From assembly GCF_900104955.1 (NCBI RefSeq), contig NZ_FNSI01000001.1, positions 406,001-470,000 of the forward strand: DNA of 64,000 nucleotides, in the 5' to 3' direction. Position 1 is the first letter of the stretch. Each line of letters starts with the position of its first letter. Source of the DNA: Beijerinckia sp. 28-YEA-48. GTDB lineage: Bacteria > Pseudomonadota > Alphaproteobacteria > Rhizobiales > Beijerinckiaceae. The notes beneath the pieces are model-generated. The model was not told the origin of the DNA and searched no databases. It saw only the letters and a list, made by a program, of their open reading frames with translations. The position numbers were made by a program, and so were the translations under genes. Below are positions 1-64,000 of the stretch, piece by piece.

Positions 1-431
1 ACAATGGCGAAGCCGATCATGTCACCTATGGCGAGGCGGTGATCCTGTCCCGTTCGCATGGGGCGACCAATCCAGCGTTGCAAGCGCAGCCGGTTGTCAC
101 CGAGCGGCGTATCCGATCGATCCTGGCCAAGGTCAGGATCGATGTCTTTGCCGCCAAGGCCGTCGATTATGCGCAGGTTCTGCGCAGCGCGTTCCTCTCC
201 TGCCGCGCCTCGACGGATCTTGGCGGCATCCTGCCGCGCACGGTCGGCAATATCGATTACCAGCCGCAGCTCATCGGCCAAGAGTGGGAAGGCCGGGCCA
301 GTTTCGAGGTCGAACTCGCCGGCCTGACTGGCGAGGCCAATGCCATCGACGTGATCGAAAGCGGCAGTGTCGGCGTCGAAGCCGCCGGTTTCTCGCTGCG
401 CACCGCACCATTCACCTACCAGAAGGATTAG
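1..431 (+). CDS. Phage neck/tail-completion-type protein (LIC_12616-like), 5' partial
   Basis: The reading frame is open from base 3 through the window edge, so the gene starts upstream; at least 142 residues are visible. The visible part ends in a beta-rich stretch (GRASFEVELAGLTGEANAID) and stops 3 bases before the sheath gene. In contractile-tail phages with a DUF3383 sheath, the gene just before the sheath is usually a small neck or tail-terminator protein of the LIC_12616 type. Position and size fit that role. The family call rests on context and general similarity, not on a catalytic motif. A GTG at 39 could be mistaken for the start, but upstream codons read cleanly in frame. Confidence 0.6.
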   Translation, partial: NGEADHVTYGEAVILSRSHGATNPALQAQPVVTERRIRSILAKVRIDVFAAKAVDYAQVLRSAFLSCRASTDLGGILPRTVGNIDYQPQLIGQEWEGRASFEVELAGLTGEANAIDVIESGSVGVEAAGFSLRTAPFTYQKD

Positions 432-434
432 CCT

Positions 435-1871
435 ATGGCCCGCATTCCCTATAGCCGCGTCGTCGATGTGACGGTGACGCGGGAAGATCGCTTTGCCTCG
501 GCGCAAGGCTTTTCCACGGCGCTGCTGCTGACGCCGACCACCATTACCGGCCAGCTCGATGCCACCCGCCGCACCAAGCTCTATGCGACGATCGAGGAAG
601 TCGCCGTGGATTGGCAGCCCACCACCGAGGAATACAAGGCGGCGCAGCGCTTCTTCCAGGCGCGCGTCCGCCCGCCGGCGCTGAAATTCGGCTATTTCAA
701 TCCGGCCGGCACCTTTGCTGCTGAACTCGACACGCTCTATGCCGCCGACCCCGATTGGTATTGGGGCCTGCACCTGAAGGCGCTGAACGATACGGTGAAC
801 CAGCGTGCGCTCGCCGATTGGGCCGAGAGCCGCAACGTCATCTTCGGCCTCGATTCCAACGATATCGACACCGAGACACCGGGCACCGTGGCCGACAGCA
901 GCGCCACGGTGACAATGACCATCGCCTCGCCTGGCGTCGTCACCTGGAACGCTCATGGCCTTGCCGCCGGCGACCTCGTGCGCCTGGCCACCACGGGTGC
1001 GCTGCCGACGGGCCTCCTCGCCGGCACGCTCTATTATGTGGCGGCCACTCCCACGCCCACCGCCAACACCTTCTCTCTCGCCGCCACCCTCGGCGGCACG
1101 GCCATCGCCACCACGGGCACCCAGAGCGGCACGCATACGGCAACAGCGCCGAAATTCGGCGGCTCCATCGCCGAATATTGCGAGAGCAAGAGCTATGATC
1201 GCTCGCCGGTGTTCTATCACACCGATCCCGACAGCTATCTGGCCGCCGCCGCCTGGGGCTATGCCGCCGGGCGCAATCTCGACCGCTCGAACTATGCGCT
1301 GGCGCGGCGCGGGCGCATCGACAGCGGCCAAGCCTATACGTTGAAATTCAAGAATCTGCCTGGCGTCGTCGCGCTCAACAAATCCTCCGCCGTGGTGCAG
1401 GCGATCACCGGCTTCGTGCCCTCGCTCGGCGTGCAGGGCGACGCGGGCCATGCCGCCAATTGCTATGTCAACATCGGCGGCCTCGACATGCTGCTCGAAG
1501 GCACGGTGCCGAGCCGCGCCTTCATCGACGAAATTCACGCCACTGACTGGATGCGGGCGCGCATGCAGGAGAGCGTTCTGTCGCTCCTCGCCAATGCGCC
1601 GCGCGTGCCGATGACCAATACGGGCGTCGGATATCTGATCTCGGGGGGCGTGGAGCCGCCGCTGCGCCGCGCCTTCGCCGCCGGCATCATCGCCGACACG
1701 GTCGATCCCGCTTCCGGCGATCTGGTGCCGGCCTTCGAGACCGAGGTGGACGACGTTCTGTCGATCCCCGTGGCGCAGCGGCGCAACCGCATCGCGCCCG
1801 ACATCAAGGTGCGCTTCCGCTATGCCGGCGCGGTTCATTTCGCGTCCGTCACCATGACCATGCAGTTCTAA
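435..1871 (+). CDS. Phage tail sheath-like protein (DUF3383)
   Basis: The 478-residue product resembles the DUF3383 family, the contractile sheath protein of KPP10-like myophages. The N-terminus (RIPYSRVVDVTVTRED) and the early sequence on falling for a fixed strain-like repeat are typical. The sheath polymerises round the tube and contracts on infection. Residues about 153-239 are a Thr/Gly/Ala-rich beta segment (SPGVVTWNAHGLAAGD, then LPTGLLAGTLYYV) that looks like a domain inserted in the sheath core, a module type I know from other phage virion proteins. The gene starts 3 bases after its upstream neighbour, and the tube gene follows 18 bases downstream, as in a tail operon. Confidence 0.85.
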   Translation: MARIPYSRVVDVTVTREDRFASAQGFSTALLLTPTTITGQLDATRRTKLYATIEEVAVDWQPTTEEYKAAQRFFQARVRPPALKFGYFNPAGTFAAELDTLYAADPDWYWGLHLKALNDTVNQRALADWAESRNVIFGLDSNDIDTETPGTVADSSATVTMTIASPGVVTWNAHGLAAGDLVRLATTGALPTGLLAGTLYYVAATPTPTANTFSLAATLGGTAIATTGTQSGTHTATAPKFGGSIAEYCESKSYDRSPVFYHTDPDSYLAAAAWGYAAGRNLDRSNYALARRGRIDSGQAYTLKFKNLPGVVALNKSSAVVQAITGFVPSLGVQGDAGHAANCYVNIGGLDMLLEGTVPSRAFIDEIHATDWMRARMQESVLSLLANAPRVPMTNTGVGYLISGGVEPPLRRAFAAGIIADTVDPASGDLVPAFETEVDDVLSIPVAQRRNRIAPDIKVRFRYAGAVHFASVTMTMQF

Positions 1872-1889
1872 GTTTAAGGAGAAGAGGCA

Positions 1890-2345
1890 ATGGCCCAGGA
1901 TAGCGCGCCGTTTGGCACGTATAGTATGGACAATGTGGCGCTGCACATCGATGGCGCCCGCGTCACCGGCTTTGGCGATGGCGACGATGTCATCAACATC
2001 GAGCGCAACACCGATCTCGGCACGCCGCAGATCGGCGCCGATGGCGCTTCGGTGCTGTCGATCTCGGCCGATCGCAGCGCCAAGCTCACCTTGAAACTTT
2101 TACAGACCAGCCCGATGAACCAGTTTCTGCAGAACAAAGTGGCGCGCATGCGCGCCGGCGGCCTGACGGCGCTGACCTTTCCCGTCGGCTTCGTCGACAT
2201 GTCGAACGGCGAAAGCGGCGGCTGCACCCAGGCCCTCGTCATGCAGGAAGGCATGCCGCAGAAGGGCAAGAACGCGAGCGAGCGCGAATGGGTGCTGTTC
2301 TGCCCTTGCTGGGAACCGGGCAGCGTTGACGTGGTGAGGGGCTGA
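1890..2345 (+). CDS. Phage tail tube-like structural protein (DUF3277)
   Basis: The 151-residue protein begins GTYSMDNVALHIDGARVTGFGDGDDVINIERN and ends with a CPCWEPGS segment; this layout matches the DUF3277 / KPP10 ORF10 family of tail tube proteins. It would form the inner tube inside the sheath coded just upstream. A good Shine-Dalgarno (AAGGAGAAG, about 1876-1884) precedes the ATG. The stop TGA overlaps the next start (TGATG at 2343-2347), which suggests translational coupling with the assembly chaperone gene. Confidence 0.8.
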   Translation: MAQDSAPFGTYSMDNVALHIDGARVTGFGDGDDVINIERNTDLGTPQIGADGASVLSISADRSAKLTLKLLQTSPMNQFLQNKVARMRAGGLTALTFPVGFVDMSNGESGGCTQALVMQEGMPQKGKNASEREWVLFCPCWEPGSVDVVRG

Positions 2346-2752
2346 TGGCTGAGAAGCGGATTGGGAAACACGTTTATAAGTTCGATGAAATCTGCGGCTG
2401 GGACGCGTTCGATCTGGCCGATCTGGCCGTAGAAATTCTGGTGCCTTTCGCCGATATCATCGAGTCCATGGTGAAGAACGACAAGGCCTCCGCCCCGGAG
2501 GGGGAGGCCGCCTTCGTGCGCGCCTTCTCGCTGGCGATCCGCAATCGCAACACCCCGGCGATCCGGCAAATCATGGAGCGTCTGCTCGCCGATTGCCGGG
2601 TCGATGGCGAACCGGTGGTGGTGGGCGTGAAGCCGGCGACCTTGGACGAGATCATCGCCGTCAGCGCCTTTGCGGCGGAGGTGCAGTTCTCCCGTTTTTT
2701 CGCCGCCGGCGCGCTCAACAAAGTGCTTCAGCAGGTGGGGAAAGCCTCCTGA
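2345..2752 (+). CDS. Tail assembly chaperone, zero-frame product
   Basis: The 135-residue, mostly helical acidic protein lies between the tube and tape-measure genes, the standard place of the tail assembly chaperone that wraps the tape measure during tail assembly. Its start overlaps the tube stop. Near its end the zero frame reads GTG GGG AAA GCC TCC TGA. A run of four Gs (2737-2740) lets the glycine tRNA on GGG re-pair one base back, giving a -1 extension described separately. The function is inferred from position, size and the two-frame layout, as in lambda G/GT; sequence similarity alone is weak. Confidence 0.7.
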   Translation: MAEKRIGKHVYKFDEICGWDAFDLADLAVEILVPFADIIESMVKNDKASAPEGEAAFVRAFSLAIRNRNTPAIRQIMERLLADCRVDGEPVVVGVKPATLDEIIAVSAFAAEVQFSRFFAAGALNKVLQQVGKAS

Positions 2753-2955
2753 CGGCCGATGAAGCGCGCCGGATCGCTCCGAACGCTGCCCATCGCATCA
2801 TGGCCTGGCGGCCGATCATGGCCGATCCGCCGCTCTACAGCGTGGCGGACGTGCGGACATTGACGTTGAGCGAAATGCTCGACGCCAATGAAATCCTCGA
2901 TCTCCGCAATGCCCTGTCCGCGCGGGCGATGGAACGGGCGCAGCGAAAGGGATGA
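2740..2955 (+). CDS. -1 frame extension of the tail assembly chaperone
   Basis: This frame reads ESLLTADEARRIAPN and then a coding-like sequence of about 71 residues (including MADPPLYSVADVRTLTLSE) up to a stop at 2953-2955. It has no convincing start with a ribosome binding site at its head; the first in-frame ATG near 2799 lacks a Shine-Dalgarno. The simplest reading is that ribosomes slip -1 on GGGG at 2737-2740 and make a chaperone fusion of about 203 residues. The extension would play the part of lambda T, which recruits the tube protein. Independent initiation at an internal ATG cannot be ruled out. Confidence 0.6.
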   Translation, partial: ESLLTADEARRIAPNAAHRIMAWRPIMADPPLYSVADVRTLTLSEMLDANEILDLRNALSARAMERAQRKG

Positions 2956-2959
2956 CTTG

Positions 2960-3142
2960 ATGACGTGTGAACCTTGCGCGCGCGCCCGTCGGGCCTTGGC
3001 GGAGGCTGGCCGCCACGCCAAGGCGGGGCATTTGGGGCAGGCCTTGCGGCACGTGCCCGAGATTGCCGATGCCTTGGCGGAGAAGATCGAGGCTCAGCGC
3101 GTGCGAAGCCAGTTGCGGCAACTGCTCCGTGATAAGCGGTAA
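2960..3142 (+). CDS. Small phage tail-operon protein, unknown
   Basis: A 60-residue basic, helical protein (MTCEPCARARRALAEAGRHA, then a C-terminal QLRQLLRDKR). The ATG at 2960 is preceded by GAAAGGGA and lies 4 bases after the stop of the chaperone extension. The N-terminal CEPC pair could bind metal or form a disulfide, but there is nothing else to support that. It fills the short gap between the chaperone and the tape measure, where many phages carry a small accessory reading frame. I do not recognise the family. Confidence 0.6.
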   Translation: MTCEPCARARRALAEAGRHAKAGHLGQALRHVPEIADALAEKIEAQRVRSQLRQLLRDKR

Positions 3143-3159
3143 GGAAATAGGAGCGGCAG

Positions 3160-4734
3160 GTGGTCGTTGAAGAACTCGTCGCCAATGTCGGTTTCAAAGT
3201 TCAGGGCTTGGGCGAGCTCAGGCAATTTGAAGATGCGTTAAAGTCGGTCGCGAACCTGGCGAAGGGCCTTTCGGGGGCGTCGGGCTCCGGTGGATCGAAT
3301 TCCGGCTTTGCTGGATTGAGCCAAAAACTTCAGAAAATTGGCGCGGCGCTGGACAAGTTTGATGTCTCGGCAATCACCGGCCTCGCGGGGCGCCTCCGAA
3401 ACGATATTACTACGATCAAATCTGCATCCGGCTCTTGGGCTGGAATTGGCAATATTGCGGGGCAGATCGTCCAAAGATTTGGTCCTGGCGTTGCGGCGGT
3501 GACGCAACTCGTGACCGAGCTTACGCAAGCGGGAATCGAAGCGGCGACCCTACGTAGTCGGTTGCAGATCAGCGCTCAAGGCAAGGGCACAAGCGCTGCC
3601 CAGCTCGATGCTCTGTCTCGCACGTATGAGTCGATGGGGCTGACGGCGGCCGATGCCGAGAAGCAGTTTGGGAGCTTCGCGAGTGAGCTAAATCAGAGCC
3701 TCGATAATGGCAATATACCCGACTTCCTATCGAATTTGGGCATCGATCCGCGAAGCGGAAATGAGCGGCGCGATACCGCTGAAGTGATGAAGGAGACGCT
3801 TTCTGCTCTAGCCGATCGTATCGCTAAGAATCAGGAAGCTTCGGCTCGTCCCCAATCGGCCGAAGAAAGCAAAAGACTTGCGGACGAACGAGACAAGCTT
3901 TGGAAACTCATACGCTCGAAGTTCGGTGAAGAAACGCTCGGGATAATGAAAAAGGGAGGAGGGGCTGCCGCTTGGGAGCAAGCCAGGAAAGAAGGAACAT
4001 CTCGTCGGCCGTCAGAGACAGAAGCGGACAGGGAGCAGAACGCCCGTGTCAGCGCAGCGGCAGCGAAGTTGCAGCAACAATTGGGTGCGTTCGCTGACGC
4101 GTCGCAGAGATTTGCCATTACGATCGCGGACAATCTTCTACCGCCTGTTATTGCTGTTATTGATAAGGTGACGTGGGTAGCCAAGAAGCTGGGATTGCTT
4201 CGCGAAACCGAGGAAGAACAAAAAGCCGAACGAGAAAGAAAGGTAACAGAACTGCAACGCAGAGATAATGTTGGTGCCGCGGACGTAGAATATTCTGGAG
4301 CGGTGGGTCTCGCGCGGAAACTCTGGGGAACGCGTGAGACCGGAGCAAAGGAAGCCAGCGCAGTTGTTGATGCAGCAAGGCTGGTTGATCAAGCGAAGCA
4401 TCAGCTAACGTTCTTTGCAAAAACTCCTGAAAAACGCGCCGAGCGAGAGGAAAATTTGCGTAGCTCTCTCCAGACACTTCAAAATGCGATTGAAGTATTT
4501 CGCTCTGTTCGGCCAGACGCAATTCGGGGCATTAGTCAAGACACGATCGGTAGGAAGGCTGAGGTGAGCAACAGCGATTTTGCTAACGATCAGCGCGTTA
4601 CAAGTGTAACCGTAACAGCCAACTATAATGAAAAGGATGTTGCGACGGCCGTACAACGCGTGGTTATGGCGAGTGGCGCCAACATTCCCAAAGGCTGGAA
4701 TGTCGCGACGCTCGGCAGCAGTTTGACAGCCTGA
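3160..4734 (+). CDS. Phage tail tape measure protein
   Basis: The 524-residue product has an N-terminus typical of short tape measures (VVEELVANVGFKVQGLGELRQFEDALKSV) with Gly/Ser-rich, Ala-rich hydrophobic and charged coiled-coil segments. It sets tail length and is ejected with the DNA or through the tube. By the usual rough rule of 0.15 nm per residue this would be a tail of about 80 nm. The GTG start at 3160 follows AGGAG by a normal spacing. Base composition becomes visibly more AT-rich through the second half and into the next genes, which hints that this section was exchanged separately from the baseplate module. Confidence 0.85.
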   Translation: MVVEELVANVGFKVQGLGELRQFEDALKSVANLAKGLSGASGSGGSNSGFAGLSQKLQKIGAALDKFDVSAITGLAGRLRNDITTIKSASGSWAGIGNIAGQIVQRFGPGVAAVTQLVTELTQAGIEAATLRSRLQISAQGKGTSAAQLDALSRTYESMGLTAADAEKQFGSFASELNQSLDNGNIPDFLSNLGIDPRSGNERRDTAEVMKETLSALADRIAKNQEASARPQSAEESKRLADERDKLWKLIRSKFGEETLGIMKKGGGAAAWEQARKEGTSRRPSETEADREQNARVSAAAAKLQQQLGAFADASQRFAITIADNLLPPVIAVIDKVTWVAKKLGLLRETEEEQKAERERKVTELQRRDNVGAADVEYSGAVGLARKLWGTRETGAKEASAVVDAARLVDQAKHQLTFFAKTPEKRAEREENLRSSLQTLQNAIEVFRSVRPDAIRGISQDTIGRKAEVSNSDFANDQRVTSVTVTANYNEKDVATAVQRVVMASGANIPKGWNVATLGSSLTA

Positions 4735-4862
4735 TCCGCACTGTCCTTCCGCTTCGTCGAGCCGTCGTTCGGTATCGATCGTCGCTGATGTAGTGAAGCG
4801 TAAAAAAGCCTTTCCGTTTACAGTGGTTCGCGTTATGTTCTTCTGGGGCTTGGAGGGCTGAC

Positions 4863-5363
4863 ATGCGCGGAATTCTTGCGGTCGTTTTCATCTTGGCGGC
4901 GTTTGGGGCTGGCACTGCCCGAGCGCAACAACCAGTTCCGAAAGAGGAACTGAAGGTATTGTTGAGTACCTTGATGATTACTGTTGTATTTTCTTCCTCA
5001 CAAAATAGCGAGGCTGATGCTTGTCTCCGGAAGACGTCTGAGGTGGGTAAAATCGTCTGCTTGAAAGAAAAGATTGATGGAGACAAGGCGCAGTACGCGG
5101 TGATGTTGGAAAAAGTTGCGAAGTCTAAGCAAATATCAATATCGAACTCGGGTCTTCTGAAGGGCGCTTCTGAGGCGGTGAACGAGATTTTTGCAGGCGC
5201 CAAAGATGTTCGAGAAGAATTGGAATTTTGTCTCAAAAAACTGGTGGCTAGGGACCAGCTTGCGTGTGTTGAGGAGACGAGCGCCCAAGGTTTTGTTGGT
5301 ACCGTGTTCAAGCTGCCCTTGGCTGTGTCGATCGCCACTATGCTCGAGTCTCTTGTGCAATAA
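4863..5363 (+). CDS. Exported prophage cargo protein A (paired CX11C motifs)
   Basis: The 166-residue protein has a clear signal peptide (MRGILAVVFILAAFGAGTARA, cut near residue 21) and so is predicted to be periplasmic or secreted. Four cysteines lie at 54, 66, 123 and 135, that is two CX11C pairs, each starting C-L and sitting in charged helical sequence; they could form two disulfides across helices. The next gene is a paralogue with the same cysteine layout and an almost identical start region (GGGCTGACATGCGCGGA-like). The gene lies inside the tail operon but is AT-richer than the flanks, as lysogenic-conversion (moron) genes are. No known family is recognised, and no function is assigned. 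Confidence 0.65.
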   Translation: MRGILAVVFILAAFGAGTARAQQPVPKEELKVLLSTLMITVVFSSSQNSEADACLRKTSEVGKIVCLKEKIDGDKAQYAVMLEKVAKSKQISISNSGLLKGASEAVNEIFAGAKDVREELEFCLKKLVARDQLACVEETSAQGFVGTVFKLPLAVSIATMLESLVQ

Positions 5364-5409
5364 AGACATTCATGAGCGGATGTTGATACGCAACAACTTG
5401 GGGGCTGAC

Positions 5410-5916
5410 ATGCGCGGAGTTTTGGTAATCGTTTTCATGTTGACGGCGTTTGGATCTGGTTCAGCGCAAACGCAACGGTCTGTGCCAACACAACAGATTC
5501 TCTTTACGAGTTTAATAATCGAAAAGATGGTCAATGAAGCTGAGAAGTTTCGATCATCGATCAAGACGTGTTTGGACCTGAAGTCAGTAACGCCAAAATT
5601 CGAGTGTCTTCAACGTTTCGTTCTAGCAAGCAAGCTTGTTGTTGATCAAGCTGATCAAGCGATCGATGCATTCTTTGAAATCTATAAACCGGAGAAGATT
5701 TTTCCACGAGCCTCGTTGGATGTCATCACCGACTCGCAGGCAGCGGTTTCCACCTGGCGTGACTGGGTCGCAGATTGTTTGCGAGGTTCTTCAACGATTG
5801 AAGTGAAATCGAGCTGCGTAGATCTTCTTTGGCAAAGTCAATCTTCGGTCATGGAACAGCGAGCGGAAGGGGCGAAAACTGTTTCCAGTATTTTGCAGGA
5901 GCTAGCGAGGCAGTAG
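5410..5916 (+). CDS. Exported prophage cargo protein B (paralogue of A)
   Basis: From the ATG at 5410 the protein has 168 residues with a signal peptide (MRGVLVIVFMLTAFGSGSAQ). Cysteines at 54, 66, 123 and 136 match those of the upstream gene in position, though the sequence between them has diverged strongly. The first 25 codons and the bases before the start are similar to those of gene A, so this is a tandem duplication. An open frame extends upstream to 5191 but overlaps gene A and lacks its own start signal, so the 5410 start is preferred. Function unknown; probably a periplasmic partner or a diverged copy. Confidence 0.65.
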   Translation: MRGVLVIVFMLTAFGSGSAQTQRSVPTQQILFTSLIIEKMVNEAEKFRSSIKTCLDLKSVTPKFECLQRFVLASKLVVDQADQAIDAFFEIYKPEKIFPRASLDVITDSQAAVSTWRDWVADCLRGSSTIEVKSSCVDLLWQSQSSVMEQRAEGAKTVSSILQELARQ

Positions 5917-5957
5917 TTCGCCTGTCTGTTGTGTTAGACGACGGAATCCCATTATAT

Positions 5958-5986
5958 TTCAATAAGATTGTGCTTAATCTTATACT
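5958..5986 (+). promoter_or_regulatory. Candidate promoter with dyad for the third exported protein
   Basis: A good -10-like hexamer TATACT (5981-5986) lies 20 bases before the start codon at 6007, with a weak -35-like TTCAAT (5958-5963) 17 bases upstream. Between and across them is a perfect dyad, TAAGATT (5963-5969) and AATCTTA (5976-5982), six bases apart. A repressor bound there would block the promoter. The stretch is much richer in A+T than the neighbourhood. Confidence 0.4.
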
Positions 5987-6006
5987 ATCGAAAATGGGGA
6001 GCTGGG

Positions 6007-6396
6007 ATGCGAGTATTGGTGGGCTTGGTCTTTGGAATACTGGTGGCATGTTGGATTGGCGTGGCTCAGGCGCGTGACGATTTCGGCTGGACGCTGGACG
6101 ACGCGAAAGCGCTGGTCAAAGATCTCACAGGCAGAGCGTTGGAGTTGAAGGGCTGTGTTCCAGGAGTTGTGCATGACGGACAGGATTGCGCCTTCTTTGG
6201 CAAAGGCCCAAGTCAGTATCAGACCAATTGGGAATTTGAAGTGTCGCCTGAAGGAAACGTTGCCGGTGTAGTATTACGTTATTTTACCGACGATGGATTA
6301 GATTTGGGCAGACCCAGCGATGCAAGATTCCCGGGGCAGGCGATCGCGGGAGTGGTCGCCGTTGCCGCAGGCAAGGTGATACGGGTGCGCTTTTGA
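6007..6396 (+). CDS. Exported prophage cargo protein C
   Basis: The 129-residue protein has a signal peptide (MRVLVGLVFGILVACWIGVAQA) followed by a small globular domain with two cysteines (about 50 and 61) and a predicted beta-rich C-terminus. GGGGAGCTGGG before the ATG is a fair ribosome binding site. It shares its place and its exported nature with the two upstream genes, but not their cysteine pattern. With its own promoter candidate it could be expressed in the lysogen. I do not recognise the family. Confidence 0.55.
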   Translation: MRVLVGLVFGILVACWIGVAQARDDFGWTLDDAKALVKDLTGRALELKGCVPGVVHDGQDCAFFGKGPSQYQTNWEFEVSPEGNVAGVVLRYFTDDGLDLGRPSDARFPGQAIAGVVAVAAGKVIRVRF

Positions 6397-6714
6397 AGTA
6401 CCTTCTGGCTATGTTTAACAAAGAGGTGCTTCCGCCGAAGCCGGCGGGTCTGATGATCATGCCGCAATTTTTAGGGGATGGGCTTCGGCTATCGATCAAG
6501 ACCCCATATTTTGGCTCGTCACGCCGATAAATGATCGTCTCTTACATCTCTGCCGTGCTCGAATGCGCCCATTCGGGCATGATTTGGTGCCGTGATAGCA
6601 AGTGTCACTCTTCATTGAGGCTGTTGAGTATCTGCAAGATTCACTTTTCGCGATATTCGTCTCCGGCCGTTTCAACCACCGTAGGCGCACGTGCGCCAAT
6701 CCATAAGAGGTCTC
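6397..6714. other. Intergenic stretch without a supported gene
   Basis: Between the exported-protein genes and the baseplate module there are 318 bases with no convincing coding sequence. Open frames here overlap the next gene or lack start signals and coding character. Two GC-rich segments near 6430-6450 and 6476-6490 could pair weakly, but no clean terminator is seen. The last bases (AAGAGG at 6704-6710) are the ribosome binding site of the next gene. Confidence 0.5.
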
Positions 6715-7233
6715 ATGCCCTGCGTCATCTTGCGTGACATTGGCGGCGTCGTGGTCGATGTCGTGCTGAAAGAGAGCATCGAGGCGGCCATGGAAGTACC
6801 GGAACATCCGGTCGAGAGTGGCGCCAAAATCGCCGATCATGCGTGGCGGACGCCGACTTCGGCGAGCCTGGAATGTGTCAGCCTCGACGTGATGGGCACC
6901 TATGAAGCCCTCTTCGCCGTGATGAAAGAGGCCGAGCCGTTTTCCATCGTCACTGGCTTCACCGTTCTCGACAATATGCTGATCAACAAGCTGGCGCACG
7001 AGCGTGAGCCGGCCACGGGGCAGGTGCTCAAGTTCACCTGTTCCTTGAAGGAAGTGATCCGCGTTTCCTCGCAACGCACGCAGGCAAGCGGTGGCGGCAG
7101 CAAACGCAGCGGCACCCCAGGGCCTGGCAGCGATCCGCGTGGTCAGCGCCAGAACAATCGTGGCCAGGTGCAGGCGCTGGATATGACGGGTGCCTCTCAG
7201 ACACTCGCTGGACCGCCGCGCGCCTTTGCCTGA
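6715..7233 (+). CDS. Dit-like phage tail/baseplate protein
   Basis: The 172-residue protein has a domain of about 120 residues resembling the Dit-like N-terminal domain of phage baseplate proteins (IGGVVVDVVLKESIEAAMEV, later ITDHAW-type segment KIADHAW and NMLINKLAHE). It is followed by a Gly/Ser/Gln-rich linker-like tail ending in TLAGPPRAFA. Such proteins form the hub collar that joins the tube to the baseplate. The start ATG at 6715 is chosen because AAGAGG precedes it; 8 upstream codons are open but have no start signal. It opens the baseplate gene run. Confidence 0.75.
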   Translation: MPCVILRDIGGVVVDVVLKESIEAAMEVPEHPVESGAKIADHAWRTPTSASLECVSLDVMGTYEALFAVMKEAEPFSIVTGFTVLDNMLINKLAHEREPATGQVLKFTCSLKEVIRVSSQRTQASGGGSKRSGTPGPGSDPRGQRQNNRGQVQALDMTGASQTLAGPPRAFA

Positions 7234-7257
7234 TCCGAACATCGGAAGGGTTTCATT

Positions 7258-7560
7258 GTGAGCAGCTACGAGATACCGATCATCGATGTTCCCTATCAGC
7301 GCCTGAAAACCTTTCTCAATGGCGTCGACGTGGCGCTGTCGCTGAACTGGAACGACTGGCTCGGCCGCTGGTCGCTCGATGTCGAAATCGACGATGAAAC
7401 GCGGGTCGCCGGCCTGCGCTTGGTGCCAGGCACCGATCTTGTGGCCGGCTTCAATCTTGGCATCGGCCGGCTCGTGCTCGTCGACTGGGCGGGCCGGGGC
7501 GGCAATCCCGGCCGGGCGGATCTGCCCTCGGGCACCTTTCGTTTAATTTCGATGGCGTAG
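7258..7560 (+). CDS. Baseplate plug-like protein (Pam3 gp18-like)
   Basis: A 100-residue beta-rich protein (YEIPIIDVPYQRLKTFLNGVDVALSLNWN, then GRWSLDVEIDDE) that matches the general pattern of the small plug-like domain found in baseplates of minimal contractile tails such as Pam3. It starts with GTG at 7258 after GGAAGGG. It lies between the Dit-like and hub genes, as expected for a central baseplate component. Family assignment is from pattern memory. Confidence 0.65.
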   Translation: MSSYEIPIIDVPYQRLKTFLNGVDVALSLNWNDWLGRWSLDVEIDDETRVAGLRLVPGTDLVAGFNLGIGRLVLVDWAGRGGNPGRADLPSGTFRLISMA

Positions 7561-7576
7561 CGGCGGGCCGTAGGCT

Positions 7577-7755
7577 GTTGCAAGGTCTTCCGTGTCATCC
7601 TCGACGCGCCGCAGGCGCGAGCGAGGATCCAGGGGCGAGTGGTAAAGCGTTGCGCTAGATGCTGCCGCGCAGCCTTCCGACACTCTACCGCTCGCCCCTG
7701 GATCCCCGCTCAGCCGCTGCGCGGCCGTCGGGGATGACACTGAGGCCCTTGCAAC
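7577..7755. repeat. Large imperfect palindromic repeat (MITE/REP-like)
   Basis: About 179 bases form one long inverted repeat. The outer arms share GTTGCAAGG with CCTTGCAAC and GTGTCATCC with GGATGACAC; the inner arms share GGATCCAGGGGCGAG with CTCGCCCCTGGATCC. Smaller GC-rich palindromes interrupt each arm. The element fills the only large gap inside the baseplate gene run. Repeats of this form, carrying GTCATCC near their ends and a core of GGATCC, are common between genes in Rhizobiales genomes, so this is probably a copy of a dispersed non-autonomous element. Confidence 0.75.
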
Positions 7756-7802
7756 GATCTGCTAGGGAACCTTGCCCGCCTTTCCGACTAACGCGGGGTC
7801 TC

Positions 7803-8687
7803 ATGCTCAAATGGAAACGCAAGGTGCGCCTGACCATCTCAGGCGTCGGTGGCGGCGCCGTGTTCGAAGGCTCGCAGGCGCCAGAGGATGGTTTCAAGAT
7901 CGATTTCAGCGTCAAGAAAACCTTAGGCTCAAAGCAGAACAGCGGCACGGTGACGATCTGGAATCTGACCAAATCGAACCGCGAGAAACTGGGCGAAGAA
8001 TTCAAAAAGCTCACCCTCGAAGTTGGCTACGAGGACGGCGGCATGGCCGTTTTGGTGGAGGCCGACATTCGCGATGTCGAGCACGACAAATCTTCGCCCG
8101 ACATTTCCTCGCAGATCTCTTTCGGCGATGGCGACAAGGGCGTGAACAAGGGCGCGGTGTCGAAGACCTTTCCCAAGGGCACCAAGCCCAAGGAGGTCAT
8201 CCAGCATGTGGTCAAGCAGATGCCCGGCGTCGAACTGGGCAAGACCAAGGGGCTTGACGATCTGCCGGCCTATAAGCGGCCGATCTCCGTCTATGGCTGG
8301 GCCTTCCGCGCGCTCGACGGCGTTGGCCGCGAGCAGAAGCTTTATTGGAATATCGACCGGGGCAAGCTGAACATCGTCAAGAACGACGAGCACCTGGGCC
8401 AATGCGCCGTGATCTCGAAGGAGACCGGCATGATCGGCGTGCCGCAGGAGACCGACAAGGGCGTGAAGGTGAAAGCCCTGATCGAGCCCGATGTGGTGCC
8501 AGGCTTCATGATCAAGGTGGAAAGCAATTTCCTCGACCTGTCGTCGGGCCGCGACAAGCGCCAGTCCGACGCGGGCGGTGGCGAATTCCGCGTCAATGCG
8601 GTGACCTTCACCGGCTCGACCCGCGACGAGGAGTTTTACATGGAGATCGAGGGCAACCGGGTGCAAGGCGGCAAGGTGGTCAAGTAA
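7803..8687 (+). CDS. Phage baseplate hub protein
   Basis: The 294-residue protein begins MLKWKRKVRLTISGVGGG and contains FKIDFSVKKTLGSKQNSGTVTIWNL, a pattern typical of baseplate hub proteins in gp27 / late control D-like systems. The hub carries the spike and joins it to the tube. The start ATG at 7803 is the first after the palindromic repeat; an open frame reaches up into the repeat to 7659 but that part is not protein-like. The stop TAA shares one base with the next start (TAATG), so the spike gene is translationally coupled. Confidence 0.7.
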   Translation: MLKWKRKVRLTISGVGGGAVFEGSQAPEDGFKIDFSVKKTLGSKQNSGTVTIWNLTKSNREKLGEEFKKLTLEVGYEDGGMAVLVEADIRDVEHDKSSPDISSQISFGDGDKGVNKGAVSKTFPKGTKPKEVIQHVVKQMPGVELGKTKGLDDLPAYKRPISVYGWAFRALDGVGREQKLYWNIDRGKLNIVKNDEHLGQCAVISKETGMIGVPQETDKGVKVKALIEPDVVPGFMIKVESNFLDLSSGRDKRQSDAGGGEFRVNAVTFTGSTRDEEFYMEIEGNRVQGGKVVK

Positions 8688-9331
8688 TGGCAGGCTATCA
8701 GGGAACCGGCACGCGCTTCGACGAGCATGAAAGCCTCGGCGCGATGATTGAGGCGGAGCGGCGCGAGCACAATGGGCCGACGCTGGGCAAGGTCATCGCC
8801 TACGACGCCAAGCGTCAGAAGGCGACCATTCAGCCGCTGCTGACGCAAAGTTTCGACGGCGTGAAACTACGGGCGCCGGAATTGCAGGAAGTGCCCGTGC
8901 AGGTGCCCCGCGCCGGCGGTCTCGTTTTGCATAAGCCGCTGAAGGCCGGCGACGAGGTGATGCTGCATTTCGCCGGCCGCTCTATGGACGGCGCCTGGGA
9001 CGATGGCAGCGATGTCGATCGCCACCCCGGCCGCATGTCCGATCTGTCCGATGCCTATGCGGTGCCGACCTCGACCTCCAAATCGAAGGAGATGGCGAAC
9101 CTGCCGGGTGATCGCCTGCACATTGGCACCGAGGATGGGCAATCGGGCTTCCAGATGAAGGATGACGGTTCGTTCGACATCAAGAAGGGTGGCGACACGT
9201 TTCTGTCGATCTTCGTCGATTTCCTGAAGGCCTATAAGGACCACAAGCACGGCGGCGTGCCGATGGATCCGCCTGATATCGAAAAAGCGAACCTGCTCCT
9301 CCAGCGGGCGCAAGCCATGAAGGCGTCTTGA
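8687..9331 (+). CDS. Baseplate spike protein (gpV / Gp138-like)
   Basis: The 214-residue protein has an OB-fold-like N-terminal half (TLGKVIAYDAKRQKATIQPLL, then VPVQVPRAGG and LKAGDEVMLHFAGRSMDG) and a short repeat-poor C-terminus (GFQMKDDGSFDIKKGG) that would form the spike helix. This is the pattern of baseplate assembly protein V / Gp138-type spikes. HKHGGVPMDPPD near the end resembles a His-containing tip. Start overlaps the hub stop by one base; the gp25-like gene follows after one base. Confidence 0.8.
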   Translation: MAGYQGTGTRFDEHESLGAMIEAERREHNGPTLGKVIAYDAKRQKATIQPLLTQSFDGVKLRAPELQEVPVQVPRAGGLVLHKPLKAGDEVMLHFAGRSMDGAWDDGSDVDRHPGRMSDLSDAYAVPTSTSKSKEMANLPGDRLHIGTEDGQSGFQMKDDGSFDIKKGGDTFLSIFVDFLKAYKDHKHGGVPMDPPDIEKANLLLQRAQAMKAS

Positions 9332-9332
9332 T

Positions 9333-9695
9333 ATGCAACGCGTCGGCATCGCCATGATCCCGCATAACGACATCGGCCTCGACGCCAGCGGCAATCTGGC
9401 GCTGGTTCGTGACGCTGAAGCCGTGGGCCAGCACGCCCGTCAGCGGCTCTCGTTCTACAAAGGCGAATATTTCCTCGACACCAATGTCGGTGTCGACTGG
9501 CTTGGCACTGTTCTGGGGCAACAGCCCCGCGCTGTTGTTATCGCCGAGGCGATGGCCAAGAAGGTCATTCTCGATACGCCTGGTGTCACCGGCATTCTCG
9601 AATTGCAGTCGGATTTTGATCGCTTGCAACGCGGCGTTTTCGTCCGCCGCTGCCTGATCGAAACCGAATACGACGCAATCTCACTCCCGATCTGA
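9333..9695 (+). CDS. Baseplate wedge protein (gp25-like)
   Basis: A 120-residue protein that fits the W/gp25-like wedge family: an N-terminal region with DIGLDASGNLALVRDAEAV, then VGQHARQRLSFYKGEYFLDTNVG, a pattern seen in phage proteins that join sheath and baseplate. It lies directly before the baseplate J gene, as it does in most myophages, and starts one base after the spike stop. Confidence 0.8.
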   Translation: MQRVGIAMIPHNDIGLDASGNLALVRDAEAVGQHARQRLSFYKGEYFLDTNVGVDWLGTVLGQQPRAVVIAEAMAKKVILDTPGVTGILELQSDFDRLQRGVFVRRCLIETEYDAISLPI

Positions 9696-9701
9696 GGTTC
9701 C

Positions 9702-10604
9702 ATGACCACCTATGGTGTGACACCCGCCGGCTTCGTCAGGAAGCCGCTGGCGGCGATCCTTGACGACCTCGAGGCGCGGGCCGCGTCGCCCGACGTGTTC
9801 GGCGCTGGCGTGATCCAGACGCCGGAAAGCCCGCTCGGGCTGCTGAATGCGCATCTGGCCTCGATCGCGGCCACCGCTTGGGAAATCGCCGAGGCGACGT
9901 ATCAAAGCTTCGATCCAAACCAGGCGGAGGGCGCGCGCCTCGACATGCTGGCCAAGCTGCGCATTCTGGCGCGCGCTGACGGGGAGCAAGATGTGACCCT
10001 GCGCGCCGACATGCTGAATGCCGGCCGCGCCAACATCGACATCTCCGATCTGGTGCGCGCCGTGCGTGGTGTGGCCGATGTGATCTGGTCGCAGGTGTGG
10101 GTGAACGACGGCGCTTATTTGGACACGAACGGCCAGGAGCCGCATTCCATCTGCATCGCGGCATTGGGCGGCGCCGATGATGCGCTGGCGGCCATCTTCC
10201 GCAGCTATGTCGCGCCGGGGATCAGCTCGCATGGCAATAGCCCGATTCAGACGGTCGTGGACGGCTTCTGCCAGACCTTCCGGCTGATGCGCCCAACAGA
10301 GCTGCGCATTGGTCTATCGATGCAAATCCGGGCCTATGTCGACCGCAACGGCTGTTCGCCGCCCTCCAATGCTCAGATCGCACAGACGCTGGCCGCCTTT
10401 TTTGCCAGCGCCGACCGGCCGGCGAACGGGGCCGATATCACTTTGCCTCTGCTCAATCAGGTCATCGCGCGCCTGTTCGCCAACATCGAGATCGTCGCGG
10501 CGCATGTAACCTATCAGGACGTTTCCTATCCACTCCCCTATGTGATCGCCTTCGACCAAATCGCGTCCGTCGGCTTCGACAATATCGCCTTGTCACGGAG
10601 CTGA
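9702..10604 (+). CDS. Baseplate J-like protein
   Basis: The 300-residue protein matches the baseplate J (gp47/gp6-like) family: YGVTPAGFVRKPLAAILDDLEARA at the start and IWEIAEATYQSFDPNQAEGARLDMLA in the first third; the middle holds the expected GISSHGNS segment. J dimers form the wedge ring round the hub. Normal family length. GAGG lies before the ATG at 9702. Four bases separate it from the DUF2612 gene. Confidence 0.85.
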   Translation: MTTYGVTPAGFVRKPLAAILDDLEARAASPDVFGAGVIQTPESPLGLLNAHLASIAATAWEIAEATYQSFDPNQAEGARLDMLAKLRILARADGEQDVTLRADMLNAGRANIDISDLVRAVRGVADVIWSQVWVNDGAYLDTNGQEPHSICIAALGGADDALAAIFRSYVAPGISSHGNSPIQTVVDGFCQTFRLMRPTELRIGLSMQIRAYVDRNGCSPPSNAQIAQTLAAFFASADRPANGADITLPLLNQVIARLFANIEIVAAHVTYQDVSYPLPYVIAFDQIASVGFDNIALSRS

Positions 10605-10607
10605 TCC

Positions 10608-11741
10608 ATGATCCAGGCGCGCTATGCCTTTGGCGAGGACTTCCGGTTCTCGCGCTTCCTAGACCTGCCGTTTGGCTATGTGTGGCGTGCGGCCGCGACG
10701 TTGCGCGATGAGACCGGCGCCGCCATCGGGCCACTGAACTGCCAGATAACGGGCATCGAGCCGAGCGAGATCGTCGTTTCAGCCACGGCCGCCGCGGTTG
10801 CGAGCTGGCCTCGGCCGGCACCAAGCGGCGAGCGGACGTTCTATTTCGACTATGAGGTGTCCGAGACGGATGGCGGTACGGTCATGTCGTCGGAAACCGC
10901 CCAGCTGCTCGTCGAATATAACACGGCCTTCGTAGGGGACATCGTTTCGCGCGAGTTCCAAACCATCCCGACCGAATACCGCGAGGCGCACAAGCTGCTC
11001 GGGTATATGCGGGCAGTGTTGGCGGAAGTCGAGGCGGCAGCGCAGGCCACCGCACGGATCCCGACCTTCTTCGATATCGACAGCGCCGTCGGCGATCAGT
11101 TGACGATCATCGGCAAATGGCTGGGCTTCCCGCGCTGCCACTGCATCTGCATTCCCAATCCGGTGTTCGGCTTCGATTGCGGCGGAGCGGATGCCTTTCC
11201 TGGTCCCATCGTCGGCTTCTGCGACGGCGGCAACTGGCTCGGCTGCGATGGTGGTTCCCTCGGCGAGTACTGCATCGCCGATGACGAGGTCTATCGTGGC
11301 TTCCTGAAGGCCCGGCGCTATCAGATGCTCGGCTTGTTCGACCGCGAGAGTCTGACAGCGGCTATTCGTCATGTGTGGGGGCCGAGCGCCTACATTATTC
11401 AAGCCGATCGCTGCCGCGTCGTCGTGGCACCCGGCCGGCCGCTTGGCCCAGACGAAGTGACCCGCAATCAGATCCTCGCGCGCATCCTGCCTGTCGCGCC
11501 GGGACTCTCGCTGGCCTTCTGGATTGATCAGCGCCCGGTGTTCGGCTTCGGCGACGGCTGGGCCGGCATGTGCGACCCGCCCCAGAACCCGACGAAGGTG
11601 TTCGGTTTCGATTGCGGCGGCGACTACGCCTACAACATCACCGGTTTCTGCGCCACAGGCAGCACCTGGGCGAACTGTGTTCCGCCGGCCGCTGGCCGGG
11701 GCGTCTGGCTTTGTCCGGACGATGCCAAAGCAACCTGCTGA
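10608..11741 (+). CDS. DUF2612 baseplate/tail protein with an extra N-terminal domain
   Basis: The 377-residue protein has two parts. Residues about 1-105 form a beta domain ending TFYFDYEVSETDGGTVMSSE, which resembles a separate small protein coded at 12577-12909. Residues about 110-377 contain the DUF2612 region (EAHKLLGYMRAVLAEVE, then IDSAVGDQLTIIGKWLGFPR), the tail protein that follows baseplate J in many phages, with Gly/Cys-rich repeats (VFGFDCGG twice, VGFCDGGNW). It probably caps the wedge and binds the fibres. The Cys-rich loops are odd for a virion protein and could be disulfide-bonded after assembly. Confidence 0.75.
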   Translation: MIQARYAFGEDFRFSRFLDLPFGYVWRAAATLRDETGAAIGPLNCQITGIEPSEIVVSATAAAVASWPRPAPSGERTFYFDYEVSETDGGTVMSSETAQLLVEYNTAFVGDIVSREFQTIPTEYREAHKLLGYMRAVLAEVEAAAQATARIPTFFDIDSAVGDQLTIIGKWLGFPRCHCICIPNPVFGFDCGGADAFPGPIVGFCDGGNWLGCDGGSLGEYCIADDEVYRGFLKARRYQMLGLFDRESLTAAIRHVWGPSAYIIQADRCRVVVAPGRPLGPDEVTRNQILARILPVAPGLSLAFWIDQRPVFGFGDGWAGMCDPPQNPTKVFGFDCGGDYAYNITGFCATGSTWANCVPPAAGRGVWLCPDDAKATC

Positions 11742-11752
11742 AGGACATCCAA

Positions 11753-12577
11753 ATGAAAGCAGCCTTTTCCAGCCCGTGGGCCAATGTGCCCACGACGCAG
11801 CGCCGTGAGCCGACCAGCACCGAGATTGCCAACGGCTTCCCCTGCGGGCCAGCCGACCAGCAGCTTTTCAACGAGCTGTTCTATCGCGAATCTCAGATGA
11901 TGAAGGAGATTGAGAACGTCATCGCAGGCGCTGGAATGGCACCGAATGATGCTGTTCTGACTCAGCTACGTGATGCGATCCGGACGGAGATCGGCACTGC
12001 GGCGGGGACAGCCATTTTCTATATTCACGCGGCGAGTGGCAACGATGCGAACGCAGGCACGAATGCTGCGCCACTTCAAACCCTTCATGAAGCGTTCAAT
12101 CGCGGCAAACGCTATCGTGCTGTCACCTGCCTTTTGAAGTCAGACATTACTCTGTCGACACGTTTACCACCCATGATGGGTTCTCAGATTTACATTTATC
12201 CAGACGCTCCAGGTATGCGCACGCTGACCTTTGGATCAACGGCCTGGGGCGAAGACGGGGACGGCATATATTACTCTCTTCGCACGATCGGTGCGGCCGA
12301 CATTTACTTCGACAGAATGAACATTGTGAACAACATCACTGAGACATCGGTCACGGCGCTGATGATGCTTGGGGGAGGGCAAATCGCGGTAGGAAATGGC
12401 AGTTACTCCGTGGTCTCAGCTGCCGCTCGTCCCCTCATTCGTGCGACGAACGGCTTCAGCTTCAACTGGGTATCGATGTCGTACAATACGATGGCTGGCG
12501 ATAAGTTGCTGTTTGGATTGTCTAGCGGACAGAATCCAAATGTCTGGCCAATTCGCAGCAATCTGACGTCGATCTGA
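11753..12577 (+). CDS. Tail fibre protein, short
   Basis: From the ATG at 11753 the 274-residue protein has an N-terminal anchor-like segment (SPWANVPTTQRREPTSTEIANGFPCG, then a helix with ESQMMKEIENVIAGAG) and a beta-rich C-terminal half (IFYIHAASGNDANAGTNAAP) of the kind seen in right-handed beta-helix fibres (the GNDAN-G-T pattern is common at the first coil). An open frame extends upstream into the DUF2612 gene but has no coding character there. The stop shares bases with the next start (TGATGC). Confidence 0.6.
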   Translation: MKAAFSSPWANVPTTQRREPTSTEIANGFPCGPADQQLFNELFYRESQMMKEIENVIAGAGMAPNDAVLTQLRDAIRTEIGTAAGTAIFYIHAASGNDANAGTNAAPLQTLHEAFNRGKRYRAVTCLLKSDITLSTRLPPMMGSQIYIYPDAPGMRTLTFGSTAWGEDGDGIYYSLRTIGAADIYFDRMNIVNNITETSVTALMMLGGGQIAVGNGSYSVVSAAARPLIRATNGFSFNWVSMSYNTMAGDKLLFGLSSGQNPNVWPIRSNLTSI

Positions 12578-12909
12578 TGCAGGCTGTCCGCTTCAAAGCC
12601 GGCGACACTTTCTCGTTTGTCGGGCAGGTAAACGTCGCCGATGGCGTCTCCTGGGCCGGGCGCGGAAAAATCCGCAAGGCCGACGGCGACGAAGTGGGTA
12701 GCCTCGACGTCTATCTCACAGGCGACCTGCAAAAGTGGGTCGTGATCGAGAAGACCGCGAGCGCCACGGGCGCCTGGCCAAAACCCACAACGCCCGGCGC
12801 CACCGTCGAACTATTCTTCGACTATGAATTTCTCGACCCGCTTGGCGACACAGTGTTGTCGTCGGAAGCCGTGCGCGTGATCGTCGAATATGACCCTACA
12901 AGAGGATAA
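12577..12909 (+). CDS. Small tail protein, domain shared with the DUF2612 protein
   Basis: The 110-residue protein (FKAGDTFSFVGQVNVADG, then ELFFDYEFLDPLGDTVLSSE and VRVIVEYDPTRG) matches the N-terminal domain of the DUF2612 protein coded at 10608: both end with an F-DYE-x-G-TV-SSE-x5-VEY pattern. It may form the socket for a fibre. The ATG at 12577 overlaps the upstream stop; the next gene follows after 2 bases. Family unknown to me. Confidence 0.6.
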   Translation: MQAVRFKAGDTFSFVGQVNVADGVSWAGRGKIRKADGDEVGSLDVYLTGDLQKWVVIEKTASATGAWPKPTTPGATVELFFDYEFLDPLGDTVLSSEAVRVIVEYDPTRG

Positions 12910-12911
12910 CG

Positions 12912-15900
12912 ATGGCTGATCTTGCCCCGCAGCTCCTGGCCGCCATGAAAGGTGACAAGGGCCTCTATCCAGATGGCGTGTTCACGCTGATCAAGTCCTA
13001 TCGCAAGGACTCCATCGTCAAATGGGATGGCAGCCAGTGGCGTGCGCTGCAACTCGTTCCGGCAGGCACGATGCCGGTTGTCGGTGCCTATTGGGAACGC
13101 TGGATCGATGGGACGCCGGTGGCCGATGCTGCCCAGGTCGCCTCCGATCGGGTTCTGTCTCAGGCTGCCGCGGCGACGGCCTCGGCCGCGATGGACAGCG
13201 TCTCGGCGCTCGCGCTCCAGGTCGCCGGCTATACCAGCGCCGCTCAAATCGCGGCGCAGTCGGCGGCGGCCGTGTCTGGCCTCGCGAACTTGTCGGCGGC
13301 CTTGCGCGCGATCCTTCTCGATCCGAATACGGTTGCAGTCCATGTCTATGACACTCGCCGCGACGCGGACGGCGGCGGGTGGGTCCGCGTGCTTAACAAC
13401 TCGATCATCAACGAGCCTTTGAATACCGCGACTCGTGGATCGCGCAGAGACCTGCCGACCCTGATCTATGTAGTGGTGACGAGTACGGCGGTTAATATCT
13501 TGGATGGGGATGACCCGAGCGCGCCCATGTGGGCCATTTGGCAGGCACTTGGTGCCGGTGCTACAACCAACTTCTTTTCGGGCGGAGGGCTCAGCGGCGG
13601 AACGGTCAGTGTGACGGCTTGCCAAGGTGCAATCGGCATTGGTCACTCAGCTTATGGCCTTTGGATCATCGACTTGATTTCCGAACGTTGCTCGCGCGTT
13701 GTTGCGGGGTCGAGCGCGGTAGTTGGACTGTATCTCGGAAATCTAGCCGATAGGAATGCTGGTAAGGGCTTTGATGGAGTGAACGGACTTCACTTTGAGG
13801 GCACCCGCATTGCTCTCACCAGTTTTAATGTGAATCATGTCGCGATGACGGTTATTCCCCAGACGCTACCAAATTCGAACCGCTTCGGTTTGCCGAACCC
13901 GACGATTTTTGTGGCGACGGAGTCCGGGACGAATGTCATTCGTCCGGACGGCACCGTAGTGAATTCGGTCAACACGGGTCAGGTTAAGCGTGTTGCTATT
14001 ACCGACGATAGCACTTTGTACATGAAGTTCGGCGGCGGCGACACGTCACTCATCATGATCCCGTACCCCAACTATCTAACCGCGTCGTTCACGGGGACTC
14101 TTCTCTCGGCCGGCACCGTTCCAGCCACCATGTACAATCTTTGGAGAGTCGGAAATAACGGCGCGATGGTACCGTTGAGCAACGGCCGAGTTGCCTTTGC
14201 AGCAAACACGTCTGGAGGAATTAGTATCTTCGATCGTGACAAGGGCTCTATCGTCAGGAGTCTTGTCACCTATATCGATGATTATAGGAACTCTGGTTGG
14301 CTCCCCACTGGGATCAAGGCTGCCTTTGCGGAGAGCACGAAGGTGTCGGCTCAGCTAACCGGAGCAACGATCTTCTTCGACTATTTCAGTGATAATGATG
14401 CGTCAGATTGGTCGTCGACGTTCGGCGCTGTTATCTCCGGTGTGGGAGGAGAACTAAGCGTCGCCGTCGGCAGCATGTCGGCGACCAACTATGCTCGAAA
14501 GACTATCTCGGGGTTCACTATTGGGCAGTCATATGCAGTCATCTTTAAATATAGAACTGACGGAACCCATGGCGCACGTTTCAGCGTCTTCGATGGGGTC
14601 AATACCAGCCTTGGGCTGGCGACCGGTGCCACCTCATCGGTCACATATGTGACCGGCCGCTTGTCGTTTACGGCTGTGTCCACCAGTGTTGAGCTTCGCT
14701 GCATCGTTGATCACCCCACTCCGACGATGGGAGCGAAAACGAGTTTCGGCGATATTGTGGTCAAGGAGGTTGTTGGAGACCGATCGGTTGCACGCATTGA
14801 TCTGCCCGGCAACTTCGCCGAACTCGCCGGCTCGGTGAACCGGGCCGCTGTTGCGGTAGGTGCGGAGCTGGCTTGCTACAGCAACTTGAACGCGAGCAAT
14901 GGCTATCTGTTTGTGACGAACACAGGTGGCATGTTTAATGTCGGAACAGGGGATTTCTGCGCAGCTGTCTGGTTCCTCCGTACAAACGGTGCTGCCAGCG
15001 AAAGCATTTTCCATTTTACCGATCAAGCCGGTGGCGCGAGCGACGGCCGAGGGCTTAATACAAATTGGAATCTGTACATCCCAAATACCGGGGTAGTCAC
15101 CTGCGCCACCCGAGATCAAGCCGGAGTAATTGGCGGCGGTGTAATCACAGACTCATTGGTCGTCGGTGCTTGGTCCTTCATCGTCATGCAGAAGCGCGGG
15201 ACGCGCCTCGAATGTTACGTCAACGGGCGACTCGCCGGCTTCTGGAGCGTTTCAGGAAACCTCACAAACTCAGCCGCCAACCTGCTTATTGGCGCTATGT
15301 TTTACAATGGAGTTGTCGGATATCGTCCGCAGGGTTCAATTGCCCTGCCGCGCGTATCGATTGGAAGCGCCCCGTCATCGGATCAAATCGTCGCAATGTA
15401 TCGCGACGAGATTGGACTTTTTCAACCGAACGCCAAGTGCCTGCTACAGGGGGGCTATGTGGTTCAAGATCTTTCCCGTGATCGCGATACAGATCTTCTT
15501 TATGTCGCCAAATCGATCGGTGGGACGGACGTATTTCAGGGTCTGGTCAACAAAGGAACGATCCTCAGTACGGCGTCGAGCAATCTTATCCCCGGTTCGG
15601 GTAGACTCGCTTGCTGGACCACCACCAGCGGCTCGTCAATAGGCGTGCCTGTCGCGAGCAATATCAATTGGGGCTCCGGCAAACTACTGCCGCTGATCGA
15701 AACGTCGGCGAATGTTGCCCATTATATTGCTGTTGAGAACGTTACGATTCCCAATGTCGTCTGCGCCATGATCATACCTATCAAGTCTGCCGGACGTGGG
15801 TTGGCCTGGGTGTCCTCCACTGCAATCCCCGCGTCCTTCTGGGTCAATTTGGCGACAGGAGCACTCAGCAATCTAGCAGGATGCACCGCGTTGCCTACTA

Positions 15901-16613
15901 TCGACCTCGGCAATGGGATCATGGGCGTTCAAGTTAACGTGACGGGCAACGGGGTGTTGGGCTCAATCCGTACCGGTGCCTCCACCATTGTCAATGCAAC
16001 TATCTATGCCGGCGTGGACGGTCAGACAGCAACTCTCGTTGGCGATCCAGTGATCCGTACCGGTGCGGCTGCATTCACTGCCAACGATTTCGTCCCATCC
16101 TTGTCTAGGAGCGACAATCACAAGTTCGTCTCAGCTCATGACGGCAACGTCCTGATCGGTACCGCTGCCGGCGCAGACATCATCATGCCCGCTTTGCCGC
16201 TGCGCAGTGGTGTCCGTGCCCGGCGTGCTGTGGCGTCCTATGATCCTAACTTCAGCGAATTCGATGGTCGTGGGACGTCTGATGTTACGCCGACATACCT
16301 TGGTAATCCGTTCTATGTGCCGGAGGGAGGTAAGGTGCATTTTCATATTAACATTAACGGAATGGTCCCAGGTGGTACGGCGACTGATCGCGCTACACGC
16401 CCTGTCGTGGGGTATGCCTATCGAAACGTTGGCGATGCCAACGCTACCGTGGTGATCCCAACTGGTGGAATCCCAATCGATAAGACCTCCGGCACCATGG
16501 ACGCAGGTGTGGTCGCGGGTTCGGGAGGTTGGGTCTATCCTTATGGCAGCGGTAAGGCTGCAACCCAGCTCGAATGGTTCGGCAACCAGCGGCTCAAGAG
16601 GGGAGCGGCATGA
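12912..16613 (+). CDS. Long tail fibre / receptor-binding protein with LamG-like domain
   Basis: The 1233-residue protein is the largest in the prophage part. Residues about 1-60 hold a tail-anchor pattern (GDKGLYPDGVFTLIKSYRKDSIVKWDG trimmed to its key part YPDGVFTLIKSY and VKWDGSQWRAL). An Ala-rich coiled-coil follows (about 75-130), then a beta-propeller-like stretch (about 160-480), a carbohydrate-binding-like jelly roll (about 490-620), and a LamG/concanavalin-like domain (about 660-820) with GDFCAAVWF and ECYVNGRLAGFW. The C-terminus may be a tip domain. It would bind cell-surface sugars of the host. The AT content rises inside, as is common in exchanged receptor-binding genes. Confidence 0.75.
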   Translation: MADLAPQLLAAMKGDKGLYPDGVFTLIKSYRKDSIVKWDGSQWRALQLVPAGTMPVVGAYWERWIDGTPVADAAQVASDRVLSQAAAATASAAMDSVSALALQVAGYTSAAQIAAQSAAAVSGLANLSAALRAILLDPNTVAVHVYDTRRDADGGGWVRVLNNSIINEPLNTATRGSRRDLPTLIYVVVTSTAVNILDGDDPSAPMWAIWQALGAGATTNFFSGGGLSGGTVSVTACQGAIGIGHSAYGLWIIDLISERCSRVVAGSSAVVGLYLGNLADRNAGKGFDGVNGLHFEGTRIALTSFNVNHVAMTVIPQTLPNSNRFGLPNPTIFVATESGTNVIRPDGTVVNSVNTGQVKRVAITDDSTLYMKFGGGDTSLIMIPYPNYLTASFTGTLLSAGTVPATMYNLWRVGNNGAMVPLSNGRVAFAANTSGGISIFDRDKGSIVRSLVTYIDDYRNSGWLPTGIKAAFAESTKVSAQLTGATIFFDYFSDNDASDWSSTFGAVISGVGGELSVAVGSMSATNYARKTISGFTIGQSYAVIFKYRTDGTHGARFSVFDGVNTSLGLATGATSSVTYVTGRLSFTAVSTSVELRCIVDHPTPTMGAKTSFGDIVVKEVVGDRSVARIDLPGNFAELAGSVNRAAVAVGAELACYSNLNASNGYLFVTNTGGMFNVGTGDFCAAVWFLRTNGAASESIFHFTDQAGGASDGRGLNTNWNLYIPNTGVVTCATRDQAGVIGGGVITDSLVVGAWSFIVMQKRGTRLECYVNGRLAGFWSVSGNLTNSAANLLIGAMFYNGVVGYRPQGSIALPRVSIGSAPSSDQIVAMYRDEIGLFQPNAKCLLQGGYVVQDLSRDRDTDLLYVAKSIGGTDVFQGLVNKGTILSTASSNLIPGSGRLACWTTTSGSSIGVPVASNINWGSGKLLPLIETSANVAHYIAVENVTIPNVVCAMIIPIKSAGRGLAWVSSTAIPASFWVNLATGALSNLAGCTALPTIDLGNGIMGVQVNVTGNGVLGSIRTGASTIVNATIYAGVDGQTATLVGDPVIRTGAAAFTANDFVPSLSRSDNHKFVSAHDGNVLIGTAAGADIIMPALPLRSGVRARRAVASYDPNFSEFDGRGTSDVTPTYLGNPFYVPEGGKVHFHININGMVPGGTATDRATRPVVGYAYRNVGDANATVVIPTGGIPIDKTSGTMDAGVVAGSGGWVYPYGSGKAATQLEWFGNQRLKRGAA

Positions 16614-17461
16614 TGGATATGATGGACCTCACCAGCGGTGGCCTCGTCTATCGCTGGACCCTTGTTGCTGGCTATCCGCGCTGTATCGAGGACGCCATCC
16701 GACCGACCGACGCCGCCCTACCGGCGCTACAGCGCAACGCGGCCATCCGGACCGCGTTGCCGGTGGTCACAGCCTATGAGGTCGCACAGGCGTTCGTGGT
16801 GCGCGGTGAGCCGGACAATGGCGAACCGAAACTGATCCAGGCGACCGGCGAGGACGGCGAGCTTGACTTTGACGAGGACGGTAGGGCGATTCTGATCGAC
16901 AACCCGACGTGGGCGTTGGCGGCGCGCACCGTAACGCGCACGGACGCGGAGGGCCAGGAAACTGAGGAGCCGGAACCGCGCTGGGTCGTCTACGACGCAG
17001 CTGTGGCGTTGATCGCCGGCGCAGCGCCGCTGACGGTGGCCTGGGCCACCTGGCGCCAGCCGGAGCCGTCCGAGGACGATCCTGATCGTCTCGATTGGCT
17101 AGCTGCCGGCCAGCTCGTCGAAGCCTCGATTGACGTTGCGGCCGAAACGCCACTTGCCGATGATCCGCGTCCGCTGCCGCTGTCGGTGACGGTTCGGCAG
17201 TTTGCGCAGGCGAGCGCGATGCTGGGGCATATCACCCAGACCGAGGCCTTGAACTGGGCAACGCGGCGTTCGCTGCCGGCGCAGATGGAGGACATGCTCG
17301 ACAGCGTTCCGGAGCAATATCGTTGGGATGCGCGGATGCTGGTCGAGGGCGCGTCGACCTATGAGCCGAGCAACGATTTCATGTCGATGTTCGCCATCGT
17401 CGCGAACATTTCGGAAGACCAGCAATTCGCTATCTGGCGCACCGCAGCTGCGCTGGCCTAA
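16610..17461 (+). CDS. Phage tail-fibre-associated protein, unknown
   Basis: The 283-residue acidic protein starts at ATG 16610, overlapping the fibre stop (ATGA). The N-terminal half is variable; the C-terminal part (SVTVRQFAQASAMLGHITQT to the end) is helical, with a pattern that I have seen at the ends of prophage proteins next to fibres. Its place suggests a fibre-assembly chaperone or a capping protein. No certain family. The next gene lies 162 bases downstream, after a short AT-poor gap. Confidence 0.5.
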   Translation: MMDMMDLTSGGLVYRWTLVAGYPRCIEDAIRPTDAALPALQRNAAIRTALPVVTAYEVAQAFVVRGEPDNGEPKLIQATGEDGELDFDEDGRAILIDNPTWALAARTVTRTDAEGQETEEPEPRWVVYDAAVALIAGAAPLTVAWATWRQPEPSEDDPDRLDWLAAGQLVEASIDVAAETPLADDPRPLPLSVTVRQFAQASAMLGHITQTEALNWATRRSLPAQMEDMLDSVPEQYRWDARMLVEGASTYEPSNDFMSMFAIVANISEDQQFAIWRTAAALA

Positions 17462-17623
17462 GCAAAAAGGGGTCGCCGCTAGTTTGGGTACGACGGGACG
17501 CGGCGGCCTCCCTTAAGGGGGCCCATCTTCTCTGGCATTTGAAGGCTAGCGGCATCGCGCGTTGCCGAAAAGCGGTTCCGCTGCAGACAGTTTCCCATCC
17601 GTAAATCCAAAGGACGAAAGACC

Positions 17624-18361
17624 ATGAACGTTGAAGCGATTCAGCGCGCGCTTGTGCGCGCCGGTTTTGAGCCTGGTCTGATTGACGGGAAGCTCGGCCC
17701 CAAAACCATCGCGGCCATCAAGGCTTTCCAAAAGGCGCACGCTTTGCTGGTCGACGGCATCGCCGCCCAGATAACGCAGGCCGCTTTGTCCGCATATGCG
17801 GTGCCGAGTAACTCCATCCCATCGACCCTGCGCCTGAGCCTTGTGCCGTCCGAATGGATGCCGGCGGCGACTATGAAGCGGGTCATCGTCCATTGGACGG
17901 CAGGTGCTCATAAGGCGTCGGCGCTCGACATGTCCCATTATCACGTGCTGATCGAAGATGACGGGCGGCTGGTTCGCGGCAAGCCGTCAATCGTGCTGAA
18001 CGATGCTCACGGCACCAAGGCCGGCTACGCGGCGCACACGCTCAACTGCAACACCGGTTCGATTGGCGCTTCGCTCTGCTGCATGGCTGGCGCGATCGAA
18101 AGCCCGTTCAAAGCTGGTTCGGCGCCGATGACCCGCGTGCAATGGGAGCAGCTTCCCCATGTCGTGGCTGATCTCTGCCAGCGATATCAGATCCCGGTGA
18201 CGCTGCAGACAGTGCTTTCCCATGCCGAGGTGCAGGGCAATCTTGGCATCAAGCAGCGGGGCAAATGGGACATCTCGCGTCTGGCGTTCGATCCGTCGCT
18301 GGTCGGCGCCAAAGCCTGTGGCGACGCGCTTCGCACGGCGGTTTCGGTTCTTCTTGATTAA
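17624..18361 (+). CDS. Endolysin: peptidoglycan-binding plus N-acetylmuramoyl-L-alanine amidase
   Basis: The 245-residue protein has a peptidoglycan-binding domain of type 1 at residues about 3-58 (IQRALVRAGFEPGLIDGKLG, then TIAAIKAFQ) and an amidase_2 domain at about 84-220. Zinc-site candidates are His90 (VIVHWTAG), His200 (LSHAEV) and Asp216 (KWDISRL); His138 (YAAHTLN) is also conserved in the family. It cuts the amide link between muramic acid and the stem peptide at lysis. No signal peptide, so a holin is needed for release; the next gene is one candidate. Confidence 0.9.
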   Translation: MNVEAIQRALVRAGFEPGLIDGKLGPKTIAAIKAFQKAHALLVDGIAAQITQAALSAYAVPSNSIPSTLRLSLVPSEWMPAATMKRVIVHWTAGAHKASALDMSHYHVLIEDDGRLVRGKPSIVLNDAHGTKAGYAAHTLNCNTGSIGASLCCMAGAIESPFKAGSAPMTRVQWEQLPHVVADLCQRYQIPVTLQTVLSHAEVQGNLGIKQRGKWDISRLAFDPSLVGAKACGDALRTAVSVLLD

Positions 18362-18400
18362 GCGCACCGGCGGCTTCCGGCAGTTCCAAATAGCAGGTGG

Positions 18401-18670
18401 ATGATGACACAGGATCAATTCCTGGCTGTCTTGCGACAGCTTTTGAGTTTTGCGGGTGGCTTTGCTGTCGCGCGCGGCTGGCTGACCAATGAGCAATTGA
18501 CCGCTGTCGCCGGGCTCGTTCCACCGCTGGTTGCCATCTGGTGGGTCTGGCGTCGCTCGAGCCCAGGTGGCCAGATCGCAGCCGTCGCCGCCAATCCCGA
18601 TGTGAGCCAGATCGTCGCCAAGGCGGAAGTGGCCAATGCGTCGCCCTCAGTAAAGGTGGTGCCGCAGTGA
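18401..18670 (+). CDS. Holin-like membrane protein
   Basis: The 89-residue protein has two hydrophobic stretches (LLSFAGGFAVARGW and AVAGLVPPLVAIWWVW) with a positively charged turn after the second (RRSSPGG), the layout of small phage holins. It would let the endolysin reach the wall. Two in-frame ATG codons (18401 and 18404) are possible starts; either gives the same topology. It follows the amidase by 39 bases and overlaps the lipoprotein start. Confidence 0.7.
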   Translation: MMTQDQFLAVLRQLLSFAGGFAVARGWLTNEQLTAVAGLVPPLVAIWWVWRRSSPGGQIAAVAANPDVSQIVAKAEVANASPSVKVVPQ

Positions 18671-19047
18671 AGCGATTGATCATTATCGGTGCACTGGCGG
18701 CTATGCTCGGCGGCTGTTCCATCACGCCAAAGTCAATCCTCGACGATCCCGCTTTCGCAACCGCGGTTGGCAAGGCCACCTCCGTCACAAAGACCGCTGC
18801 CGAAAAAGCCAACGAGACGCTCGATGGCATCTGTGCAAACTACAAAACCGCCGACGCCGCCTTTCAGCTTGTGGTCTTTGTGGTCGGTGATCGCATGCCG
18901 AAGAACGTCATCGAGTCTGAGAGCGCTGCGGTCGCTTATCTCAATGACCTTTGCGCGAATCGACCGACCGATGCTCGCACCGCCTTGGAAGCAGCGCAAA
19001 AGGCATATGGCGTGATCGACACTTTGCGCACGCGCTTCAAGTCGTAG
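18667..19047 (+). CDS. Phage lipoprotein in the lysis cassette
   Basis: The 126-residue protein starts with GTG at 18667, overlapping the holin-like stop (GTGA). It has a lipobox, KRLIIIGALAAMLGGCS, with the lipidated Cys at about 17, so it is exported and anchored. The remainder is helical and Ala-rich. A lipoprotein at this point in a lysis cassette is often an outer-membrane spanin subunit, but no separate inner-membrane partner with a coiled-coil is seen, so the spanin role is only a guess. It could alternatively be an immunity or exclusion lipoprotein. Confidence 0.6.
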   Translation: MKRLIIIGALAAMLGGCSITPKSILDDPAFATAVGKATSVTKTAAEKANETLDGICANYKTADAAFQLVVFVVGDRMPKNVIESESAAVAYLNDLCANRPTDARTALEAAQKAYGVIDTLRTRFKS

Positions 19048-19064
19048 CAGGGGAGGGCGGCACC

Positions 19065-19316
19065 TTGAGCGATCCACAATCCGAACTCAGGGCGATTGAA
19101 AAGCTCAAGAACGCCGCCGACTGCGGCCTTCCGGTCTCTTTCACGCCAGAGGAGGCCGAAATCCTTCAGCGGTTTGCACGCACCCTTATGGGCTTTGAAG
19201 CCTTGGGGCGTGTTGCCAAGTTGCTGCGGGCTATTCTTACCTACATCGGCTGGGCCTTCGCCGCTTATCTGGCTTTCAAAAGTGGGTTGTTTGGTTGGAT
19301 CAGAAGTGGCCTCTAG
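19065..19316 (+). CDS. One-TM phage protein, possibly antiholin-like
   Basis: From a TTG start at 19065 with GGGGAGGG before it, the 83-residue protein has an amphipathic N-terminal helix (SDPQSELRAIEKLKNAADCG) and one C-terminal membrane segment (LRAILTYIGWAFAAYLAFKSG). It is the last gene of the phage part and ends about 80 bases before a strong terminator. Small one-TM proteins at this place may regulate lysis, but that is inferred from context alone. Confidence 0.5.
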   Translation: MSDPQSELRAIEKLKNAADCGLPVSFTPEEAEILQRFARTLMGFEALGRVAKLLRAILTYIGWAFAAYLAFKSGLFGWIRSGL

Positions 19317-19398
19317 GGAGGCCTATTCGAATGAAATTGATGTTCGATGTAGCTTGATCCAGGCTCGCGCAGAAATTGAGCAGCGAATATTGCGCGCT

Positions 19399-19435
19399 AA
19401 AGCCCCGCTCCGGTTCGCCGGAGCGGGGCTTTTTT
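19399..19435. terminator. Strong Rho-independent terminator, bidirectional
   Basis: The stem AAGCCCCGCTCCG with CGGAGCGGGGCTT encloses a short loop (GTTCGC) and is followed by a run of T on the + strand; A bases flank it on the other side, so it can serve the phage operon and the convergent csbD gene. Confidence 0.85.
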
Positions 19436-19447
19436 GCGTTGATCTAG

Positions 19448-19651
19448 CTATTTGCCGAGTTTACCAAACCAATCGTTGATCTCTTTGTCGGCCTGTTCCT
19501 TGGTGTATCCGTAGCGCTCCTGAAGGCGTCCGACGAACTCGGTCTGCTTTCCTTGGATCACGTCAAGATCATCATTGGTCAGTTTGCCCCATTGCTGCTG
19601 GGCTTTTCCGCGAACCTGGTTCCAGTTTCCTTTGATCTGATCCCAATTCAT
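19448..19651 (-). CDS. CsbD-family stress protein
   Basis: The 67-residue protein has the CsbD pattern: MNWDQIKGNWNQVRGKAQ, then QWGKLTNDDLDVIQGK and a C-terminus with YGYTKEQADKEINDWF. CsbD proteins are small, hydrophilic and induced under general stress in many bacteria; their molecular role is unclear. AAGGAG precedes the start at 19651. It converges on the prophage end across the shared terminator, so it marks the return to host DNA. Confidence 0.9.
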   Translation of the reverse strand: MNWDQIKGNWNQVRGKAQQQWGKLTNDDLDVIQGKQTEFVGRLQERYGYTKEQADKEINDWFGKLGK

Positions 19652-19886
19652 GATTGTTCTCCTTCAGTGCGTTGAGACGTTGAAGTGCATGGCTTGCAGG
19701 ATTAACGTCGGCAGCGTGAGGAGGTTCCACACGATCTGGGAAAGCCGTTTCGCGGGCCAAAGATACGCCCATTTATTCAATGTGTTCATACGTGCCTGGA
19801 TGATGATTTCTATCAATATGCAACGATGATATTCGCGATGAGAGCCGATACCGAGCTGTTGAATTGGGGTGTTGTCCATTTGATAG

Positions 19887-20540
19887 TTATGAATGTTGGG
19901 CCAGTGCCGGTGCGGCGGCGGTCTGTTTCGCTCTCATGGAAGCGAAGAGTTCGGTGATGGAGCGGGTGCCAACTTCGACAAGACCGAATTCTCTGCCGAA
20001 AGTAAGCCAGTCTGCCCACAGCCCGCGCATCATGGCGCCAAAGACATGGGCTGCGGTTTCCGGTGTCCAGTTCTGTGCCAGTTGCTTTTTCATATGGGCC
20101 ATGCGGAAGAGCTGGGCGATATGGAGGCTCATTTTCTCGCTGGCTTGTTTTTGGCGCTCAAGGGCTTGCGTCATATCTCCGACGTATTCGCAGCGCATCA
20201 GCAATATTGTGTAGACGTGTTGCATGCGCGTATCGCTGGCAAGCGTGTGGACGCAGTCGATCGCTATATCTTCCAGGAAACGTAGCGGATCTGGGTGGCC
20301 TTCGTTGGCCGTGTTCAGAATAATGTCTTCTTGGGGCAGGCGGACGCGCTGATGCATGGCCTGAAAGAGTTCGATCTTGTCGGCAAAGTGCCAATAGATC
20401 GCGCCACGCGTCACGTTGGCCTCCTCGGCGATGCGTTCAAGCGATGTCTGGGTGACACCGAGCTCAAAGAACAGTTTCTCGGCGGCGTCGAGGATTCTGC
20501 TCTTGGTCTCTTCAGCTTCGGCTTTGGTGCGGCGCGCCAT
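19887..20540 (-). CDS. TetR-family repressor of the adjacent RND pump (AcrR/TtgR-like)
   Basis: The 217-residue protein has the TetR DNA-binding head at about residues 10-56 (SRILDAAEKLFFELGVTQTS, then ANVTRGAIYWHFADK) and a ligand-binding core with CVHTLASD and RGLWADWLTF, as in AcrR and TtgR. The start ATG at 20540 gives MARRTKAEAEE, typical for this family; an upstream extension to 20591 overlaps the operator and is unlikely. It is divergent from acrA, with an AcrR-like operator between them. It probably represses the pump until drugs or solvents bind. Confidence 0.85.
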   Translation of the reverse strand: MARRTKAEAEETKSRILDAAEKLFFELGVTQTSLERIAEEANVTRGAIYWHFADKIELFQAMHQRVRLPQEDIILNTANEGHPDPLRFLEDIAIDCVHTLASDTRMQHVYTILLMRCEYVGDMTQALERQKQASEKMSLHIAQLFRMAHMKKQLAQNWTPETAAHVFGAMMRGLWADWLTFGREFGLVEVGTRSITELFASMRAKQTAAAPALAQHS

Positions 20541-20554
20541 TCTGCCTGCCCCTT

Positions 20555-20574
20555 TACATACGTTCATGTATGTA
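20555..20574. promoter_or_regulatory. AcrR/TtgR-like operator
   Basis: The 20-base sequence TACATACGTTCATGTATGTA is a dyad of TACATAC and GTATGTA, close to the E. coli acrR operator (TACATACATT-N4-AATGTATGTA). It lies in the 91-base gap between the repressor and adaptor genes and is followed by TATATATAATC, which may hold a -10 element. Confidence 0.8.
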
Positions 20575-20631
20575 TATATAATCTGTCCCAACTATAAAAC
20601 CCCCAAAAATCCATTTTTGACTGGCGCCGCT

Positions 20632-21804
20632 ATGTGCTTGAAAGCCAACGCATTCCGTATTGTATCTGTGCTGACTGCCACATTTATGCTGGCGGCCTGT
20701 AACAACGCAGCAAGCCCGCCGGCGGCTCCTCCGCCGCCCAGCGTGTCCGTGACGGAAATCAAGCCGCGCGAAGTGCCGCTGCGCTTTCAATATGCTGGTC
20801 GTGTCGCGGCCTTTCGTGAGGTGGAGATCCGTGCGCGCGTCTCCGGTGTACTGAAAGAGAAATCCTTCATTGAGGGCTCGACGGTAAAGGCCGGGCATGT
20901 GCTGTTCCGCATCGATCCGGTGTCGTTCGAGATTGAGGTGGCACGGGCCAAGGCGCAATTAATGGAAGCTCAGGCGCAGGTGTCGCGCACTCAGCGTGAC
21001 GCGGAGCGTGCCAAAACGCTTTACGACCGACAGGTGGGCACGCTGAAGACGCGTGACGATGCGCTTTCCGCCTACGAGCAGGCGCAGGCCGCGCTGGCGG
21101 GCGCGCAGGCGCAACAACGCGCCGCCGAGATCAATCTTGGTTATACGACCATCGCTGCGCCGATTTCCGGCGTCACCAGTTTGCGGATCTTGCCCGAAGG
21201 TAGCCTTGTCGGCACGGGCCAGAACGACAGTCTGCTGACGCGCATCAGCGAGATCGAAAAGGTTTATGTCCACTTCTCGTTTCCTGAAAGCGAGTTGACG
21301 GAAATTCGTCGGATGATTGATAGCGGCGAAGCCAGTGGGCCGACTGGCGGTCGTCTGTTAGCGACGATCATGTTGAGCGATGGTACCCGCTACGAGCATC
21401 AGGGCTATGTTGATTTTACCGACAGCGGCGTTGACCTGCAGACGGGCACGGTACGCGGGCGCGCGCTGGTTCCCAATCCGGACTTGAAGTTACGGCCGGG
21501 GCAGTTCGTGCGTATTTCCGTCGAAGGCGTGACGCGCAAGGATTCCGTTGTCATTCCGCAGGCAGCGGTGATGCAGGGGCCGCAGGGCCAGTTCGTCTAT
21601 ACGATTGATGACAAGAGTATGGCTTCGGTCCGCCCGGTTTCGGTCGGCCGTGATGTGGCAGGTGGCTGGATTATTGAACAGGGTCTCAAGTCCGGCGATC
21701 GCGTTGTGACAGAGGGCGTTATCAAGGTGAGGCCGGGGTCGCCGGTGTCGGCCACCATTATGAAGGCCGACGGCACCGATCCGGCGTCGAAAGTGACGCG
21801 CTGA
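20632..21804 (+). CDS. acrA: RND efflux periplasmic adaptor (AcrA-like lipoprotein)
   Basis: The 390-residue protein has a lipobox ending at Cys23 ([11 protein letters not shown]), the split lipoyl domain ([20 protein letters not shown] and [12 protein letters not shown]), and a coiled-coil hairpin with [20 protein letters not shown]. It is anchored at the inner membrane and connects the pump to an outer-membrane channel. No outer-membrane factor lies in this operon; one is coded at 59148-60671. Start ATG at 20632 is the one that gives a proper signal. The stop overlaps the pump start (TGATG). Confidence 0.9.
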
Positions 21805-24800
21805 TGGCCATCAATCCATTCATCAATCGTCCGGTTTTCGCGGCGGTCATTTCGGTCGTTCTCGTGCTCGCCGGACTGGTCGCCATGCGTGTTCTGGCCG
21901 TCGAGCAATATCCGCAGATCGTTCCGCCACAGGTCGTCGTGCAAGCGACCTATCCGGGTGCCAGCGCCGAGACCGTGGCACAGGTCGTTGCCGCGCCGTT
22001 GGAACAGCAGATCAACGGCGTCGAAAACATGCTGTATATGCAGTCCACCAATTCCAGCGCGGGCACGATGCGGCTGACGGTGACGTTCCGGATAGGCACC
22101 AATCCGGATCAGGCCACCATCAATGTGAACAACCGCGTGCAGCGTGCGGTCTCGATTCTGCCGGCAGAGGTGACGCGCCAGGGATTGATCGTCAACAAGC
22201 AGTCGAGCGCCATTCTGGCGCTGGTGACCATGTCGGCGACGGATAAACGCTACGATTCGATTTTCGTCAGCAATTATGCGCTGCTGAATGTGATCGATGA
22301 GCTCAAACGTGTGCCGGGCGTTGGCGATGCGTCGCTGTTTGGCGCCAAAAATTATTCCATGCGGATCTGGCTGCGGCCGGACAAATTGGCGCAATATAAT
22401 CTGACGCCTGGTGACGTGGCCGCCGCCATTCGCGAGCAGAATGCGCAGTTCGCCGCAGGTCGTTTTGGCGAGGAGCCATCGCAGAACGATCTGGCTTTCA
22501 CTTATTCGGTGAATACGGAAGGACGTTTGCCCGACGCAAAGGCCTTCGAAGACGTCATCATTCGATCCGATGAGAACGCCGGGACGCTGCGACTCAAGGA
22601 CATCGCGCGTCTTGAGCTCGGTGCTCAGAACTATGCCTTTAACGCGACCCTTAACAGTGAGCCGGCAGTGCCGATCGGCATCTATCTGCAACCGGGTGCT
22701 AATGCACTTGGTACGTTCGCGGCCATTCAGACCCGTATGGCCGAACTACAGAAGAGCTTTCCAGCCGGTATCGACTATGCCATTCCCTTCGATACGACGC
22801 GTTTCGTGCGTGTCTCGATCGAAGAGGTCGTTAAGACGTTCGCCGAGGCGATGGTACTGGTGATCGTCGTCGTCTTTGTTTTTCTGCAGAACTGGCGTGC
22901 GACCCTGATTCCGATCCTCGCCGTTCCGGTCTCGATCATCGGGACTTTCGCTGGCATGTATGCGCTGGGCTTTTCGATCAATCTCCTGACGCTATTTGGG
23001 CTGGTTCTGGCCATCGGTATCGTCGTCGACGATGCGATCGTCGTTCTGGAGAATGTCGAACGTATTATGATGCAGGACAAGCTTCCACCGAAGGAAGCGA
23101 CGATCAAGGCTATGTCGGAAGTGACAGGCCCGGTCGTGGCCATTGTTCTCGTGCTCTGCGCCGTGTTTGTGCCGGTCGCCTTTATGGGCGGTCTGGCGGG
23201 CGAAATGTATCGACAGTTCGCGGTGACCATCGCCATTTCGGTGACGATCTCGGGCATTGTCGCGTTGACGCTGACGCCGGCTTTGTGCACGCTCATCTTA
23301 AAACCTGGCCATCACGAGCCGATGGCGCCGTTCCGTTGGTTCAATCGCGGTTTCGACGCATTGACCAGTGGCTATACGGCAGGGGTTCGCTTCTTTCTGA
23401 AGCGCGCCATATTGGCCGTTACCATGTTCGGGCTGCTGCTGGGAGCCACCGGCTATCTGTTCATGCGCCTGCCGGGTGCCCTGGTTCCGGAAGAAGATCA
23501 GGGCAGCGTCTTCACGGTGGCGATCCTGCCGGCGGCGGCGTCCCTGTCGCGCACGCAACAAGCCATGGACACGTTGAATAAGTGGATCATGGACAAATCG
23601 GCCGTCGCCGATGTGATCTCTTTCACCGGCTTCGACCTTTTGGCAGGTGTGCAAAAGTCGAGTGCCGGCGCATCCTTTGTTCAGTTGAAGGATTGGAAAG
23701 AGCGTCCTGGCGCGGCTGAAAGCTCGGCGGCATTGGCGCGCAGTTTTTTTGCCTTCAACGGTCCGATCAAGGACGCCAATATCCTTGCTTTCACGCCGCC
23801 GCCCATCATGGGCATGAGTAATACTGGCGGTTTCGAAGCTTTCGTGCAGGATCGCGGTGGTGCCGGTTCGCAGGCGCTTGCGGATGCGGCGCAAAGGCTC
23901 GTCGAAGCGGCGTCGAAGCGACCGGAACTTGCAGGCGTTCGGTCGACTTTCGTGACCGATGTTCCTCAATATCGGGTGCTTCTCGATCGCGAGAAGGCAA
24001 AGGCGCTCGGCGTGCCGATCTCGGCAATTTTCGAGACAATGCAGAGCACGTTCGGCAGTCTTTATGTCAACGACTTCACCTTGTTTGGGCGCAATTATCA
24101 GGTCAACCTGCAGTCGGAAGCGAATTTCCGCGAGCGGCCTGAGGATCTGAAACAGGTCTTCGTCAGATCGAGCTCCGGCAGCATGATTCCAATCGATACG
24201 CTGCTGCGTGTCGAACGTATCGTTGGTCCCGATCAAGTCGATCGCTTCAATGCTTTCGGAGCGGCCAAGGTCATGGGCAATCCGGCGCCTGGATTCTCGT
24301 CCGGGCAGGCGATCAATGCGATGCGGGAACTCGCGGGCGAACTCCCCGCAGGGTTCCAGCTGGCATGGACCGGTTCGGCCTTTCAGGAAATCGCCACCAG
24401 CGGCACGGGCAGCCAAGCGCTTATATTCGGCCTGATCATGGTCTTCCTGATCCTGGCCGCGCAATATGAGCGCTGGTCGCTACCTCTGGCGGTTCTTCTC
24501 GCGGTTCCCTTCGCACTGTTTGGCGCGTTGGTGGCCATCTGGCTGCGCGGTCTCAACAACGACGTGTATTTCCAGATTGGCCTCGTGACCTTGATTGGCC
24601 TGGCGTCGAAGAATGCCATTCTCATCGTCGAATTCGCGGTGTTGAAACGGCAGGAGGGTCTCAGTGCGAAGGATGCGGCCGTGGCTGCAGCCACCTTGCG
24701 CTTCCGGCCGATCATCATGACGTCGCTGGCCTTCATCCTTGGTTGCGTGCCGCTGGCGATCTCCACGGGTGCTGGTGCGGCGAGCCGTCATTCGATCGGC

Positions 24801-24938
24801 ACCGGCGTGATCGGCGGCATGCTGGGCGCGACATTCATCGCGATCTTCTTCATTCCGCTCTTCTACAGTCTGATCTCAGGACGCAATCGACCGGCAGCGC
24901 AGACGGAACCGGAGAAGGTGCATAACATCATCGCTTAG
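21804..24938 (+). CDS. acrB: RND multidrug efflux pump (AcrB-like)
   Basis: The 1044-residue protein is a full-length HAE1-type RND pump. It begins [24 protein letters not shown] trimmed to its key part [15 protein letters not shown] and has the proton-relay pair Asp-Asp in TM4 ([19 protein letters not shown]) and the Lys in TM10 ([17 protein letters not shown]). Periplasmic porter regions lie between TM1-2 and TM7-8. It exports drugs, dyes and detergents driven by protons. Regulated with the adaptor by the divergent TetR protein. A terminator follows at 24974. Confidence 0.93.
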
Positions 24939-25375
24939 GATATCGGCGGTCGCTTAGGCCTCTCCGAAACAAATTGGCCCGCTATCGGTTCGCCGGTAGC
25001 GGGCCCTTTTTCGTTGGCGCGAAGCCCTTGAGGGCCGCGATTCCAGCGATTGTTCCAGTTAACCAAGCAAAAGAATGGCTTGCTTATCGGAGATCCAAAG
25101 GCTGGAGGTTCCCTCCTAGGTGTTGCGCCAGGGCGAGATTTGCGGGAACCGCTTTCCATTACCGGGAGGCGATGGGCGTGTGGGCGATGGAACTTGCGGG
25201 AACCAATCCGTAAGCGTTTTGGGCCATGCTGGTCGCTTGGCGCGCCGCGAAACTCGCACATGGGAACCGGTCGCATATTTGTTCGTTATCCGGTTGAGAG
25301 GGTGGGGTTTCGTGAGGGCGTGTTCTTTTAGGAACTGGCCTTCTAGGAACCAGAGTGTGAGAGCGCAGTCGCATC
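24939..25375. other. Intergenic stretch between the RND operon and the response regulator
   Basis: Apart from the terminator at its left end, I see no gene here. Several short open frames on + overlap each other, lack start signals and have poor protein character. The right part (about 25290-25375) presumably holds the promoter of the response regulator, but I cannot point to clear hexamers. Confidence 0.5.
24974..25014 (+). terminator. Rho-independent terminator after the RND operon
   Basis: A perfect stem GGCCCGCTA / TAGCGGGCC with a GC-rich inner loop is followed by a T run (CTTTTTC). It lies 36 bases after the pump stop. Confidence 0.8.
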
Positions 25376-25807
25376 ATGGATAAGAGCGCGGGATACACGG
25401 CGGAGAATCGATTGGAGACGGAGAGGCCCTCCGTCGGCTCCGGAACCACCTCCGTTGTCCTCGTGGTTGAAGACGAGCCCTTGCAGCGTATGATGGCTGT
25501 CGACATGGTCGAGGAAGCAGGTTTCGCGGCGGTGGAAGCTGTGGATGCTAGTGAGGCAGAGCGCATCCTTGAGAGCCGCTCAGGTATCCGCCTGGTTTTC
25601 AGCGATATCGATATGCCCCATGGTATCGACGGCATGCAGCTCGCGGCGCGCGTTCGGGATCGTTGGCCGTCGATCCATATCATTCTCACGTCAGGTCATG
25701 TCTTGCGTCGCGACGTGGTGATGCCATCCGGCACCATCTTCTTTCCGAAGCCCTATCGGCCAGCCGATGTTGTGGCCCAGATCCGGCGGTTCATGACGGA
25801 GGATTAA
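25376..25807 (+). CDS. Single-domain response regulator
   Basis: The 143-residue protein is a receiver domain (about 24-140) with a short N-terminal extension. Acidic pocket Glu32/Asp33 (VVEDEP), phosphoacceptor Asp77 (FSDIDMP), Thr/Ser switch (ILTSGH) and Lys125 (FFPKPY) are all present. There is no output domain, so it works by protein contact, as CheY- or FixJ-like single receivers do. Receivers of this subtype (with SGH and PKPY) are common in alphaproteobacteria and are often partnered with HWE or PAS kinases; no kinase is nearby. Confidence 0.85.
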   Translation: MDKSAGYTAENRLETERPSVGSGTTSVVLVVEDEPLQRMMAVDMVEEAGFAAVEAVDASEAERILESRSGIRLVFSDIDMPHGIDGMQLAARVRDRWPSIHIILTSGHVLRRDVVMPSGTIFFPKPYRPADVVAQIRRFMTED

Positions 25808-25813
25808 TGTGGA

Positions 25814-25975
25814 TCAATTGGTGGTTTCGATCGCCGATCCGTCGTCGCTGTTGTCCATCCAGTAGGGGATCGCTCCGGCCAGAGCTGCAACGGCGATAAC
25901 CGCAGCCAAGAGCAGGATCAGGGATCGAGAGAGGCGGAACGGCCGGAACATTGGCTTGTGGTGGAAATAGCGCAT
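25814..25975 (-). CDS. Small single-pass membrane protein (53 residues)
   Basis: An ATG at 25975 on the - strand opens a clean 53-residue frame: a basic N-terminus (MRYFHHKPMFRPFRLSRS), one strongly hydrophobic helix (LILLLAAVIAVAALAGA) and a polar acidic tail (DNSDDGSAIETTN). The charge pattern predicts N-in topology. The stop lies 6 bases from the stop of the convergent response regulator. It resembles small alphaproteobacterial membrane proteins of unknown function; I know of no named family. Confidence 0.55.
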   Translation of the reverse strand: MRYFHHKPMFRPFRLSRSLILLLAAVIAVAALAGAIPYWMDNSDDGSAIETTN

Positions 25976-26071
25976 CTAGCCTCACAACAGATTGCGATCA
26001 GCGACGGTGCGAACCATCCGCAGTTTACGGGCCAATGTGGCATTTTAATGCGCTGGTTTTTAATGCGTCTG

Positions 26072-26506
26072 TCAGGCCTTGAGCGCCACGAGCACCGTGC
26101 CACTGGCGATCAGCGCTACGCCGAGCCAGTTGATGCTGGAAAGCCGCTCGCCGAGGAAGACGACGGCGAATATGGCCACCAGCACCACGCTCATCTTGTC
26201 GACGGGTGCCACCCTTGCGGCATCGCCCAGTTGTAGGGCGCGGAAATAGCAGATCCACGATGCGCCGGTGGCAAGGCCGGACAAGACCAGAAAGCCATAA
26301 GTCCGGCCGGAGATCGTTGCGGGTGATTGCCAGTTGCCGGTCGCAGCCAAGATGATCGCGAGGACACCGATGATCACCAGGGTGCGGATGAAGGTGGCAA
26401 AGTCGGAATTGACGTTCTGCACGCCGACTTTGGCGAAGATGGCGGTTAGCGCCGCGAACCCGGCCGACAACAGGGCCCATATGATCCAGGATGTTTCCGA
26501 TTTCAT
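26072..26506 (-). CDS. EamA-domain permease, single-repeat
   Basis: The 144-residue protein holds one EamA domain with five predicted helices: start SWIIWALLSAGFAALTAIFAKVG, a central SGLATGASWICYFRALQLGDAA trimmed to LATGASWICYFRALQLG, and a last helix WLGVALIASGTVLVAL. Full DMT transporters have two such repeats; this one-repeat form must dimerise. The conserved VAPVDKMSVVLVAIFAV piece is typical for this short subfamily. Substrate unknown. Terminates just before the small membrane-protein gene region. Confidence 0.85.
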   Translation of the reverse strand: MKSETSWIIWALLSAGFAALTAIFAKVGVQNVNSDFATFIRTLVIIGVLAIILAATGNWQSPATISGRTYGFLVLSGLATGASWICYFRALQLGDAARVAPVDKMSVVLVAIFAVVFLGERLSSINWLGVALIASGTVLVALKA

Positions 26507-26654
26507 GCCACGCTCCGCTTCTGGTCGATGCCCTGATTCTAGCGCATCTAGTGTCGTGATGGGCGATTTTGATCGGAAGTTGCGGGACTGACCGGTGCAA
26601 GGAATTGGGCTAGGCTGCGGCGGAAGACAGGAAACGGCGCGTGGAGCCTACGTG

Positions 26655-27505
26655 ATGACCGGATCATTCTCATCCACTTGGCAGGCTCAGTCGCAGCGGC
26701 TTGATCTGGGCGCCTGCACCGTTGAGCTGGTGACAGCCAGGTCGCTCAATCGCCATCGTTTCTTTTACGAGGGCGAGCGGGCGCTGGTGGCGATCGGTCT
26801 GTCAGGGGAGCGGCGGGGCGGCGAGACACGGACGCGGCATTTTTCCTCGTCCCATCGGGCTCTCGGCGGCTATGTGATGGCCTTGCCAGCGGGGGCGAGC
26901 GTCTCGAGGGATGGAGCGAGCCGGCGACCCGTTGTTCGTGGCTGATCCTGTATCTGCGCTCGGATTATCAGCTTGGGGGCGGGCTAGCTCTGCAAGAGCT
27001 TCTTAACCGGCCCTATGTGCGCAGCAACGCCTTTGAACTGGTGTCGTTGGCGCGCCGAGCCCAAATGCTGATGGCGCGCGGATCAGATCGTCTGGCAGCT
27101 TATCTGCAAAGCCTGATCACGCTCATCCTTCTCGACGAAGACGATGACGTGGCAGTACCGGCCGATCCAACTGACGGGCCGCTTGGCAAAAGCCGGATCG
27201 ATCGAATCAGACGTTATGTAGATGCGCGCGCGCCTGGCACCGTGACGGTGAGCGATCTCGCCGGTGAGCTGGATATGTCGCCCGATGGCTTCATTCGCGT
27301 CTTTCGGCGTACCTATGGCGTCACGCCGCACCAGTATTTGCTGACGCGCCGGCTGGCGGCCGCGGGAATGTTGCTGCGCACCACCGATCATTCTTTGACA
27401 CGGATCGCGATGGAAACCGGCTTTGCCAGTTCCAGCCATTTCTCGGCGGCATTTCGAGGTGAATTTGGCCTGACGCCGAGCCAGTATAGGCTGGCGCGCT
27501 GCTGA
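26655..27505 (+). pseudogene. AraC-family regulator interrupted by a frameshift
   Basis: The N-terminal half is coded in one frame from ATG 26655 (TGSFSSTWQAQSQRLDLG to YVMALPAG), and the reading then must change frame in the G run near 26890-26895 to continue as ERLEGWSEPATRCSWLILYL and on into NRPYVRSNAFELVSLARRAQ. The C-terminal part is an intact AraC two-HTH domain (about the last 100 residues: VSDLAGELDMSPDGFIRVFR and HSLTRIAMETGFASSSHFSA). The run of five Gs contains either two extra or one missing base. A sequencing error in the homopolymer is possible; otherwise the gene is inactive or makes only a DNA-binding half from the GTG at 27017. Confidence 0.75.
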
Positions 27506-27619
27506 GCAGCTCGCTTTTCACAAGTCGCTTTTTCGCAAGCGGCGTCGATTTCATGAAAGCGCCAGTTGCCGTTGTCTGCGCAACCTCCGGCAGGAAGCAA
27601 TCTCCACGGAGGTTATGTC

Positions 27620-27910
27620 ATGCCGCAGTATAATGCCGACCTACAGCGCCCACGGAAAGACCGTCCAAACGGCAGCTACGAAAAATACCAGGTCATCGAC
27701 AATGTCGTTCAGCAGACGCGCTCGGGCGCGCCAGGCGCTGCCGAGATGGCGCTGGCCATGGGGCTCGAAAGCGCCTTCCGCGATGGGGTTGCGACCCTGC
27801 CTGCGTTGGTCTCCCATTTGAATGCTGCTGCCCTTGTTTCGCCTGCGGGCCAACCGTGGGACGAGATGTCGCTCGTGCGCTTTCTCGAACAGAATGGAGA
27901 GTTGGCGTGA
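27620..27910 (+). CDS. Small recombinase-like HTH protein paired with a Rieske oxygenase
   Basis: The 96-residue protein (MPQYNADLQRPRKDRPNGSY, then a helical core with LVSHLNAAALVSPAGQPWDE) resembles the recombinase-type helix-turn-helix domain of small proteins that accompany Rieske oxygenases. The ATG at 27620 is 7 bases after GGAGG. Its stop overlaps the oxygenase GTG start (GTGA), so the two are co-translated. It may be a regulator or an assembly partner; this is inferred from its coupling. Confidence 0.6.
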   Translation: MPQYNADLQRPRKDRPNGSYEKYQVIDNVVQQTRSGAPGAAEMALAMGLESAFRDGVATLPALVSHLNAAALVSPAGQPWDEMSLVRFLEQNGELA

Positions 27911-28914
27911 GCATCAGCGTTACGACGGAGGTGCGAGAAGCGCGGATCAATCTTGGCTTGCGGCAACTTTGGTATCCAGTTCTGGCGAGCTGGCAATTGG
28001 GCCATGAGCCGCGTGGCATCCTGCGCCTTGGTCAAAACATCGCGGTGTGGCGCGATGGGACGGGCGGTATTCGGGCGATCGAAGACCGATGTCCGCATCG
28101 CGGCGCGCGGTTGTCGCTTGGCTGTCCGCGTGGCGAGCGGCTGGCGTGTTGGTATCACGGTGTCGAAGTCGACGCGGATGGTGTAGTGACCGATGTGCCA
28201 GCCACGGATCAGTCGGCCATGCGCGGTAAGAAGATGCTACGATCTTATCCGGCGCAGGAGGCCCAGGGCGCGATCTTCCTGTGGTTCGGTGATGGACCAG
28301 CACCGCCGCTGCGGCTGCCCGAACAACTGACATCAGAATCCTTTTCCGGCTTTTTGTGCACGGCGGTCTGGCGCTGCAATTACCGCTATGCTCATGACAA
28401 TCTGATGGACCTCATGCATGGCGCCTATTTGCATGCCGTGTCGCATTCGATGGCGGGCGGCGCGAAACAGGCGCGCATGGAGGTCGCCGACACGCCCGAT
28501 GGTTTTCTGTTTCGTAAGACTGATCAGGCCGATCTCAACTTCGATTGGGTCGAGTTCTTGGACATCGACGCGCATTGGATGCGCGCAACGGTTCCTTACA
28601 GCCCTGAAGCGGGGCCCGGCGGCCCGTTCTGGATCGTCGGCAATGTCGTGCCGATCGATACCGACACCTGCCAAGTATTTTTCTGGCGCTTGCGCGAGGT
28701 CTCCGGCTGGCAACGGGCAGCTTGGCGGTTCTCGTATCGTACAAGGTTGGAGCTCAAGCACTGGAACGTGCTCGAACAGGATAGGGAGGTGCTGGAGGGG
28801 CTGGTTTCCGGCGCTCGTACGCAGGAGACGCTCTATTCGCATGACGCCGGTCTTGTCCGTCTGCGCCGCCTCCTCAATCAGGCGGCAATGCGGGAGTTGG
28901 ACAAAGTTCTCTAA
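27907..28914 (+). CDS. Rieske non-haem iron oxygenase, alpha subunit
   Basis: The 335-residue protein has a Rieske [2Fe-2S] domain with Cys62/His64 (RCPHRGARLSLG) and Cys81/His84 (CWYHG), and a catalytic domain with the facial-triad pattern NLMDLMHGAYLH (His171 and His176, bridging Asp168). It would hydroxylate or demethylate an aromatic or related ring substrate. No ferredoxin or reductase gene is near, so electrons must come from a partner coded elsewhere. The short length, about 335 residues, fits the monocomponent type such as vanillate or phenoxy-acid demethylases. The substrate cannot be told from sequence. Confidence 0.85.
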   Translation: MSISVTTEVREARINLGLRQLWYPVLASWQLGHEPRGILRLGQNIAVWRDGTGGIRAIEDRCPHRGARLSLGCPRGERLACWYHGVEVDADGVVTDVPATDQSAMRGKKMLRSYPAQEAQGAIFLWFGDGPAPPLRLPEQLTSESFSGFLCTAVWRCNYRYAHDNLMDLMHGAYLHAVSHSMAGGAKQARMEVADTPDGFLFRKTDQADLNFDWVEFLDIDAHWMRATVPYSPEAGPGGPFWIVGNVVPIDTDTCQVFFWRLREVSGWQRAAWRFSYRTRLELKHWNVLEQDREVLEGLVSGARTQETLYSHDAGLVRLRRLLNQAAMRELDKVL

Positions 28915-28960
28915 AGTTCTTCCTGTCTGACGCTGTTGCTATCGGATTTGAATAGCCGCA

Positions 28961-28987
28961 GGATGGCGAGCGTTGTGTTCGCCATCC
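28961..28987 (+). terminator. Hairpin after the Rieske oxygenase gene
   Basis: GGATGGCGA and TCGCCATCC form a perfect 9-base stem with a 9-base loop, 46 bases after the oxygenase stop. There is no T run behind it, so termination by this hairpin alone is uncertain; a second small stem, GGCC-AAAC-GGCC, follows at 28991-29002. Confidence 0.4.
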
Positions 28988-29102
28988 CAAGGCCAAACGG
29001 CCTTGTGCTGTCTCACGCAACGGCGGTCACACAATCGCCGCAGCAGGACTGGCTAATCGCACGAGGCGATGATGCTGGATCTGGCGACAGAATGGAGAGC
29101 CG

Positions 29103-29546
29103 ATGACAACCGTTGATCTCCCCCATAAAGCGTATCTTCTGGTCTGTGATGGTGCCAAGGCTCTGTTCTTGTGCAATGTCGGCAATGCGCTGCGGCCGCA
29201 GCTTTCGGTCGAGCGCGAACTGCATGGGGATACGGCGCGGAACGGAGAGCTCGCCAGCGATAGGCCAGGGCGGATGAGCACGCCGGCGGGGCCCAAGAGC
29301 GCGATGGAGCCGACAGACCTGCAAACGCTTGAAGAAGAGGCGTTCGTGAAAAATGCTGTGGCAGAGTTCGAGATCCATTGCCGCGCGCATAAAGTTAAAC
29401 AGGTGATCATCGCGGCGCCGCCGAAATCGTTGGCGATCATCCGCCAGATCGCCTCAAAGGAATTGATGGATCGTTGCGTGGCGCAGGTGGCGAAAGATTA
29501 TGTCAGCCACCCGATGTCGGACCTCGTCCGACTTCTGTCACGCTGA
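29103..29546 (+). CDS. Host-attachment-type protein (Host_attach / baeRF family)
   Basis: The 147-residue protein has the features of the Host_attach family: KAYLLVCDGAKALFLCNVGN at the start, a variable linker with HGDTARNGELASDRPGR, and a C-terminal part with VIIAAPPKSLAIIRQ. The name comes from an Agrobacterium protein needed for attachment to plants, but the fold is related to peptide-release-factor domains and the true role is unsettled. A start ATG at 29103 has GGAGAG before it. The small protein gene downstream is 17 bases away and probably co-transcribed. Confidence 0.8.
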   Translation: MTTVDLPHKAYLLVCDGAKALFLCNVGNALRPQLSVERELHGDTARNGELASDRPGRMSTPAGPKSAMEPTDLQTLEEEAFVKNAVAEFEIHCRAHKVKQVIIAAPPKSLAIIRQIASKELMDRCVAQVAKDYVSHPMSDLVRLLSR

Positions 29547-29562
29547 TCGAAAGGAACGTGTC

Positions 29563-29733
29563 ATGAGCAATGACGATAAACGCAAGGCGGAGAAAGCTGA
29601 AGCCGACCGAGAACTGACGGAAGAGTTGAAACAAACTTTTCCGGCGAGCGATCCACTGAGTATCACGCGTCACCCGGCTGACCGGCAGCATGTGGAGAGC
29701 GAGACGGCGGAAAAGAAAAAGAAGAAGCACTAG
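29563..29733 (+). CDS. Small hydrophilic protein with PASDPLSIT motif
   Basis: The 56-residue protein is highly charged, with a KRKAEKAEADRELTEELKQT helix, then FPASDPLSIT and a Lys-rich end (KKKKKH). The FPASDPxS motif is shared by many short alphaproteobacterial proteins of unknown role. AAAGGAAC lies before the ATG at 29563. Likely a stress-related companion of the preceding gene; function unknown. Its stop overlaps by 4 bases the end of the convergent LysR gene. Confidence 0.7.
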   Translation: MSNDDKRKAEKAEADRELTEELKQTFPASDPLSITRHPADRQHVESETAEKKKKKH

Positions 29734-30686
29734 CGTTGGCGGCCTTCAGCCCATTCTGCGGATGGAATGGGGCTGCCGACACTGCTTCCCACTTCGCGCA
29801 ACCGCATGGTGACGAAGTCTAGAAACTGGCTTGCCGCCGCGCTGAGTGCGCGCCGGCTCGGGAACAGAGCGAAGATGTTGGCGTCCGGCGGGCTCCACTC
29901 GGGCAGGATGCGGACCAGCCGCCCATCGGCAAGCTGATCTTCGCAGCCGGGCAGGGGCAGGGCGGCAATGCCAAGGCCGCGTAGCGAGGCGGTGTGCAGG
30001 GCCGACAGTTGCGTACTGGAAAAGCGCGGCGCGAAGCGCACGCTTTCGGTCTTGCGGCCCTTGGTCAGGCTCCAGCGCCAGTCCATGGTCTTGCTGCCGA
30101 AGCCGAGGCAGTCACACTTCGTCAAGCCTTGCGGATCGCTAATGAGGGGCTGGCGCGCGGCACAGCCCGGGCTGGCGACAAGGCCATAGGGTGTCGTCAA
30201 AAGTTTCTTGGCGGTGAGGTCGGAATCGGGCAGCTCCGACAAAGCACCGTAGATGATCATGTCGGCGGCAACGGCGCGGGGATCGAAAATCGCCGTCGTC
30301 GCATCGAGATGCAGATGCACTTTTGGGGCGATCTCGGCGAACTCGACCGCCCATTGCTCAATGAACATGTGGCTGAGCAGTGGTGGACAGATGACATGCA
30401 GGGAGCCGGAGGGTTCGGCCGCGTTGCGATCGGCGAGGGCGAAAATGCCATCGGCCTGTTCCGCCAGCTTGACGCAATGGGCATAGCATTCCTGACCGAA
30501 GGCGGTCAGTGCGAAGCGTTTGCTGCTGCCGCGGTGCAGGAGTGGTGAGCCGAGCTGGCGTTCGAGCTCGGCGATGCGCCGCGCGACCGTCGATTTGGGC
30601 TGATGCAGGCGTCGGCTGACGGCGGCGAAACCGCCGTTGTCGACGACGAATTTGAACAGATAGAGGTCATCCAACCCGCGCATCAT
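29730..30686 (-). CDS. LysR-family transcriptional regulator
   Basis: The 318-residue protein has a winged HTH at residues about 3-62 (YLFKFVVDNGGFAAVSRRLH, then KSTVARRIAELERQLGSPLL) and an effector-binding domain of periplasmic-binding-protein type. It belongs to the AaeR/DmlR-like class judging by the HQPKSTVARRIAELE sequence. It is divergent from the esterase gene with a 98-base gap that holds a dyad. It probably controls the esterase, MFS and aldolase genes in response to a substrate of that pathway. Two adjacent ATG codons are possible starts (30686 or 30683). Confidence 0.85.
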   Translation of the reverse strand: MMRGLDDLYLFKFVVDNGGFAAVSRRLHQPKSTVARRIAELERQLGSPLLHRGSSKRFALTAFGQECYAHCVKLAEQADGIFALADRNAAEPSGSLHVICPPLLSHMFIEQWAVEFAEIAPKVHLHLDATTAIFDPRAVAADMIIYGALSELPDSDLTAKKLLTTPYGLVASPGCAARQPLISDPQGLTKCDCLGFGSKTMDWRWSLTKGRKTESVRFAPRFSSTQLSALHTASLRGLGIAALPLPGCEDQLADGRLVRILPEWSPPDANIFALFPSRRALSAAASQFLDFVTMRLREVGSSVGSPIPSAEWAEGRQR

Positions 30687-30719
30687 CGTCCCGATTTCGG
30701 TTCAAAATCGTCCCGAAAT
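30685..30719. promoter_or_regulatory. Candidate LysR operator in the divergent gap
   Basis: A dyad ATTTCGG (30694-30700) and CCGAAAT (30713-30719), 12 bases apart, lies in the 98-base gap. A direct repeat ATCGTCCCGA occurs at 30685-30694 and 30707-30716, spaced two helical turns. The right half of the dyad contains T-N11-A geometry expected for LysR sites. Confidence 0.5.
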
Positions 30720-30784
30720 TAGTCCGATTGCGCCGAAACATCAATGTTAGGCTCCACTCAACTCAAAGGGTGGGGAGCAAGCGG

Positions 30785-32275
30785 GTGGATCCGACGATCG
30801 TTGAAACGCCGTTCGGGACGGTGAAGGGTGCGAAAACTGGCGATGCCATCGCCTTCCGCCGGGTGCGTTATGCGCCGGCCCCCACGGGCACGGCGCGTTT
30901 TGCCTTGCCGGGTGAGCCGGTGTCGTGGACCGGCGTTCTCGATTGCACAGCGCCAGGGCCAATCCCGCCGCAGAGCCCGTCGCGGCTCGCTAAGGTCATG
31001 GGCGATTATCCGGCGGCACAGGACGAGGATTGCCTGCATCTCGACATCTGGGTGCCGGCTGCGCGGCCACAGAAGGCGGCGGTTCTCGTCTTCATTCATG
31101 GCGGCGCCTTCATGACCGGCGGCGGGTCGGTTTCTTGCTACGACGGTGCGGCGCTGGCAGCTCGCACCGGTGTCGTTGTTGTCAATATCACCTATCGCCT
31201 CGGCGCTTTGGGCTTTTTGCCAATGGAGCCGGGTTCGCCGACCAATCTCGGGCTGCGTGATCAGATCGCAGCGCTGCGTTGGATCCAGCAGGCGATTACC
31301 GCGTTCGGCGGCGATCCGGAGTGTGTGACGGTCGCTGGTCAGTCGGCCGGTGCTTACAGTATCGCCGTGTTGATGGCGGCCGGCGCGAAACTGTTCAAGC
31401 GCAGCATCGTGATGAGCGGCCCGCTCGGACTTGCGGCGCCAGATGGCGAGAAGGTCGCAGGCCTCCGCCATGCCTTTCTGCAGGCGCTTGGATTGGGCGC
31501 GAACGATGGCGCCAGATTGCGCGATGTTCCCATCGATCAGATTTTGCAGGCGCAGATCGCACTGCTGCGTCGCCCGGCGAGTGCTGCAGGTGACGTCACG
31601 CCGCCATTCGTGCCGATCCTCGACGACGATCTCATGCCGCGCGATCCGTTGCCGGCGCTTCTCGATGGCGCCGGAAAATGGTGCGAGACGATGATCGGCT
31701 GGACCCGCGAGGAGATGGCCGCTTTCTATGTCGATGACGAACGGCCGAGAGCGCAAGTGGACGAGATCGTCCGTGCCGCTTTCACGCAGCGTTTCGGCGA
31801 CAAGGGGCTGACGATCTATCAGCAGCTTCTCAACAGCCGCGCGCCGTCCTCGCCGCTAGCGGCGCTCGGCGATCTGCGCGCATCGGACATGTTCATCGCG
31901 CCGAGCCTTGAAGTGGCGGCGGCGCAACGCGCACACGGCCAGCCTGCCTATGTCTATCAGTTCGACTGGTCGGCCGCGCAGAGCGGTGTCGAGGCCTGTC
32001 ATTGTATCGACCTGCCATTTCTGTTCGGCGATTTCGGACACTGGGATGCACGCATGCTGAAGGGCGCGTCTCTCGAGGAGATGCAGGCTGTGAGCGCCGC
32101 CTTCCAAGACGCGTTGACAGGCTTCGCAAAAACGGGGGCTCCCAATGCCGCGGATCGGCGGGTCTGGCCGACGCATGGAGATGTGGGCGAAGTGATGCAT
32201 TTTGGTCGGCTGATCGCCGCGACGCCCGTGCGTGGCGCAGATCTGGCCGTCACGGGGAGGGGGATCGATGGCTGA
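30785..32275 (+). CDS. Type-B carboxylesterase
   Basis: The 496-residue protein (start GTG 30785, after GGTGGGGAGC) is a full alpha/beta-hydrolase of the cholinesterase-like family: EDCLHLDIWVP (signature 2), oxyanion-hole HGGAF near 105-109, nucleophile Ser187 in VAGQSAGAYS, and a His in EACHCIDLPFLFG, typical of the family. The acid is probably the Glu in the GWTREEM region. It hydrolyses esters of a carboxylic acid. No signal peptide, so it acts in the cytoplasm. The stop overlaps the MFS start by 8 bases. A longer frame from 30728 exists but lacks a start signal. Confidence 0.85.
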   Translation: MDPTIVETPFGTVKGAKTGDAIAFRRVRYAPAPTGTARFALPGEPVSWTGVLDCTAPGPIPPQSPSRLAKVMGDYPAAQDEDCLHLDIWVPAARPQKAAVLVFIHGGAFMTGGGSVSCYDGAALAARTGVVVVNITYRLGALGFLPMEPGSPTNLGLRDQIAALRWIQQAITAFGGDPECVTVAGQSAGAYSIAVLMAAGAKLFKRSIVMSGPLGLAAPDGEKVAGLRHAFLQALGLGANDGARLRDVPIDQILQAQIALLRRPASAAGDVTPPFVPILDDDLMPRDPLPALLDGAGKWCETMIGWTREEMAAFYVDDERPRAQVDEIVRAAFTQRFGDKGLTIYQQLLNSRAPSSPLAALGDLRASDMFIAPSLEVAAAQRAHGQPAYVYQFDWSAAQSGVEACHCIDLPFLFGDFGHWDARMLKGASLEEMQAVSAAFQDALTGFAKTGAPNAADRRVWPTHGDVGEVMHFGRLIAATPVRGADLAVTGRGIDG

Positions 32276-33476
32276 CCATATGACCGCACATCTTGCCGGC
32301 GAAACTGCATCGCAGGCGCAGAAGATCGCAACACTCGCGGTCTGTTTCACCATCGTCACGCTCGATGGTCTCGACACCACGTCCATTGCTTTCGTGGCGC
32401 CGGTGCTGTCGCGGGCCTGGAATATCACGCCGGCGGCGTTCACTCCGGCCTTTGTGGCCACCAGCGTCGGCGCGGTCATCGGCTATATGCTGAGCGGCCC
32501 GGTGGCGGCGCGTTGGGGCAAGCGCCAGGCGGCGATCTGGAGCGTGCTGGTCTTCGGCCTGGGCACTTTGGCGACGGTATTGGCGACGGATATCGTCAGC
32601 ATTTCGATCATTCGCCTCATCACGGCCATCGGCCTTGGCGGCTGTCTGCCGATCGCGGTTGCAGCCGGCGCCGACATCATGCCGTCGCGCTATAAAGAAA
32701 CTGCGGCGATGCTGGTGGCGACTGGTCTGTCGGCTGGCTCGGTCATCGGTGGCTTGATCGCCTTGCCGCTGATCCGCGACCATGGCTGGACGTCGATCTT
32801 TATCGTTGGTGGCATTGCGCCGTTGCTGATCCTGCCATTGTTTGTCTGGATCTTGCCGAAAGAAACCGAGGTGGCGAAGGGCGGCAATCCGGTGCTGGCT
32901 TTGTTCAGCGACGGATTGGCGACATCGACCATTCTCCTGTGGGCCTTTGCCTTTCTGGTGTTCATTGACGCTTATGCGCTGATGTTTTGGATTCCGACGC
33001 TGCTGGTCGATTTCGGCTTCGAACCGTCACAGGCGCCGCTGGCGACAGCGGCGTTTGGTACCGGGGGGTTGGTTGGGAACATCATTCTGATGTTGCTGGT
33101 GGCGCGCTTTGGCATCAAGCCGCTGTTGATCGCCATCTGCCTGTTCGCCATCGCTTGCATTGTCGCCTTGAGCAAGGCTGCCACCGCTTCGATGCTGCTG
33201 CCGCTGATCGCCGGGCTTGGCGCCGGTTTCATCTGTTGTTGTGTTGGCCAAGCCGCGCTTGCGGTCTCGCTTTATCCGCCAGCGCTACGCACCACCGGCG
33301 TCGGCTGGGCATCGGCGAGCGGTCGTGTTGGTTCGATCTTCGGCCCGGCGCTGGGTGGTTTGATGGTGTCCTTGGGCTGGGCGCCGCGCGACATCATCCT
33401 GACCGCAATCGCGCCTGCGGTTCTGGCCATCGTGGTTCTGCTGGTGATGCGTGGCATCGGGCGCCGGACGGCGTGA
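32268..33476 (+). CDS. MFS transporter, AAHS-like (aromatic acid:H+ symporter)
   Basis: The 402-residue protein has twelve predicted helices. The first helix holds LDGLDTTSIAFVAPVLS, with the acidic pair D-x-x-D typical of the AAHS family (PcaK/BenK-like), and the loop 2-3 motif is GPVAARWGKRQA. It would import an organic acid with protons. It overlaps the esterase by 8 bases and is thus translated with it; the pairing suggests uptake of an ester or its acid product. Confidence 0.8.
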   Translation: MADHMTAHLAGETASQAQKIATLAVCFTIVTLDGLDTTSIAFVAPVLSRAWNITPAAFTPAFVATSVGAVIGYMLSGPVAARWGKRQAAIWSVLVFGLGTLATVLATDIVSISIIRLITAIGLGGCLPIAVAAGADIMPSRYKETAAMLVATGLSAGSVIGGLIALPLIRDHGWTSIFIVGGIAPLLILPLFVWILPKETEVAKGGNPVLALFSDGLATSTILLWAFAFLVFIDAYALMFWIPTLLVDFGFEPSQAPLATAAFGTGGLVGNIILMLLVARFGIKPLLIAICLFAIACIVALSKAATASMLLPLIAGLGAGFICCCVGQAALAVSLYPPALRTTGVGWASASGRVGSIFGPALGGLMVSLGWAPRDIILTAIAPAVLAIVVLLVMRGIGRRTA

Positions 33477-33488
33477 GAACGTCGATTT

Positions 33489-33749
33489 TTATCGTTCGGC
33501 CTGTTCGCGTCCGATCTCGGTGAGACGGAAGACGGACAGGCCGACGCGTATTTCTGAAGTATCCTCGATGATGTAATCCCAGCGCAGCAAGTCGTCGAAA
33601 ATATCCGCTGCCACATAGACCACCGTGCCGCTGACCAGTATGGGTGCCCAATCGGTGGTGCAGACGGAAATCAGGTTTTCGTCGAGCATGAGGAAATTGC
33701 CCTCGTGGTCGGCGAGTAGGCGCAAGATGTCGGCGGACGAAAGCTGCAT
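33489..33749 (-). CDS. Hypothetical protein, 86 residues
   Basis: An 86-residue protein on the - strand (MQLSSADILRLLADHEGNFLM, then VVYVAADIFDDLLRWDYI). It is soluble and has mixed alpha/beta character, resembling an effector-free HTH-like or winged-helix fragment at the N-terminus, but I do not recognise the family. It lies 12 bases from the end of the MFS gene in convergent orientation. Confidence 0.55.
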   Translation of the reverse strand: MQLSSADILRLLADHEGNFLMLDENLISVCTTDWAPILVSGTVVYVAADIFDDLLRWDYIIEDTSEIRVGLSVFRLTEIGREQAER

Positions 33750-34055
33750 CGACGCTCTCCTGTGAGCGGCGTCTCCAGAGCGTTTTGACGTTTGACGGAA
33801 TCGTCAAACGTCACAAAGACGCGTCCAAACAAAGACCCCAGGCAAAATTGCATTTCTGCCGAAACGCAATTTGCTCTTGGGCTGGGGGCCGGCGCGAGAC
33901 CGCGTTCGGGCGGGCTGGCACCCTAAATCATGAGACTGACATTATGTCGTCTTCGCGGCGTAAGTGCTTGCCGGGGTGGTTCCAGGCACCCGACTGACTT
34001 CACATTCTGGCCGGGATGGCGCATGGGAGGGGGAATTTCGACCGCCGGAGCTCCC
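33750..34055. other. Intergenic gap with a 28-base dyad before the RraA gene
   Basis: This 306-base gap holds no supported gene. It contains a perfect inverted repeat at 33786-33813 and, near its right end, CGGAG as the ribosome binding site of the aldolase gene. An in-frame ATG at 34023 could be an alternative start for that gene. Confidence 0.5.
33786..33813. repeat. Perfect 12-base inverted repeat
   Basis: TGACGTTTGACG (33786-33797) and CGTCAAACGTCA (33802-33813) are separated by GAAT. The arms contain the smaller repeat GACGTTTGACG and lie 21 bases upstream of the 86-residue gene and 240 bases upstream of the aldolase gene. It could be an operator or a dispersed hairpin element. Confidence 0.7.
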
Positions 34056-34766
34056 ATGGCCCTCGACCCGCATATCGTGAAGACGCTGAAAGGCGTCTCG
34101 ACCGCGACGATCACCACCGTGATGCTGAAAAAGGGCCTGCGTAACCTTTGGATTCGCGGTGCTATGCCGCTGAAATCAGATCAAGAACGGTTGGTAGGGC
34201 CGGCCTTCACTCTACGCTTCATCCCGGCGCGAGAAGACCTCGCCACCCCAGAATCCTGGGGCAATCCGATCTCGACCCGCACTGCCGTCGAGGCGATGGA
34301 GCCTGGCGATATCGCGGTCATCGATGCGATGGGCGTCACCGATGCGGGTTGCTATGGCGACATCCTCATCGCTCGCATGGCCAAGCGCAAGGTTGCCGCT
34401 TTGGTGACCGACGGGGCGGTGCGCGACATTGAGGGGATCACCGGCACCGGTCTGCCGGTCTGGTCCCAGGGCTGGGCCGCGCCGTCCTCGGTGCAAGGAC
34501 TCACCTTCGTCAATTGGAATGAGCCGATCGGCTGCGGTGGTGTCGCGATCTTTCCGGGCGATGTGATTGTCGCCGACAAGGATGGGGCCATCGTCATCCC
34601 AAAAGCTTTCCTCGACCACGTGCTCGACACGGGGCCGGAGCAGGAGCGGATGGAGGCGTGGATCATGGGTGAGGTCGAACGCGGCGAAAAATTGCCGGGC
34701 CTCTACCCGATGAATGCGGAAACCAAGGCCCGCTACGACGCCTGGAAGAAGTCACAACACGATTAG
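34056..34766 (+). CDS. RraA-family aldolase / decarboxylase-like protein
   Basis: The 236-residue protein belongs to the RraA / HMG-CHA aldolase superfamily: GDIAVIDAMGVTDAGCYGDI, then VAALVTDGAVRDIEGI with the Asp and Arg that bind metal and substrate. Members cut 4-hydroxy-4-methyl-2-oxoglutarate or 4-carboxy-4-hydroxy-2-oxoadipate, products of protocatechuate/gallate meta cleavage, or decarboxylate oxaloacetate. Start ATG 34056 is preferred because CCGGAG sits 5 bases before it. The DapA-type gene follows 17 bases on. Confidence 0.8.
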   Translation: MALDPHIVKTLKGVSTATITTVMLKKGLRNLWIRGAMPLKSDQERLVGPAFTLRFIPAREDLATPESWGNPISTRTAVEAMEPGDIAVIDAMGVTDAGCYGDILIARMAKRKVAALVTDGAVRDIEGITGTGLPVWSQGWAAPSSVQGLTFVNWNEPIGCGGVAIFPGDVIVADKDGAIVIPKAFLDHVLDTGPEQERMEAWIMGEVERGEKLPGLYPMNAETKARYDAWKKSQHD

Positions 34767-34783
34767 CCTCAAAGGTTTATTCT

Positions 34784-35725
34784 ATGTCTTTCGATCAAAA
34801 TGCGCTTGAAAATGCCTTTGGTGTTTACGCAATCGCTGCTACGCCGTTTCATCCCGATGGTCGGCTCGACCTGGCTTCGGTCGCGACGATGACCGATTTC
34901 TATCTGCGCTGCGGCGTTTCCGGCCTGACCATTCTTGGCATCATGGGCGAAGCGCCGAAGCTTGATCCTGATGAATCCATGGCCGTGGTGAAAAGCGTTA
35001 TCGCGCATGCCGCAGGTATTCCGATCATTGTCGGCGTCTCTGCGCCGGGCTTTGCGGCCATGCGGGCTTTGGCGCGCTCGTCGATGGAGGCGGGGGCTGC
35101 CGGGGTGATGATCGCGCCGCCGCCGCATCTGCGCACCGACGATCAGATCATCACCTATTATCGCCAGGCGGCGGAGGCGATCGGCGCTGACGTGCCTTTC
35201 GTCATCCAGGACTATCCGCTGCTGCTTGGTGTGGTGATGACGCCGAAGGTCATTCGCCAGATCGTCATGGATCACCCCTCCTGCCGCATGCTCAAGCATG
35301 AGGACTGGCCGGGGCTGGAAAAGATCAGCACGCTGCGTGGCTTCGAAAAAGACGGGTCGATGCGGCGCACGCCGATCCTGTGCGGCAACGGTGGCCTGTT
35401 TCTCGATTTCGAGATGGACCGTGGGGCCGATGGTGCGATGACCGGTTATTGCTTTCCCGACATGCTGGTCGACGTGGTGCGTCTGGCTCGGGCGGGCGAG
35501 CGCGACAAGGCGCATGATCTCTTCGATGCGCATTTGCCGCTGGTGCGCTACGAGCAGCAGCAGGGCGTTGGCCTGGCGGTGCGCAAATATGTGCTGATGA
35601 AGCGCGGCGCCATCGCTTCCGATGCGCAACGTAAGCCCGGCAGCGCGCTCACCGCCCAGGCGCGGGCTGAGATCGATTATCTGCTGCAGCGCCTGGCCCG
35701 GCAAGATCCCCGCGCGGCCTTGTGA
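34784..35725 (+). CDS. DapA/NAL-family lyase
   Basis: The 313-residue protein belongs to the DHDPS/NAL family of Schiff-base aldolases: IAATPFHPDGRLD at the start, then GLTILGIMGEAPKLD, and the active-site Lys in MLKHEDWPG with the tyrosine in IQDYPLL. These enzymes cleave or form carbon bonds next to a 2-oxo acid. It is not likely to be the housekeeping lysine enzyme, because the core motif and the neighbours differ. With the adjacent RraA aldolase it probably processes a 2-oxo acid from the imported substrate. Confidence 0.8.
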   Translation: MSFDQNALENAFGVYAIAATPFHPDGRLDLASVATMTDFYLRCGVSGLTILGIMGEAPKLDPDESMAVVKSVIAHAAGIPIIVGVSAPGFAAMRALARSSMEAGAAGVMIAPPPHLRTDDQIITYYRQAAEAIGADVPFVIQDYPLLLGVVMTPKVIRQIVMDHPSCRMLKHEDWPGLEKISTLRGFEKDGSMRRTPILCGNGGLFLDFEMDRGADGAMTGYCFPDMLVDVVRLARAGERDKAHDLFDAHLPLVRYEQQQGVGLAVRKYVLMKRGAIASDAQRKPGSALTAQARAEIDYLLQRLARQDPRAAL

Positions 35726-35774
35726 CTGTCTCTTGGCGCGAATCAGCGGTAGATTCGCACCCGAGGACGAAACG

Positions 35775-37091
35775 ATGAGGATTGAACGCGCGGCGTTGGA
35801 ACAATCGGCCTCGGCTCCTGGCCGTGGGGCGGGTTGGTCTGCGCCGGCGGCCGAGGAGGCGGGATTGCCGCGTTTCTTTGGTCTGGCGCGGGCGGCCTTT
35901 GTGGTTTTCTGCATCGCCATCGTGCTGCGCGTGATGATCGGCGACGGCATCCTCAATCTGGTCGAGCGCTATACCAGCGAGGGTGGTAGCCTGATCGAAA
36001 AGATCCATCCGGCCGTCTATGTGATGCTGCTGTGTGGCTTCGTCATCTATGCAACGGTGGGGTTGCGCTTTCTGCCGCAAGAGCGTCCGGAAGTGCGCGC
36101 GTTCCTGATGTTGGCGGGGCTGTTGGCTCTGATCGGGACCATTAACATTCTGGTGGGCCGTGGTTCCTCGGCCGGCTATGTCATCGACAGTTATATTACG
36201 ACACTGCTGATCGCCGTCTTGCTCTATGCCATGCCGCACAGCTGGCGTGGGACGGTGGGCCTGTTGGTCATTGGCGCCATCGCCTTCAACTCCGCCTTCA
36301 TGATGCTCGAGTTTGGCCTTGGTCGGACTTTGGTACCGGCAGCGATGGAAGCAGCGGAATTCCGCCCCGCTGGCTTCCTTGGCACGCCGCTCACGGTGGG
36401 TGTGCTCAATCTTGCGACGGCGATCCTGGTGGTTTCCCTGCCGATCAACACATTGATCAAGGCGGGTACTATCGCGCTGTTGGTTTTGGGTATCCTCATT
36501 GCCGGCGCGCGCACCGCTATGCTGTTGACGAGCGTGGTGATCCCGGTGGCGCTCGTCCTTGCTGCCTGGCAGCGGCGCTCCGGAATGAGTGCGGGCGTAA
36601 CGGCAGTGACGATCCTGCTGGTGGCGATTATCGCTGGCCCGCTCATCTTCGTCGCCGCCAACGAACTCGGCTTTCTGGCGCGCTTCCAGAGCGGCTATAT
36701 CGACGACAGTGCCCAGACGCGCATCGAAATCTACCGTGTGTTCGACTATGTGAGCTGGAAAGAGATTCTGTTCGGCAGCGATCTGCTGACGCTGAAGAAA
36801 ATCGTCAACGATAAGCTCGGCATTCAGTTCATCGAGAGCGCAATTGTCTTTTTTATATTCGATTTTGGCCTGATCGGCTTTATCGCTTTTTCGATTTTGT
36901 TCGGCTGGCTGCTCTATGTGCTGAGCCGCGGTTCGCACATTCTGCTGCCGCTGGCGACGCTATGTTTTCTCGGGCTTGCTCTCACCAACAATACGCTGGC
37001 GACCAAAGTACCATCGCTTTTTGCGATGCTCGTCATGCTTATCGGTGTTCGGGCTATCCACCTGCGTAGCGACCGGGGGCAGCTCGACTGA
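35775..37091 (+). CDS. VpsF-like polysaccharide polymerase
   Basis: The 438-residue protein has about ten hydrophobic helices and the layout of VpsF/Wzy-type polymerases (long periplasmic loop about 205-345, GARTAMLLT at about 240-250). It would join lipid-linked repeat units into a polymer in the periplasm. It begins the exopolysaccharide locus on the + strand, facing the copolymerase gene. The 3' end overlaps the end of that gene by 132 bases. Confidence 0.7.
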   Translation: MRIERAALEQSASAPGRGAGWSAPAAEEAGLPRFFGLARAAFVVFCIAIVLRVMIGDGILNLVERYTSEGGSLIEKIHPAVYVMLLCGFVIYATVGLRFLPQERPEVRAFLMLAGLLALIGTINILVGRGSSAGYVIDSYITTLLIAVLLYAMPHSWRGTVGLLVIGAIAFNSAFMMLEFGLGRTLVPAAMEAAEFRPAGFLGTPLTVGVLNLATAILVVSLPINTLIKAGTIALLVLGILIAGARTAMLLTSVVIPVALVLAAWQRRSGMSAGVTAVTILLVAIIAGPLIFVAANELGFLARFQSGYIDDSAQTRIEIYRVFDYVSWKEILFGSDLLTLKKIVNDKLGIQFIESAIVFFIFDFGLIGFIAFSILFGWLLYVLSRGSHILLPLATLCFLGLALTNNTLATKVPSLFAMLVMLIGVRAIHLRSDRGQLD

Positions 37092-39308
37092 CGCTTGTGC
37101 TGGCGGTCGGTTGCCGGTGATTGACACCAGCTGCGGATGCAAGCTGCTAGCCCGGCTGACGGCGTCGAACACGGCTTCGATTTTCGTCGCGTCGGCCTCG
37201 TTGGCATCGGTGGCGATGATACAGTCGGACGCCGCTTCCGCCAGAAGTCCAATGAACGGATTGGAGACAGCAAGGCCGGCGTCTATGACGAGCATGTTGA
37301 CGTTGGCGCATAGCCGTTCGAGCCGATCCACCAGGTCACGCCGCACTTCGCGGGACACGGGCTTGTCGTCCGCCATGGCGGCGGACAGGAGATGTGGCAG
37401 GCCATTGCGCTTCCACTGCACACTGCCTTCGATGTTCATACCCTGGTCGAGCTGGTCATAAAGGCCAGCCTTGCCGGCGGAACCGCTCAACTGCGACAGG
37501 CCCATTGTCGTGATGTCGCCATCGACGGCGATGACGTCGAGACCCTCCCAGGCGAAGCTGCTGGCAAGCGCCAGGCTGAATTCGCTGCCGATCTCGCTAT
37601 CGTCGACGGAGCAGACGAGGATAATGCGCAGCGGGTCATCCGGCGCGAGGCGTTTGATGAGGCCGGCGACTTCGTTCAAAGCCGGCGGTGGGGCCAGGGC
37701 GCGCTGGAATTTGCGCTTCGCTACGTATTGATGGACGTAAGCGCGATCGATTTCTGCGAAAATCGGAATCGTCGTGCGCTGTGTCTGCTTCAGGAGGGGC
37801 GCGCCCGGTCGCGGCCTAGAGCCGCTTACCGCGCCGCCTGCTGCACCACTTGCTGCACCGCCTGCCACACTGGCTGCGAAGAAATGCGTCAGCAAGGCCA
37901 GGCCGACGCCAAGCGGCAAGCCGGCAATGCCGCCGAGAATGGTGAGCATCGGCGCCGAAAGGCCGGTCGGCGCTGCCGGCTCGTTGGCCGGGGAGATGAT
38001 GCGCGTCTGATTGGGCTGGAAGCCCGCCTGCTCGGTGATTTCCCGAGCGCGAACCAAGAATTGTTCATAGACCTTGCGGTTGGCGTCGGCGGCGCGTTCA
38101 AGTTCACGGATGCCGATGAGCGATTGGCCAGCGTCGGTGGTTGCCTTTTGGGTTCGGTCGAGCTGGGCGACGATGGCCTTCTCGTTGTTGAGTGATTGGG
38201 TGAGTTCAAGTTCAGCCGCTTGCCTGCGCCGCGCGACTTCCTGATCGATGGCGCGTCTCGCTTCGGCGACGCGGGCGGTCGCGGTCGCCAGTTCCGGATG
38301 CCGCGGACCCAGGCTCTGGCGTAAATCATTTTCCTGCCGGGTCGCTTCAGCGAGGCGCAGGCGCAATTGCACGATGGCGGCGGAATCGAGCACTTCGGCC
38401 GCTGCTTCTTGCGAGGCGCGGCTGCCGAGGCTGCGGATCTGGTCGACCCGGGCGCGGGCGCGAGCGGTGCGGCCGCGCGCTATGTTGAGCTGGGTAGTGA
38501 GTTCGCCAGCATCTTGGTCGAGCGTCAGTTTGCCGTTGGAAAAGACGAGGTTGTTCTTGGCCTTGTAGTCCTCGACCCGCTTTTCCGCAGCTTCCACTTG
38601 GGTGCGTAGATCCTTCAGGCGCGCAGCAACTTCCTCGCCGAGACGCTTGGTGACGAGTTGGCGGGTGTTGACCTGTTCGTCGATATAGGCTTCCGAGACA
38701 GCCTGGGCGAGGCGTGCCGCCTTTTGCGGTGTGCTGGCGGCGACAGCGACGTCGACGACGAAGCTGCGTTCCGAACGCCGCACGGTCAGCGCCTTTTCTA
38801 GAACGGCGGCGGCCATCGCTTCCGGATCGGCGGTGCCTGCGGGCCGTCCCAGAACCATTGCGCGCAAGCGGCCGAGAAGGCCGGGGCGTGGCACGTAATC
38901 GGGATCGTTGGTGAGATGCTCGCGATCGACGACCGTGTGCAGCACCGCATTGGACGTTAGAATGCGAAGCTGGCTTTCGAGGTCGGCATTCAGAGTATCG
39001 GCGTTTTCAAAACGCTGGTTGATGTCGCCCTCGATCACCTTGAGGCCGCGCGTGTCGATCAGCAATTGGGTCGTGGCGATATAGCGCTTTGGTGCGGTGA
39101 GGCCGTAAATGCCGGCCGCGATGGCCAGAGCGGCGACGCAGAAGGCGATCAGCGGCCAGCGGAGCCGCAGGATATGGAGCAGTTCGCGCAGTTCGAAGAT
39201 CGGGGCTGGTGCGGACGCGGCAGCCGTCCGCACAGGTGCGGCGTCGGCTCGCGTGGCGCGAAACCAATCCTTCGCACCCAGATAGGCCGGCCCATATCTG
39301 TCATCCAT
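36960..39308 (-). CDS. Wzc/GumC-like polysaccharide copolymerase with degenerate kinase domain
   Basis: The 782-residue protein has a first TM segment at about 49-70 (WPLIAFCVAALAIAAGIYGL), a Wzz domain and long coiled-coil (about 190-420), a second TM near 460-485, and a C-terminal P-loop-type domain (about 550-735). The Walker A position reads VCSVDDSEIGSEFS with no GKS/T, so ATP binding is in doubt; Walker A'-like DVIAVDGDI and B-like MLVIDAG are still visible. The C-terminus has one Tyr (RWYFG) and no Tyr cluster. It probably sets chain length but may not be a working tyrosine kinase. Last gene of the minus-strand operon. Confidence 0.8.
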   Translation of the reverse strand: MDDRYGPAYLGAKDWFRATRADAAPVRTAAASAPAPIFELRELLHILRLRWPLIAFCVAALAIAAGIYGLTAPKRYIATTQLLIDTRGLKVIEGDINQRFENADTLNADLESQLRILTSNAVLHTVVDREHLTNDPDYVPRPGLLGRLRAMVLGRPAGTADPEAMAAAVLEKALTVRRSERSFVVDVAVAASTPQKAARLAQAVSEAYIDEQVNTRQLVTKRLGEEVAARLKDLRTQVEAAEKRVEDYKAKNNLVFSNGKLTLDQDAGELTTQLNIARGRTARARARVDQIRSLGSRASQEAAAEVLDSAAIVQLRLRLAEATRQENDLRQSLGPRHPELATATARVAEARRAIDQEVARRRQAAELELTQSLNNEKAIVAQLDRTQKATTDAGQSLIGIRELERAADANRKVYEQFLVRAREITEQAGFQPNQTRIISPANEPAAPTGLSAPMLTILGGIAGLPLGVGLALLTHFFAASVAGGAASGAAGGAVSGSRPRPGAPLLKQTQRTTIPIFAEIDRAYVHQYVAKRKFQRALAPPPALNEVAGLIKRLAPDDPLRIILVCSVDDSEIGSEFSLALASSFAWEGLDVIAVDGDITTMGLSQLSGSAGKAGLYDQLDQGMNIEGSVQWKRNGLPHLLSAAMADDKPVSREVRRDLVDRLERLCANVNMLVIDAGLAVSNPFIGLLAEAASDCIIATDANEADATKIEAVFDAVSRASSLHPQLVSITGNRPPAQASVELPPVATQVDSPNTDKHDEHRKKRWYFGRQRIVGESKPEKT

Positions 39309-39399
39309 GGTCGAAACCGATGTCCGCGATTATCGTGAAAACGCCGATGGTTACGCGCCCCAGGCAATGGGGTCGTTAATAATCCAGAAAGGTTAATTT

Positions 39400-40602
39400 T
39401 TATTTCTGAATTACGTCGGAGACGGGGCGAACCGTGGCCGGGTCCAAGAGTACTGTCATGACGGCCTCAGCGGCCTCGGCCGAGCGGGGCCAGGCGTAGC
39501 GGGCCGCGTTATGACGGGCGGCGGCGGACAGGCGGCCGTAAAGGGCGTCGTCCTGGACAATGGCGCCGATGGCGTCGGCCAAGCCTGCCGGATCGCCCAG
39601 GCTAACCAGGAGCGAGCCTTCCGGGGCGACCTCGCGGAAGGCTGGAATGTCGGTGGCGATGACCGGCGTGCCACGATCCTGGGCCTCGATCAGGGGCAGG
39701 CCGAACCCCTCATAGCTGGAACAGGAGACCAGGGCGCGGGCCTTGCTCAGGATCGTGTCCAGCTCGGCATCGCCAATCGCCCCCAACGGGGTGATGAGGT
39801 CTGCGGCACTGGCCAACACGTGATCGGGGTCGCGGCCGACATGGTAGGCGGCGACCGGGGTACCGCGCTGGCGCAATTGGTTCAGCGCTTCGATCAACAG
39901 GCCGGCATTCTTGTTGGGCGTCAGATTGCCGAGCAGCAGGACATAGGGTTGGTGCAAGCTTGCGGGCAGGGGCGCTTGCGGCTCGAAATGCGCCATCACG
40001 CCGGCGCCGGGCACCAGCCGCGTCTTGTGCGCAGCGCCACGATGAAACCGCCGGACGTCGTTTTGCGTGTTGTGTGAGACGCAAGCAATAGCGTCGGCGC
40101 CGCGTGCGGCGAGGCCGAAGAACAGCGACCACCACAGGCGATGGCGGAAGCCATACATCTGCGGCAGGGTCTTCATGTAAAGATCATGCGCCGTAACGAC
40201 GGTCGGAACGCCGGCTGTCGGAGGACACATCGGGTTGATCGCGTAGACGAGGCTGGCGCCTGTCGTCGCTACCGCCTGGCGCAGCATGGTACGCTGGCGC
40301 AGGTAATTCAGTGGTGTCGACTCGATCAAAGGAAAGGTCAGGACCTTTTCGAGCCGGGACGCGATCGATGCGGGCAGTTGTTCTGCGGTGAAAGTGGAGG
40401 CGAGCGCATAGCGATAGGTGCCGCGATCGAGCAGCGCCTCGATCAGGCCGAAAGCATAACGGGTGATGCCGGTGATGCGGTCCGCCGGTTCGACTAGATG
40501 ATTGACCAGAACAAGGGGACGGGCGGTGAATGTCCGCGGTGCGGGCGCGCTGGCCGAAGAGGGCGGTATGGTGATCGCACGGCTTTCGAAGGCGAGCGTC
40601 AT
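39400..40602 (-). CDS. Glycosyltransferase family 4 (GT-B)
   Basis: The 400-residue protein has a GT-B two-domain layout: an N-terminal domain with TGITRYAFGLIEALLDRG (the typical G-I-x-R-Y donor loop), and a C-terminal UDP-sugar region with LLLGNLTPNKNAGLLIEALN and SSYEGFGLPLIEAQDRGTPV trimmed to SSYEGFGLPLIEAQ, the E-x7-E motif. It adds one sugar in the repeat unit. Start at 40602 overlaps the flippase stop by 4 bases. An open frame upstream to 40884 lies in the flippase and is not used. Confidence 0.88.
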   Translation of the reverse strand: MTLAFESRAITIPPSSASAPAPRTFTARPLVLVNHLVEPADRITGITRYAFGLIEALLDRGTYRYALASTFTAEQLPASIASRLEKVLTFPLIESTPLNYLRQRTMLRQAVATTGASLVYAINPMCPPTAGVPTVVTAHDLYMKTLPQMYGFRHRLWWSLFFGLAARGADAIACVSHNTQNDVRRFHRGAAHKTRLVPGAGVMAHFEPQAPLPASLHQPYVLLLGNLTPNKNAGLLIEALNQLRQRGTPVAAYHVGRDPDHVLASAADLITPLGAIGDAELDTILSKARALVSCSSYEGFGLPLIEAQDRGTPVIATDIPAFREVAPEGSLLVSLGDPAGLADAIGAIVQDDALYGRLSAAARHNAARYAWPRSAEAAEAVMTVLLDPATVRPVSDVIQK

Positions 40603-42101
40603 GGCTGCTGCCCCGCGAACAGATGGTGCTCCCACGGGGCGGCGATGAAACGGCGCAGATCGAACCGAACGATCGCGACCAGCAAGGCGAAATAAGCGCC
40701 GCCGTAAATGACGCCGCCGACGACGAGTTGCAGCCAGGCGTTTTGCGGCAGCAGCGCCTGGGCCGCAAACACGATGGCGGTAGCTGTGATGGTGCAGGCA
40801 AAGACGCGCAGGATCGACTGCACGGGAATTTGGAACGGCCATAGTCCACGCGAGACCAATGCCGACGCGAGAACCGCGGCGCAACTGCCGATCATGAAGG
40901 ACACGGCGGCGCCGACTGGGCCGTACATTTTCACCAGGGTGATGGACAGGGCGAGTGTCGCCAATGAGACGCCGCTCAGATAGGCGAGCAGCAACCAGTT
41001 GCGTCCATAGGCATGGAAAATATTGTCGAAGACGACATGTTTGATGCCCAGAGCAACGGCGCCGATGGCAATAGGTCCAATGAGTTGGACCGCGATCGCA
41101 CGGTCAAAACTGGGCAGCACGCAATCGACGATGGGGCCTGCCAGCGCAATGCAGGCGCCGGCGGCGCCGAAGCCGAGGATGCAGCTCGCGACCAGATAGC
41201 CAGCGATCTTGCGGTCACCCTCGCCGCCTCGGTCCTGGGAGAGGAGCGCGGGAAAGGCTTGTTGATTGAGGGCGAAGAGAACGAGGTCGACCGGCTGCCG
41301 GGCGACGGCGGTGGCCGCCACATAAAGGCCCACCATGCTGGGGCCAAGCCAGGTTTGCAGGATCAGGCGATCGACCCAGCCGAACTGGAAGGTCAGCGCG
41401 GTGACGAGAATGGTCGGGATCGCGATGGCCTTGAACGTGCCGGCAGCGAGGTGTTTCGACAGGATTTGGCGGAAACTACCGCCCAACACGGGCAGGGAGA
41501 TCAGGATCGAGAGGCCGGCGGCCAGCGAAAAGGCGATGGCGGTATGGAAGAAGCTGCCCCAGCCGCCGAGAACGGTGCCAAACACCAAAACCAGCATGGC
41601 GACGCCGCGAATGCTTTCAACCAGGCCAAACAGGCCCTGCCGGTTCAGCGCCTGCAACAGGGTCAACACCAGGCGCAGGATGGCGAAATTGACCACATAG
41701 ATCGAGACCGCCACGCTCAATTCGAAGTCCGGTGCATCCGGCATGAGGGGCGCGATGAAACAGGTGGCGATGACGCCGATGAGGATCGTGCCGATGGCCA
41801 GGGTCGAAAAACTGAAGCGGGTTGTGGGCACCTCTGGTGCAGCCGGCGCGCTGCTCTGGACCGACTGGCGGATGAGCAACAGGCGGAACCAGTTCGCCGC
41901 CGTCATCTCGATGATTTCGCCGAGGGTGATGACGAGCGCGAACAGGCCGTAATTATGCAGGCCGATATAGGAGGGCAGCAGAATGAGGACCGCGAGGGTA
42001 GCCAGCCGCGAGCTCACGCTGCCTGACAGCGTGAACAGGTATTGAACGCGTTCAATGCGTTCGAACAAACCGTGGCGGCCTGAGATGAGGGCCATTGTCA
42101 T
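40599..42101 (-). CDS. Wzx-type polysaccharide flippase
   Basis: The 500-residue membrane protein has twelve to fourteen hydrophobic helices and belongs to the polysaccharide-transport superfamily (start YLFTLSGSVSSRLATLAVLI). It moves the lipid-linked repeat unit across the inner membrane. ATG at 42101 is two bases after the WecG-like stop; a second ATG at 42095 is also possible. A frame continuing upstream to 42290 overlaps the previous gene and has no start signal. It overlaps the glycosyltransferase start by four bases. Confidence 0.85.
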   Translation of the reverse strand: MTMALISGRHGLFERIERVQYLFTLSGSVSSRLATLAVLILLPSYIGLHNYGLFALVITLGEIIEMTAANWFRLLLIRQSVQSSAPAAPEVPTTRFSFSTLAIGTILIGVIATCFIAPLMPDAPDFELSVAVSIYVVNFAILRLVLTLLQALNRQGLFGLVESIRGVAMLVLVFGTVLGGWGSFFHTAIAFSLAAGLSILISLPVLGGSFRQILSKHLAAGTFKAIAIPTILVTALTFQFGWVDRLILQTWLGPSMVGLYVAATAVARQPVDLVLFALNQQAFPALLSQDRGGEGDRKIAGYLVASCILGFGAAGACIALAGPIVDCVLPSFDRAIAVQLIGPIAIGAVALGIKHVVFDNIFHAYGRNWLLLAYLSGVSLATLALSITLVKMYGPVGAAVSFMIGSCAAVLASALVSRGLWPFQIPVQSILRVFACTITATAIVFAAQALLPQNAWLQLVVGGVIYGGAYFALLVAIVRFDLRRFIAAPWEHHLFAGQQP

Positions 42102-42103
42102 GG

Positions 42104-42892
42104 TCAGCCACGCGGAGCGGGCTTGCCTCCTACATTCGGCAGGTTGGAACGGGAGCGTGCCAGCGTGCGCGCTATCATATCCTTCACCAACAGGCCCGCG
42201 AAGATAGTATTGGTCGTTAGGTAACGTTTCCACATACGCCGGGGCTCTTGCAAGAGCCGATAGAGCCATTCGAAGCCGGATTTCTGCCAAGCGATGGGCG
42301 CGCGCTGCACGAGCCCGGCGGCGACATCCAGAGTCCCACCAATGCCCATCACGAAGGGCACGTTCATTTCGGTGCGGTAGGCGGCCATGAACCGTTCTTT
42401 CATCGGGGTCGGCATGGCCAGGAACAGGCAGTCGGGCTTGGCGGCCTTGATTGCATCGACGATTTCGCGCTCACGGCCCTTGAAGTAGCCATTTTGACGG
42501 CCAGCGATCTGGAGGGTCGGATGGCGCGCTTCGATCCGGCGGCAGGCTTCCGACAGCACTTCTTCGGTGGCGCCGAGCAGATAGGGGCGAAAGCCCTGGG
42601 CGGCGCAGGCGGTCATCAGGTGATCGAAAAGGTCGACGCCGGTGACGCGCGGGACATTGCCGTGACCGGCGAGTTTGAGCGCCAGCGCGATGCCGGCGCC
42701 ATCGATGCCGATGATGTCGGCTTGGCGCACGTCGCGGTCGAGCTCTTCGTTGGAGCGTGCCGACACGAGTTTGGCGACGTTCAGCGCCACATGTTGCACA
42801 GGCTGGCGCTCGCGCATGGCGGTGGTCGCCGCGTTGATCGTCTCGTCAAGGGTCAGGATATCGACCGGGCAGTTCAGAACCGTCGTGCGCAT
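42104..42892 (-). CDS. WecG/TagA/CpsF-family glycosyltransferase
   Basis: The 262-residue protein (start MRTTVLNCPVDILTLDETIN) has the family core: NVAKLVSARSNEEL, then DIIGIDGAGIALALKLAG and the ending GFEWLYRLLQEPRRMWKRYL. Family members move an N-acetylmannosaminuronic-acid-type sugar, or Glc, onto a lipid-linked acceptor at the inner membrane. It is one step of repeat-unit synthesis. The upstream methyltransferase stop lies 7 bases before its start. Confidence 0.88.
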   Translation of the reverse strand: MRTTVLNCPVDILTLDETINAATTAMRERQPVQHVALNVAKLVSARSNEELDRDVRQADIIGIDGAGIALALKLAGHGNVPRVTGVDLFDHLMTACAAQGFRPYLLGATEEVLSEACRRIEARHPTLQIAGRQNGYFKGREREIVDAIKAAKPDCLFLAMPTPMKERFMAAYRTEMNVPFVMGIGGTLDVAAGLVQRAPIAWQKSGFEWLYRLLQEPRRMWKRYLTTNTIFAGLLVKDMIARTLARSRSNLPNVGGKPAPRG

Positions 42893-42899
42893 GCTGAGC

Positions 42900-43751
42900 C
42901 TATTTTTCCATAACCGCGACGCATTCGCCGCAATAGCGGCGCAGGCTGGGGAACGCGCCGAGCAGGACATCGTCAGCGCCTTTGAGTGCGCGCAAGCCGG
43001 CGCGTACCACCGGATTGCCGGTATGGGCTTGGACGATCCGCTTGCCCATGAACAAGAGCGACATCTGTTCGAGCCGATAGGAGCGAAAACCTTTGCTGAA
43101 ATCGGCGATATCGGCGGGCTCGAGAATGACGTCGCCCTTGGCTTCTTCACCACGCATGCTGACCTTGCGCATCATATCGAGAACGGCATTGCCGCGCAGG
43201 GTTTCGCTGATGATCACTTGACCGCCGGGCTTCAGCACGCGCAGCGTTTCCTCACGCACACCCGGGTATTTGATGGCGTGATGCAGGACTTCGTGGAAGA
43301 GGATGATGTCGAATTCCTCATCCGCATAGGGCATGGCTGTCGCATTGGCGACCTCGAACCGGCAGGTGTCGGCGACGCCATTCTCACGCGCCAGTGCATT
43401 GCCAGCCTCGACGCCGACCGGCGACAAGTCGAAGCCGCGCACGTCAGCGCCTTTCAGCGCGAAAAAAACACCATACTGACCGATGCCACTGCCGACATCG
43501 AGAACCTTCTCGCCCTTGAGATTGTCGACATCCATCAACTCGAAAACCCGCCGCGTGCGGTGACCGCGATCGGGACGGGCTCCCGGTTTGAAACAGTAGT
43601 CTTCCCATTTCAGTACATGAGCAGGATCGATCCGGCGCGAGCGCTGGCCGAAGGGCATCATACCGTCATAGACACGGTCATGTTCCTCGCGCTCGATGCG
43701 CTCCCATTCATCGGGGGAAATCGCATTGATATCAGCAGGACTGGCACTCAT
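42900..43751 (-). CDS. Class I SAM-dependent methyltransferase
   Basis: The 283-residue protein has motif I VLDVGSGIGQYGVF (about residue 86), the acidic end of beta2 (GFDLSP), motif with ANATAMPYADEEFDIILFHEVLHH trimmed to FDIILFHEVLHH, and LRVLKPGGQVIIS. It is a methyltransferase of the UbiE/Coq-like general class, here in an exopolysaccharide operon, so it probably methylates a sugar or an activated group. Start shares one base with the CapK stop (TAATG). Confidence 0.85.
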   Translation of the reverse strand: MSASPADINAISPDEWERIEREEHDRVYDGMMPFGQRSRRIDPAHVLKWEDYCFKPGARPDRGHRTRRVFELMDVDNLKGEKVLDVGSGIGQYGVFFALKGADVRGFDLSPVGVEAGNALARENGVADTCRFEVANATAMPYADEEFDIILFHEVLHHAIKYPGVREETLRVLKPGGQVIISETLRGNAVLDMMRKVSMRGEEAKGDVILEPADIADFSKGFRSYRLEQMSLLFMGKRIVQAHTGNPVVRAGLRALKGADDVLLGAFPSLRRYCGECVAVMEK

Positions 43752-45085
43752 TAGATCGACTCCGGTTCCTGGCTCTGGCCAGGTTGAATGACGGGGCGGC
43801 GCAGGAGCAGGGGCGCCTTGCCATTCGGTTCTCTTACTGGTCGATCTACGAGCACGAAGCGTGCCGGGATGTCAGGGGGGAATTTCAGGGAAAGATTGCT
43901 CTTGATCGCCGCGATCGTGGCCGGGCCATAGCCCTCGCTCGGGGCGATATAAAGGGTGAGGCTCTGGTCCCGCGTATAGTGAAGCTGGATCGAGGCGGCG
44001 CCGCGCACGCCACGCTGAATATGGTTGAGACCGATGATGCGGCGGCCGTTCGGTAGATCGATATATTCGCTGTTGCGCCCGTCGATGGCTTCAAATGCCT
44101 GATGCCCGGCAGCGATCCGCGCGAGAACGTCGGGGTCATGGCTCGGCACGCGGACCCGATCGCCTGTGTCATAGCGCACGAAAATCTGGCCATGGTCCCA
44201 GAGCGAGGTGGCGATGATGCGGGCCAAGCCTTCTTCGTCGGGCACCAGTTCCACATGGCCGTAGAAGGGCAGGAAGCGGCAGCCCTCATTGTCGATGTCG
44301 GCGGCGGCGACGATGCGCTCGGCATGGCCGTAATAATTGACGATACGGGCGCCGAGCATTTCGCGCGCCAATTCGGCGGTCGCTGGCGGCAGCGTTTCGG
44401 ACGATGCGAAGATCACCGGGATGTGCAGGCCCGAGTCGATGGGCAGAGCGTGCAGCAGCGCGCCGAGCGAAGACGGGTAGCAGAACAGGATATCGGGCGC
44501 GAAGTCATGCAGCGCGCGGATATAGGCACCGATACTGTCGCGGTTGAGATGATGCGCCGAGAACAGGCGTTTGCGCCGTCCTTCGTCGACCCAGAAGGGC
44601 GGCGACATATCGACCGGATTCTTGATGGAATCGCCGCGCAGCACGGCGACGCGCGACAGTGCGCAATCGGCACCGGCCTTGCGGCACAGCATGTCGATGG
44701 TGGCTTGCTCGAAGACGACGCCAGCGGCGGTACGCGTCACCTGCATCGGCTGGCCGGTGGTGCCGCCGGTCGCGCCGTTGGCGCGGGGGAGGACGCCACG
44801 GGTGGCGAAGAGCTTCTCGCGTCCGATCAACTGCGGCTTGGTGAGGATCGGCCAATCCTGCAGGCGCTGGCTTGTCGATGCCGGCGTATAGCCGGGCAGG
44901 GTGCGCGCTCGGTTGAGGATGGCGGTGATGCGCGTTTGCGCCCAGGCGGCCTGTTCTTCAGGCGTAAGCGTGGACACACGCGTGATGGTGCGTCGCGCAT
45001 AGTCATAGAGGCCGGGCGGCCGGCGCAAAAGCCGGTCGGTGAGCGCCGTATGCTTGAGCGTGTCAATAATGCTCATGTCTGTCAC
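43751..45085 (-). CDS. CapK/PaaK-like adenylating enzyme
   Basis: The 444-residue protein belongs to the ANL (adenylating) superfamily, in the CapK branch: it has the phosphate-binding loop ATGGTTGQPMQ, a middle FASSETLPPATAELAREMLG with YYGHAERI, and a C-terminal YDTGDRVR with ASIQLHYT. CapK proteins occur in capsule loci; they probably activate a carboxylic acid to AMP or CoA form. In this operon it sits between AsnB-type and methyltransferase genes, which suggests acylation or amidation of a sugar. Confidence 0.8.
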   Translation of the reverse strand: MTDMSIIDTLKHTALTDRLLRRPPGLYDYARRTITRVSTLTPEEQAAWAQTRITAILNRARTLPGYTPASTSQRLQDWPILTKPQLIGREKLFATRGVLPRANGATGGTTGQPMQVTRTAAGVVFEQATIDMLCRKAGADCALSRVAVLRGDSIKNPVDMSPPFWVDEGRRKRLFSAHHLNRDSIGAYIRALHDFAPDILFCYPSSLGALLHALPIDSGLHIPVIFASSETLPPATAELAREMLGARIVNYYGHAERIVAAADIDNEGCRFLPFYGHVELVPDEEGLARIIATSLWDHGQIFVRYDTGDRVRVPSHDPDVLARIAAGHQAFEAIDGRNSEYIDLPNGRRIIGLNHIQRGVRGAASIQLHYTRDQSLTLYIAPSEGYGPATIAAIKSNLSLKFPPDIPARFVLVDRPVREPNGKAPLLLRRPVIQPGQSQEPESI

Positions 45086-46884
45086 GCGATCGCCCGGAGG
45101 GCTCGAACATTATGCTCGAGTAGATAGAACGCCCACAATTTGTCGGGAATATTGGCGCGGCCGCTGAGATGCCAATCCACCATCTTGTCGAGGGCGCCGG
45201 GGCGGAAATAGTCGCGCTGCCAAGTGCTGGCGAGGGAATCCATCAGCCGCTCCTTCAACGAGGTGCGGAACCAGCGTGACAGCGGCAGATCGAAGCCGAC
45301 TTTGCGCCGGTCGATGCAGGAGGCCGGAATGTGTCGGCGGGCCAGTTTTTTCAGGATTACCTTCTGCGAGAAGCCGTTGATTAGGTGGTGATCTTCGAGG
45401 CCGGCGGCGAAATTGGCGACCGAGCGGGTGACGAAGGGCACGCGCGCTTCGACGGAGGCATGCATGGTGGCGCGATCGGCCGCCGTCAGCATGTCGTCGG
45501 GCAGGCGATACTCCTGGTCGAGCAGCAGGGCTTTACTCAAGGATTTGGCGAAGGGTGCTTCACCCACTGGCACCGCGAACAGCTCCGGCGCGAGCCAGGG
45601 TTCGACGATCATGCTGGTGCCATGGAAGGTGCAGTCGCCGGTGGCGAGCCGCGCCGCATGGACGAGACGGGTGCGGTGGGGCGCGAATCTTTCCAGGCCG
45701 TGGGCGATGGCGGAAAAGTGGCGCGCCGCTGGATTGAGCTTGCGTGCCATGGCGAAGCGCCACTGCTGGTGATAGCCGCCGAAAAACTCATCGGCGCCTT
45801 CGCCGGCCAGCAAGACTTTGTAGCCAGCTTCGCGGGCGAAACGCGACAAGGCGTAGAGCAGGACGGTGGAGGGATTGGCCACCGCATCATCCATGATCAA
45901 CGGCCAGTCGGCGATCAGGCCGATGAACTCATCGTCCTCGCAATACATGACGTGGTGGCGCAGGCCGTAGCGTTGCGCCACGGCGGCGGCATGCTGGCTC
46001 TCGTCATAAGTCTTGTCGCGGAAGCCGATGGTGAAGGCGGCGAGATGATTGGTGTGGCGCGCGGCGAAGGCCGTCATCAGGCTGGAATCGATGCCGCCGG
46101 AAAGGAGAGCTGCGACCGGCACATCGGAGATCAGATGGCGCTTTACCGAGGCATCGAGAATCTGTTCAAGCTGATCGAGCAGTTCGGCTTCGGTTCCACG
46201 CACCGGATCGAAGCGGCGCGGCTCCGCCCATTTCAGGCTTTCCAGGGTCCAGGTTTCGAGATCGAGCACGAAAGCATAGCCGGGGGCGACCTCGACCACA
46301 TCCTTGAAGATGGTGTGTGAGGAGCGCATGCCGCGCGAGGTGTAATATTCGACGAGCGAGTCAGGGTTGATCTCCTTCTTCGACAGCGCCATCAGTGGCG
46401 GCAGGGTCGAAGCGAAGGCGAAACGCTCGTCGTCCTTATAGAAATAGACCGGTTTGATACCGAACTCGTCGCGGGCGATGACCAGGCGCTTGCGGGCCTC
46501 GTCGAGATAGCCGAAGGCGAACATGCCTTCCATGCGGTTGAGCGCCGGCAGACCGCCGGTGCCCATGGCCTGCAGCAGGACTTCCGTATCCGAGGTTGTG
46601 CAGTAGCTAAAGGCGGGGTCGCGCTGTTCGCGGAAATTGTAGATCTCGCCGTTGAAGACGATCGCGCCTTTGGTGTCAGCCATCGGCTGCGCGCCGCCGG
46701 CAAGGTCGATGATCGACAGCCGGGTGTGGATCAGATCGACCTCGACGCCGGGCAGCGGGCGATAGGTCTCGTGGCCATGGGCATCGGGACCGCGCAAGGC
46801 CAGATGGTTGAGGGACAGGCGGACGAATTTGTCGCGCAAGACCGGATCAGGTTTGCGCAGCGCCAATCCCGCAATTCCACACAT
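45082..46884 (-). CDS. Asparagine-synthetase-type amidotransferase (AsnB-like)
   Basis: With the ATG at 46884 the 600-residue protein begins MCGIAGLALRK; Cys2 becomes the N-terminal nucleophile after Met removal, so this start is preferred to the one at 46920. The glutaminase domain (1-200) is complete (LRGPDAHG, FNGEIYN) and the synthetase domain has LLSGGIDSSL. Family members transfer ammonia from glutamine to an acyl-adenylate. In polysaccharide loci they amidate uronic acids. It starts the minus-strand operon, and CapK overlaps its stop by four bases. Confidence 0.9.
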   Translation of the reverse strand: MCGIAGLALRKPDPVLRDKFVRLSLNHLALRGPDAHGHETYRPLPGVEVDLIHTRLSIIDLAGGAQPMADTKGAIVFNGEIYNFREQRDPAFSYCTTSDTEVLLQAMGTGGLPALNRMEGMFAFGYLDEARKRLVIARDEFGIKPVYFYKDDERFAFASTLPPLMALSKKEINPDSLVEYYTSRGMRSSHTIFKDVVEVAPGYAFVLDLETWTLESLKWAEPRRFDPVRGTEAELLDQLEQILDASVKRHLISDVPVAALLSGGIDSSLMTAFAARHTNHLAAFTIGFRDKTYDESQHAAAVAQRYGLRHHVMYCEDDEFIGLIADWPLIMDDAVANPSTVLLYALSRFAREAGYKVLLAGEGADEFFGGYHQQWRFAMARKLNPAARHFSAIAHGLERFAPHRTRLVHAARLATGDCTFHGTSMIVEPWLAPELFAVPVGEAPFAKSLSKALLLDQEYRLPDDMLTAADRATMHASVEARVPFVTRSVANFAAGLEDHHLINGFSQKVILKKLARRHIPASCIDRRKVGFDLPLSRWFRTSLKERLMDSLASTWQRDYFRPGALDKMVDWHLSGRANIPDKLWAFYLLEHNVRALRAIA

Positions 46885-46975
46885 GCCCACAATCCCGTTT
46901 GGCTTCTTGACCGGAGGCATGCCCGTTCGGCGACGGCGGACCAGTCCACCCCGCTTTTACACACACCCTGTTCCC

Positions 46976-47012
46976 GGAGACCTGTTTCAAAATGAAACAC
47001 GGTTTGGTCTCC
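46976..47012. promoter_or_regulatory. Nested dyad between divergent polysaccharide operons
   Basis: An outer dyad GGAGACC (46976-46982) / GGTCTCC (47006-47012) encloses an inner dyad GTTTCA (46984-46989) / TGAAAC (46993-46998) with a 3-base spacer. It lies in the 229-base gap between the AsnB-like gene and the heparinase-like gene, so a dimeric or tetrameric regulator could control both. Confidence 0.5.
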
Positions 47013-47113
47013 TCGTTTTTCTTCCAAGTGTTGTGCCATACCTCTCATTTACAGAATGCTTCTACGATCTGAGAAAACAGGCCCTTTTGGCCCTGACGAG
47101 GATTTTTGGGCCG

Positions 47114-49057
47114 ATGTGGGATCGATTGCGTTGGTATGGCGCGCGGCTTTCGACGATGAGCGTGCCGGAAATTGGCCATCGCGTTCTTGAACTGGGCCGT
47201 AAATCCCGGTTTCGTGCCGAAAAGCGCGGCTGGGATGCTATTGCTGCCGGCTCCGACGCGCCGTTTGCCGTGCTGAGCGAGCTGCAAACGCGGCTGCGTC
47301 AGGTGCCGGCGTCCTGTGGCGTGGGCTTCGATCCGGCGTTGGCCTTGGGCCGGCGCTGGCCAGCCTCTCATTTCGATGGCGCGCGACCGCGCGACAGCCT
47401 GTGGCGTTTCGATCCCATATCGGAACGAGCTTGGCCCGGCGCGGAGCAGGCGGGTTTTGACATTGATGTTCGCTCCACCAACGCCACGCCGGATGATCGG
47501 CTTCGCACCGGCGACGTTAAATTCGTCTGGGAGCCGGCGCGACTCCAGGCCTTGCAGTGGCTGGCGGTGCGTGCGGCGCAGGGAGATCGCGCGGCTTTCG
47601 AAGATGGCATGGCCTGGGTGCAATCGTGGATGTCGGCCAATCCGCCGTGGCGGGGCGTGCACTGGACCTCGGGCATCGAGATCGCGCTGCGTATTGTTTC
47701 CGTCGTCTTGCTGATTGCGGGCGACGGCACGGCGGCTGCAGAGGCACCGCATCGCTCAACCTTGCTGCGCTTTCTCAAGGCGCATGCCATTTGGCTGGTT
47801 CGCTTTCCTTCCCTCCATTCCTCGGCCAACAACCACCGGGTCGCCGAAGGGCTCGGCCTGTTTTTGGCCGGCATGGTTCTGCCTGCCTCGCAGGAGGCCA
47901 CGGCCTATGCGCGGGAAGGGCGGCATATTCTAGAGGTTGAGGCGTCCCAGCAGATTCTGCCTGATGGCGTTGGCGCCGAACAATCGCCGACCTATCAGGG
48001 CTTCACCATGGAGATGCTGGCTTTGGGCCAGCTTGTGGCGCGTGCGCTCGGCGTGCCGCTGGCAGCGGTTGTCGACGAGCGGTTGCGTCGGGGGGCTGCC
48101 TTCCTGGCTGCTTTGCAAGACGACGCGGGGCGGGTGCCGGCGATTGGTGACGATGATGAAGGCCGGGTCGTCGCCAGTTCGGGTGTCGCCGAGCCGCTTT
48201 ACGTCGCCTCGATTATCCATGCGGTCGCGGGTCTTCTGGGTGAACCGAGCCAGTCCTGCGTTGCGCCTGGCTATCTGCGCGAGGCTTTGTTCGGCGCTCT
48301 TGATGTGGTCGCGTCCGCGCCGCGCCGGTCGTTCAAGGATTTTGCGGCAGGTGGTTACGTCGTCGTTCGCGACGAGGCGGCGAACCATCGCTATCATTTG
48401 ATCTTCGATCGCGGGCCGCTGGGCTATCTGTCGCTTGCCGCCCATGGACATGCCGATGCGCTGGCGATCTGGCTAAATGTCGATGGCCAGCCGCTATTCA
48501 TCGACGCCGGCACCTGGCTTTATCATTCCGGCCGAGAAACGCGGCGTGAGCTGCGCCGTTCGCAAGCGCATAATACTGTGTCAGTGCAAGGCGGATCGCA
48601 AAGCGAGCCGTCGAGCGCGTTTTCGTGGAAGAACGCCGCCAAGGCCGAAGCCTTGTTCACCTCGCCGCAAGCTTGGTCGGTGGAAGGGGCGCATGATGGC
48701 TATCTGCGTGCCCTCGGTGTGCGCCATGCGCGGCGGATCACGCGTGCCGCCGATGGCTTCGTCATTCAGGATCGTTTGATCGGTGCGAAGAGCGCTCTTC
48801 CCTGCACTTGGAACTTCCTTCTCGCGGAAGAGGTTGAGGCTGAAATCGTTGGCGATAAAATCCTGCTGTCGCAGGCGGGGCGTTTTCTCGCTTCGATCGC
48901 TGTGCCGGCCGCGTTAACCGCGTCTGTTGAACGCGGGCGTTATGCGCCGCAATTTGGCATGTTGCGCGATACCTGGCGTATTGCGCTCGCCGGTGACATC
49001 GGCGAAGAGGGATGTATGATCGCCGTTTCATTTGTCGCGACGACGGAAAATTCATGA
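47114..49057 (+). CDS. Heparinase II/III-like lyase
   Basis: The 647-residue protein has the alginate-lyase-like helical domain (about 1-330, including SLHSSANNHRVAEGLGLFLA trimmed to SSANNHRVAEGLGLF) and the C-terminal beta heparinase II/III domain (GPLGYLSLAAHGHADALAIW trimmed to LSLAAHGHADALAIW, then FIDAGTWLYHSG). His and Tyr of the first part are catalytic candidates. Such proteins usually cut acidic polysaccharides; many occur in the same locus as the polymer they act on. The start ATG at 47114 (MWDRLRWYGARLS) is the best of several; upstream in-frame codons lack start signals. Confidence 0.75.
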   Translation: MWDRLRWYGARLSTMSVPEIGHRVLELGRKSRFRAEKRGWDAIAAGSDAPFAVLSELQTRLRQVPASCGVGFDPALALGRRWPASHFDGARPRDSLWRFDPISERAWPGAEQAGFDIDVRSTNATPDDRLRTGDVKFVWEPARLQALQWLAVRAAQGDRAAFEDGMAWVQSWMSANPPWRGVHWTSGIEIALRIVSVVLLIAGDGTAAAEAPHRSTLLRFLKAHAIWLVRFPSLHSSANNHRVAEGLGLFLAGMVLPASQEATAYAREGRHILEVEASQQILPDGVGAEQSPTYQGFTMEMLALGQLVARALGVPLAAVVDERLRRGAAFLAALQDDAGRVPAIGDDDEGRVVASSGVAEPLYVASIIHAVAGLLGEPSQSCVAPGYLREALFGALDVVASAPRRSFKDFAAGGYVVVRDEAANHRYHLIFDRGPLGYLSLAAHGHADALAIWLNVDGQPLFIDAGTWLYHSGRETRRELRRSQAHNTVSVQGGSQSEPSSAFSWKNAAKAEALFTSPQAWSVEGAHDGYLRALGVRHARRITRAADGFVIQDRLIGAKSALPCTWNFLLAEEVEAEIVGDKILLSQAGRFLASIAVPAALTASVERGRYAPQFGMLRDTWRIALAGDIGEEGCMIAVSFVATTENS

Positions 49058-50148
49058 CCGAAGCCGCATCCGCTTCCCCGAAACGCCTGCTCATTGTCTC
49101 GCCTGTCGGCCTTTTCGGGCAGGGCGGGATCGATAGGCTGTTATTCTATTTCCTCGATGATTTGCGCGAAAGAGGTCAGGACATGACCTTCGATCTCGTG
49201 GGCGCGCGCGGCGATGCCAAGGGTTGGCGGTGGGTGCCGCATTTCTGCCTGGCGCTCGCGCGCTTCGCCTGGCTGCTGATGACCCGCAGCTATGGCCTTG
49301 TTCACATCCATGTCTCGACCGACGGCAGTGCTCTGCGCAAACAGGCGTTTGGCGCCGTCGCTCGATTGTTCGGCGTGCCCTATATCATTCATTTTCACGG
49401 CATGATCAGCAATGAGACGATCGAACGCAATCCTCCATGGTTGCGCGCGCTCGGTCGTCTGGCGCGCGGCGCCGATAGTGTGATTGTGCTAGGCGAAGCC
49501 TTTCGCCGGCCTTTCCGGGATGTACTTCGCGTCGACAATCATTGTATCGAAGTCATTTACAATGGCGTGCCCGATATCCGCTCGGATGCAGTCATCCCGC
49601 GTCCCTATGACGGTGTGCTGTCGCTGTTGTTCTGCGGCGAGATCGGCAATCGTAAAGGCATGGACCTGTTGATTGGGGCTCTGTCGCTGCTCAAATCCGA
49701 CGGTTGGGAATGCACGATCGCCGGTAATGGATCGATGCAACCTTATGAAGCGGCCATTGCAGCGGCCGGGATGAGTGATCGCCTGGATATCAGGGGGTGG
49801 TTGACCTTGCCCGAGGTGCATCAGCTGATGCAGCAAGCGGATGTCGTCATTCTGCCGTCTCGCGCTGAAGCGCTGCCTCTGTCTCTCATCGAAGGCGCTT
49901 GCGCTGGAACAGCGCTTATCGCCACCAATATAGGGGCGGTGGCGGAAGTGGTTCAGGAGGGCGTCAACGGCCTGCTGATTCCACATGATCCGGCCACCAT
50001 TGCTCAAGCGATCAAGCAACTCATGCAAGAGCCGATGAACCTGGCCGGGATGCAGGAGCAGTCGCGCGTTCTCTATGAAAAAAGATTCACCGTGCCCGTT
50101 TTCGTCAATGCGATCCTGGCGATCTATCGCCGCTATGGTGTCGTCTGA
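49054..50148 (+). CDS. Glycosyltransferase family 4
   Basis: The 364-residue protein has a GT-B layout: KRLLIVSPVGLFGQGGIDRLL (start of domain 1, with the G-G-I-x-R loop), HIHVSTDGSALRKQ, and the C-terminal EIGNRKGMDLLIGALSLL and LPSRAEALPLSLIEG, the E-x7-E motif. It adds a sugar, probably in the same polymer. It starts with ATGA overlapping the lyase stop, so the two are translated together. Its 3' end overlaps the convergent GH5 gene by 16 bases. Confidence 0.88.
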   Translation: MTEAASASPKRLLIVSPVGLFGQGGIDRLLFYFLDDLRERGQDMTFDLVGARGDAKGWRWVPHFCLALARFAWLLMTRSYGLVHIHVSTDGSALRKQAFGAVARLFGVPYIIHFHGMISNETIERNPPWLRALGRLARGADSVIVLGEAFRRPFRDVLRVDNHCIEVIYNGVPDIRSDAVIPRPYDGVLSLLFCGEIGNRKGMDLLIGALSLLKSDGWECTIAGNGSMQPYEAAIAAAGMSDRLDIRGWLTLPEVHQLMQQADVVILPSRAEALPLSLIEGACAGTALIATNIGAVAEVVQEGVNGLLIPHDPATIAQAIKQLMQEPMNLAGMQEQSRVLYEKRFTVPVFVNAILAIYRRYGVV

Positions 50149-51443
50149 CGCGGCGGGCGTGATGATAGCCCCAACGCGCTGAGCGTGCCGTCGTGCAGCG
50201 GCAATCGATTGCGCTGCTCGACGAGGCCCATCTGGGTATCGTTGATATCCCATAAGGCCCAGCCGAAACCGCGACGTTCCGCGGAGGCGCGAATGGCCCG
50301 CATCCAGGCTTCGCGATCGTGGGATTTGGCGCCTGGCTGTTCCGGCGTCTCGCGCATGATGCCGAATTCGCCGAGATAGATGCGCTCGGATGCGATACCG
50401 TTGTCGCGCGCCCAAGCCTCGACCTTGCCAAAATCGGCTCTGATACGATCCTCGGAGAATTTTGACTTTTCGTATTGTTCGACCGCGTCGAACGCTTCTT
50501 GCTTGAGGCGCTCACGATCGGCGATCGGCGGGCGCGGATCGACGTCGATCTTGGCGGCGATTAACGTCGTCACAGCTTGAACATTGGTGCGATCCGCTGG
50601 CCAGGCGAGACCGGAGAGATAGCGGAAGTAGAGCATGTTGGATTGGGATGTCACGACGCCCTGATGGGTGAAGACATGCGGATCGTAGTAGTGGAAGGAC
50701 CAGAACAGATTGGGATCGTTGAAGTCACTTGGCTGGAGCGACAAAAGCCCGGGGATGCCGCCGCCGGCAGCGCCGGAGATCACCAGTGGTAAAGCCGGAT
50801 TGACCTGCCGAATGGCGCGATGCATGGCAGACAGCATGCGCCGCCAGCGTGCCGCTGTGAAACCGTCGTAGCCGTAGGGCGGCTCGTTCATCAGTTCAAG
50901 CGCGACGCGGGTCGGATCAAGTTCCTTCATCGCCTCGGCGACCGAGGCGAGGACGACGACGTAAGCTTTGAACAGGGCGCCGGTCTCGTTGGCGACGATG
51001 CGTTCGGGCCCGAAGCGCTCGACCTGTTGGGTCGGATGGAAATCGACCACCACTTGCAGGTCCTCGGCCAGGATTTGCCGGCAGCGTTCTAGCAGGATCT
51101 GGTTCGCCTGTTTCAACTGTTCCGGATCAGCCTGCAGGAAGGGGCCGGAATCGATGGTCATGCGGATGTGATCGAGGCCGCATTGCCGGTAGGCCCGCAG
51201 CAGGCCGGCACCGATGTTGAAATGCGGAGTGCTGAAGGGCGGCCAGGCATAGCGTTGCGGATCACCGGGCTCGACATCCGCCCAGTTCATCATCGTATGG
51301 ATTGAACCGCCGCGGCGCAGACGTGGCGCGGGCGATGCGGCAAGCGGCGGACCAGCGCCTATCAAAGGCAATGCCGCGACGCAGGCCGCGCCGGCGGCGG
51401 AGGCCAGCACAATGCGGCGCGACAGGAGCTTCTTGTTTCTCAT
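50133..51443 (-). CDS. Exported glycoside hydrolase family 5-like enzyme
   Basis: The 436-residue protein starts at 51443 with a Tat/Sec-like signal (MRNKKLLSRRIVLASAAGAA, twin arginine in SRRIV). The GH5 catalytic residues are likely Glu in LELMNEPPYGYD and the nucleophile Glu in IYLGEFGIM; VVVDFHPTQQ and HYYDPHVF give the expected substrate-site histidines. It would cleave beta-linked polysaccharide in the periplasm or outside. In a polymer locus it may trim or release chains. The longer frame to 51491 lacks a start signal. Confidence 0.8.
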   Translation of the reverse strand: MRNKKLLSRRIVLASAAGAACVAALPLIGAGPPLAASPAPRLRRGGSIHTMMNWADVEPGDPQRYAWPPFSTPHFNIGAGLLRAYRQCGLDHIRMTIDSGPFLQADPEQLKQANQILLERCRQILAEDLQVVVDFHPTQQVERFGPERIVANETGALFKAYVVVLASVAEAMKELDPTRVALELMNEPPYGYDGFTAARWRRMLSAMHRAIRQVNPALPLVISGAAGGGIPGLLSLQPSDFNDPNLFWSFHYYDPHVFTHQGVVTSQSNMLYFRYLSGLAWPADRTNVQAVTTLIAAKIDVDPRPPIADRERLKQEAFDAVEQYEKSKFSEDRIRADFGKVEAWARDNGIASERIYLGEFGIMRETPEQPGAKSHDREAWMRAIRASAERRGFGWALWDINDTQMGLVEQRNRLPLHDGTLSALGLSSRPPRQTTP

Positions 51444-51583
51444 CTGTCCACTTCCCGGATCGGCATCATGGTGAATGTTTTGAAATGGCACAGATACGTG
51501 CCGCTTCCCATATCACTGGCCGCTGTTCCCCAGAGGGAGCAAGGCGCGCGCCGTTTGGTTCTACCTTAATGAGAACCGAGAAT

Positions 51584-54500
51584 TTAGGTTACCGGCCGAT
51601 CGGCGAGCGCTGCCTTTTGCAACAAGCTCCTGCGGCTGCCGCGCTCGAAACGGCTCATCAGCATATAGATTAAAGGTGTCGAATAGAGCGTCAGGATTTG
51701 CGAAATCAGAAGTCCGCCGACGATGGCGATGCCGAGCGGCCGGCGCAGTTCGGCGCCGGGGCCATGGCCGAGCGCCAGGGGCAGAGCGCCGAGCATGGCG
51801 GCCATCGTGGTCATGAGGATTGGGCGGAAACGCTCGCGACAAGCTTCGACGATCGCCTCGGTGGGCGTGAGGTCGCGAGCGCGGCGGGCGGCGATGGCGA
51901 AATCGACCATCATGATGCCGTTCTTCTTGACGATGCCGATCAGCATGATGATGGCGATGAAGGCGACGAGCGATAGTTCCGTCTTGGTGACATTCAGCGC
52001 CAGCAGCGCGCCGAGGCCGGCCGAGGGCAGGGTTGAAATGATCGTCAACGGATGGATGAGGCTCTCGTAGAGAATACCGAGAACGATGTAGACGCAGACC
52101 AATGCGGCGACGATGAGCCAGATCTGGCTTTGCTGGTTCTCGCGGAAGGCCTTGGCGTCCCCGGCGAAGTCGGCGGTGATGGTATCGGGCAAATGCAGTT
52201 CGGCAACGGCTTGGCGCAGCACCCGCGTACCTTCGTCCAAGGTCACACCTGCCGCCAGATCGTAGGTGATGGTGATGGCGGGGAAGGGGCCTTGGTGGTT
52301 GACGGACAGCGCGGTCTCGCCGCGATGAACGCTGGCGACCGCCGAGAGGGGCACTTGGGTATTGTTGGCGCCAGGCACGTAGATGCCGGAAATGTCGCTC
52401 GGGTCGCGTTGGCGCGAGGCTGTTACCTCGAGAATGACTTTATATTGATTGCGTTCCGTATAGATCGTCGCGATCTGGCGTTGGCTGAAGGCGTTGGACA
52501 GCGCAGCGGTGATGCTCTGGATATTGACGCCCAGGCGCGCGGCGGCGGTACGATCCACCGCGATATTCGCCTGCAGGCCACCGTCGTCGCGGTCGCTCTC
52601 GACATCGACCAGTTGTGGTGTCCGGCGCAAGCGCGTCAGCACTTGTTCGGCGGCGGCGTCGAGCGCGGTGAGATCGCTGCTCCAAAGGGTGAATTGATAG
52701 GTCGAGCGCCCCTGCCGCCCGCCGATGCGCACATCCTGCTGGGCGATCAGAAAGGTTTGCATGCCGACGACGCGGGCCAGTTGCGGGCGCAGGCGCGCGA
52801 TGACCGCCTGGGACGAGGCGCTGTTCGGTCCGCTGGTGCGCACGGAGATGTTCAACCGGCCTGAACTTGCGGAGCTGCCGGTGCCGATGAAGGAGGCGAC
52901 GGCCTCGACCGCTGGATCGGCCTTGATGATCTCCGCCACGCGCTGCTGCAAAGCGAGCGTGGCTTCGAAAGAGGAATCGTCGGAGGCGCTGGTCCAGCCG
53001 CCGAGCAGGCCGGTATCGTCCTGGGCCAGCCAGCCCTTTGGCGTCGTGCGATAGAGGTCCACGGTGAGGCCGATGACGACGAGAAAGACCAAAAGACCGG
53101 TGATCGGATAGCCCAGGGCGAAACGCAGGCTGCGCTCATAGGCGCGTAGCACCCAGGCGAAGAAGTCTTCCATGGCCTGATCGATGCGGCCGCGTTGGCC
53201 ATGGATCGGTGGCATGGTGTGAGCGCAGAGCATTGGCGTCACGGTCAGCGACACGATCATCGAAACGACGATGGCGAAGGACAAAGTCACCGAGAATTCG
53301 CGGAACAAGCGCCCCGGAATGCCGCCCATGAACAGGAGCGGGATGAACGCGGCGATCAGCGATATGCTGATCGAGATGATGGTGAAGCCGATCTGCCCGG
53401 TGCCGGCGAGCGCCGCTTCCAGCCGGCCCATCCCCGCTTCCATGTTGCGGTGGATATTCTCGACCATGACGATGGCATCGTCGACGACGAAGCCGACCGC
53501 GACCGTGATCGCCATCAGCGACAGATTGTCGATGGAAAAGCCGCAAAACCACATGGCGCCGAACGTGCCGGCGAGCGACAGCGGCACCGACACGGCGGCC
53601 GCCGCCGTGGATGAGACGCGGCGCAAGAACAGGAAGACCACCATCATCACCAGGCCGATCGAGATGGCGAGGGTCAGCTGCAGGTCGAAGATCGAGGCGC
53701 GGATGGTCTTGGAGCGGTCCGACATGATCGAGAAGTCGACGCCTGCCGGCATCCATTTGCGCAGTTCTGGCAAAACCTCCTTCACGCCCTCGATCGTGTC
53801 GATGATATTGGCGGCCGCTTCCTTGGTGACGTTGATGATGACAGCGGGCTGGCCATTGTACCAGCCGGCGGTGCGACTGTTGCGGACGCCGGGCGCAACA
53901 GTGGCGACGTCGCCGACGAGCACCACCCGGCCGTTCTGCAGGCGGAGAGGAATGCGGGCATAATCCTCGCTGGTCTCGAGTTGGCCGGCGATGCCCAATG
54001 TTTCCGCCCGTCCCTCGCTGTCGAAGGCGCCAAGCGGCGAGGTGACGGACGCATTCACGATGGCGGTGCGGATATCGTCGAGCGCGATACCCATGGCGGC
54101 CAGGCGTGCGGGATCAGCACGGATACGGATCGCCGGTTGTTCGGCGCCGCTGACCGTAACCCCACCGACGCCGCGCACCTGGGCGATCCGCTGGGCGACC
54201 AGCGTGTCGGCGATATCATAAAGTGCCGATGGCGGCAGATTGTTCGACGTCATCGCGAGGATCAGCACCGGCTGCGAGGCCGGGTTGAACTTGCGCATGC
54301 GCGGGAAGCTCGGCAGGTCGGACGGTAGATTGGTGGCGGCGGCGTTCAAGGCCGCCTGGACGTCGCGGGCGGCGCTCTCGACTTTCCGGTTGAGGTCGAA
54401 CTGGACGACGATGTTCGAGGATCCGAGCGCACTGGTCGACGTAATCTCGGTCACGCCGGCGATCGAGCCCAGCGCGCGTTCGAGCGGCGCGGCGACGGAC

Positions 54501-54694
54501 GAGGCCATGGTTTCTGGATCTGCGCCCGGCCGGTTGGCGCTGACGACGATCGTGGGGAACTCAATTGACGGCAGGCTGGCGACCGGCAGGAAGGCATAGG
54601 CGACAAGGCCGGCTATCATCACCGCCACGGCCAGAAGCGATGTGCCGATGGGGCGGGCGATGAAGAGGGTGGAGGGGTTGAGGCCGGAAGTCAT
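51584..54694 (-). CDS. RND efflux pump, MdtC-like
   Basis: A 1036-residue RND transporter beginning GLNPSTLFIARPIGTSLLAV trimmed to STLFIARPIGTSLLAV, with TM4 VGFVVDDAIVMVENIHRN and TM10 LIGIVKKNGIMMVDFAI. It overlaps the upstream MdtB-like stop by four bases, the last gene of the operon. MdtB and MdtC-type proteins form mixed trimers (B2C) in E. coli; a similar mix is expected here. Family motifs are complete. Confidence 0.88.
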   Translation of the reverse strand: MTSGLNPSTLFIARPIGTSLLAVAVMIAGLVAYAFLPVASLPSIEFPTIVVSANRPGADPETMASSVAAPLERALGSIAGVTEITSTSALGSSNIVVQFDLNRKVESAARDVQAALNAAATNLPSDLPSFPRMRKFNPASQPVLILAMTSNNLPPSALYDIADTLVAQRIAQVRGVGGVTVSGAEQPAIRIRADPARLAAMGIALDDIRTAIVNASVTSPLGAFDSEGRAETLGIAGQLETSEDYARIPLRLQNGRVVLVGDVATVAPGVRNSRTAGWYNGQPAVIINVTKEAAANIIDTIEGVKEVLPELRKWMPAGVDFSIMSDRSKTIRASIFDLQLTLAISIGLVMMVVFLFLRRVSSTAAAAVSVPLSLAGTFGAMWFCGFSIDNLSLMAITVAVGFVVDDAIVMVENIHRNMEAGMGRLEAALAGTGQIGFTIISISISLIAAFIPLLFMGGIPGRLFREFSVTLSFAIVVSMIVSLTVTPMLCAHTMPPIHGQRGRIDQAMEDFFAWVLRAYERSLRFALGYPITGLLVFLVVIGLTVDLYRTTPKGWLAQDDTGLLGGWTSASDDSSFEATLALQQRVAEIIKADPAVEAVASFIGTGSSASSGRLNISVRTSGPNSASSQAVIARLRPQLARVVGMQTFLIAQQDVRIGGRQGRSTYQFTLWSSDLTALDAAAEQVLTRLRRTPQLVDVESDRDDGGLQANIAVDRTAAARLGVNIQSITAALSNAFSQRQIATIYTERNQYKVILEVTASRQRDPSDISGIYVPGANNTQVPLSAVASVHRGETALSVNHQGPFPAITITYDLAAGVTLDEGTRVLRQAVAELHLPDTITADFAGDAKAFRENQQSQIWLIVAALVCVYIVLGILYESLIHPLTIISTLPSAGLGALLALNVTKTELSLVAFIAIIMLIGIVKKNGIMMVDFAIAARRARDLTPTEAIVEACRERFRPILMTTMAAMLGALPLALGHGPGAELRRPLGIAIVGGLLISQILTLYSTPLIYMLMSRFERGSRRSLLQKAALADRPVT

Positions 54695-57600
54695 GTGGCT
54701 GCCTCGCCCTTGCGGGCTTCCGCCAGAGCCGTCTCGGCACTGATCTTACGGCTGCCGCCGAGGCGCAGGCGCAGGCCCTCCACCGCCAGATAGACCACTG
54801 GCGTTGTGTAAAGCGTCAGCAGCTGGCTGAGCAGCAGGCCACCGATGATCGAGATGCCCAGGGGCACGCGCAATTCGCTGCCGATGCCCGTATCGAAGGC
54901 GAGCGGAATGGCGCCGAGGAGGGCTGCCAGCGTGGTCATCATGATCGGGCGAAAACGCAGCTTGCAGGCGCGCACGATCGCATCGGTCGGCGACAAGCCC
55001 TGTTCGCGCTCCGCCGATATGGCGAAGTCGATCATCATGATCGCGTTTTTCTTGACGATGCCCATCAGCAGCACGATGCCGATGAGCGCGATGACCGACA
55101 GATCATGTCCCGTCAGAATCAGGGCGAGCAAAGCGCCGACACCGGCCGAGGGCAGGGTGGTCAGGATCGTGAACGGATGAGCCAGGCTCTCATAGAGGAC
55201 GCCGAGAACGATATAGATCGAGATCACGGCGGCGAGGATCAGCCACGGCTGGTTGGACAGAGCGCTTTGGAATTCTGCCGCATCGGCGTGGAAGCTGGCC
55301 GAGATATTCGTCGGCAGATCTATGGTGCGCTGGGCGCGGGCCATCGAGGTCACCGCATCGCCCAGCGAGGCGCCCGGGCGCACGTTGAAGCTGATGGTGG
55401 CGGCCGGGAACTGATCCTGGTGGGCGATGAGCAGCGGTGCGGTGGTGCGGACGATGCGGGTGAAACTGTCGAGCGGCACCTGCACGCCGCCGACGCCCGC
55501 CACATAGAGCCGCGACAGCGACGAAGGATCGTCCTGATAGGCGGGCGCTGCTTCGAGAATGACACGATACTGATTGGCCTGGCCGTAGATGGTCGAAATC
55601 TGTCGCTGGCCGAACGCGCTGTTCAGCGTGTCGGCGATCGACTGGATGGAGATGCCGAGGCGCCCCGCCTTTTCACGGTCGATGTCGACGAAAGCGCGCA
55701 GGCCACCGTCCTGGCTCTCGTTGGCGGGATTGCGGATGATCGGATCGTTACGAAGTGCGTTGAGCAGGCGCTGGCTCCAGCGGTCGACTTCGGCCGGATC
55801 GGCGCCAGACAACGTATATTGGAATTGCGACCGGCTGCTGCGTGTCGAAATCTGAATATCCTGGACCGGCTCAAGATAGATATTGGCGCCGGCGACTTCG
55901 GTGACGGAGGCACGCAGGCGCGCCGCGATCTCCGTGGCGGAGTTGGTTCGCTCCTCTTTCGGGCGCAGGACAACGGTCATTCGGCCGGTGTTGCCGGTGG
56001 CGTTCAGCGGCCCGATGCCGAGCACGGACACCACATCGGCGACATCCTTGTCATCGCGCAACTTGCGGGTGACGACAGCCTGTAGATTGGTAATTTCGCG
56101 GAACGAGGTGTCGGGCGCGGCTTCCAGCACGGCGCTGATCAGGCCGGTATCCTGGGCCGGAATGAAGCCCTTGGGCATCACTGCGTAGAGATAAACGGTC
56201 AGCCCGAGGGTCGCGATCGTGATCAGGATGATCAGCAGCTGATGCTGCAAGGCGCGATCGAGCGTGCGTTCATAGACATTCGACATCCATTCAAGCGGCG
56301 CCTCGACCAGGCGCATGAAGGCATTGTGCTTCTCGTCGTGAGCGCCGGCTTTCAGCAGTTTCGCCGACAACATGGGTGTGATGGTGAGCGAAATGATCGC
56401 CGAAACGACGACGGCGATGGTCAGCGTCAGGGCGAATTCGCGGAACATGCGCCCGACAAGGCCGGTCATGAACAGAAGCGGGATGAAAACGGCGATGAGC
56501 GAGAAGGTCAGCGAGACGACGGTGAAGCCGATTTCGCGCGCACCATCCAGCGCCGCATCGAGCCGATTCTTGCCCTGCTCCAGATTGCGGACGATATTTT
56601 CGATCATGACGATGGCGTCGTCGACGACGAAACCGGTGCCGATGGTGAGCGCCATCAGCGTGAGATTGTTGAGACTGAAGCCCGCCAGATACATCACGCC
56701 GAAACTGGCGACGATCGACAGCGGCAGGGTGATGCCAGCGACGATGGTGGCGCGCAGCGAGCGCAAGAACAGCAGCACGACGAGCACCACCAGGCAGATG
56801 CTCAGCACTAGAGTGAACTGCACTTCGTTGACGGACGCCCGAATGGTTTTGGTGCGATCCTGGACGACGGCAATTTCAACCCCGGCCGGGATCAGCCGCT
56901 GCAGGCGCGGCAGTTCGTGGGTGATGCGGTCGGCGGTCTCGATGATATTGGCGCCGGGCTGTTTCTGTACGTCGAGGATGACGGCCTGGCGGCCGTTGTA
57001 CCAGCCGCCGACCCGGACATTCTCCAGGCCGTCGACCACCTCGGCGACGTCGCGCAGGACGATCGAGACATTGTTGCGCGAGGCGACGACGATGTTGCGA
57101 TAGGCCTCGGCTGTGGCGATCTGGTCGTTGGCGGAAATGATCCAGGATTGCGAGGCGCCGTCGAGCGTGCCTTTGGAGCCGGCGACATTGGCATTGGTGA
57201 TGGCCAGGCGCAGATCGTCGATGCCGATCTTATAGGCGGCAAGCCGGGCGAGATCGGCGCGGATGCGCACGGCCGGACGCACGCCACCTTGGACGGAGAC
57301 AAGGCCGACGCCGCTGATTTCCGATAGGCGCGGCGAGATCAGCGTATCGGCCAGATCGCTCATGACGCGCAGTTCGACGTTTTCCGACACGAGCGCGATA
57401 GAGACAATCGGCGCGTCGGCCGGATTCACCTTCGAATAGATTGGCGGATAGGGCAGGGTTCTGGGCAGCAAGGCCGAAGATGCGGAGATGGCGGCCTGTA
57501 CGTCCTGCGAAGCGGCTTCAATGTCGCGATCGAGGTCGAACTGCAGGGTAATCTGGCTATAGCCGAAGGAGGATTGCGAGGACATTGAGACGAGCGAAGG

Positions 57601-57822
57601 GATCTGCCCGAACAGTCGTTCGAGCGGCGCCGTCACGGTGGAGGCCATGGTCTCCGGGTTGGCGCCCGGCAACTGCGTCTTGACGAGAATGGTCGGGAAA
57701 TCGACCTGCGGCAGCGATGAGACTGGAAGCCGCGCATAGCCGAGCAGGCCGCACAGCAGGATGGCGACGGCCAGCAGGCCGGTCGCGACCGGTCGCAGGA
57801 TGAATGGCGCCGATATGTTCAT
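54691..57822 (-). CDS. RND efflux pump, MdtB-like
   Basis: A 1043-residue RND transporter beginning NISAPFILRPVATGLLAVAI, with TM4 TGFVVDDAIVMIENIVRN and TM10 LMGIVKKNAIMMIDFAI. The protein is full length. It follows the adaptor by 87 bases, a gap that holds a 16-base tandem repeat, and leads into the MdtC-like gene with an ATGA overlap. Confidence 0.88.
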   Translation of the reverse strand: MNISAPFILRPVATGLLAVAILLCGLLGYARLPVSSLPQVDFPTILVKTQLPGANPETMASTVTAPLERLFGQIPSLVSMSSQSSFGYSQITLQFDLDRDIEAASQDVQAAISASSALLPRTLPYPPIYSKVNPADAPIVSIALVSENVELRVMSDLADTLISPRLSEISGVGLVSVQGGVRPAVRIRADLARLAAYKIGIDDLRLAITNANVAGSKGTLDGASQSWIISANDQIATAEAYRNIVVASRNNVSIVLRDVAEVVDGLENVRVGGWYNGRQAVILDVQKQPGANIIETADRITHELPRLQRLIPAGVEIAVVQDRTKTIRASVNEVQFTLVLSICLVVLVVLLFLRSLRATIVAGITLPLSIVASFGVMYLAGFSLNNLTLMALTIGTGFVVDDAIVMIENIVRNLEQGKNRLDAALDGAREIGFTVVSLTFSLIAVFIPLLFMTGLVGRMFREFALTLTIAVVVSAIISLTITPMLSAKLLKAGAHDEKHNAFMRLVEAPLEWMSNVYERTLDRALQHQLLIILITIATLGLTVYLYAVMPKGFIPAQDTGLISAVLEAAPDTSFREITNLQAVVTRKLRDDKDVADVVSVLGIGPLNATGNTGRMTVVLRPKEERTNSATEIAARLRASVTEVAGANIYLEPVQDIQISTRSSRSQFQYTLSGADPAEVDRWSQRLLNALRNDPIIRNPANESQDGGLRAFVDIDREKAGRLGISIQSIADTLNSAFGQRQISTIYGQANQYRVILEAAPAYQDDPSSLSRLYVAGVGGVQVPLDSFTRIVRTTAPLLIAHQDQFPAATISFNVRPGASLGDAVTSMARAQRTIDLPTNISASFHADAAEFQSALSNQPWLILAAVISIYIVLGVLYESLAHPFTILTTLPSAGVGALLALILTGHDLSVIALIGIVLLMGIVKKNAIMMIDFAISAEREQGLSPTDAIVRACKLRFRPIMMTTLAALLGAIPLAFDTGIGSELRVPLGISIIGGLLLSQLLTLYTTPVVYLAVEGLRLRLGGSRKISAETALAEARKGEAAT

Positions 57823-57870
57823 CTCACCATCGCGAAGTTGTTGCCTTTGGGTGTTGGTTCTGTGTCGTTA

Positions 57871-57918
57871 GTCCAAGTCAGCCGCAGTCCAAGTCAGCCG
57901 CAGTCTACCTCAGCCGCG
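57871..57918. repeat. 16-base tandem repeat between adaptor and pump genes
   Basis: The unit GTCCAAGTCAGCCGCA occurs twice in a row (57871-57902) with a third, degraded copy GTCTACCTCAGCCGCG next to it (57903-57918) that runs over the stop of the adaptor gene. Slippage at this place could alter the adaptor C-terminus or the spacing to the pump gene. Confidence 0.8.
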
Positions 57919-59151
57919 GCGGCCGCCGCGTCGCCGCTGTTGCTGCGTTTCTTCAGCGGCGGGTGTTGGCTGGACTTCGTCGGCGTTGGTGGCCGCGACC
58001 TTTGCTTGATCGGTCAAACGGCCGAAGCCGGTGACAACAATCTGGGTACCGGCCTCGACGCCTTTTTCGATCACCGCCAGCTTTTCGTCCTGCCGGGAAA
58101 TGGTCACGTCGGTCATTTTCACCGTGCTGTCGTCGCGCAGCACATAGACATAAGCGCCGCGCGGGCCGCGTTGGATTGCGGCGGAAGGGGCTGTCGTCAC
58201 GCCGCGCAACACGTCGATATAAGCGCGCACATTGACGAACTGCCCAGGCCACAGGCGGAGTGCTGGATTGGCGAATTGCGATTTGATGCGCACGGTGCCG
58301 GTGGCCTGATCGACCTGGTTGTCGATGACTTCCACGGTGCCGGTCTCGATCACCGTTGTATTGTCGGGTTCCAGCGCCTCGAGCACGATCTTGTCGCGCG
58401 CCTGGGCGGCATTGAGGGCGCGCAATTGCTGCTGCGGCAGGTTGAAGAAAATGCTGAGCGGACGCAGTTGCGTCAGCGTGACGATACCGGTCTGGTCGGA
58501 TGAGCGGACGATATTGCCGGTATCGACCAGACGGATGCCGGTGCGCCCGTCGATTGGCGAACGGACTGACGTATAGTCGAGGGTGATCTTGGCGCTGTCG
58601 ATCAGAGCCTGATCGACGCGGACCTGTGCTTCGAGCTGGGCGACGAGGGCGCGCTGCGTGTCTGCCTGTTGTTTCGAGCCGAAATTGGTCTGCGCCAGCC
58701 GGGTGTATCGTTCGAGATCGAGACGAGCATTGGCGAGCTGTGCTTCGTCCTGCGCCTTTTTGGCGACGGACTGATCATATTGCGCCTGATAGGTGCGCGG
58801 ATCGATGCGCGCGATAACGTCGCCGACTTTTACGTCCTGGCCTTCGCGGAAGGCGATCTCCATGAGCTGGCCGTCAACCTGCGCCCGCACGGTGACAGTG
58901 TTGAGCGCCTGTACGGTGCCAACCGCGTCGGCCGTGACCGGGACGTCCTCGGTCTTGACGCGGGTGACGAGGACAGGGATCGGCTGGCCGCTCGCGCCGC
59001 CAAAGCCACCCCGCCCGCCGCTGTTGGACGCTTGTTGGCTACGTTGTGGAAGCCAGCCGCCGAGCGGGGCCGGCAGCTCGATCCAGCGGGTGAAATGCGC
59101 GTAGACAAGCCCGATGGCAATAACCACGGCGATGGCGATGAACCGTTTCAT
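57910..59151 (-). CDS. RND periplasmic adaptor, MdtA-like
   Basis: The 413-residue protein has a membrane anchor near the start (FIAIAVVIAIGLVYAHF), a lipoyl domain (TVTVRAQVDGQLMEIAFREG), a coiled-coil (YDQSVAKKAQDEAQLANARL) and DYTSVRSPIDGRTGIRLVDT, a hallmark of the MdtA/EmrA-type barrel. The C-terminus is Arg/Gly-rich (RRRGGRRG). It starts inside the outer-membrane factor stop (4-base overlap). It links the MdtBC-like pumps to the channel. Confidence 0.88.
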   Translation of the reverse strand: MKRFIAIAVVIAIGLVYAHFTRWIELPAPLGGWLPQRSQQASNSGGRGGFGGASGQPIPVLVTRVKTEDVPVTADAVGTVQALNTVTVRAQVDGQLMEIAFREGQDVKVGDVIARIDPRTYQAQYDQSVAKKAQDEAQLANARLDLERYTRLAQTNFGSKQQADTQRALVAQLEAQVRVDQALIDSAKITLDYTSVRSPIDGRTGIRLVDTGNIVRSSDQTGIVTLTQLRPLSIFFNLPQQQLRALNAAQARDKIVLEALEPDNTTVIETGTVEVIDNQVDQATGTVRIKSQFANPALRLWPGQFVNVRAYIDVLRGVTTAPSAAIQRGPRGAYVYVLRDDSTVKMTDVTISRQDEKLAVIEKGVEAGTQIVVTGFGRLTDQAKVAATNADEVQPTPAAEETQQQRRRGGRRG

Positions 59152-60671
59152 GGCGTCACCGTCGCGGCCTGGTCGATGAAGCGGGGGGAGGCGGTCATGG
59201 CGGGGTCGGCGGCCAGCATCGGGTCGCTATATTCACGGGTGAAGCCGCCGCCGAGCGCCTGGTAGAGGCTGACAACAGCTAGCAGACGCTGATAGCGCAC
59301 AAGCGTCAGCGCGTCCTGCGCCGAGAACAGATTGGTCTGAGTGGTGAGCAAGACCACGATGTCGATAACCCCTTCGTTCAGGCGTTGCTGGCTGATGTCA
59401 TAGGCGCGACGCGCCGCCGTCACCGCCATGGCTTGCAGGCGCTCCTGCTCGGCATATTTGCGCACCCCGATCAAAGCATTTTCGACGTCGGTCAGGGCGC
59501 TGACGATGGATTTGCGATAATTGGCCAGCATTTCATTGCGCTGGCCGCGCCGGTTGTCGAGCTGGCCTTGCAGATTGTAGCCGTCGAAGATCGGTTGGGC
59601 GAGGCTGTCGGCGACCGAAAGCGCGAGTGCATCGGCGCGCAGCAAATTCTTGAGTGCCAGGCTGGCGAGGTTGGCATTGCCTGTCAACGTAATCGACGGC
59701 AGGAAGGCGGCGCGGGCGGCGACGATATTGGCTTCGCCGGCGAGAAGGCGCGCTTCGGCGGCGGCAATGTCTGGGCGGCGCAGCAGTAATTGCGAGGGCA
59801 GGCCGGGCTTTACCTGCGGCAGCGCCAAGGCATTGAGCCGGCCGCCTTTGACGTTGACGCTTTCGGGTGTGCGGCCGAGCAGGAGGGCGACGATATTCTT
59901 CTGCTGCTGAGCTTGGCGTTCCAGCACCGGAATATTGACGCGCAGATTAGCGAGCACGCTTTCCTGCTGCGCGACATCGAGCGCCGTCGCGGTGCCGACA
60001 TCGACGCGGGCGCGGATGGCACCCAGCACATGTTCGGCGGCGCGGATGTTGTCGCGGGCGTAGAGCAAGCGATCCTGTGCCACCAGAATCTGGAAATAGG
60101 CATTGGCCAATGTGGCGAGGGTGGTCACCACCAACGTATCGTAGTCAAAACGGCTGGCCACTGCGCCGATACGTCCGGCTTCAGCAAGGGAGGCATTGCG
60201 GCCCCAGAAATCGACCACATAGCTCGCCGACAAGCCGACGTTGAAATTGCTATTGTAGTTGGGCGAGAACGGGCCGGTCGAGGACCCCAAAGTGCCGGGC
60301 GAGCGGCTGCGCGAGGCGCTTTGGCCGCCATTGATTTGTGGATAGAGCGCCGCACCGGCGATCATCATCTGTGCTTCCGCCTGGGAGAGGCGTGCGAGCG
60401 CGGCGTCGAGATCGAGGTTGCCCTCTAGGGTCATGGAACCGAATTGGGCCAACTCGTTCGAGCGAAAGGCGGCGAGCCAATCCTGGCTGATGGCTTTGGC
60501 GGAGCGTTCCGGCGCGGCGCGATACCGTGCGGCGAGTTCCGGGCCCGCGGCACCAATGCGCTCAGAATCGAGCGCACAGCCGGAAACCAGAGAGGCCGAC
60601 AGCATGATCATCAATGGCCCCACGGGACGCGCGCGCCTTTGGAAGAAAGACCTAAAAAATCGCCACACCAC
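59148..60671 (-). CDS. Outer membrane efflux lipoprotein, NodT family
   Basis: The 507-residue protein has a lipobox (MIMLSASLVSGC), two OEP repeats (about 70-260 and 275-480) and NodT-type signatures such as LRRPDIAAAEARLLA and ADALALSVADSLAQPIFDG. It forms the trimeric channel for the pump. Start is probably GTG at 60671; an ATG 21 codons on would remove part of the signal. First gene of the operon; the promoter must lie in the gap up to 61177. It might also serve the AcrAB pump, which has no own channel. Confidence 0.85.
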   Translation of the reverse strand: MVWRFFRSFFQRRARPVGPLMIMLSASLVSGCALDSERIGAAGPELAARYRAAPERSAKAISQDWLAAFRSNELAQFGSMTLEGNLDLDAALARLSQAEAQMMIAGAALYPQINGGQSASRSRSPGTLGSSTGPFSPNYNSNFNVGLSASYVVDFWGRNASLAEAGRIGAVASRFDYDTLVVTTLATLANAYFQILVAQDRLLYARDNIRAAEHVLGAIRARVDVGTATALDVAQQESVLANLRVNIPVLERQAQQQKNIVALLLGRTPESVNVKGGRLNALALPQVKPGLPSQLLLRRPDIAAAEARLLAGEANIVAARAAFLPSITLTGNANLASLALKNLLRADALALSVADSLAQPIFDGYNLQGQLDNRRGQRNEMLANYRKSIVSALTDVENALIGVRKYAEQERLQAMAVTAARRAYDISQQRLNEGVIDIVVLLTTQTNLFSAQDALTLVRYQRLLAVVSLYQALGGGFTREYSDPMLAADPAMTASPRFIDQAATVTP

Positions 60672-61177
60672 GCCTGAACCTGTCCCCTTTGGACCGCCGA
60701 TGCCTACTTCGAACGCCTGTTCGATTCCCGGTGCAGCGAGATTAGTCTTAATGGAAGCGAACTTGCCGCGAAACTGATGGGGTGCCCGACCGCTGACAAG
60801 TTACAACTTGGTCATGCATCCGCCTGTCAGCCGGTATGCGACTTTGTCGTCAGTGTTGTGACATTGCGGCAACACTGAGTGGCGATTTTCCCCCGATCCT
60901 CATCAGCACAACCTAGGGCGTAGGACTGCCTAGAGGCGATGCCGCAGAAGCGCGTCCGAGAATGTCCTTGTTTCGCAGGGCGCTGAAGCTCTGATTCAAT
61001 TTAGAAGAATTATAAAAAAGGCATTTCCGGGGCGTTCAAATTTAGAATCAGAATAAATATGATCGTGGCCCGCTCCATTGACAGTAAAACCTGACTCAAA
61101 CTAGGTCGAATTACGTCAAAAATACGAAAATACTAGTGTTTTTGCTTTGATTCTAAATTTTGGAGGCAAGAAAGTCG
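60672..61177. other. Divergent intergenic region, with iron-type boxes
   Basis: About 500 bases separate the efflux operon from the TonB receptor. No coding sequence is supported. The right-hand half (from about 60990) is very AT-rich and holds several ICE-like boxes; the left part holds the efflux-operon promoter, which I cannot locate with confidence. Confidence 0.5.
61000..61057. promoter_or_regulatory. ICE/Irr-box-like iron-control sites
   Basis: TTTAGAAGAATTATAAA at 61000-61016 matches the alphaproteobacterial ICE motif TTTAGAA-N3-TTCTAAA in 13 of 14 fixed positions. A second copy, TTTAGAATCAGAATAAA at 61041-61057, has a full left half. A further half site TTCTAAA lies at 61151-61157, just before the ribosome binding site of the receptor gene. 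They predict control by the haem-responsive regulator Irr. Confidence 0.6.
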
Positions 61178-63631
61178 ATGAGCGCGCCGTCAATTCCCGC
61201 GTCGTTACGTCCACTCCCACTCGTTACAGGGGTTAAATCGAAGCGGAAAATGGATATTCCGGCGCGCGCCATGACTGCGGCCGCGATTATTGCTGCAGCA
61301 CCTGTGGCTCCGGCCCTGGCGCAGCAGGCCGGAAGCTCGGCCTTGCCCTCCGTCACTGTTGACGCACCCCAGCAGCGCGCCCGTCCGGCTGCCGTGCAGG
61401 CGACCCAGCGTCCGAGCCGTGCCGCAGCCGCGCAGCGCCGGCGTGCGCCGCGCGCCACGGTGGCCGCTCCGGTCATCGCTGCGCCTAATCCTGCGGGCGC
61501 CGGCGCGCCGACCGTCCCCGTTGAGGCTGATGCCAATCCTTATGCCCAGCCGGGCGTGCCCTATAAGGTGAACCGGCTGGCCTCGCAGAAGTTCGTCGAG
61601 CCGATCGTCAACCAGCCGCGCACCATCACGGTCCTTTCCAAGGAAGTCCTGGCCGACAAGGGCGCGACGTCGTTGCGCGATGTCGTCCGTTCGACCCCTG
61701 GTCTGACGCTCGGCACCGGCGAAGGCGGCAATGCTTTCGGTGACCGTATCCTGATCCGCGGCTTCGATGCCCGTTCCGACATCTTCATTGACGGCGTGCG
61801 CGATCCCTCGATCGGCATTCGTGAAAACTTCAATGTCGAGCAAATCGAAATTCTCAAGGGGCCGGCCTCGAGCTTCGCCGGTCGCGGCACTGCCGGTGGC
61901 GCGCTCAATCTCGTCACCAAGAAGGCGACCGATGAGAGCTTTCGCCGCGTCGATGCCACGTTCGGCAATGGCCGGACCAAGCGCGGTACGATCGATATCA
62001 ATCAGGTGATCACGCCCGAATGGGCTGTGCGCATGAACGTGATGGGTCAGAAGTCCGGCGTTGCCGGCCGCGATTTTGTCGAAGACGATCGGCATGGCGT
62101 CTCGCTGTCGACGACTTTCAAGCCAAGCGATCGGCTGAAGTTCGTTGCCGACTACACCTATGTCCACTTCGATGGCTTGCCCGATTGGGGCGTCCCGTAC
62201 AATCGCACAGCTTTGACGCCGTGGACCGAAACCGGCGTTCGCCGCAGCAACTACTATGGCCTCGTCAACCGCGACTTCCAGCGCTACACGACGTCCGCTG
62301 GCTCTTTCTCCGCCGAAGCGAAGTTGACCGACTGGATCACGCTGAACTCGCGCTTCCGCGCTGGCAAGTCGATCCTTGATTATGTCGCGACGCCGCCAGA
62401 ATCGGTTAACACCAGCAATCCCAATCCGCTGCTGTGGACCACTCAAGGCAACCCGAAAAGCCGCTATCAGCGCACGAACTTCTACACCAATCAGACGGAT
62501 GTGACCTTCAAGTACGATACTGGCGGCGTACGCAACACGACGATCGCCGGTGTCGAATATTCACGCGAAGAGACCATGCGTGATAGCTATACCGGCTTGG
62601 CATCGGAGGCGTTCCCGTCGCCGACGACCGCAACTGGCTCGTATACGTTCAACCTCTTCAATCCTTATAACAGCGCGCCGTTCCCGAACGCGCCGCAGCG
62701 CGCATTCGCGCCGACGGCGATCAATATCGATACCAAGGCCGCCTATATCATCCACAACGCCAACTATAATGATTACATCATTGTGAATGCTGGCGTGCGT
62801 TACGACGACTACACAGTTGCTCTCCAGCCACCGCTGGCGGCCATTCCCGCGCAACAGCAGCCGCGGTTGTCGCGTCATGACGGCCTCGTCAACTACAATG
62901 CCGGCATCACCTTCAAGCCTCTGCCGAACGGCAGCATCTATGCGGCGATCGCGACATCGTCCAACCCGGTTGGCGCTGACGTTGACGGTGGCGCCAACGA
63001 CTACGGCGGTCTCGTTGCTGGCAACGTTGCGGCCGGCCCAGAGCGCAATACGGCGCTTGAAGTCGGCACCAAGTGGGAGTTCTTCAATCAGAAGCTGCTC
63101 GCCACCGCAGCCTTGTTCCAGACAACCAAGGACAACGCGCGTGAGCAGATCAATGCTACAACTGTCGTAGGCTCGGGCGCTTACCGTATCCGGGGCATCG
63201 AGCTCGGCCTGAACGGCAAGATCACCGATGATTGGAGCATCTACGGCGGTCTCGTCTTGATGGACTCGAAGGTGACGAAGACGGCGATCGCGGCGAATCT
63301 CGGCAAGCAGCTCGCCAACGTTGCGCATCAGTCGTTCAACCTGATGACGAAATACAAGATCAACCAGTATTTCGAAGTCGGCGGCCAGGCGACGTATATC
63401 TCGAAACAGTATGGCGGCACGCTCGCAGCGACTACCGGCAACGTCTTGCCGTCCTCGTGGAAGTTCGACGTCTTTGCTGACGTCCACATCAGTAAGATGT
63501 TCGCGCTGAAGTTCGCCGTCTACAATATATTCGACTCGCGCGTGTATGACGGTTTCTACCGCAGCAATGTGCCGTTCACGTATATCGCGCCTGGACGTCT
63601 GGCGACGGTGACCGCGACGATGAAGTTCTGA
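61178..63631 (+). CDS. TonB-dependent siderophore receptor
   Basis: The 817-residue protein starts at ATG 61178, after GGAGG. A long signal region (to about residue 49, ending APALAQQ) leads into a Pro/Ala/Arg-rich stretch, the plug (about 115-230: RTITVLSKEVLADKGATSLR, IRGFDARSDIFIDGVRD) and a 22-stranded barrel ending in TMKF, with a terminal Phe for BAM. The pattern fits catecholate receptors of the Fiu/FhuE class. It imports an iron complex with TonB energy. The ICE-like boxes upstream point to iron control. No siderophore synthesis gene lies in the window. Confidence 0.9.
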   Translation: MSAPSIPASLRPLPLVTGVKSKRKMDIPARAMTAAAIIAAAPVAPALAQQAGSSALPSVTVDAPQQRARPAAVQATQRPSRAAAAQRRRAPRATVAAPVIAAPNPAGAGAPTVPVEADANPYAQPGVPYKVNRLASQKFVEPIVNQPRTITVLSKEVLADKGATSLRDVVRSTPGLTLGTGEGGNAFGDRILIRGFDARSDIFIDGVRDPSIGIRENFNVEQIEILKGPASSFAGRGTAGGALNLVTKKATDESFRRVDATFGNGRTKRGTIDINQVITPEWAVRMNVMGQKSGVAGRDFVEDDRHGVSLSTTFKPSDRLKFVADYTYVHFDGLPDWGVPYNRTALTPWTETGVRRSNYYGLVNRDFQRYTTSAGSFSAEAKLTDWITLNSRFRAGKSILDYVATPPESVNTSNPNPLLWTTQGNPKSRYQRTNFYTNQTDVTFKYDTGGVRNTTIAGVEYSREETMRDSYTGLASEAFPSPTTATGSYTFNLFNPYNSAPFPNAPQRAFAPTAINIDTKAAYIIHNANYNDYIIVNAGVRYDDYTVALQPPLAAIPAQQQPRLSRHDGLVNYNAGITFKPLPNGSIYAAIATSSNPVGADVDGGANDYGGLVAGNVAAGPERNTALEVGTKWEFFNQKLLATAALFQTTKDNAREQINATTVVGSGAYRIRGIELGLNGKITDDWSIYGGLVLMDSKVTKTAIAANLGKQLANVAHQSFNLMTKYKINQYFEVGGQATYISKQYGGTLAATTGNVLPSSWKFDVFADVHISKMFALKFAVYNIFDSRVYDGFYRSNVPFTYIAPGRLATVTATMKF

Positions 63632-63652
63632 TTTTTCGCGACAACCCTATTG

Positions 63653-63685
63653 GACGCCGGGCCTCACCGCCCGGCGTCTTTTTTA
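63653..63685. terminator. Bidirectional terminator
   Basis: The stem GACGCCGGGC / GCCCGGCGTC with a 6-base loop is followed by a T run on the + strand. It lies 21 bases after the receptor stop and at the end of the convergent TRAP gene. Confidence 0.85.
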
Positions 63686-64000
63686 TGGCGCGCGCAACGC
63701 CTGTTCCATATAGGCCTCGACCCGCGACCAGGCGCCACCCGCGCTCAGCGCGTCGCGATAGGATGCGACGATCTTGGCCGTCAGAGGGCTGGCCTTCGCC
63801 TTGTTGTCGAGGACGATGGCTGTTTTCTCGCGCGCGTCCTTGATGAAGTCGGCCGGGAAGGGCGTGATCTTGGCGCCGAGCCTTGCGAGTTCGACTATGG
63901 CAATCGCATTCAGCTGTTCAGCTTCCGCAAGGCCAGCGGAATGTTCGGCGGCGCAGGCGGTCTCGATGATGCGCTGTAGATCGATCGGCAATTTGGCGAA
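63683..64000 (-). CDS. TRAP-transporter solute-binding protein (DctP-type), 5' partial
   Basis: The last 105 or so residues are coded, read from the window edge (FAKLPIDLQRIIETACAAEH). They match the C-terminal part of DctP-type binding proteins: LPIDLQRIIE, then EHSAGLAEAEQLNAIAIVEL with the helix that closes the binding lobes. It would bind an organic acid in the periplasm for a TRAP permease. The frame continues past base 64000, so the N-terminus and the permease genes lie outside. Confidence 0.75.
   Translation of the reverse strand, partial: FAKLPIDLQRIIETACAAEHSAGLAEAEQLNAIAIVELARLGAKITPFPADFIKDAREKTAIVLDNKAKASPLTAKIVASYRDALSAGGAWSRVEAYMEQALRAP

What the first reader, a model, noticed from the sequence alone, without database searches (positions are those of the whole stretch)
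4863..5916. Tandem pair of exported cargo proteins with matching CX11C pairs
Two prophage genes code signal-peptide proteins that share cysteines at residues 54, 66, 123 and 135/136 although the rest has diverged. The start regions are near-identical at the DNA level, so this is a duplication followed by fast change with the disulfide frame kept. They lie inside the tail operon in AT-richer DNA. This looks like an undescribed secreted family, perhaps a lysogenic-conversion or superinfection-exclusion function acting in the periplasm.
Basis: partly seen in the sequence, partly recalled or inferred. Interest (0 to 1): 0.7.

Follow-up and report, generated by a model that had tools for sequence, protein, structure and literature searches.

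The report
Exported phage cargo behind SOS box
A virus dormant in a relative of the rhizobia carries a small block of fast-changing genes for exported helical proteins with paired cysteines, probably switched on by DNA damage and possibly used to keep other viruses out.

Summary
Genes A (4863-5363) and B (5410-5916) encode exported-looking proteins of 166 and 168 aa with cysteines at 54/66/123/135 and 54/66/123/136; the second pair of B is CX12C. Start regions are 79% identical over 75 nt, not near-identical. A third exported-looking ORF (C, 6007-6396) follows. The block lies between the tape-measure gene and a Dit-like gene. These two genes overlap in two related phages, so this is inserted cargo, a moron. 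Four related prophages hold four different contents here. No significant family or PDB-sequence match was found. Predicted fold (low confidence): two helical hairpins, each with one cysteine pair at its turn. New here: a LexA-type SOS box, GTTCGCGTTATGTTC, ends 22 nt before A. The same box precedes another cargo gene in a related phage, and recA, lexA, imuA and rmuC of this genome have boxes of this kind. The cassette is thus probably damage-induced, not constantly on in the lysogen. Function is inferred: periplasmic exclusion of incoming phage is the leading guess (about one in three). Against: no box before two of the four slot cargoes; no functional evidence.

The parts
4826..4840 (+). LexA-type SOS box GTTC-gcgttat-GTTC, ending 22 nt before the start codon of A
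   Evidence: same 16-mer before the cargo gene of L007, box ending 20 nt before its start codon; 13 of 15 bases equal the Caulobacter box GTTCttgttatGTTC (PMC12700426, passages)
4810..4839 (+). possible promoter overlapping the box (CTTTCC, 18 nt, TATGTT)
   Evidence: inference by eye; the sigma-70 scan did not list it
4863..5363 (+). gene A, exported-looking, 166 aa, Cys 54/66/123/135
5410..5916 (+). gene B, exported-looking, 168 aa, Cys 54/66/123/136
4855..4929 (+). first copy of the 75-nt homologous start block (start codon and signal-peptide region of A)
   Evidence: 79% to 5402-5476
5402..5476 (+). second copy of the start block, gene B
6007..6396 (+). ORF C, exported-looking, 129 aa, not similar to A or B by eye; 60% identical over 122 aa to a 182-aa protein in the same slot of L007, so shorter here
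6390..6530 (+). stretch resembling the C-terminal part of the L007 homologue of C, in another frame (C looks broken)
   Evidence: frames read apart
3160..4734 (+). tape-measure gene; residues 1 to about 341 are 77-100% identical to G168 per alignment block, the rest 24-64%
6715..7233 (+). Dit-like tail gene bounding the slot
   Evidence: PF21821, E 7.4e-25; 95% identical in G168
435..1871 (+). tail sheath gene of the same operon
   Evidence: phrog_205, E 4.2e-66

Best explanation
A moron cassette lies between the tape-measure and Dit-like genes of an apparently complete contractile-tailed prophage. A LexA box in front of A probably keeps it off in the quiet lysogen; DNA damage, which should also inactivate the S24-type phage repressor, turns it on. 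A and B are exported and, after disulfide formation, each probably folds as two helical hairpins with one disulfide at each turn. In the periplasm they most likely interfere with genome entry of related phages, at the tape-measure/injection step, so that exclusion begins just as repressor-based immunity collapses. Shown by sequence: insertion, export-type N-termini, cysteine frame, the box, slot turnover. Inferred: fold details, disulfides, LexA binding, periplasmic target, exclusion.
For: Insertion: flanking genes overlap by 4 and 1 nt in Aminobacter phage Erebus and Rhizobium phage RHph_N17 and abut in prophages L024, L026 and L028. Turnover: window A+B+C; G168 one A-like gene; L007 one C homologue; G263 a 96-aa protein with one CX11C pair. 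Box; GTTCNNGTTATGTTCT lies in contigs of at least 55% GC in 31 of 115 loci against 2 of 120 for the reversed pattern. Fold: four helices in both models, Cys pairs at the two turns. Tape-measure link: between window and G168 the variability of its C-terminal third runs into the cargo while sheath (95%) and Dit (95%) are conserved; HK97 gp15 and TP-J34 Ltp, prophage proteins that block injection, are escaped by tail/tape-measure changes (PMC10883804, passages).
Against: No functional evidence for exclusion. No box before the relatives in G168 and G263 nor before the exported-looking genes of L024, L025 and L026. GTTCN7GTTC alone is not in excess in the window (4 against 2.1 expected). In viral contigs only 2 of 31 boxes with a downstream ORF precede an exported-looking one, and one of the 2 is the L007 contig itself. 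Structure models are of low confidence (mean pLDDT 63.5 and 64.8, three sequences) and gave no Foldseek match at E 0.001 or better (B in PDB; A in BFVD). The tape measure of G263 is unrelated (2-35% per block), and tape-measure C-termini may vary for other reasons.
Confidence: 0.33

Rival explanations
1. SOS-induced effectors on the host envelope: A and B slow division or change the envelope after DNA damage, helping phage production; like the small damage-induced division inhibitors of Caulobacter in logic, not in sequence.
For: LexA box; export-type N-termini; Alphaproteobacteria do have damage-induced division inhibitors (SidA, recalled; DidA, an SOS-independent one, abstract start of PMC4211646 in the listing).
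Against: Those inhibitors are small inner-membrane proteins (recalled); A and B show no clear transmembrane segment after the signal peptide (highest 19-residue hydropathy 1.64 and 0.83); fast divergence and slot turnover suggest an arms race instead.
Confidence: 0.17
2. Periplasmic regulators of lysis timing, working like the periplasmic antiholin RI of T4 (recalled: small, helical, one disulfide).
For: Size and single cysteine pair of the 96-aa relative; helical models of A and B; timing with induction if the box works.
Against: No match of A, B or C to an antiholin family in Pfam, PHROGs or NCBIfam; located in the tail operon; two diverged copies plus a different protein C are not expected of a lysis timer.
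Confidence: 0.1
3. Periplasmic helper of the phage's own cycle: partner of its tape measure during injection or assembly, matched to the variable C-terminal third.
For: Adjacency and joint variability.
Against: The slot is empty in related phages and holds the different protein C alone in L007, so A and B are not generally needed; a signal peptide sends them away from virion assembly.
Confidence: 0.12
4. A decaying accessory block with little present function.
For: C is shorter than its L007 homologue, with the missing similarity in another frame; outside the genus no clear homologue in samples of 298, 397 and 385 genomes (one doubtful match in G386).
Against: A and B are intact, the cysteine frame is kept at about 20% identity, ribosome sites (by eye) and the box are intact.
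Confidence: 0.1

Closest known systems
HK97 gp15 superinfection-exclusion moron (as described in PMC10883804, passages; the original paper is not held)
   Same: Prophage moron acting at genome entry; [quoted passage not shown]
   Different: gp15 is a predicted inner-membrane protein; A and B look soluble with a signal peptide and cysteine pairs. Sequence relation was not tested directly.
Ltp lipoprotein of TP-J34 (PMC3952083, passages)
   Same: Exported prophage protein with two repeat regions; its tape-measure target is named in the title of a paper cited there.
   Different: Lipoprotein of a Gram-positive host; A and B have no lipobox by eye and no such Pfam match.
LexA/SOS regulon of Alphaproteobacteria (PMC12700426, PMC9578287, passages)
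   Same: GTTCN7GTTC operator; the Caulobacter box GTTCttgttatGTTC differs at two bases.
   Different: The members recognised here in the genome are repair genes; here the target is exported phage cargo.
Tandem exported cargo of prophage L048 (IMGVR_UViG_2896384573_000002)
   Same: Identical 16-mer box upstream of two tandem exported-looking paralogues among virion genes.
   Different: Different proteins (196 and 368 aa), different phage type (SU10-like capsid protein), other slot.

Membership tests
moron (inserted accessory prophage gene) | extra DNA between two genes adjacent in related phages | tested here: met
moron (inserted accessory prophage gene) | base composition unlike the neighbours | tested here: met
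   slot 49.9% GC, Dit 62.2%, window 60.7%; but the 3' part of the tape-measure gene is also low, 51.8%
moron (inserted accessory prophage gene) | own promoter and terminator | tested here: inconclusive
   box present, but no sigma-70-type promoter listed on the + strand; terminator-like sites 5 against 2.5 (sd 1.5) expected
LexA (SOS) regulon | GTTCN7GTTC box close upstream | tested here: met
LexA (SOS) regulon | same type of box before core SOS genes of this genome | tested here: met
   recA and lexA, imuA (below its curated cut-off) and rmuC
LexA (SOS) regulon | box conserved before related cargo | tested here: inconclusive
   present before the L007 cargo, absent before G168 and G263 cargo
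LexA (SOS) regulon | LexA binding and damage-induced transcript | not testable with these tools
   needs experiment
tape-measure-directed superinfection exclusion (as HK97 gp15, Ltp) | blocks genome entry of a related phage | not testable with these tools
   needs experiment
tape-measure-directed superinfection exclusion (as HK97 gp15, Ltp) | membership of a known exclusion or defence protein family | tested here: not met
   no match at E 0.01 or better in Pfam, PHROGs, NCBIfam or PADLOC
LprI/DUF1311 lysozyme-inhibitor-like proteins (considered from recall because of a cysteine pair about 11 apart) | profile match | tested here: not met
   no such family among the Pfam matches of A and B up to E 10 (filters drop most matches above about 0.1)

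The most novel reading that the evidence does not exclude
A damage-timed exclusion cassette: a prophage puts fast-evolving, disulfide-pinned periplasmic injection blockers under the host's LexA, so that exclusion switches on exactly when DNA damage destroys repressor immunity. The same box before different tandem exported cargo in a Rhizobium-type prophage (L048) hints that the arrangement arose more than once.
Probability: 0.25. Interest if true: 0.75.

Novelty: new variant of a known kind. Interest (0 to 1): 0.5.

Why it matters
Exclusion genes are usually thought of as on in the lysogen (general knowledge). A LexA-controlled, exported set would close the gap when immunity fails during induction, and gives a sequence handle (box plus signal peptide between virion genes) for finding more such cargo in Alphaproteobacteria. 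The protein family itself has no significant match in the libraries searched.

Tried and rejected
Recent tandem duplication: rejected, because A is nearer to the G168 gene than to B in the mature part (three-way protein sites: signal region A-B only 8, A-G168 only 4; mature 12 and 38; Fisher p 0.013). A general rule 'this box precedes exported phage cargo': not borne out (2 of 31 boxes with a downstream ORF; control pattern 0 of 13). Box as the phage repressor's own operator: unlikely, the sequence before the repressor shows a different palindrome by eye. Membership of the 96-aa G263 protein in the A family: only weak support (hhalign E 0.056, probability 1%; best shuffle test, B against it, 2 of 500; the strong profile hit is circular, since the protein was in that alignment). 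The G386 match (E 1e-4, inside an 852-aa frame) was taken as chance and not followed. Internal duplication of the two hairpins: weak (A halves 2 of 200 shuffles, G168 halves 39 of 200, B halves 121 of 200). Structure comparison gave nothing specific (A in PDB and B in BFVD were not run).

Sites: 15 at up to one mismatch, against 9 for the control pattern, a small excess. One is the window box, one recA; only three other downstream proteins were put to profile search (imuA, rmuC, a ParD-type antitoxin); the remaining ten sites were only looked at and showed no SOS gene that I recognised.

The crude signal-peptide rule passed 5 of 6 cargo proteins and failed the G168 one; the tape measure, as negative control, failed as it should. 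Slot survey: one search gave 14 places in 13 genomes; G168 was fetched before and 11 regions; the second copy in G063 was not fetched. Tape-measure genes there were recognised by place and size, not by profile. In G276, G148 and G115 they abut the Dit-like gene; G263 holds the 96-aa cargo; G286 and G175 have an ORF without signal peptide in between; G154 was unclear; in G063, G082, G225 and G073 no tape-measure gene lies directly before the Dit-like gene.

Full report
What is there. A (4863-5363, 166 aa) and B (5410-5916, 168 aa) are intact ORFs with ribosome sites (by eye) and signal-peptide-like N-termini. Their only cysteines are at 54, 66, 123, 135 and at 54, 66, 123, 136. Random placement of four cysteines would match this well about 3 to 5 times in a million. 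The last pair of B is CX12C. The block is in AT-richer DNA (A 48.9%, B 46.7%, window 60.7% GC). A third exported-looking ORF, C (6007-6396, 129 aa), follows. It is 60% identical over 122 residues to a 182-aa protein in the same slot of the viral contig L007 and is shorter here, further similarity lying in another frame.

Where it is. Upstream is the tape-measure gene (3160-4734; phrog_9570, E 1.4e-4), downstream a Dit-like gene (6715-7233; PF21821, E 7e-25). Sheath (phrog_205), hub and baseplate genes lie around. Further upstream in the genome are ORFs that read as terminase, portal and capsid genes by eye, and a repressor with HTH and S24 domains, so this is an apparently complete prophage; its ends were not determined. 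In phages Erebus (gene annotated 'putative tail protein') and RHph_N17 (annotated tape measure) the gene before the Dit-like one overlaps it by 4 and 1 nt, and in prophages L024, L026 and L028 the two abut. The 1.98 kb between them in the window is therefore inserted cargo.

Slot turnover. Related prophages with an occupied slot: window (A, B, C); G168, which is MAG Rhizobiales bacterium 62-17, MKVW01000006.1 (one gene, 41% to A, cysteines 54/66/123/135); L007 (C homologue only); G263 (a 96-aa exported-looking protein with one CX11C pair; its Dit-like protein is 70% identical but its tape measure is unrelated). Of the six cargo proteins five pass my crude signal-peptide rule, the G168 one fails. 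The genus set of 51 genomes gave only the three known carriers. The family sample gave 2 of 298 with A, own genome included; the order sample one doubtful match beside the own genome among 397; the class sample none beside the own genome among 385. Three prophages of another genus carry other exported-looking proteins just before the tape-measure gene (L024, L025, L026).

History. A and the G168 protein share 39% in the mature part, A and B 20%, B and G168 18%, with all four cysteines aligned between B and G168. Yet in the start region A and B are the closest pair (nucleotide sites 1-66: A-B only 19, A-G168 only 5; protein level p 0.013). So the A/B split looks old and the start block has probably been homogenised later, as if it served as a constant cassette before variable cargo. 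Between window and G168 the sheath and Dit are 95% identical, tape-measure residues 1-341 are 77-100% per block, but its C-terminal third is 24-64% and the cargo 40%: tape-measure end and cargo vary together.

Fold. AlphaFold2 with three sequences gives four helices in both proteins (A 27-55, 60-91, 97-128, 133-165; B 27-55, 60-95, 100-125, 130-167; mean pLDDT 63.5 and 64.8). Each cysteine pair falls at one helix-helix turn, which suggests two disulfide-pinned hairpins. No Foldseek match passed E 0.001 (B in PDB; A in BFVD). No clear transmembrane segment is seen after the signal peptide.

The SOS box. GTTCGCGTTATGTTC at 4826-4840 ends 22 nt before A. The same 16-mer stands before the cargo gene of L007, the box ending 20 nt before its start; the surrounding 40 or so bases are also alike there, so common descent alone could explain the match. 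Caulobacter LexA boxes are GTTCN7GTTC, two SOS genes having GTTCttgttatGTTC (PMC12700426, passages; table in PMC9578287, passage). In this genome such boxes stand before recA and lexA, imuA (NF033429, E 7e-10, 39 bits, below its curated cut-off of 150) and rmuC (PF02646, E 7e-58); that imuA and rmuC belong to SOS regulons is recalled. The window box is the only exact GTTCNNNTTATGTTC in the genome. By the window's background, GTTCN7GTTC would fall in the 128-nt gap before A with chance about 0.004. This speaks for a real element. Against: no box before the G168 and G263 genes or before the exported-looking genes of L024-L026, and only 2 of 31 boxes with a downstream ORF precede an exported-looking protein. 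One of these two is the L007 contig; the other is L048, a prophage whose capsid protein is 86% identical to that of Rhizobium phage RHph_N2. There the box precedes two tandem exported-looking paralogues among virion genes; RHph_N2 has other small hypothetical genes after its capsid gene, whose N-termini I did not examine, and no GTTCN7GTTC in that 8.9 kb.

Reading. Anatomy (inserted, export-type, cysteine-framed, fast-changing cargo): about 0.9. SOS control of the window block: about 0.75. Exclusion of incoming phage at the injection step: about one in three, from position, joint variability with the tape measure and analogy with HK97 gp15 and Ltp (PMC10883804 and PMC3952083, passages). Searches of the paper library showed in their listings no paper on LexA-controlled exclusion by exported prophage proteins; several listings were cut (15 of 137 papers, 10 of 111, 8 of 37), one search found none with all five terms, and most subscription papers are not held, so this is no proof of absence.

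Noticed in passing
L048 (IMGVR_UViG_2896384573_000002), reverse strand 4261-6050: Two tandem exported-looking paralogues (196 and 368 aa, shared CKPDFF/CKPEFF-type motif) behind the identical 16-mer SOS-type box, between capsid and further virion genes of a Rhizobium-type prophage; no Pfam match up to E 0.1.
   Followed up: partly
6007-6530: C is shorter than its L007 homologue; the rest of the similarity lies in another frame, so C may be a broken gene here.
   Followed up: partly
5965-5982: Inverted repeat AAGATT-gtgctt-AATCTT followed by TATACT upstream of C, perhaps its own promoter and operator (by eye, no statistics).
   Followed up: no
L024, L025, L026, upstream of the tape-measure gene: Three prophages of another genus carry exported-looking proteins of about 118-128 aa just before the tape-measure gene, so both flanks of this gene seem to take exported cargo.
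   Followed up: partly
L062 about 7943-7970: Palindrome ACTTGA-N8-TCAAGT next to the prophage repressor start, a likely operator (by eye).
   Followed up: no
L308, L312, L314 (same genome): GTTCTTGTTTTGTTC occurs three times; L312 and L314 seem to share a flanking repeat (similar translated context NKNIIPP), L308 lies before a ParD-type antitoxin.
   Followed up: no
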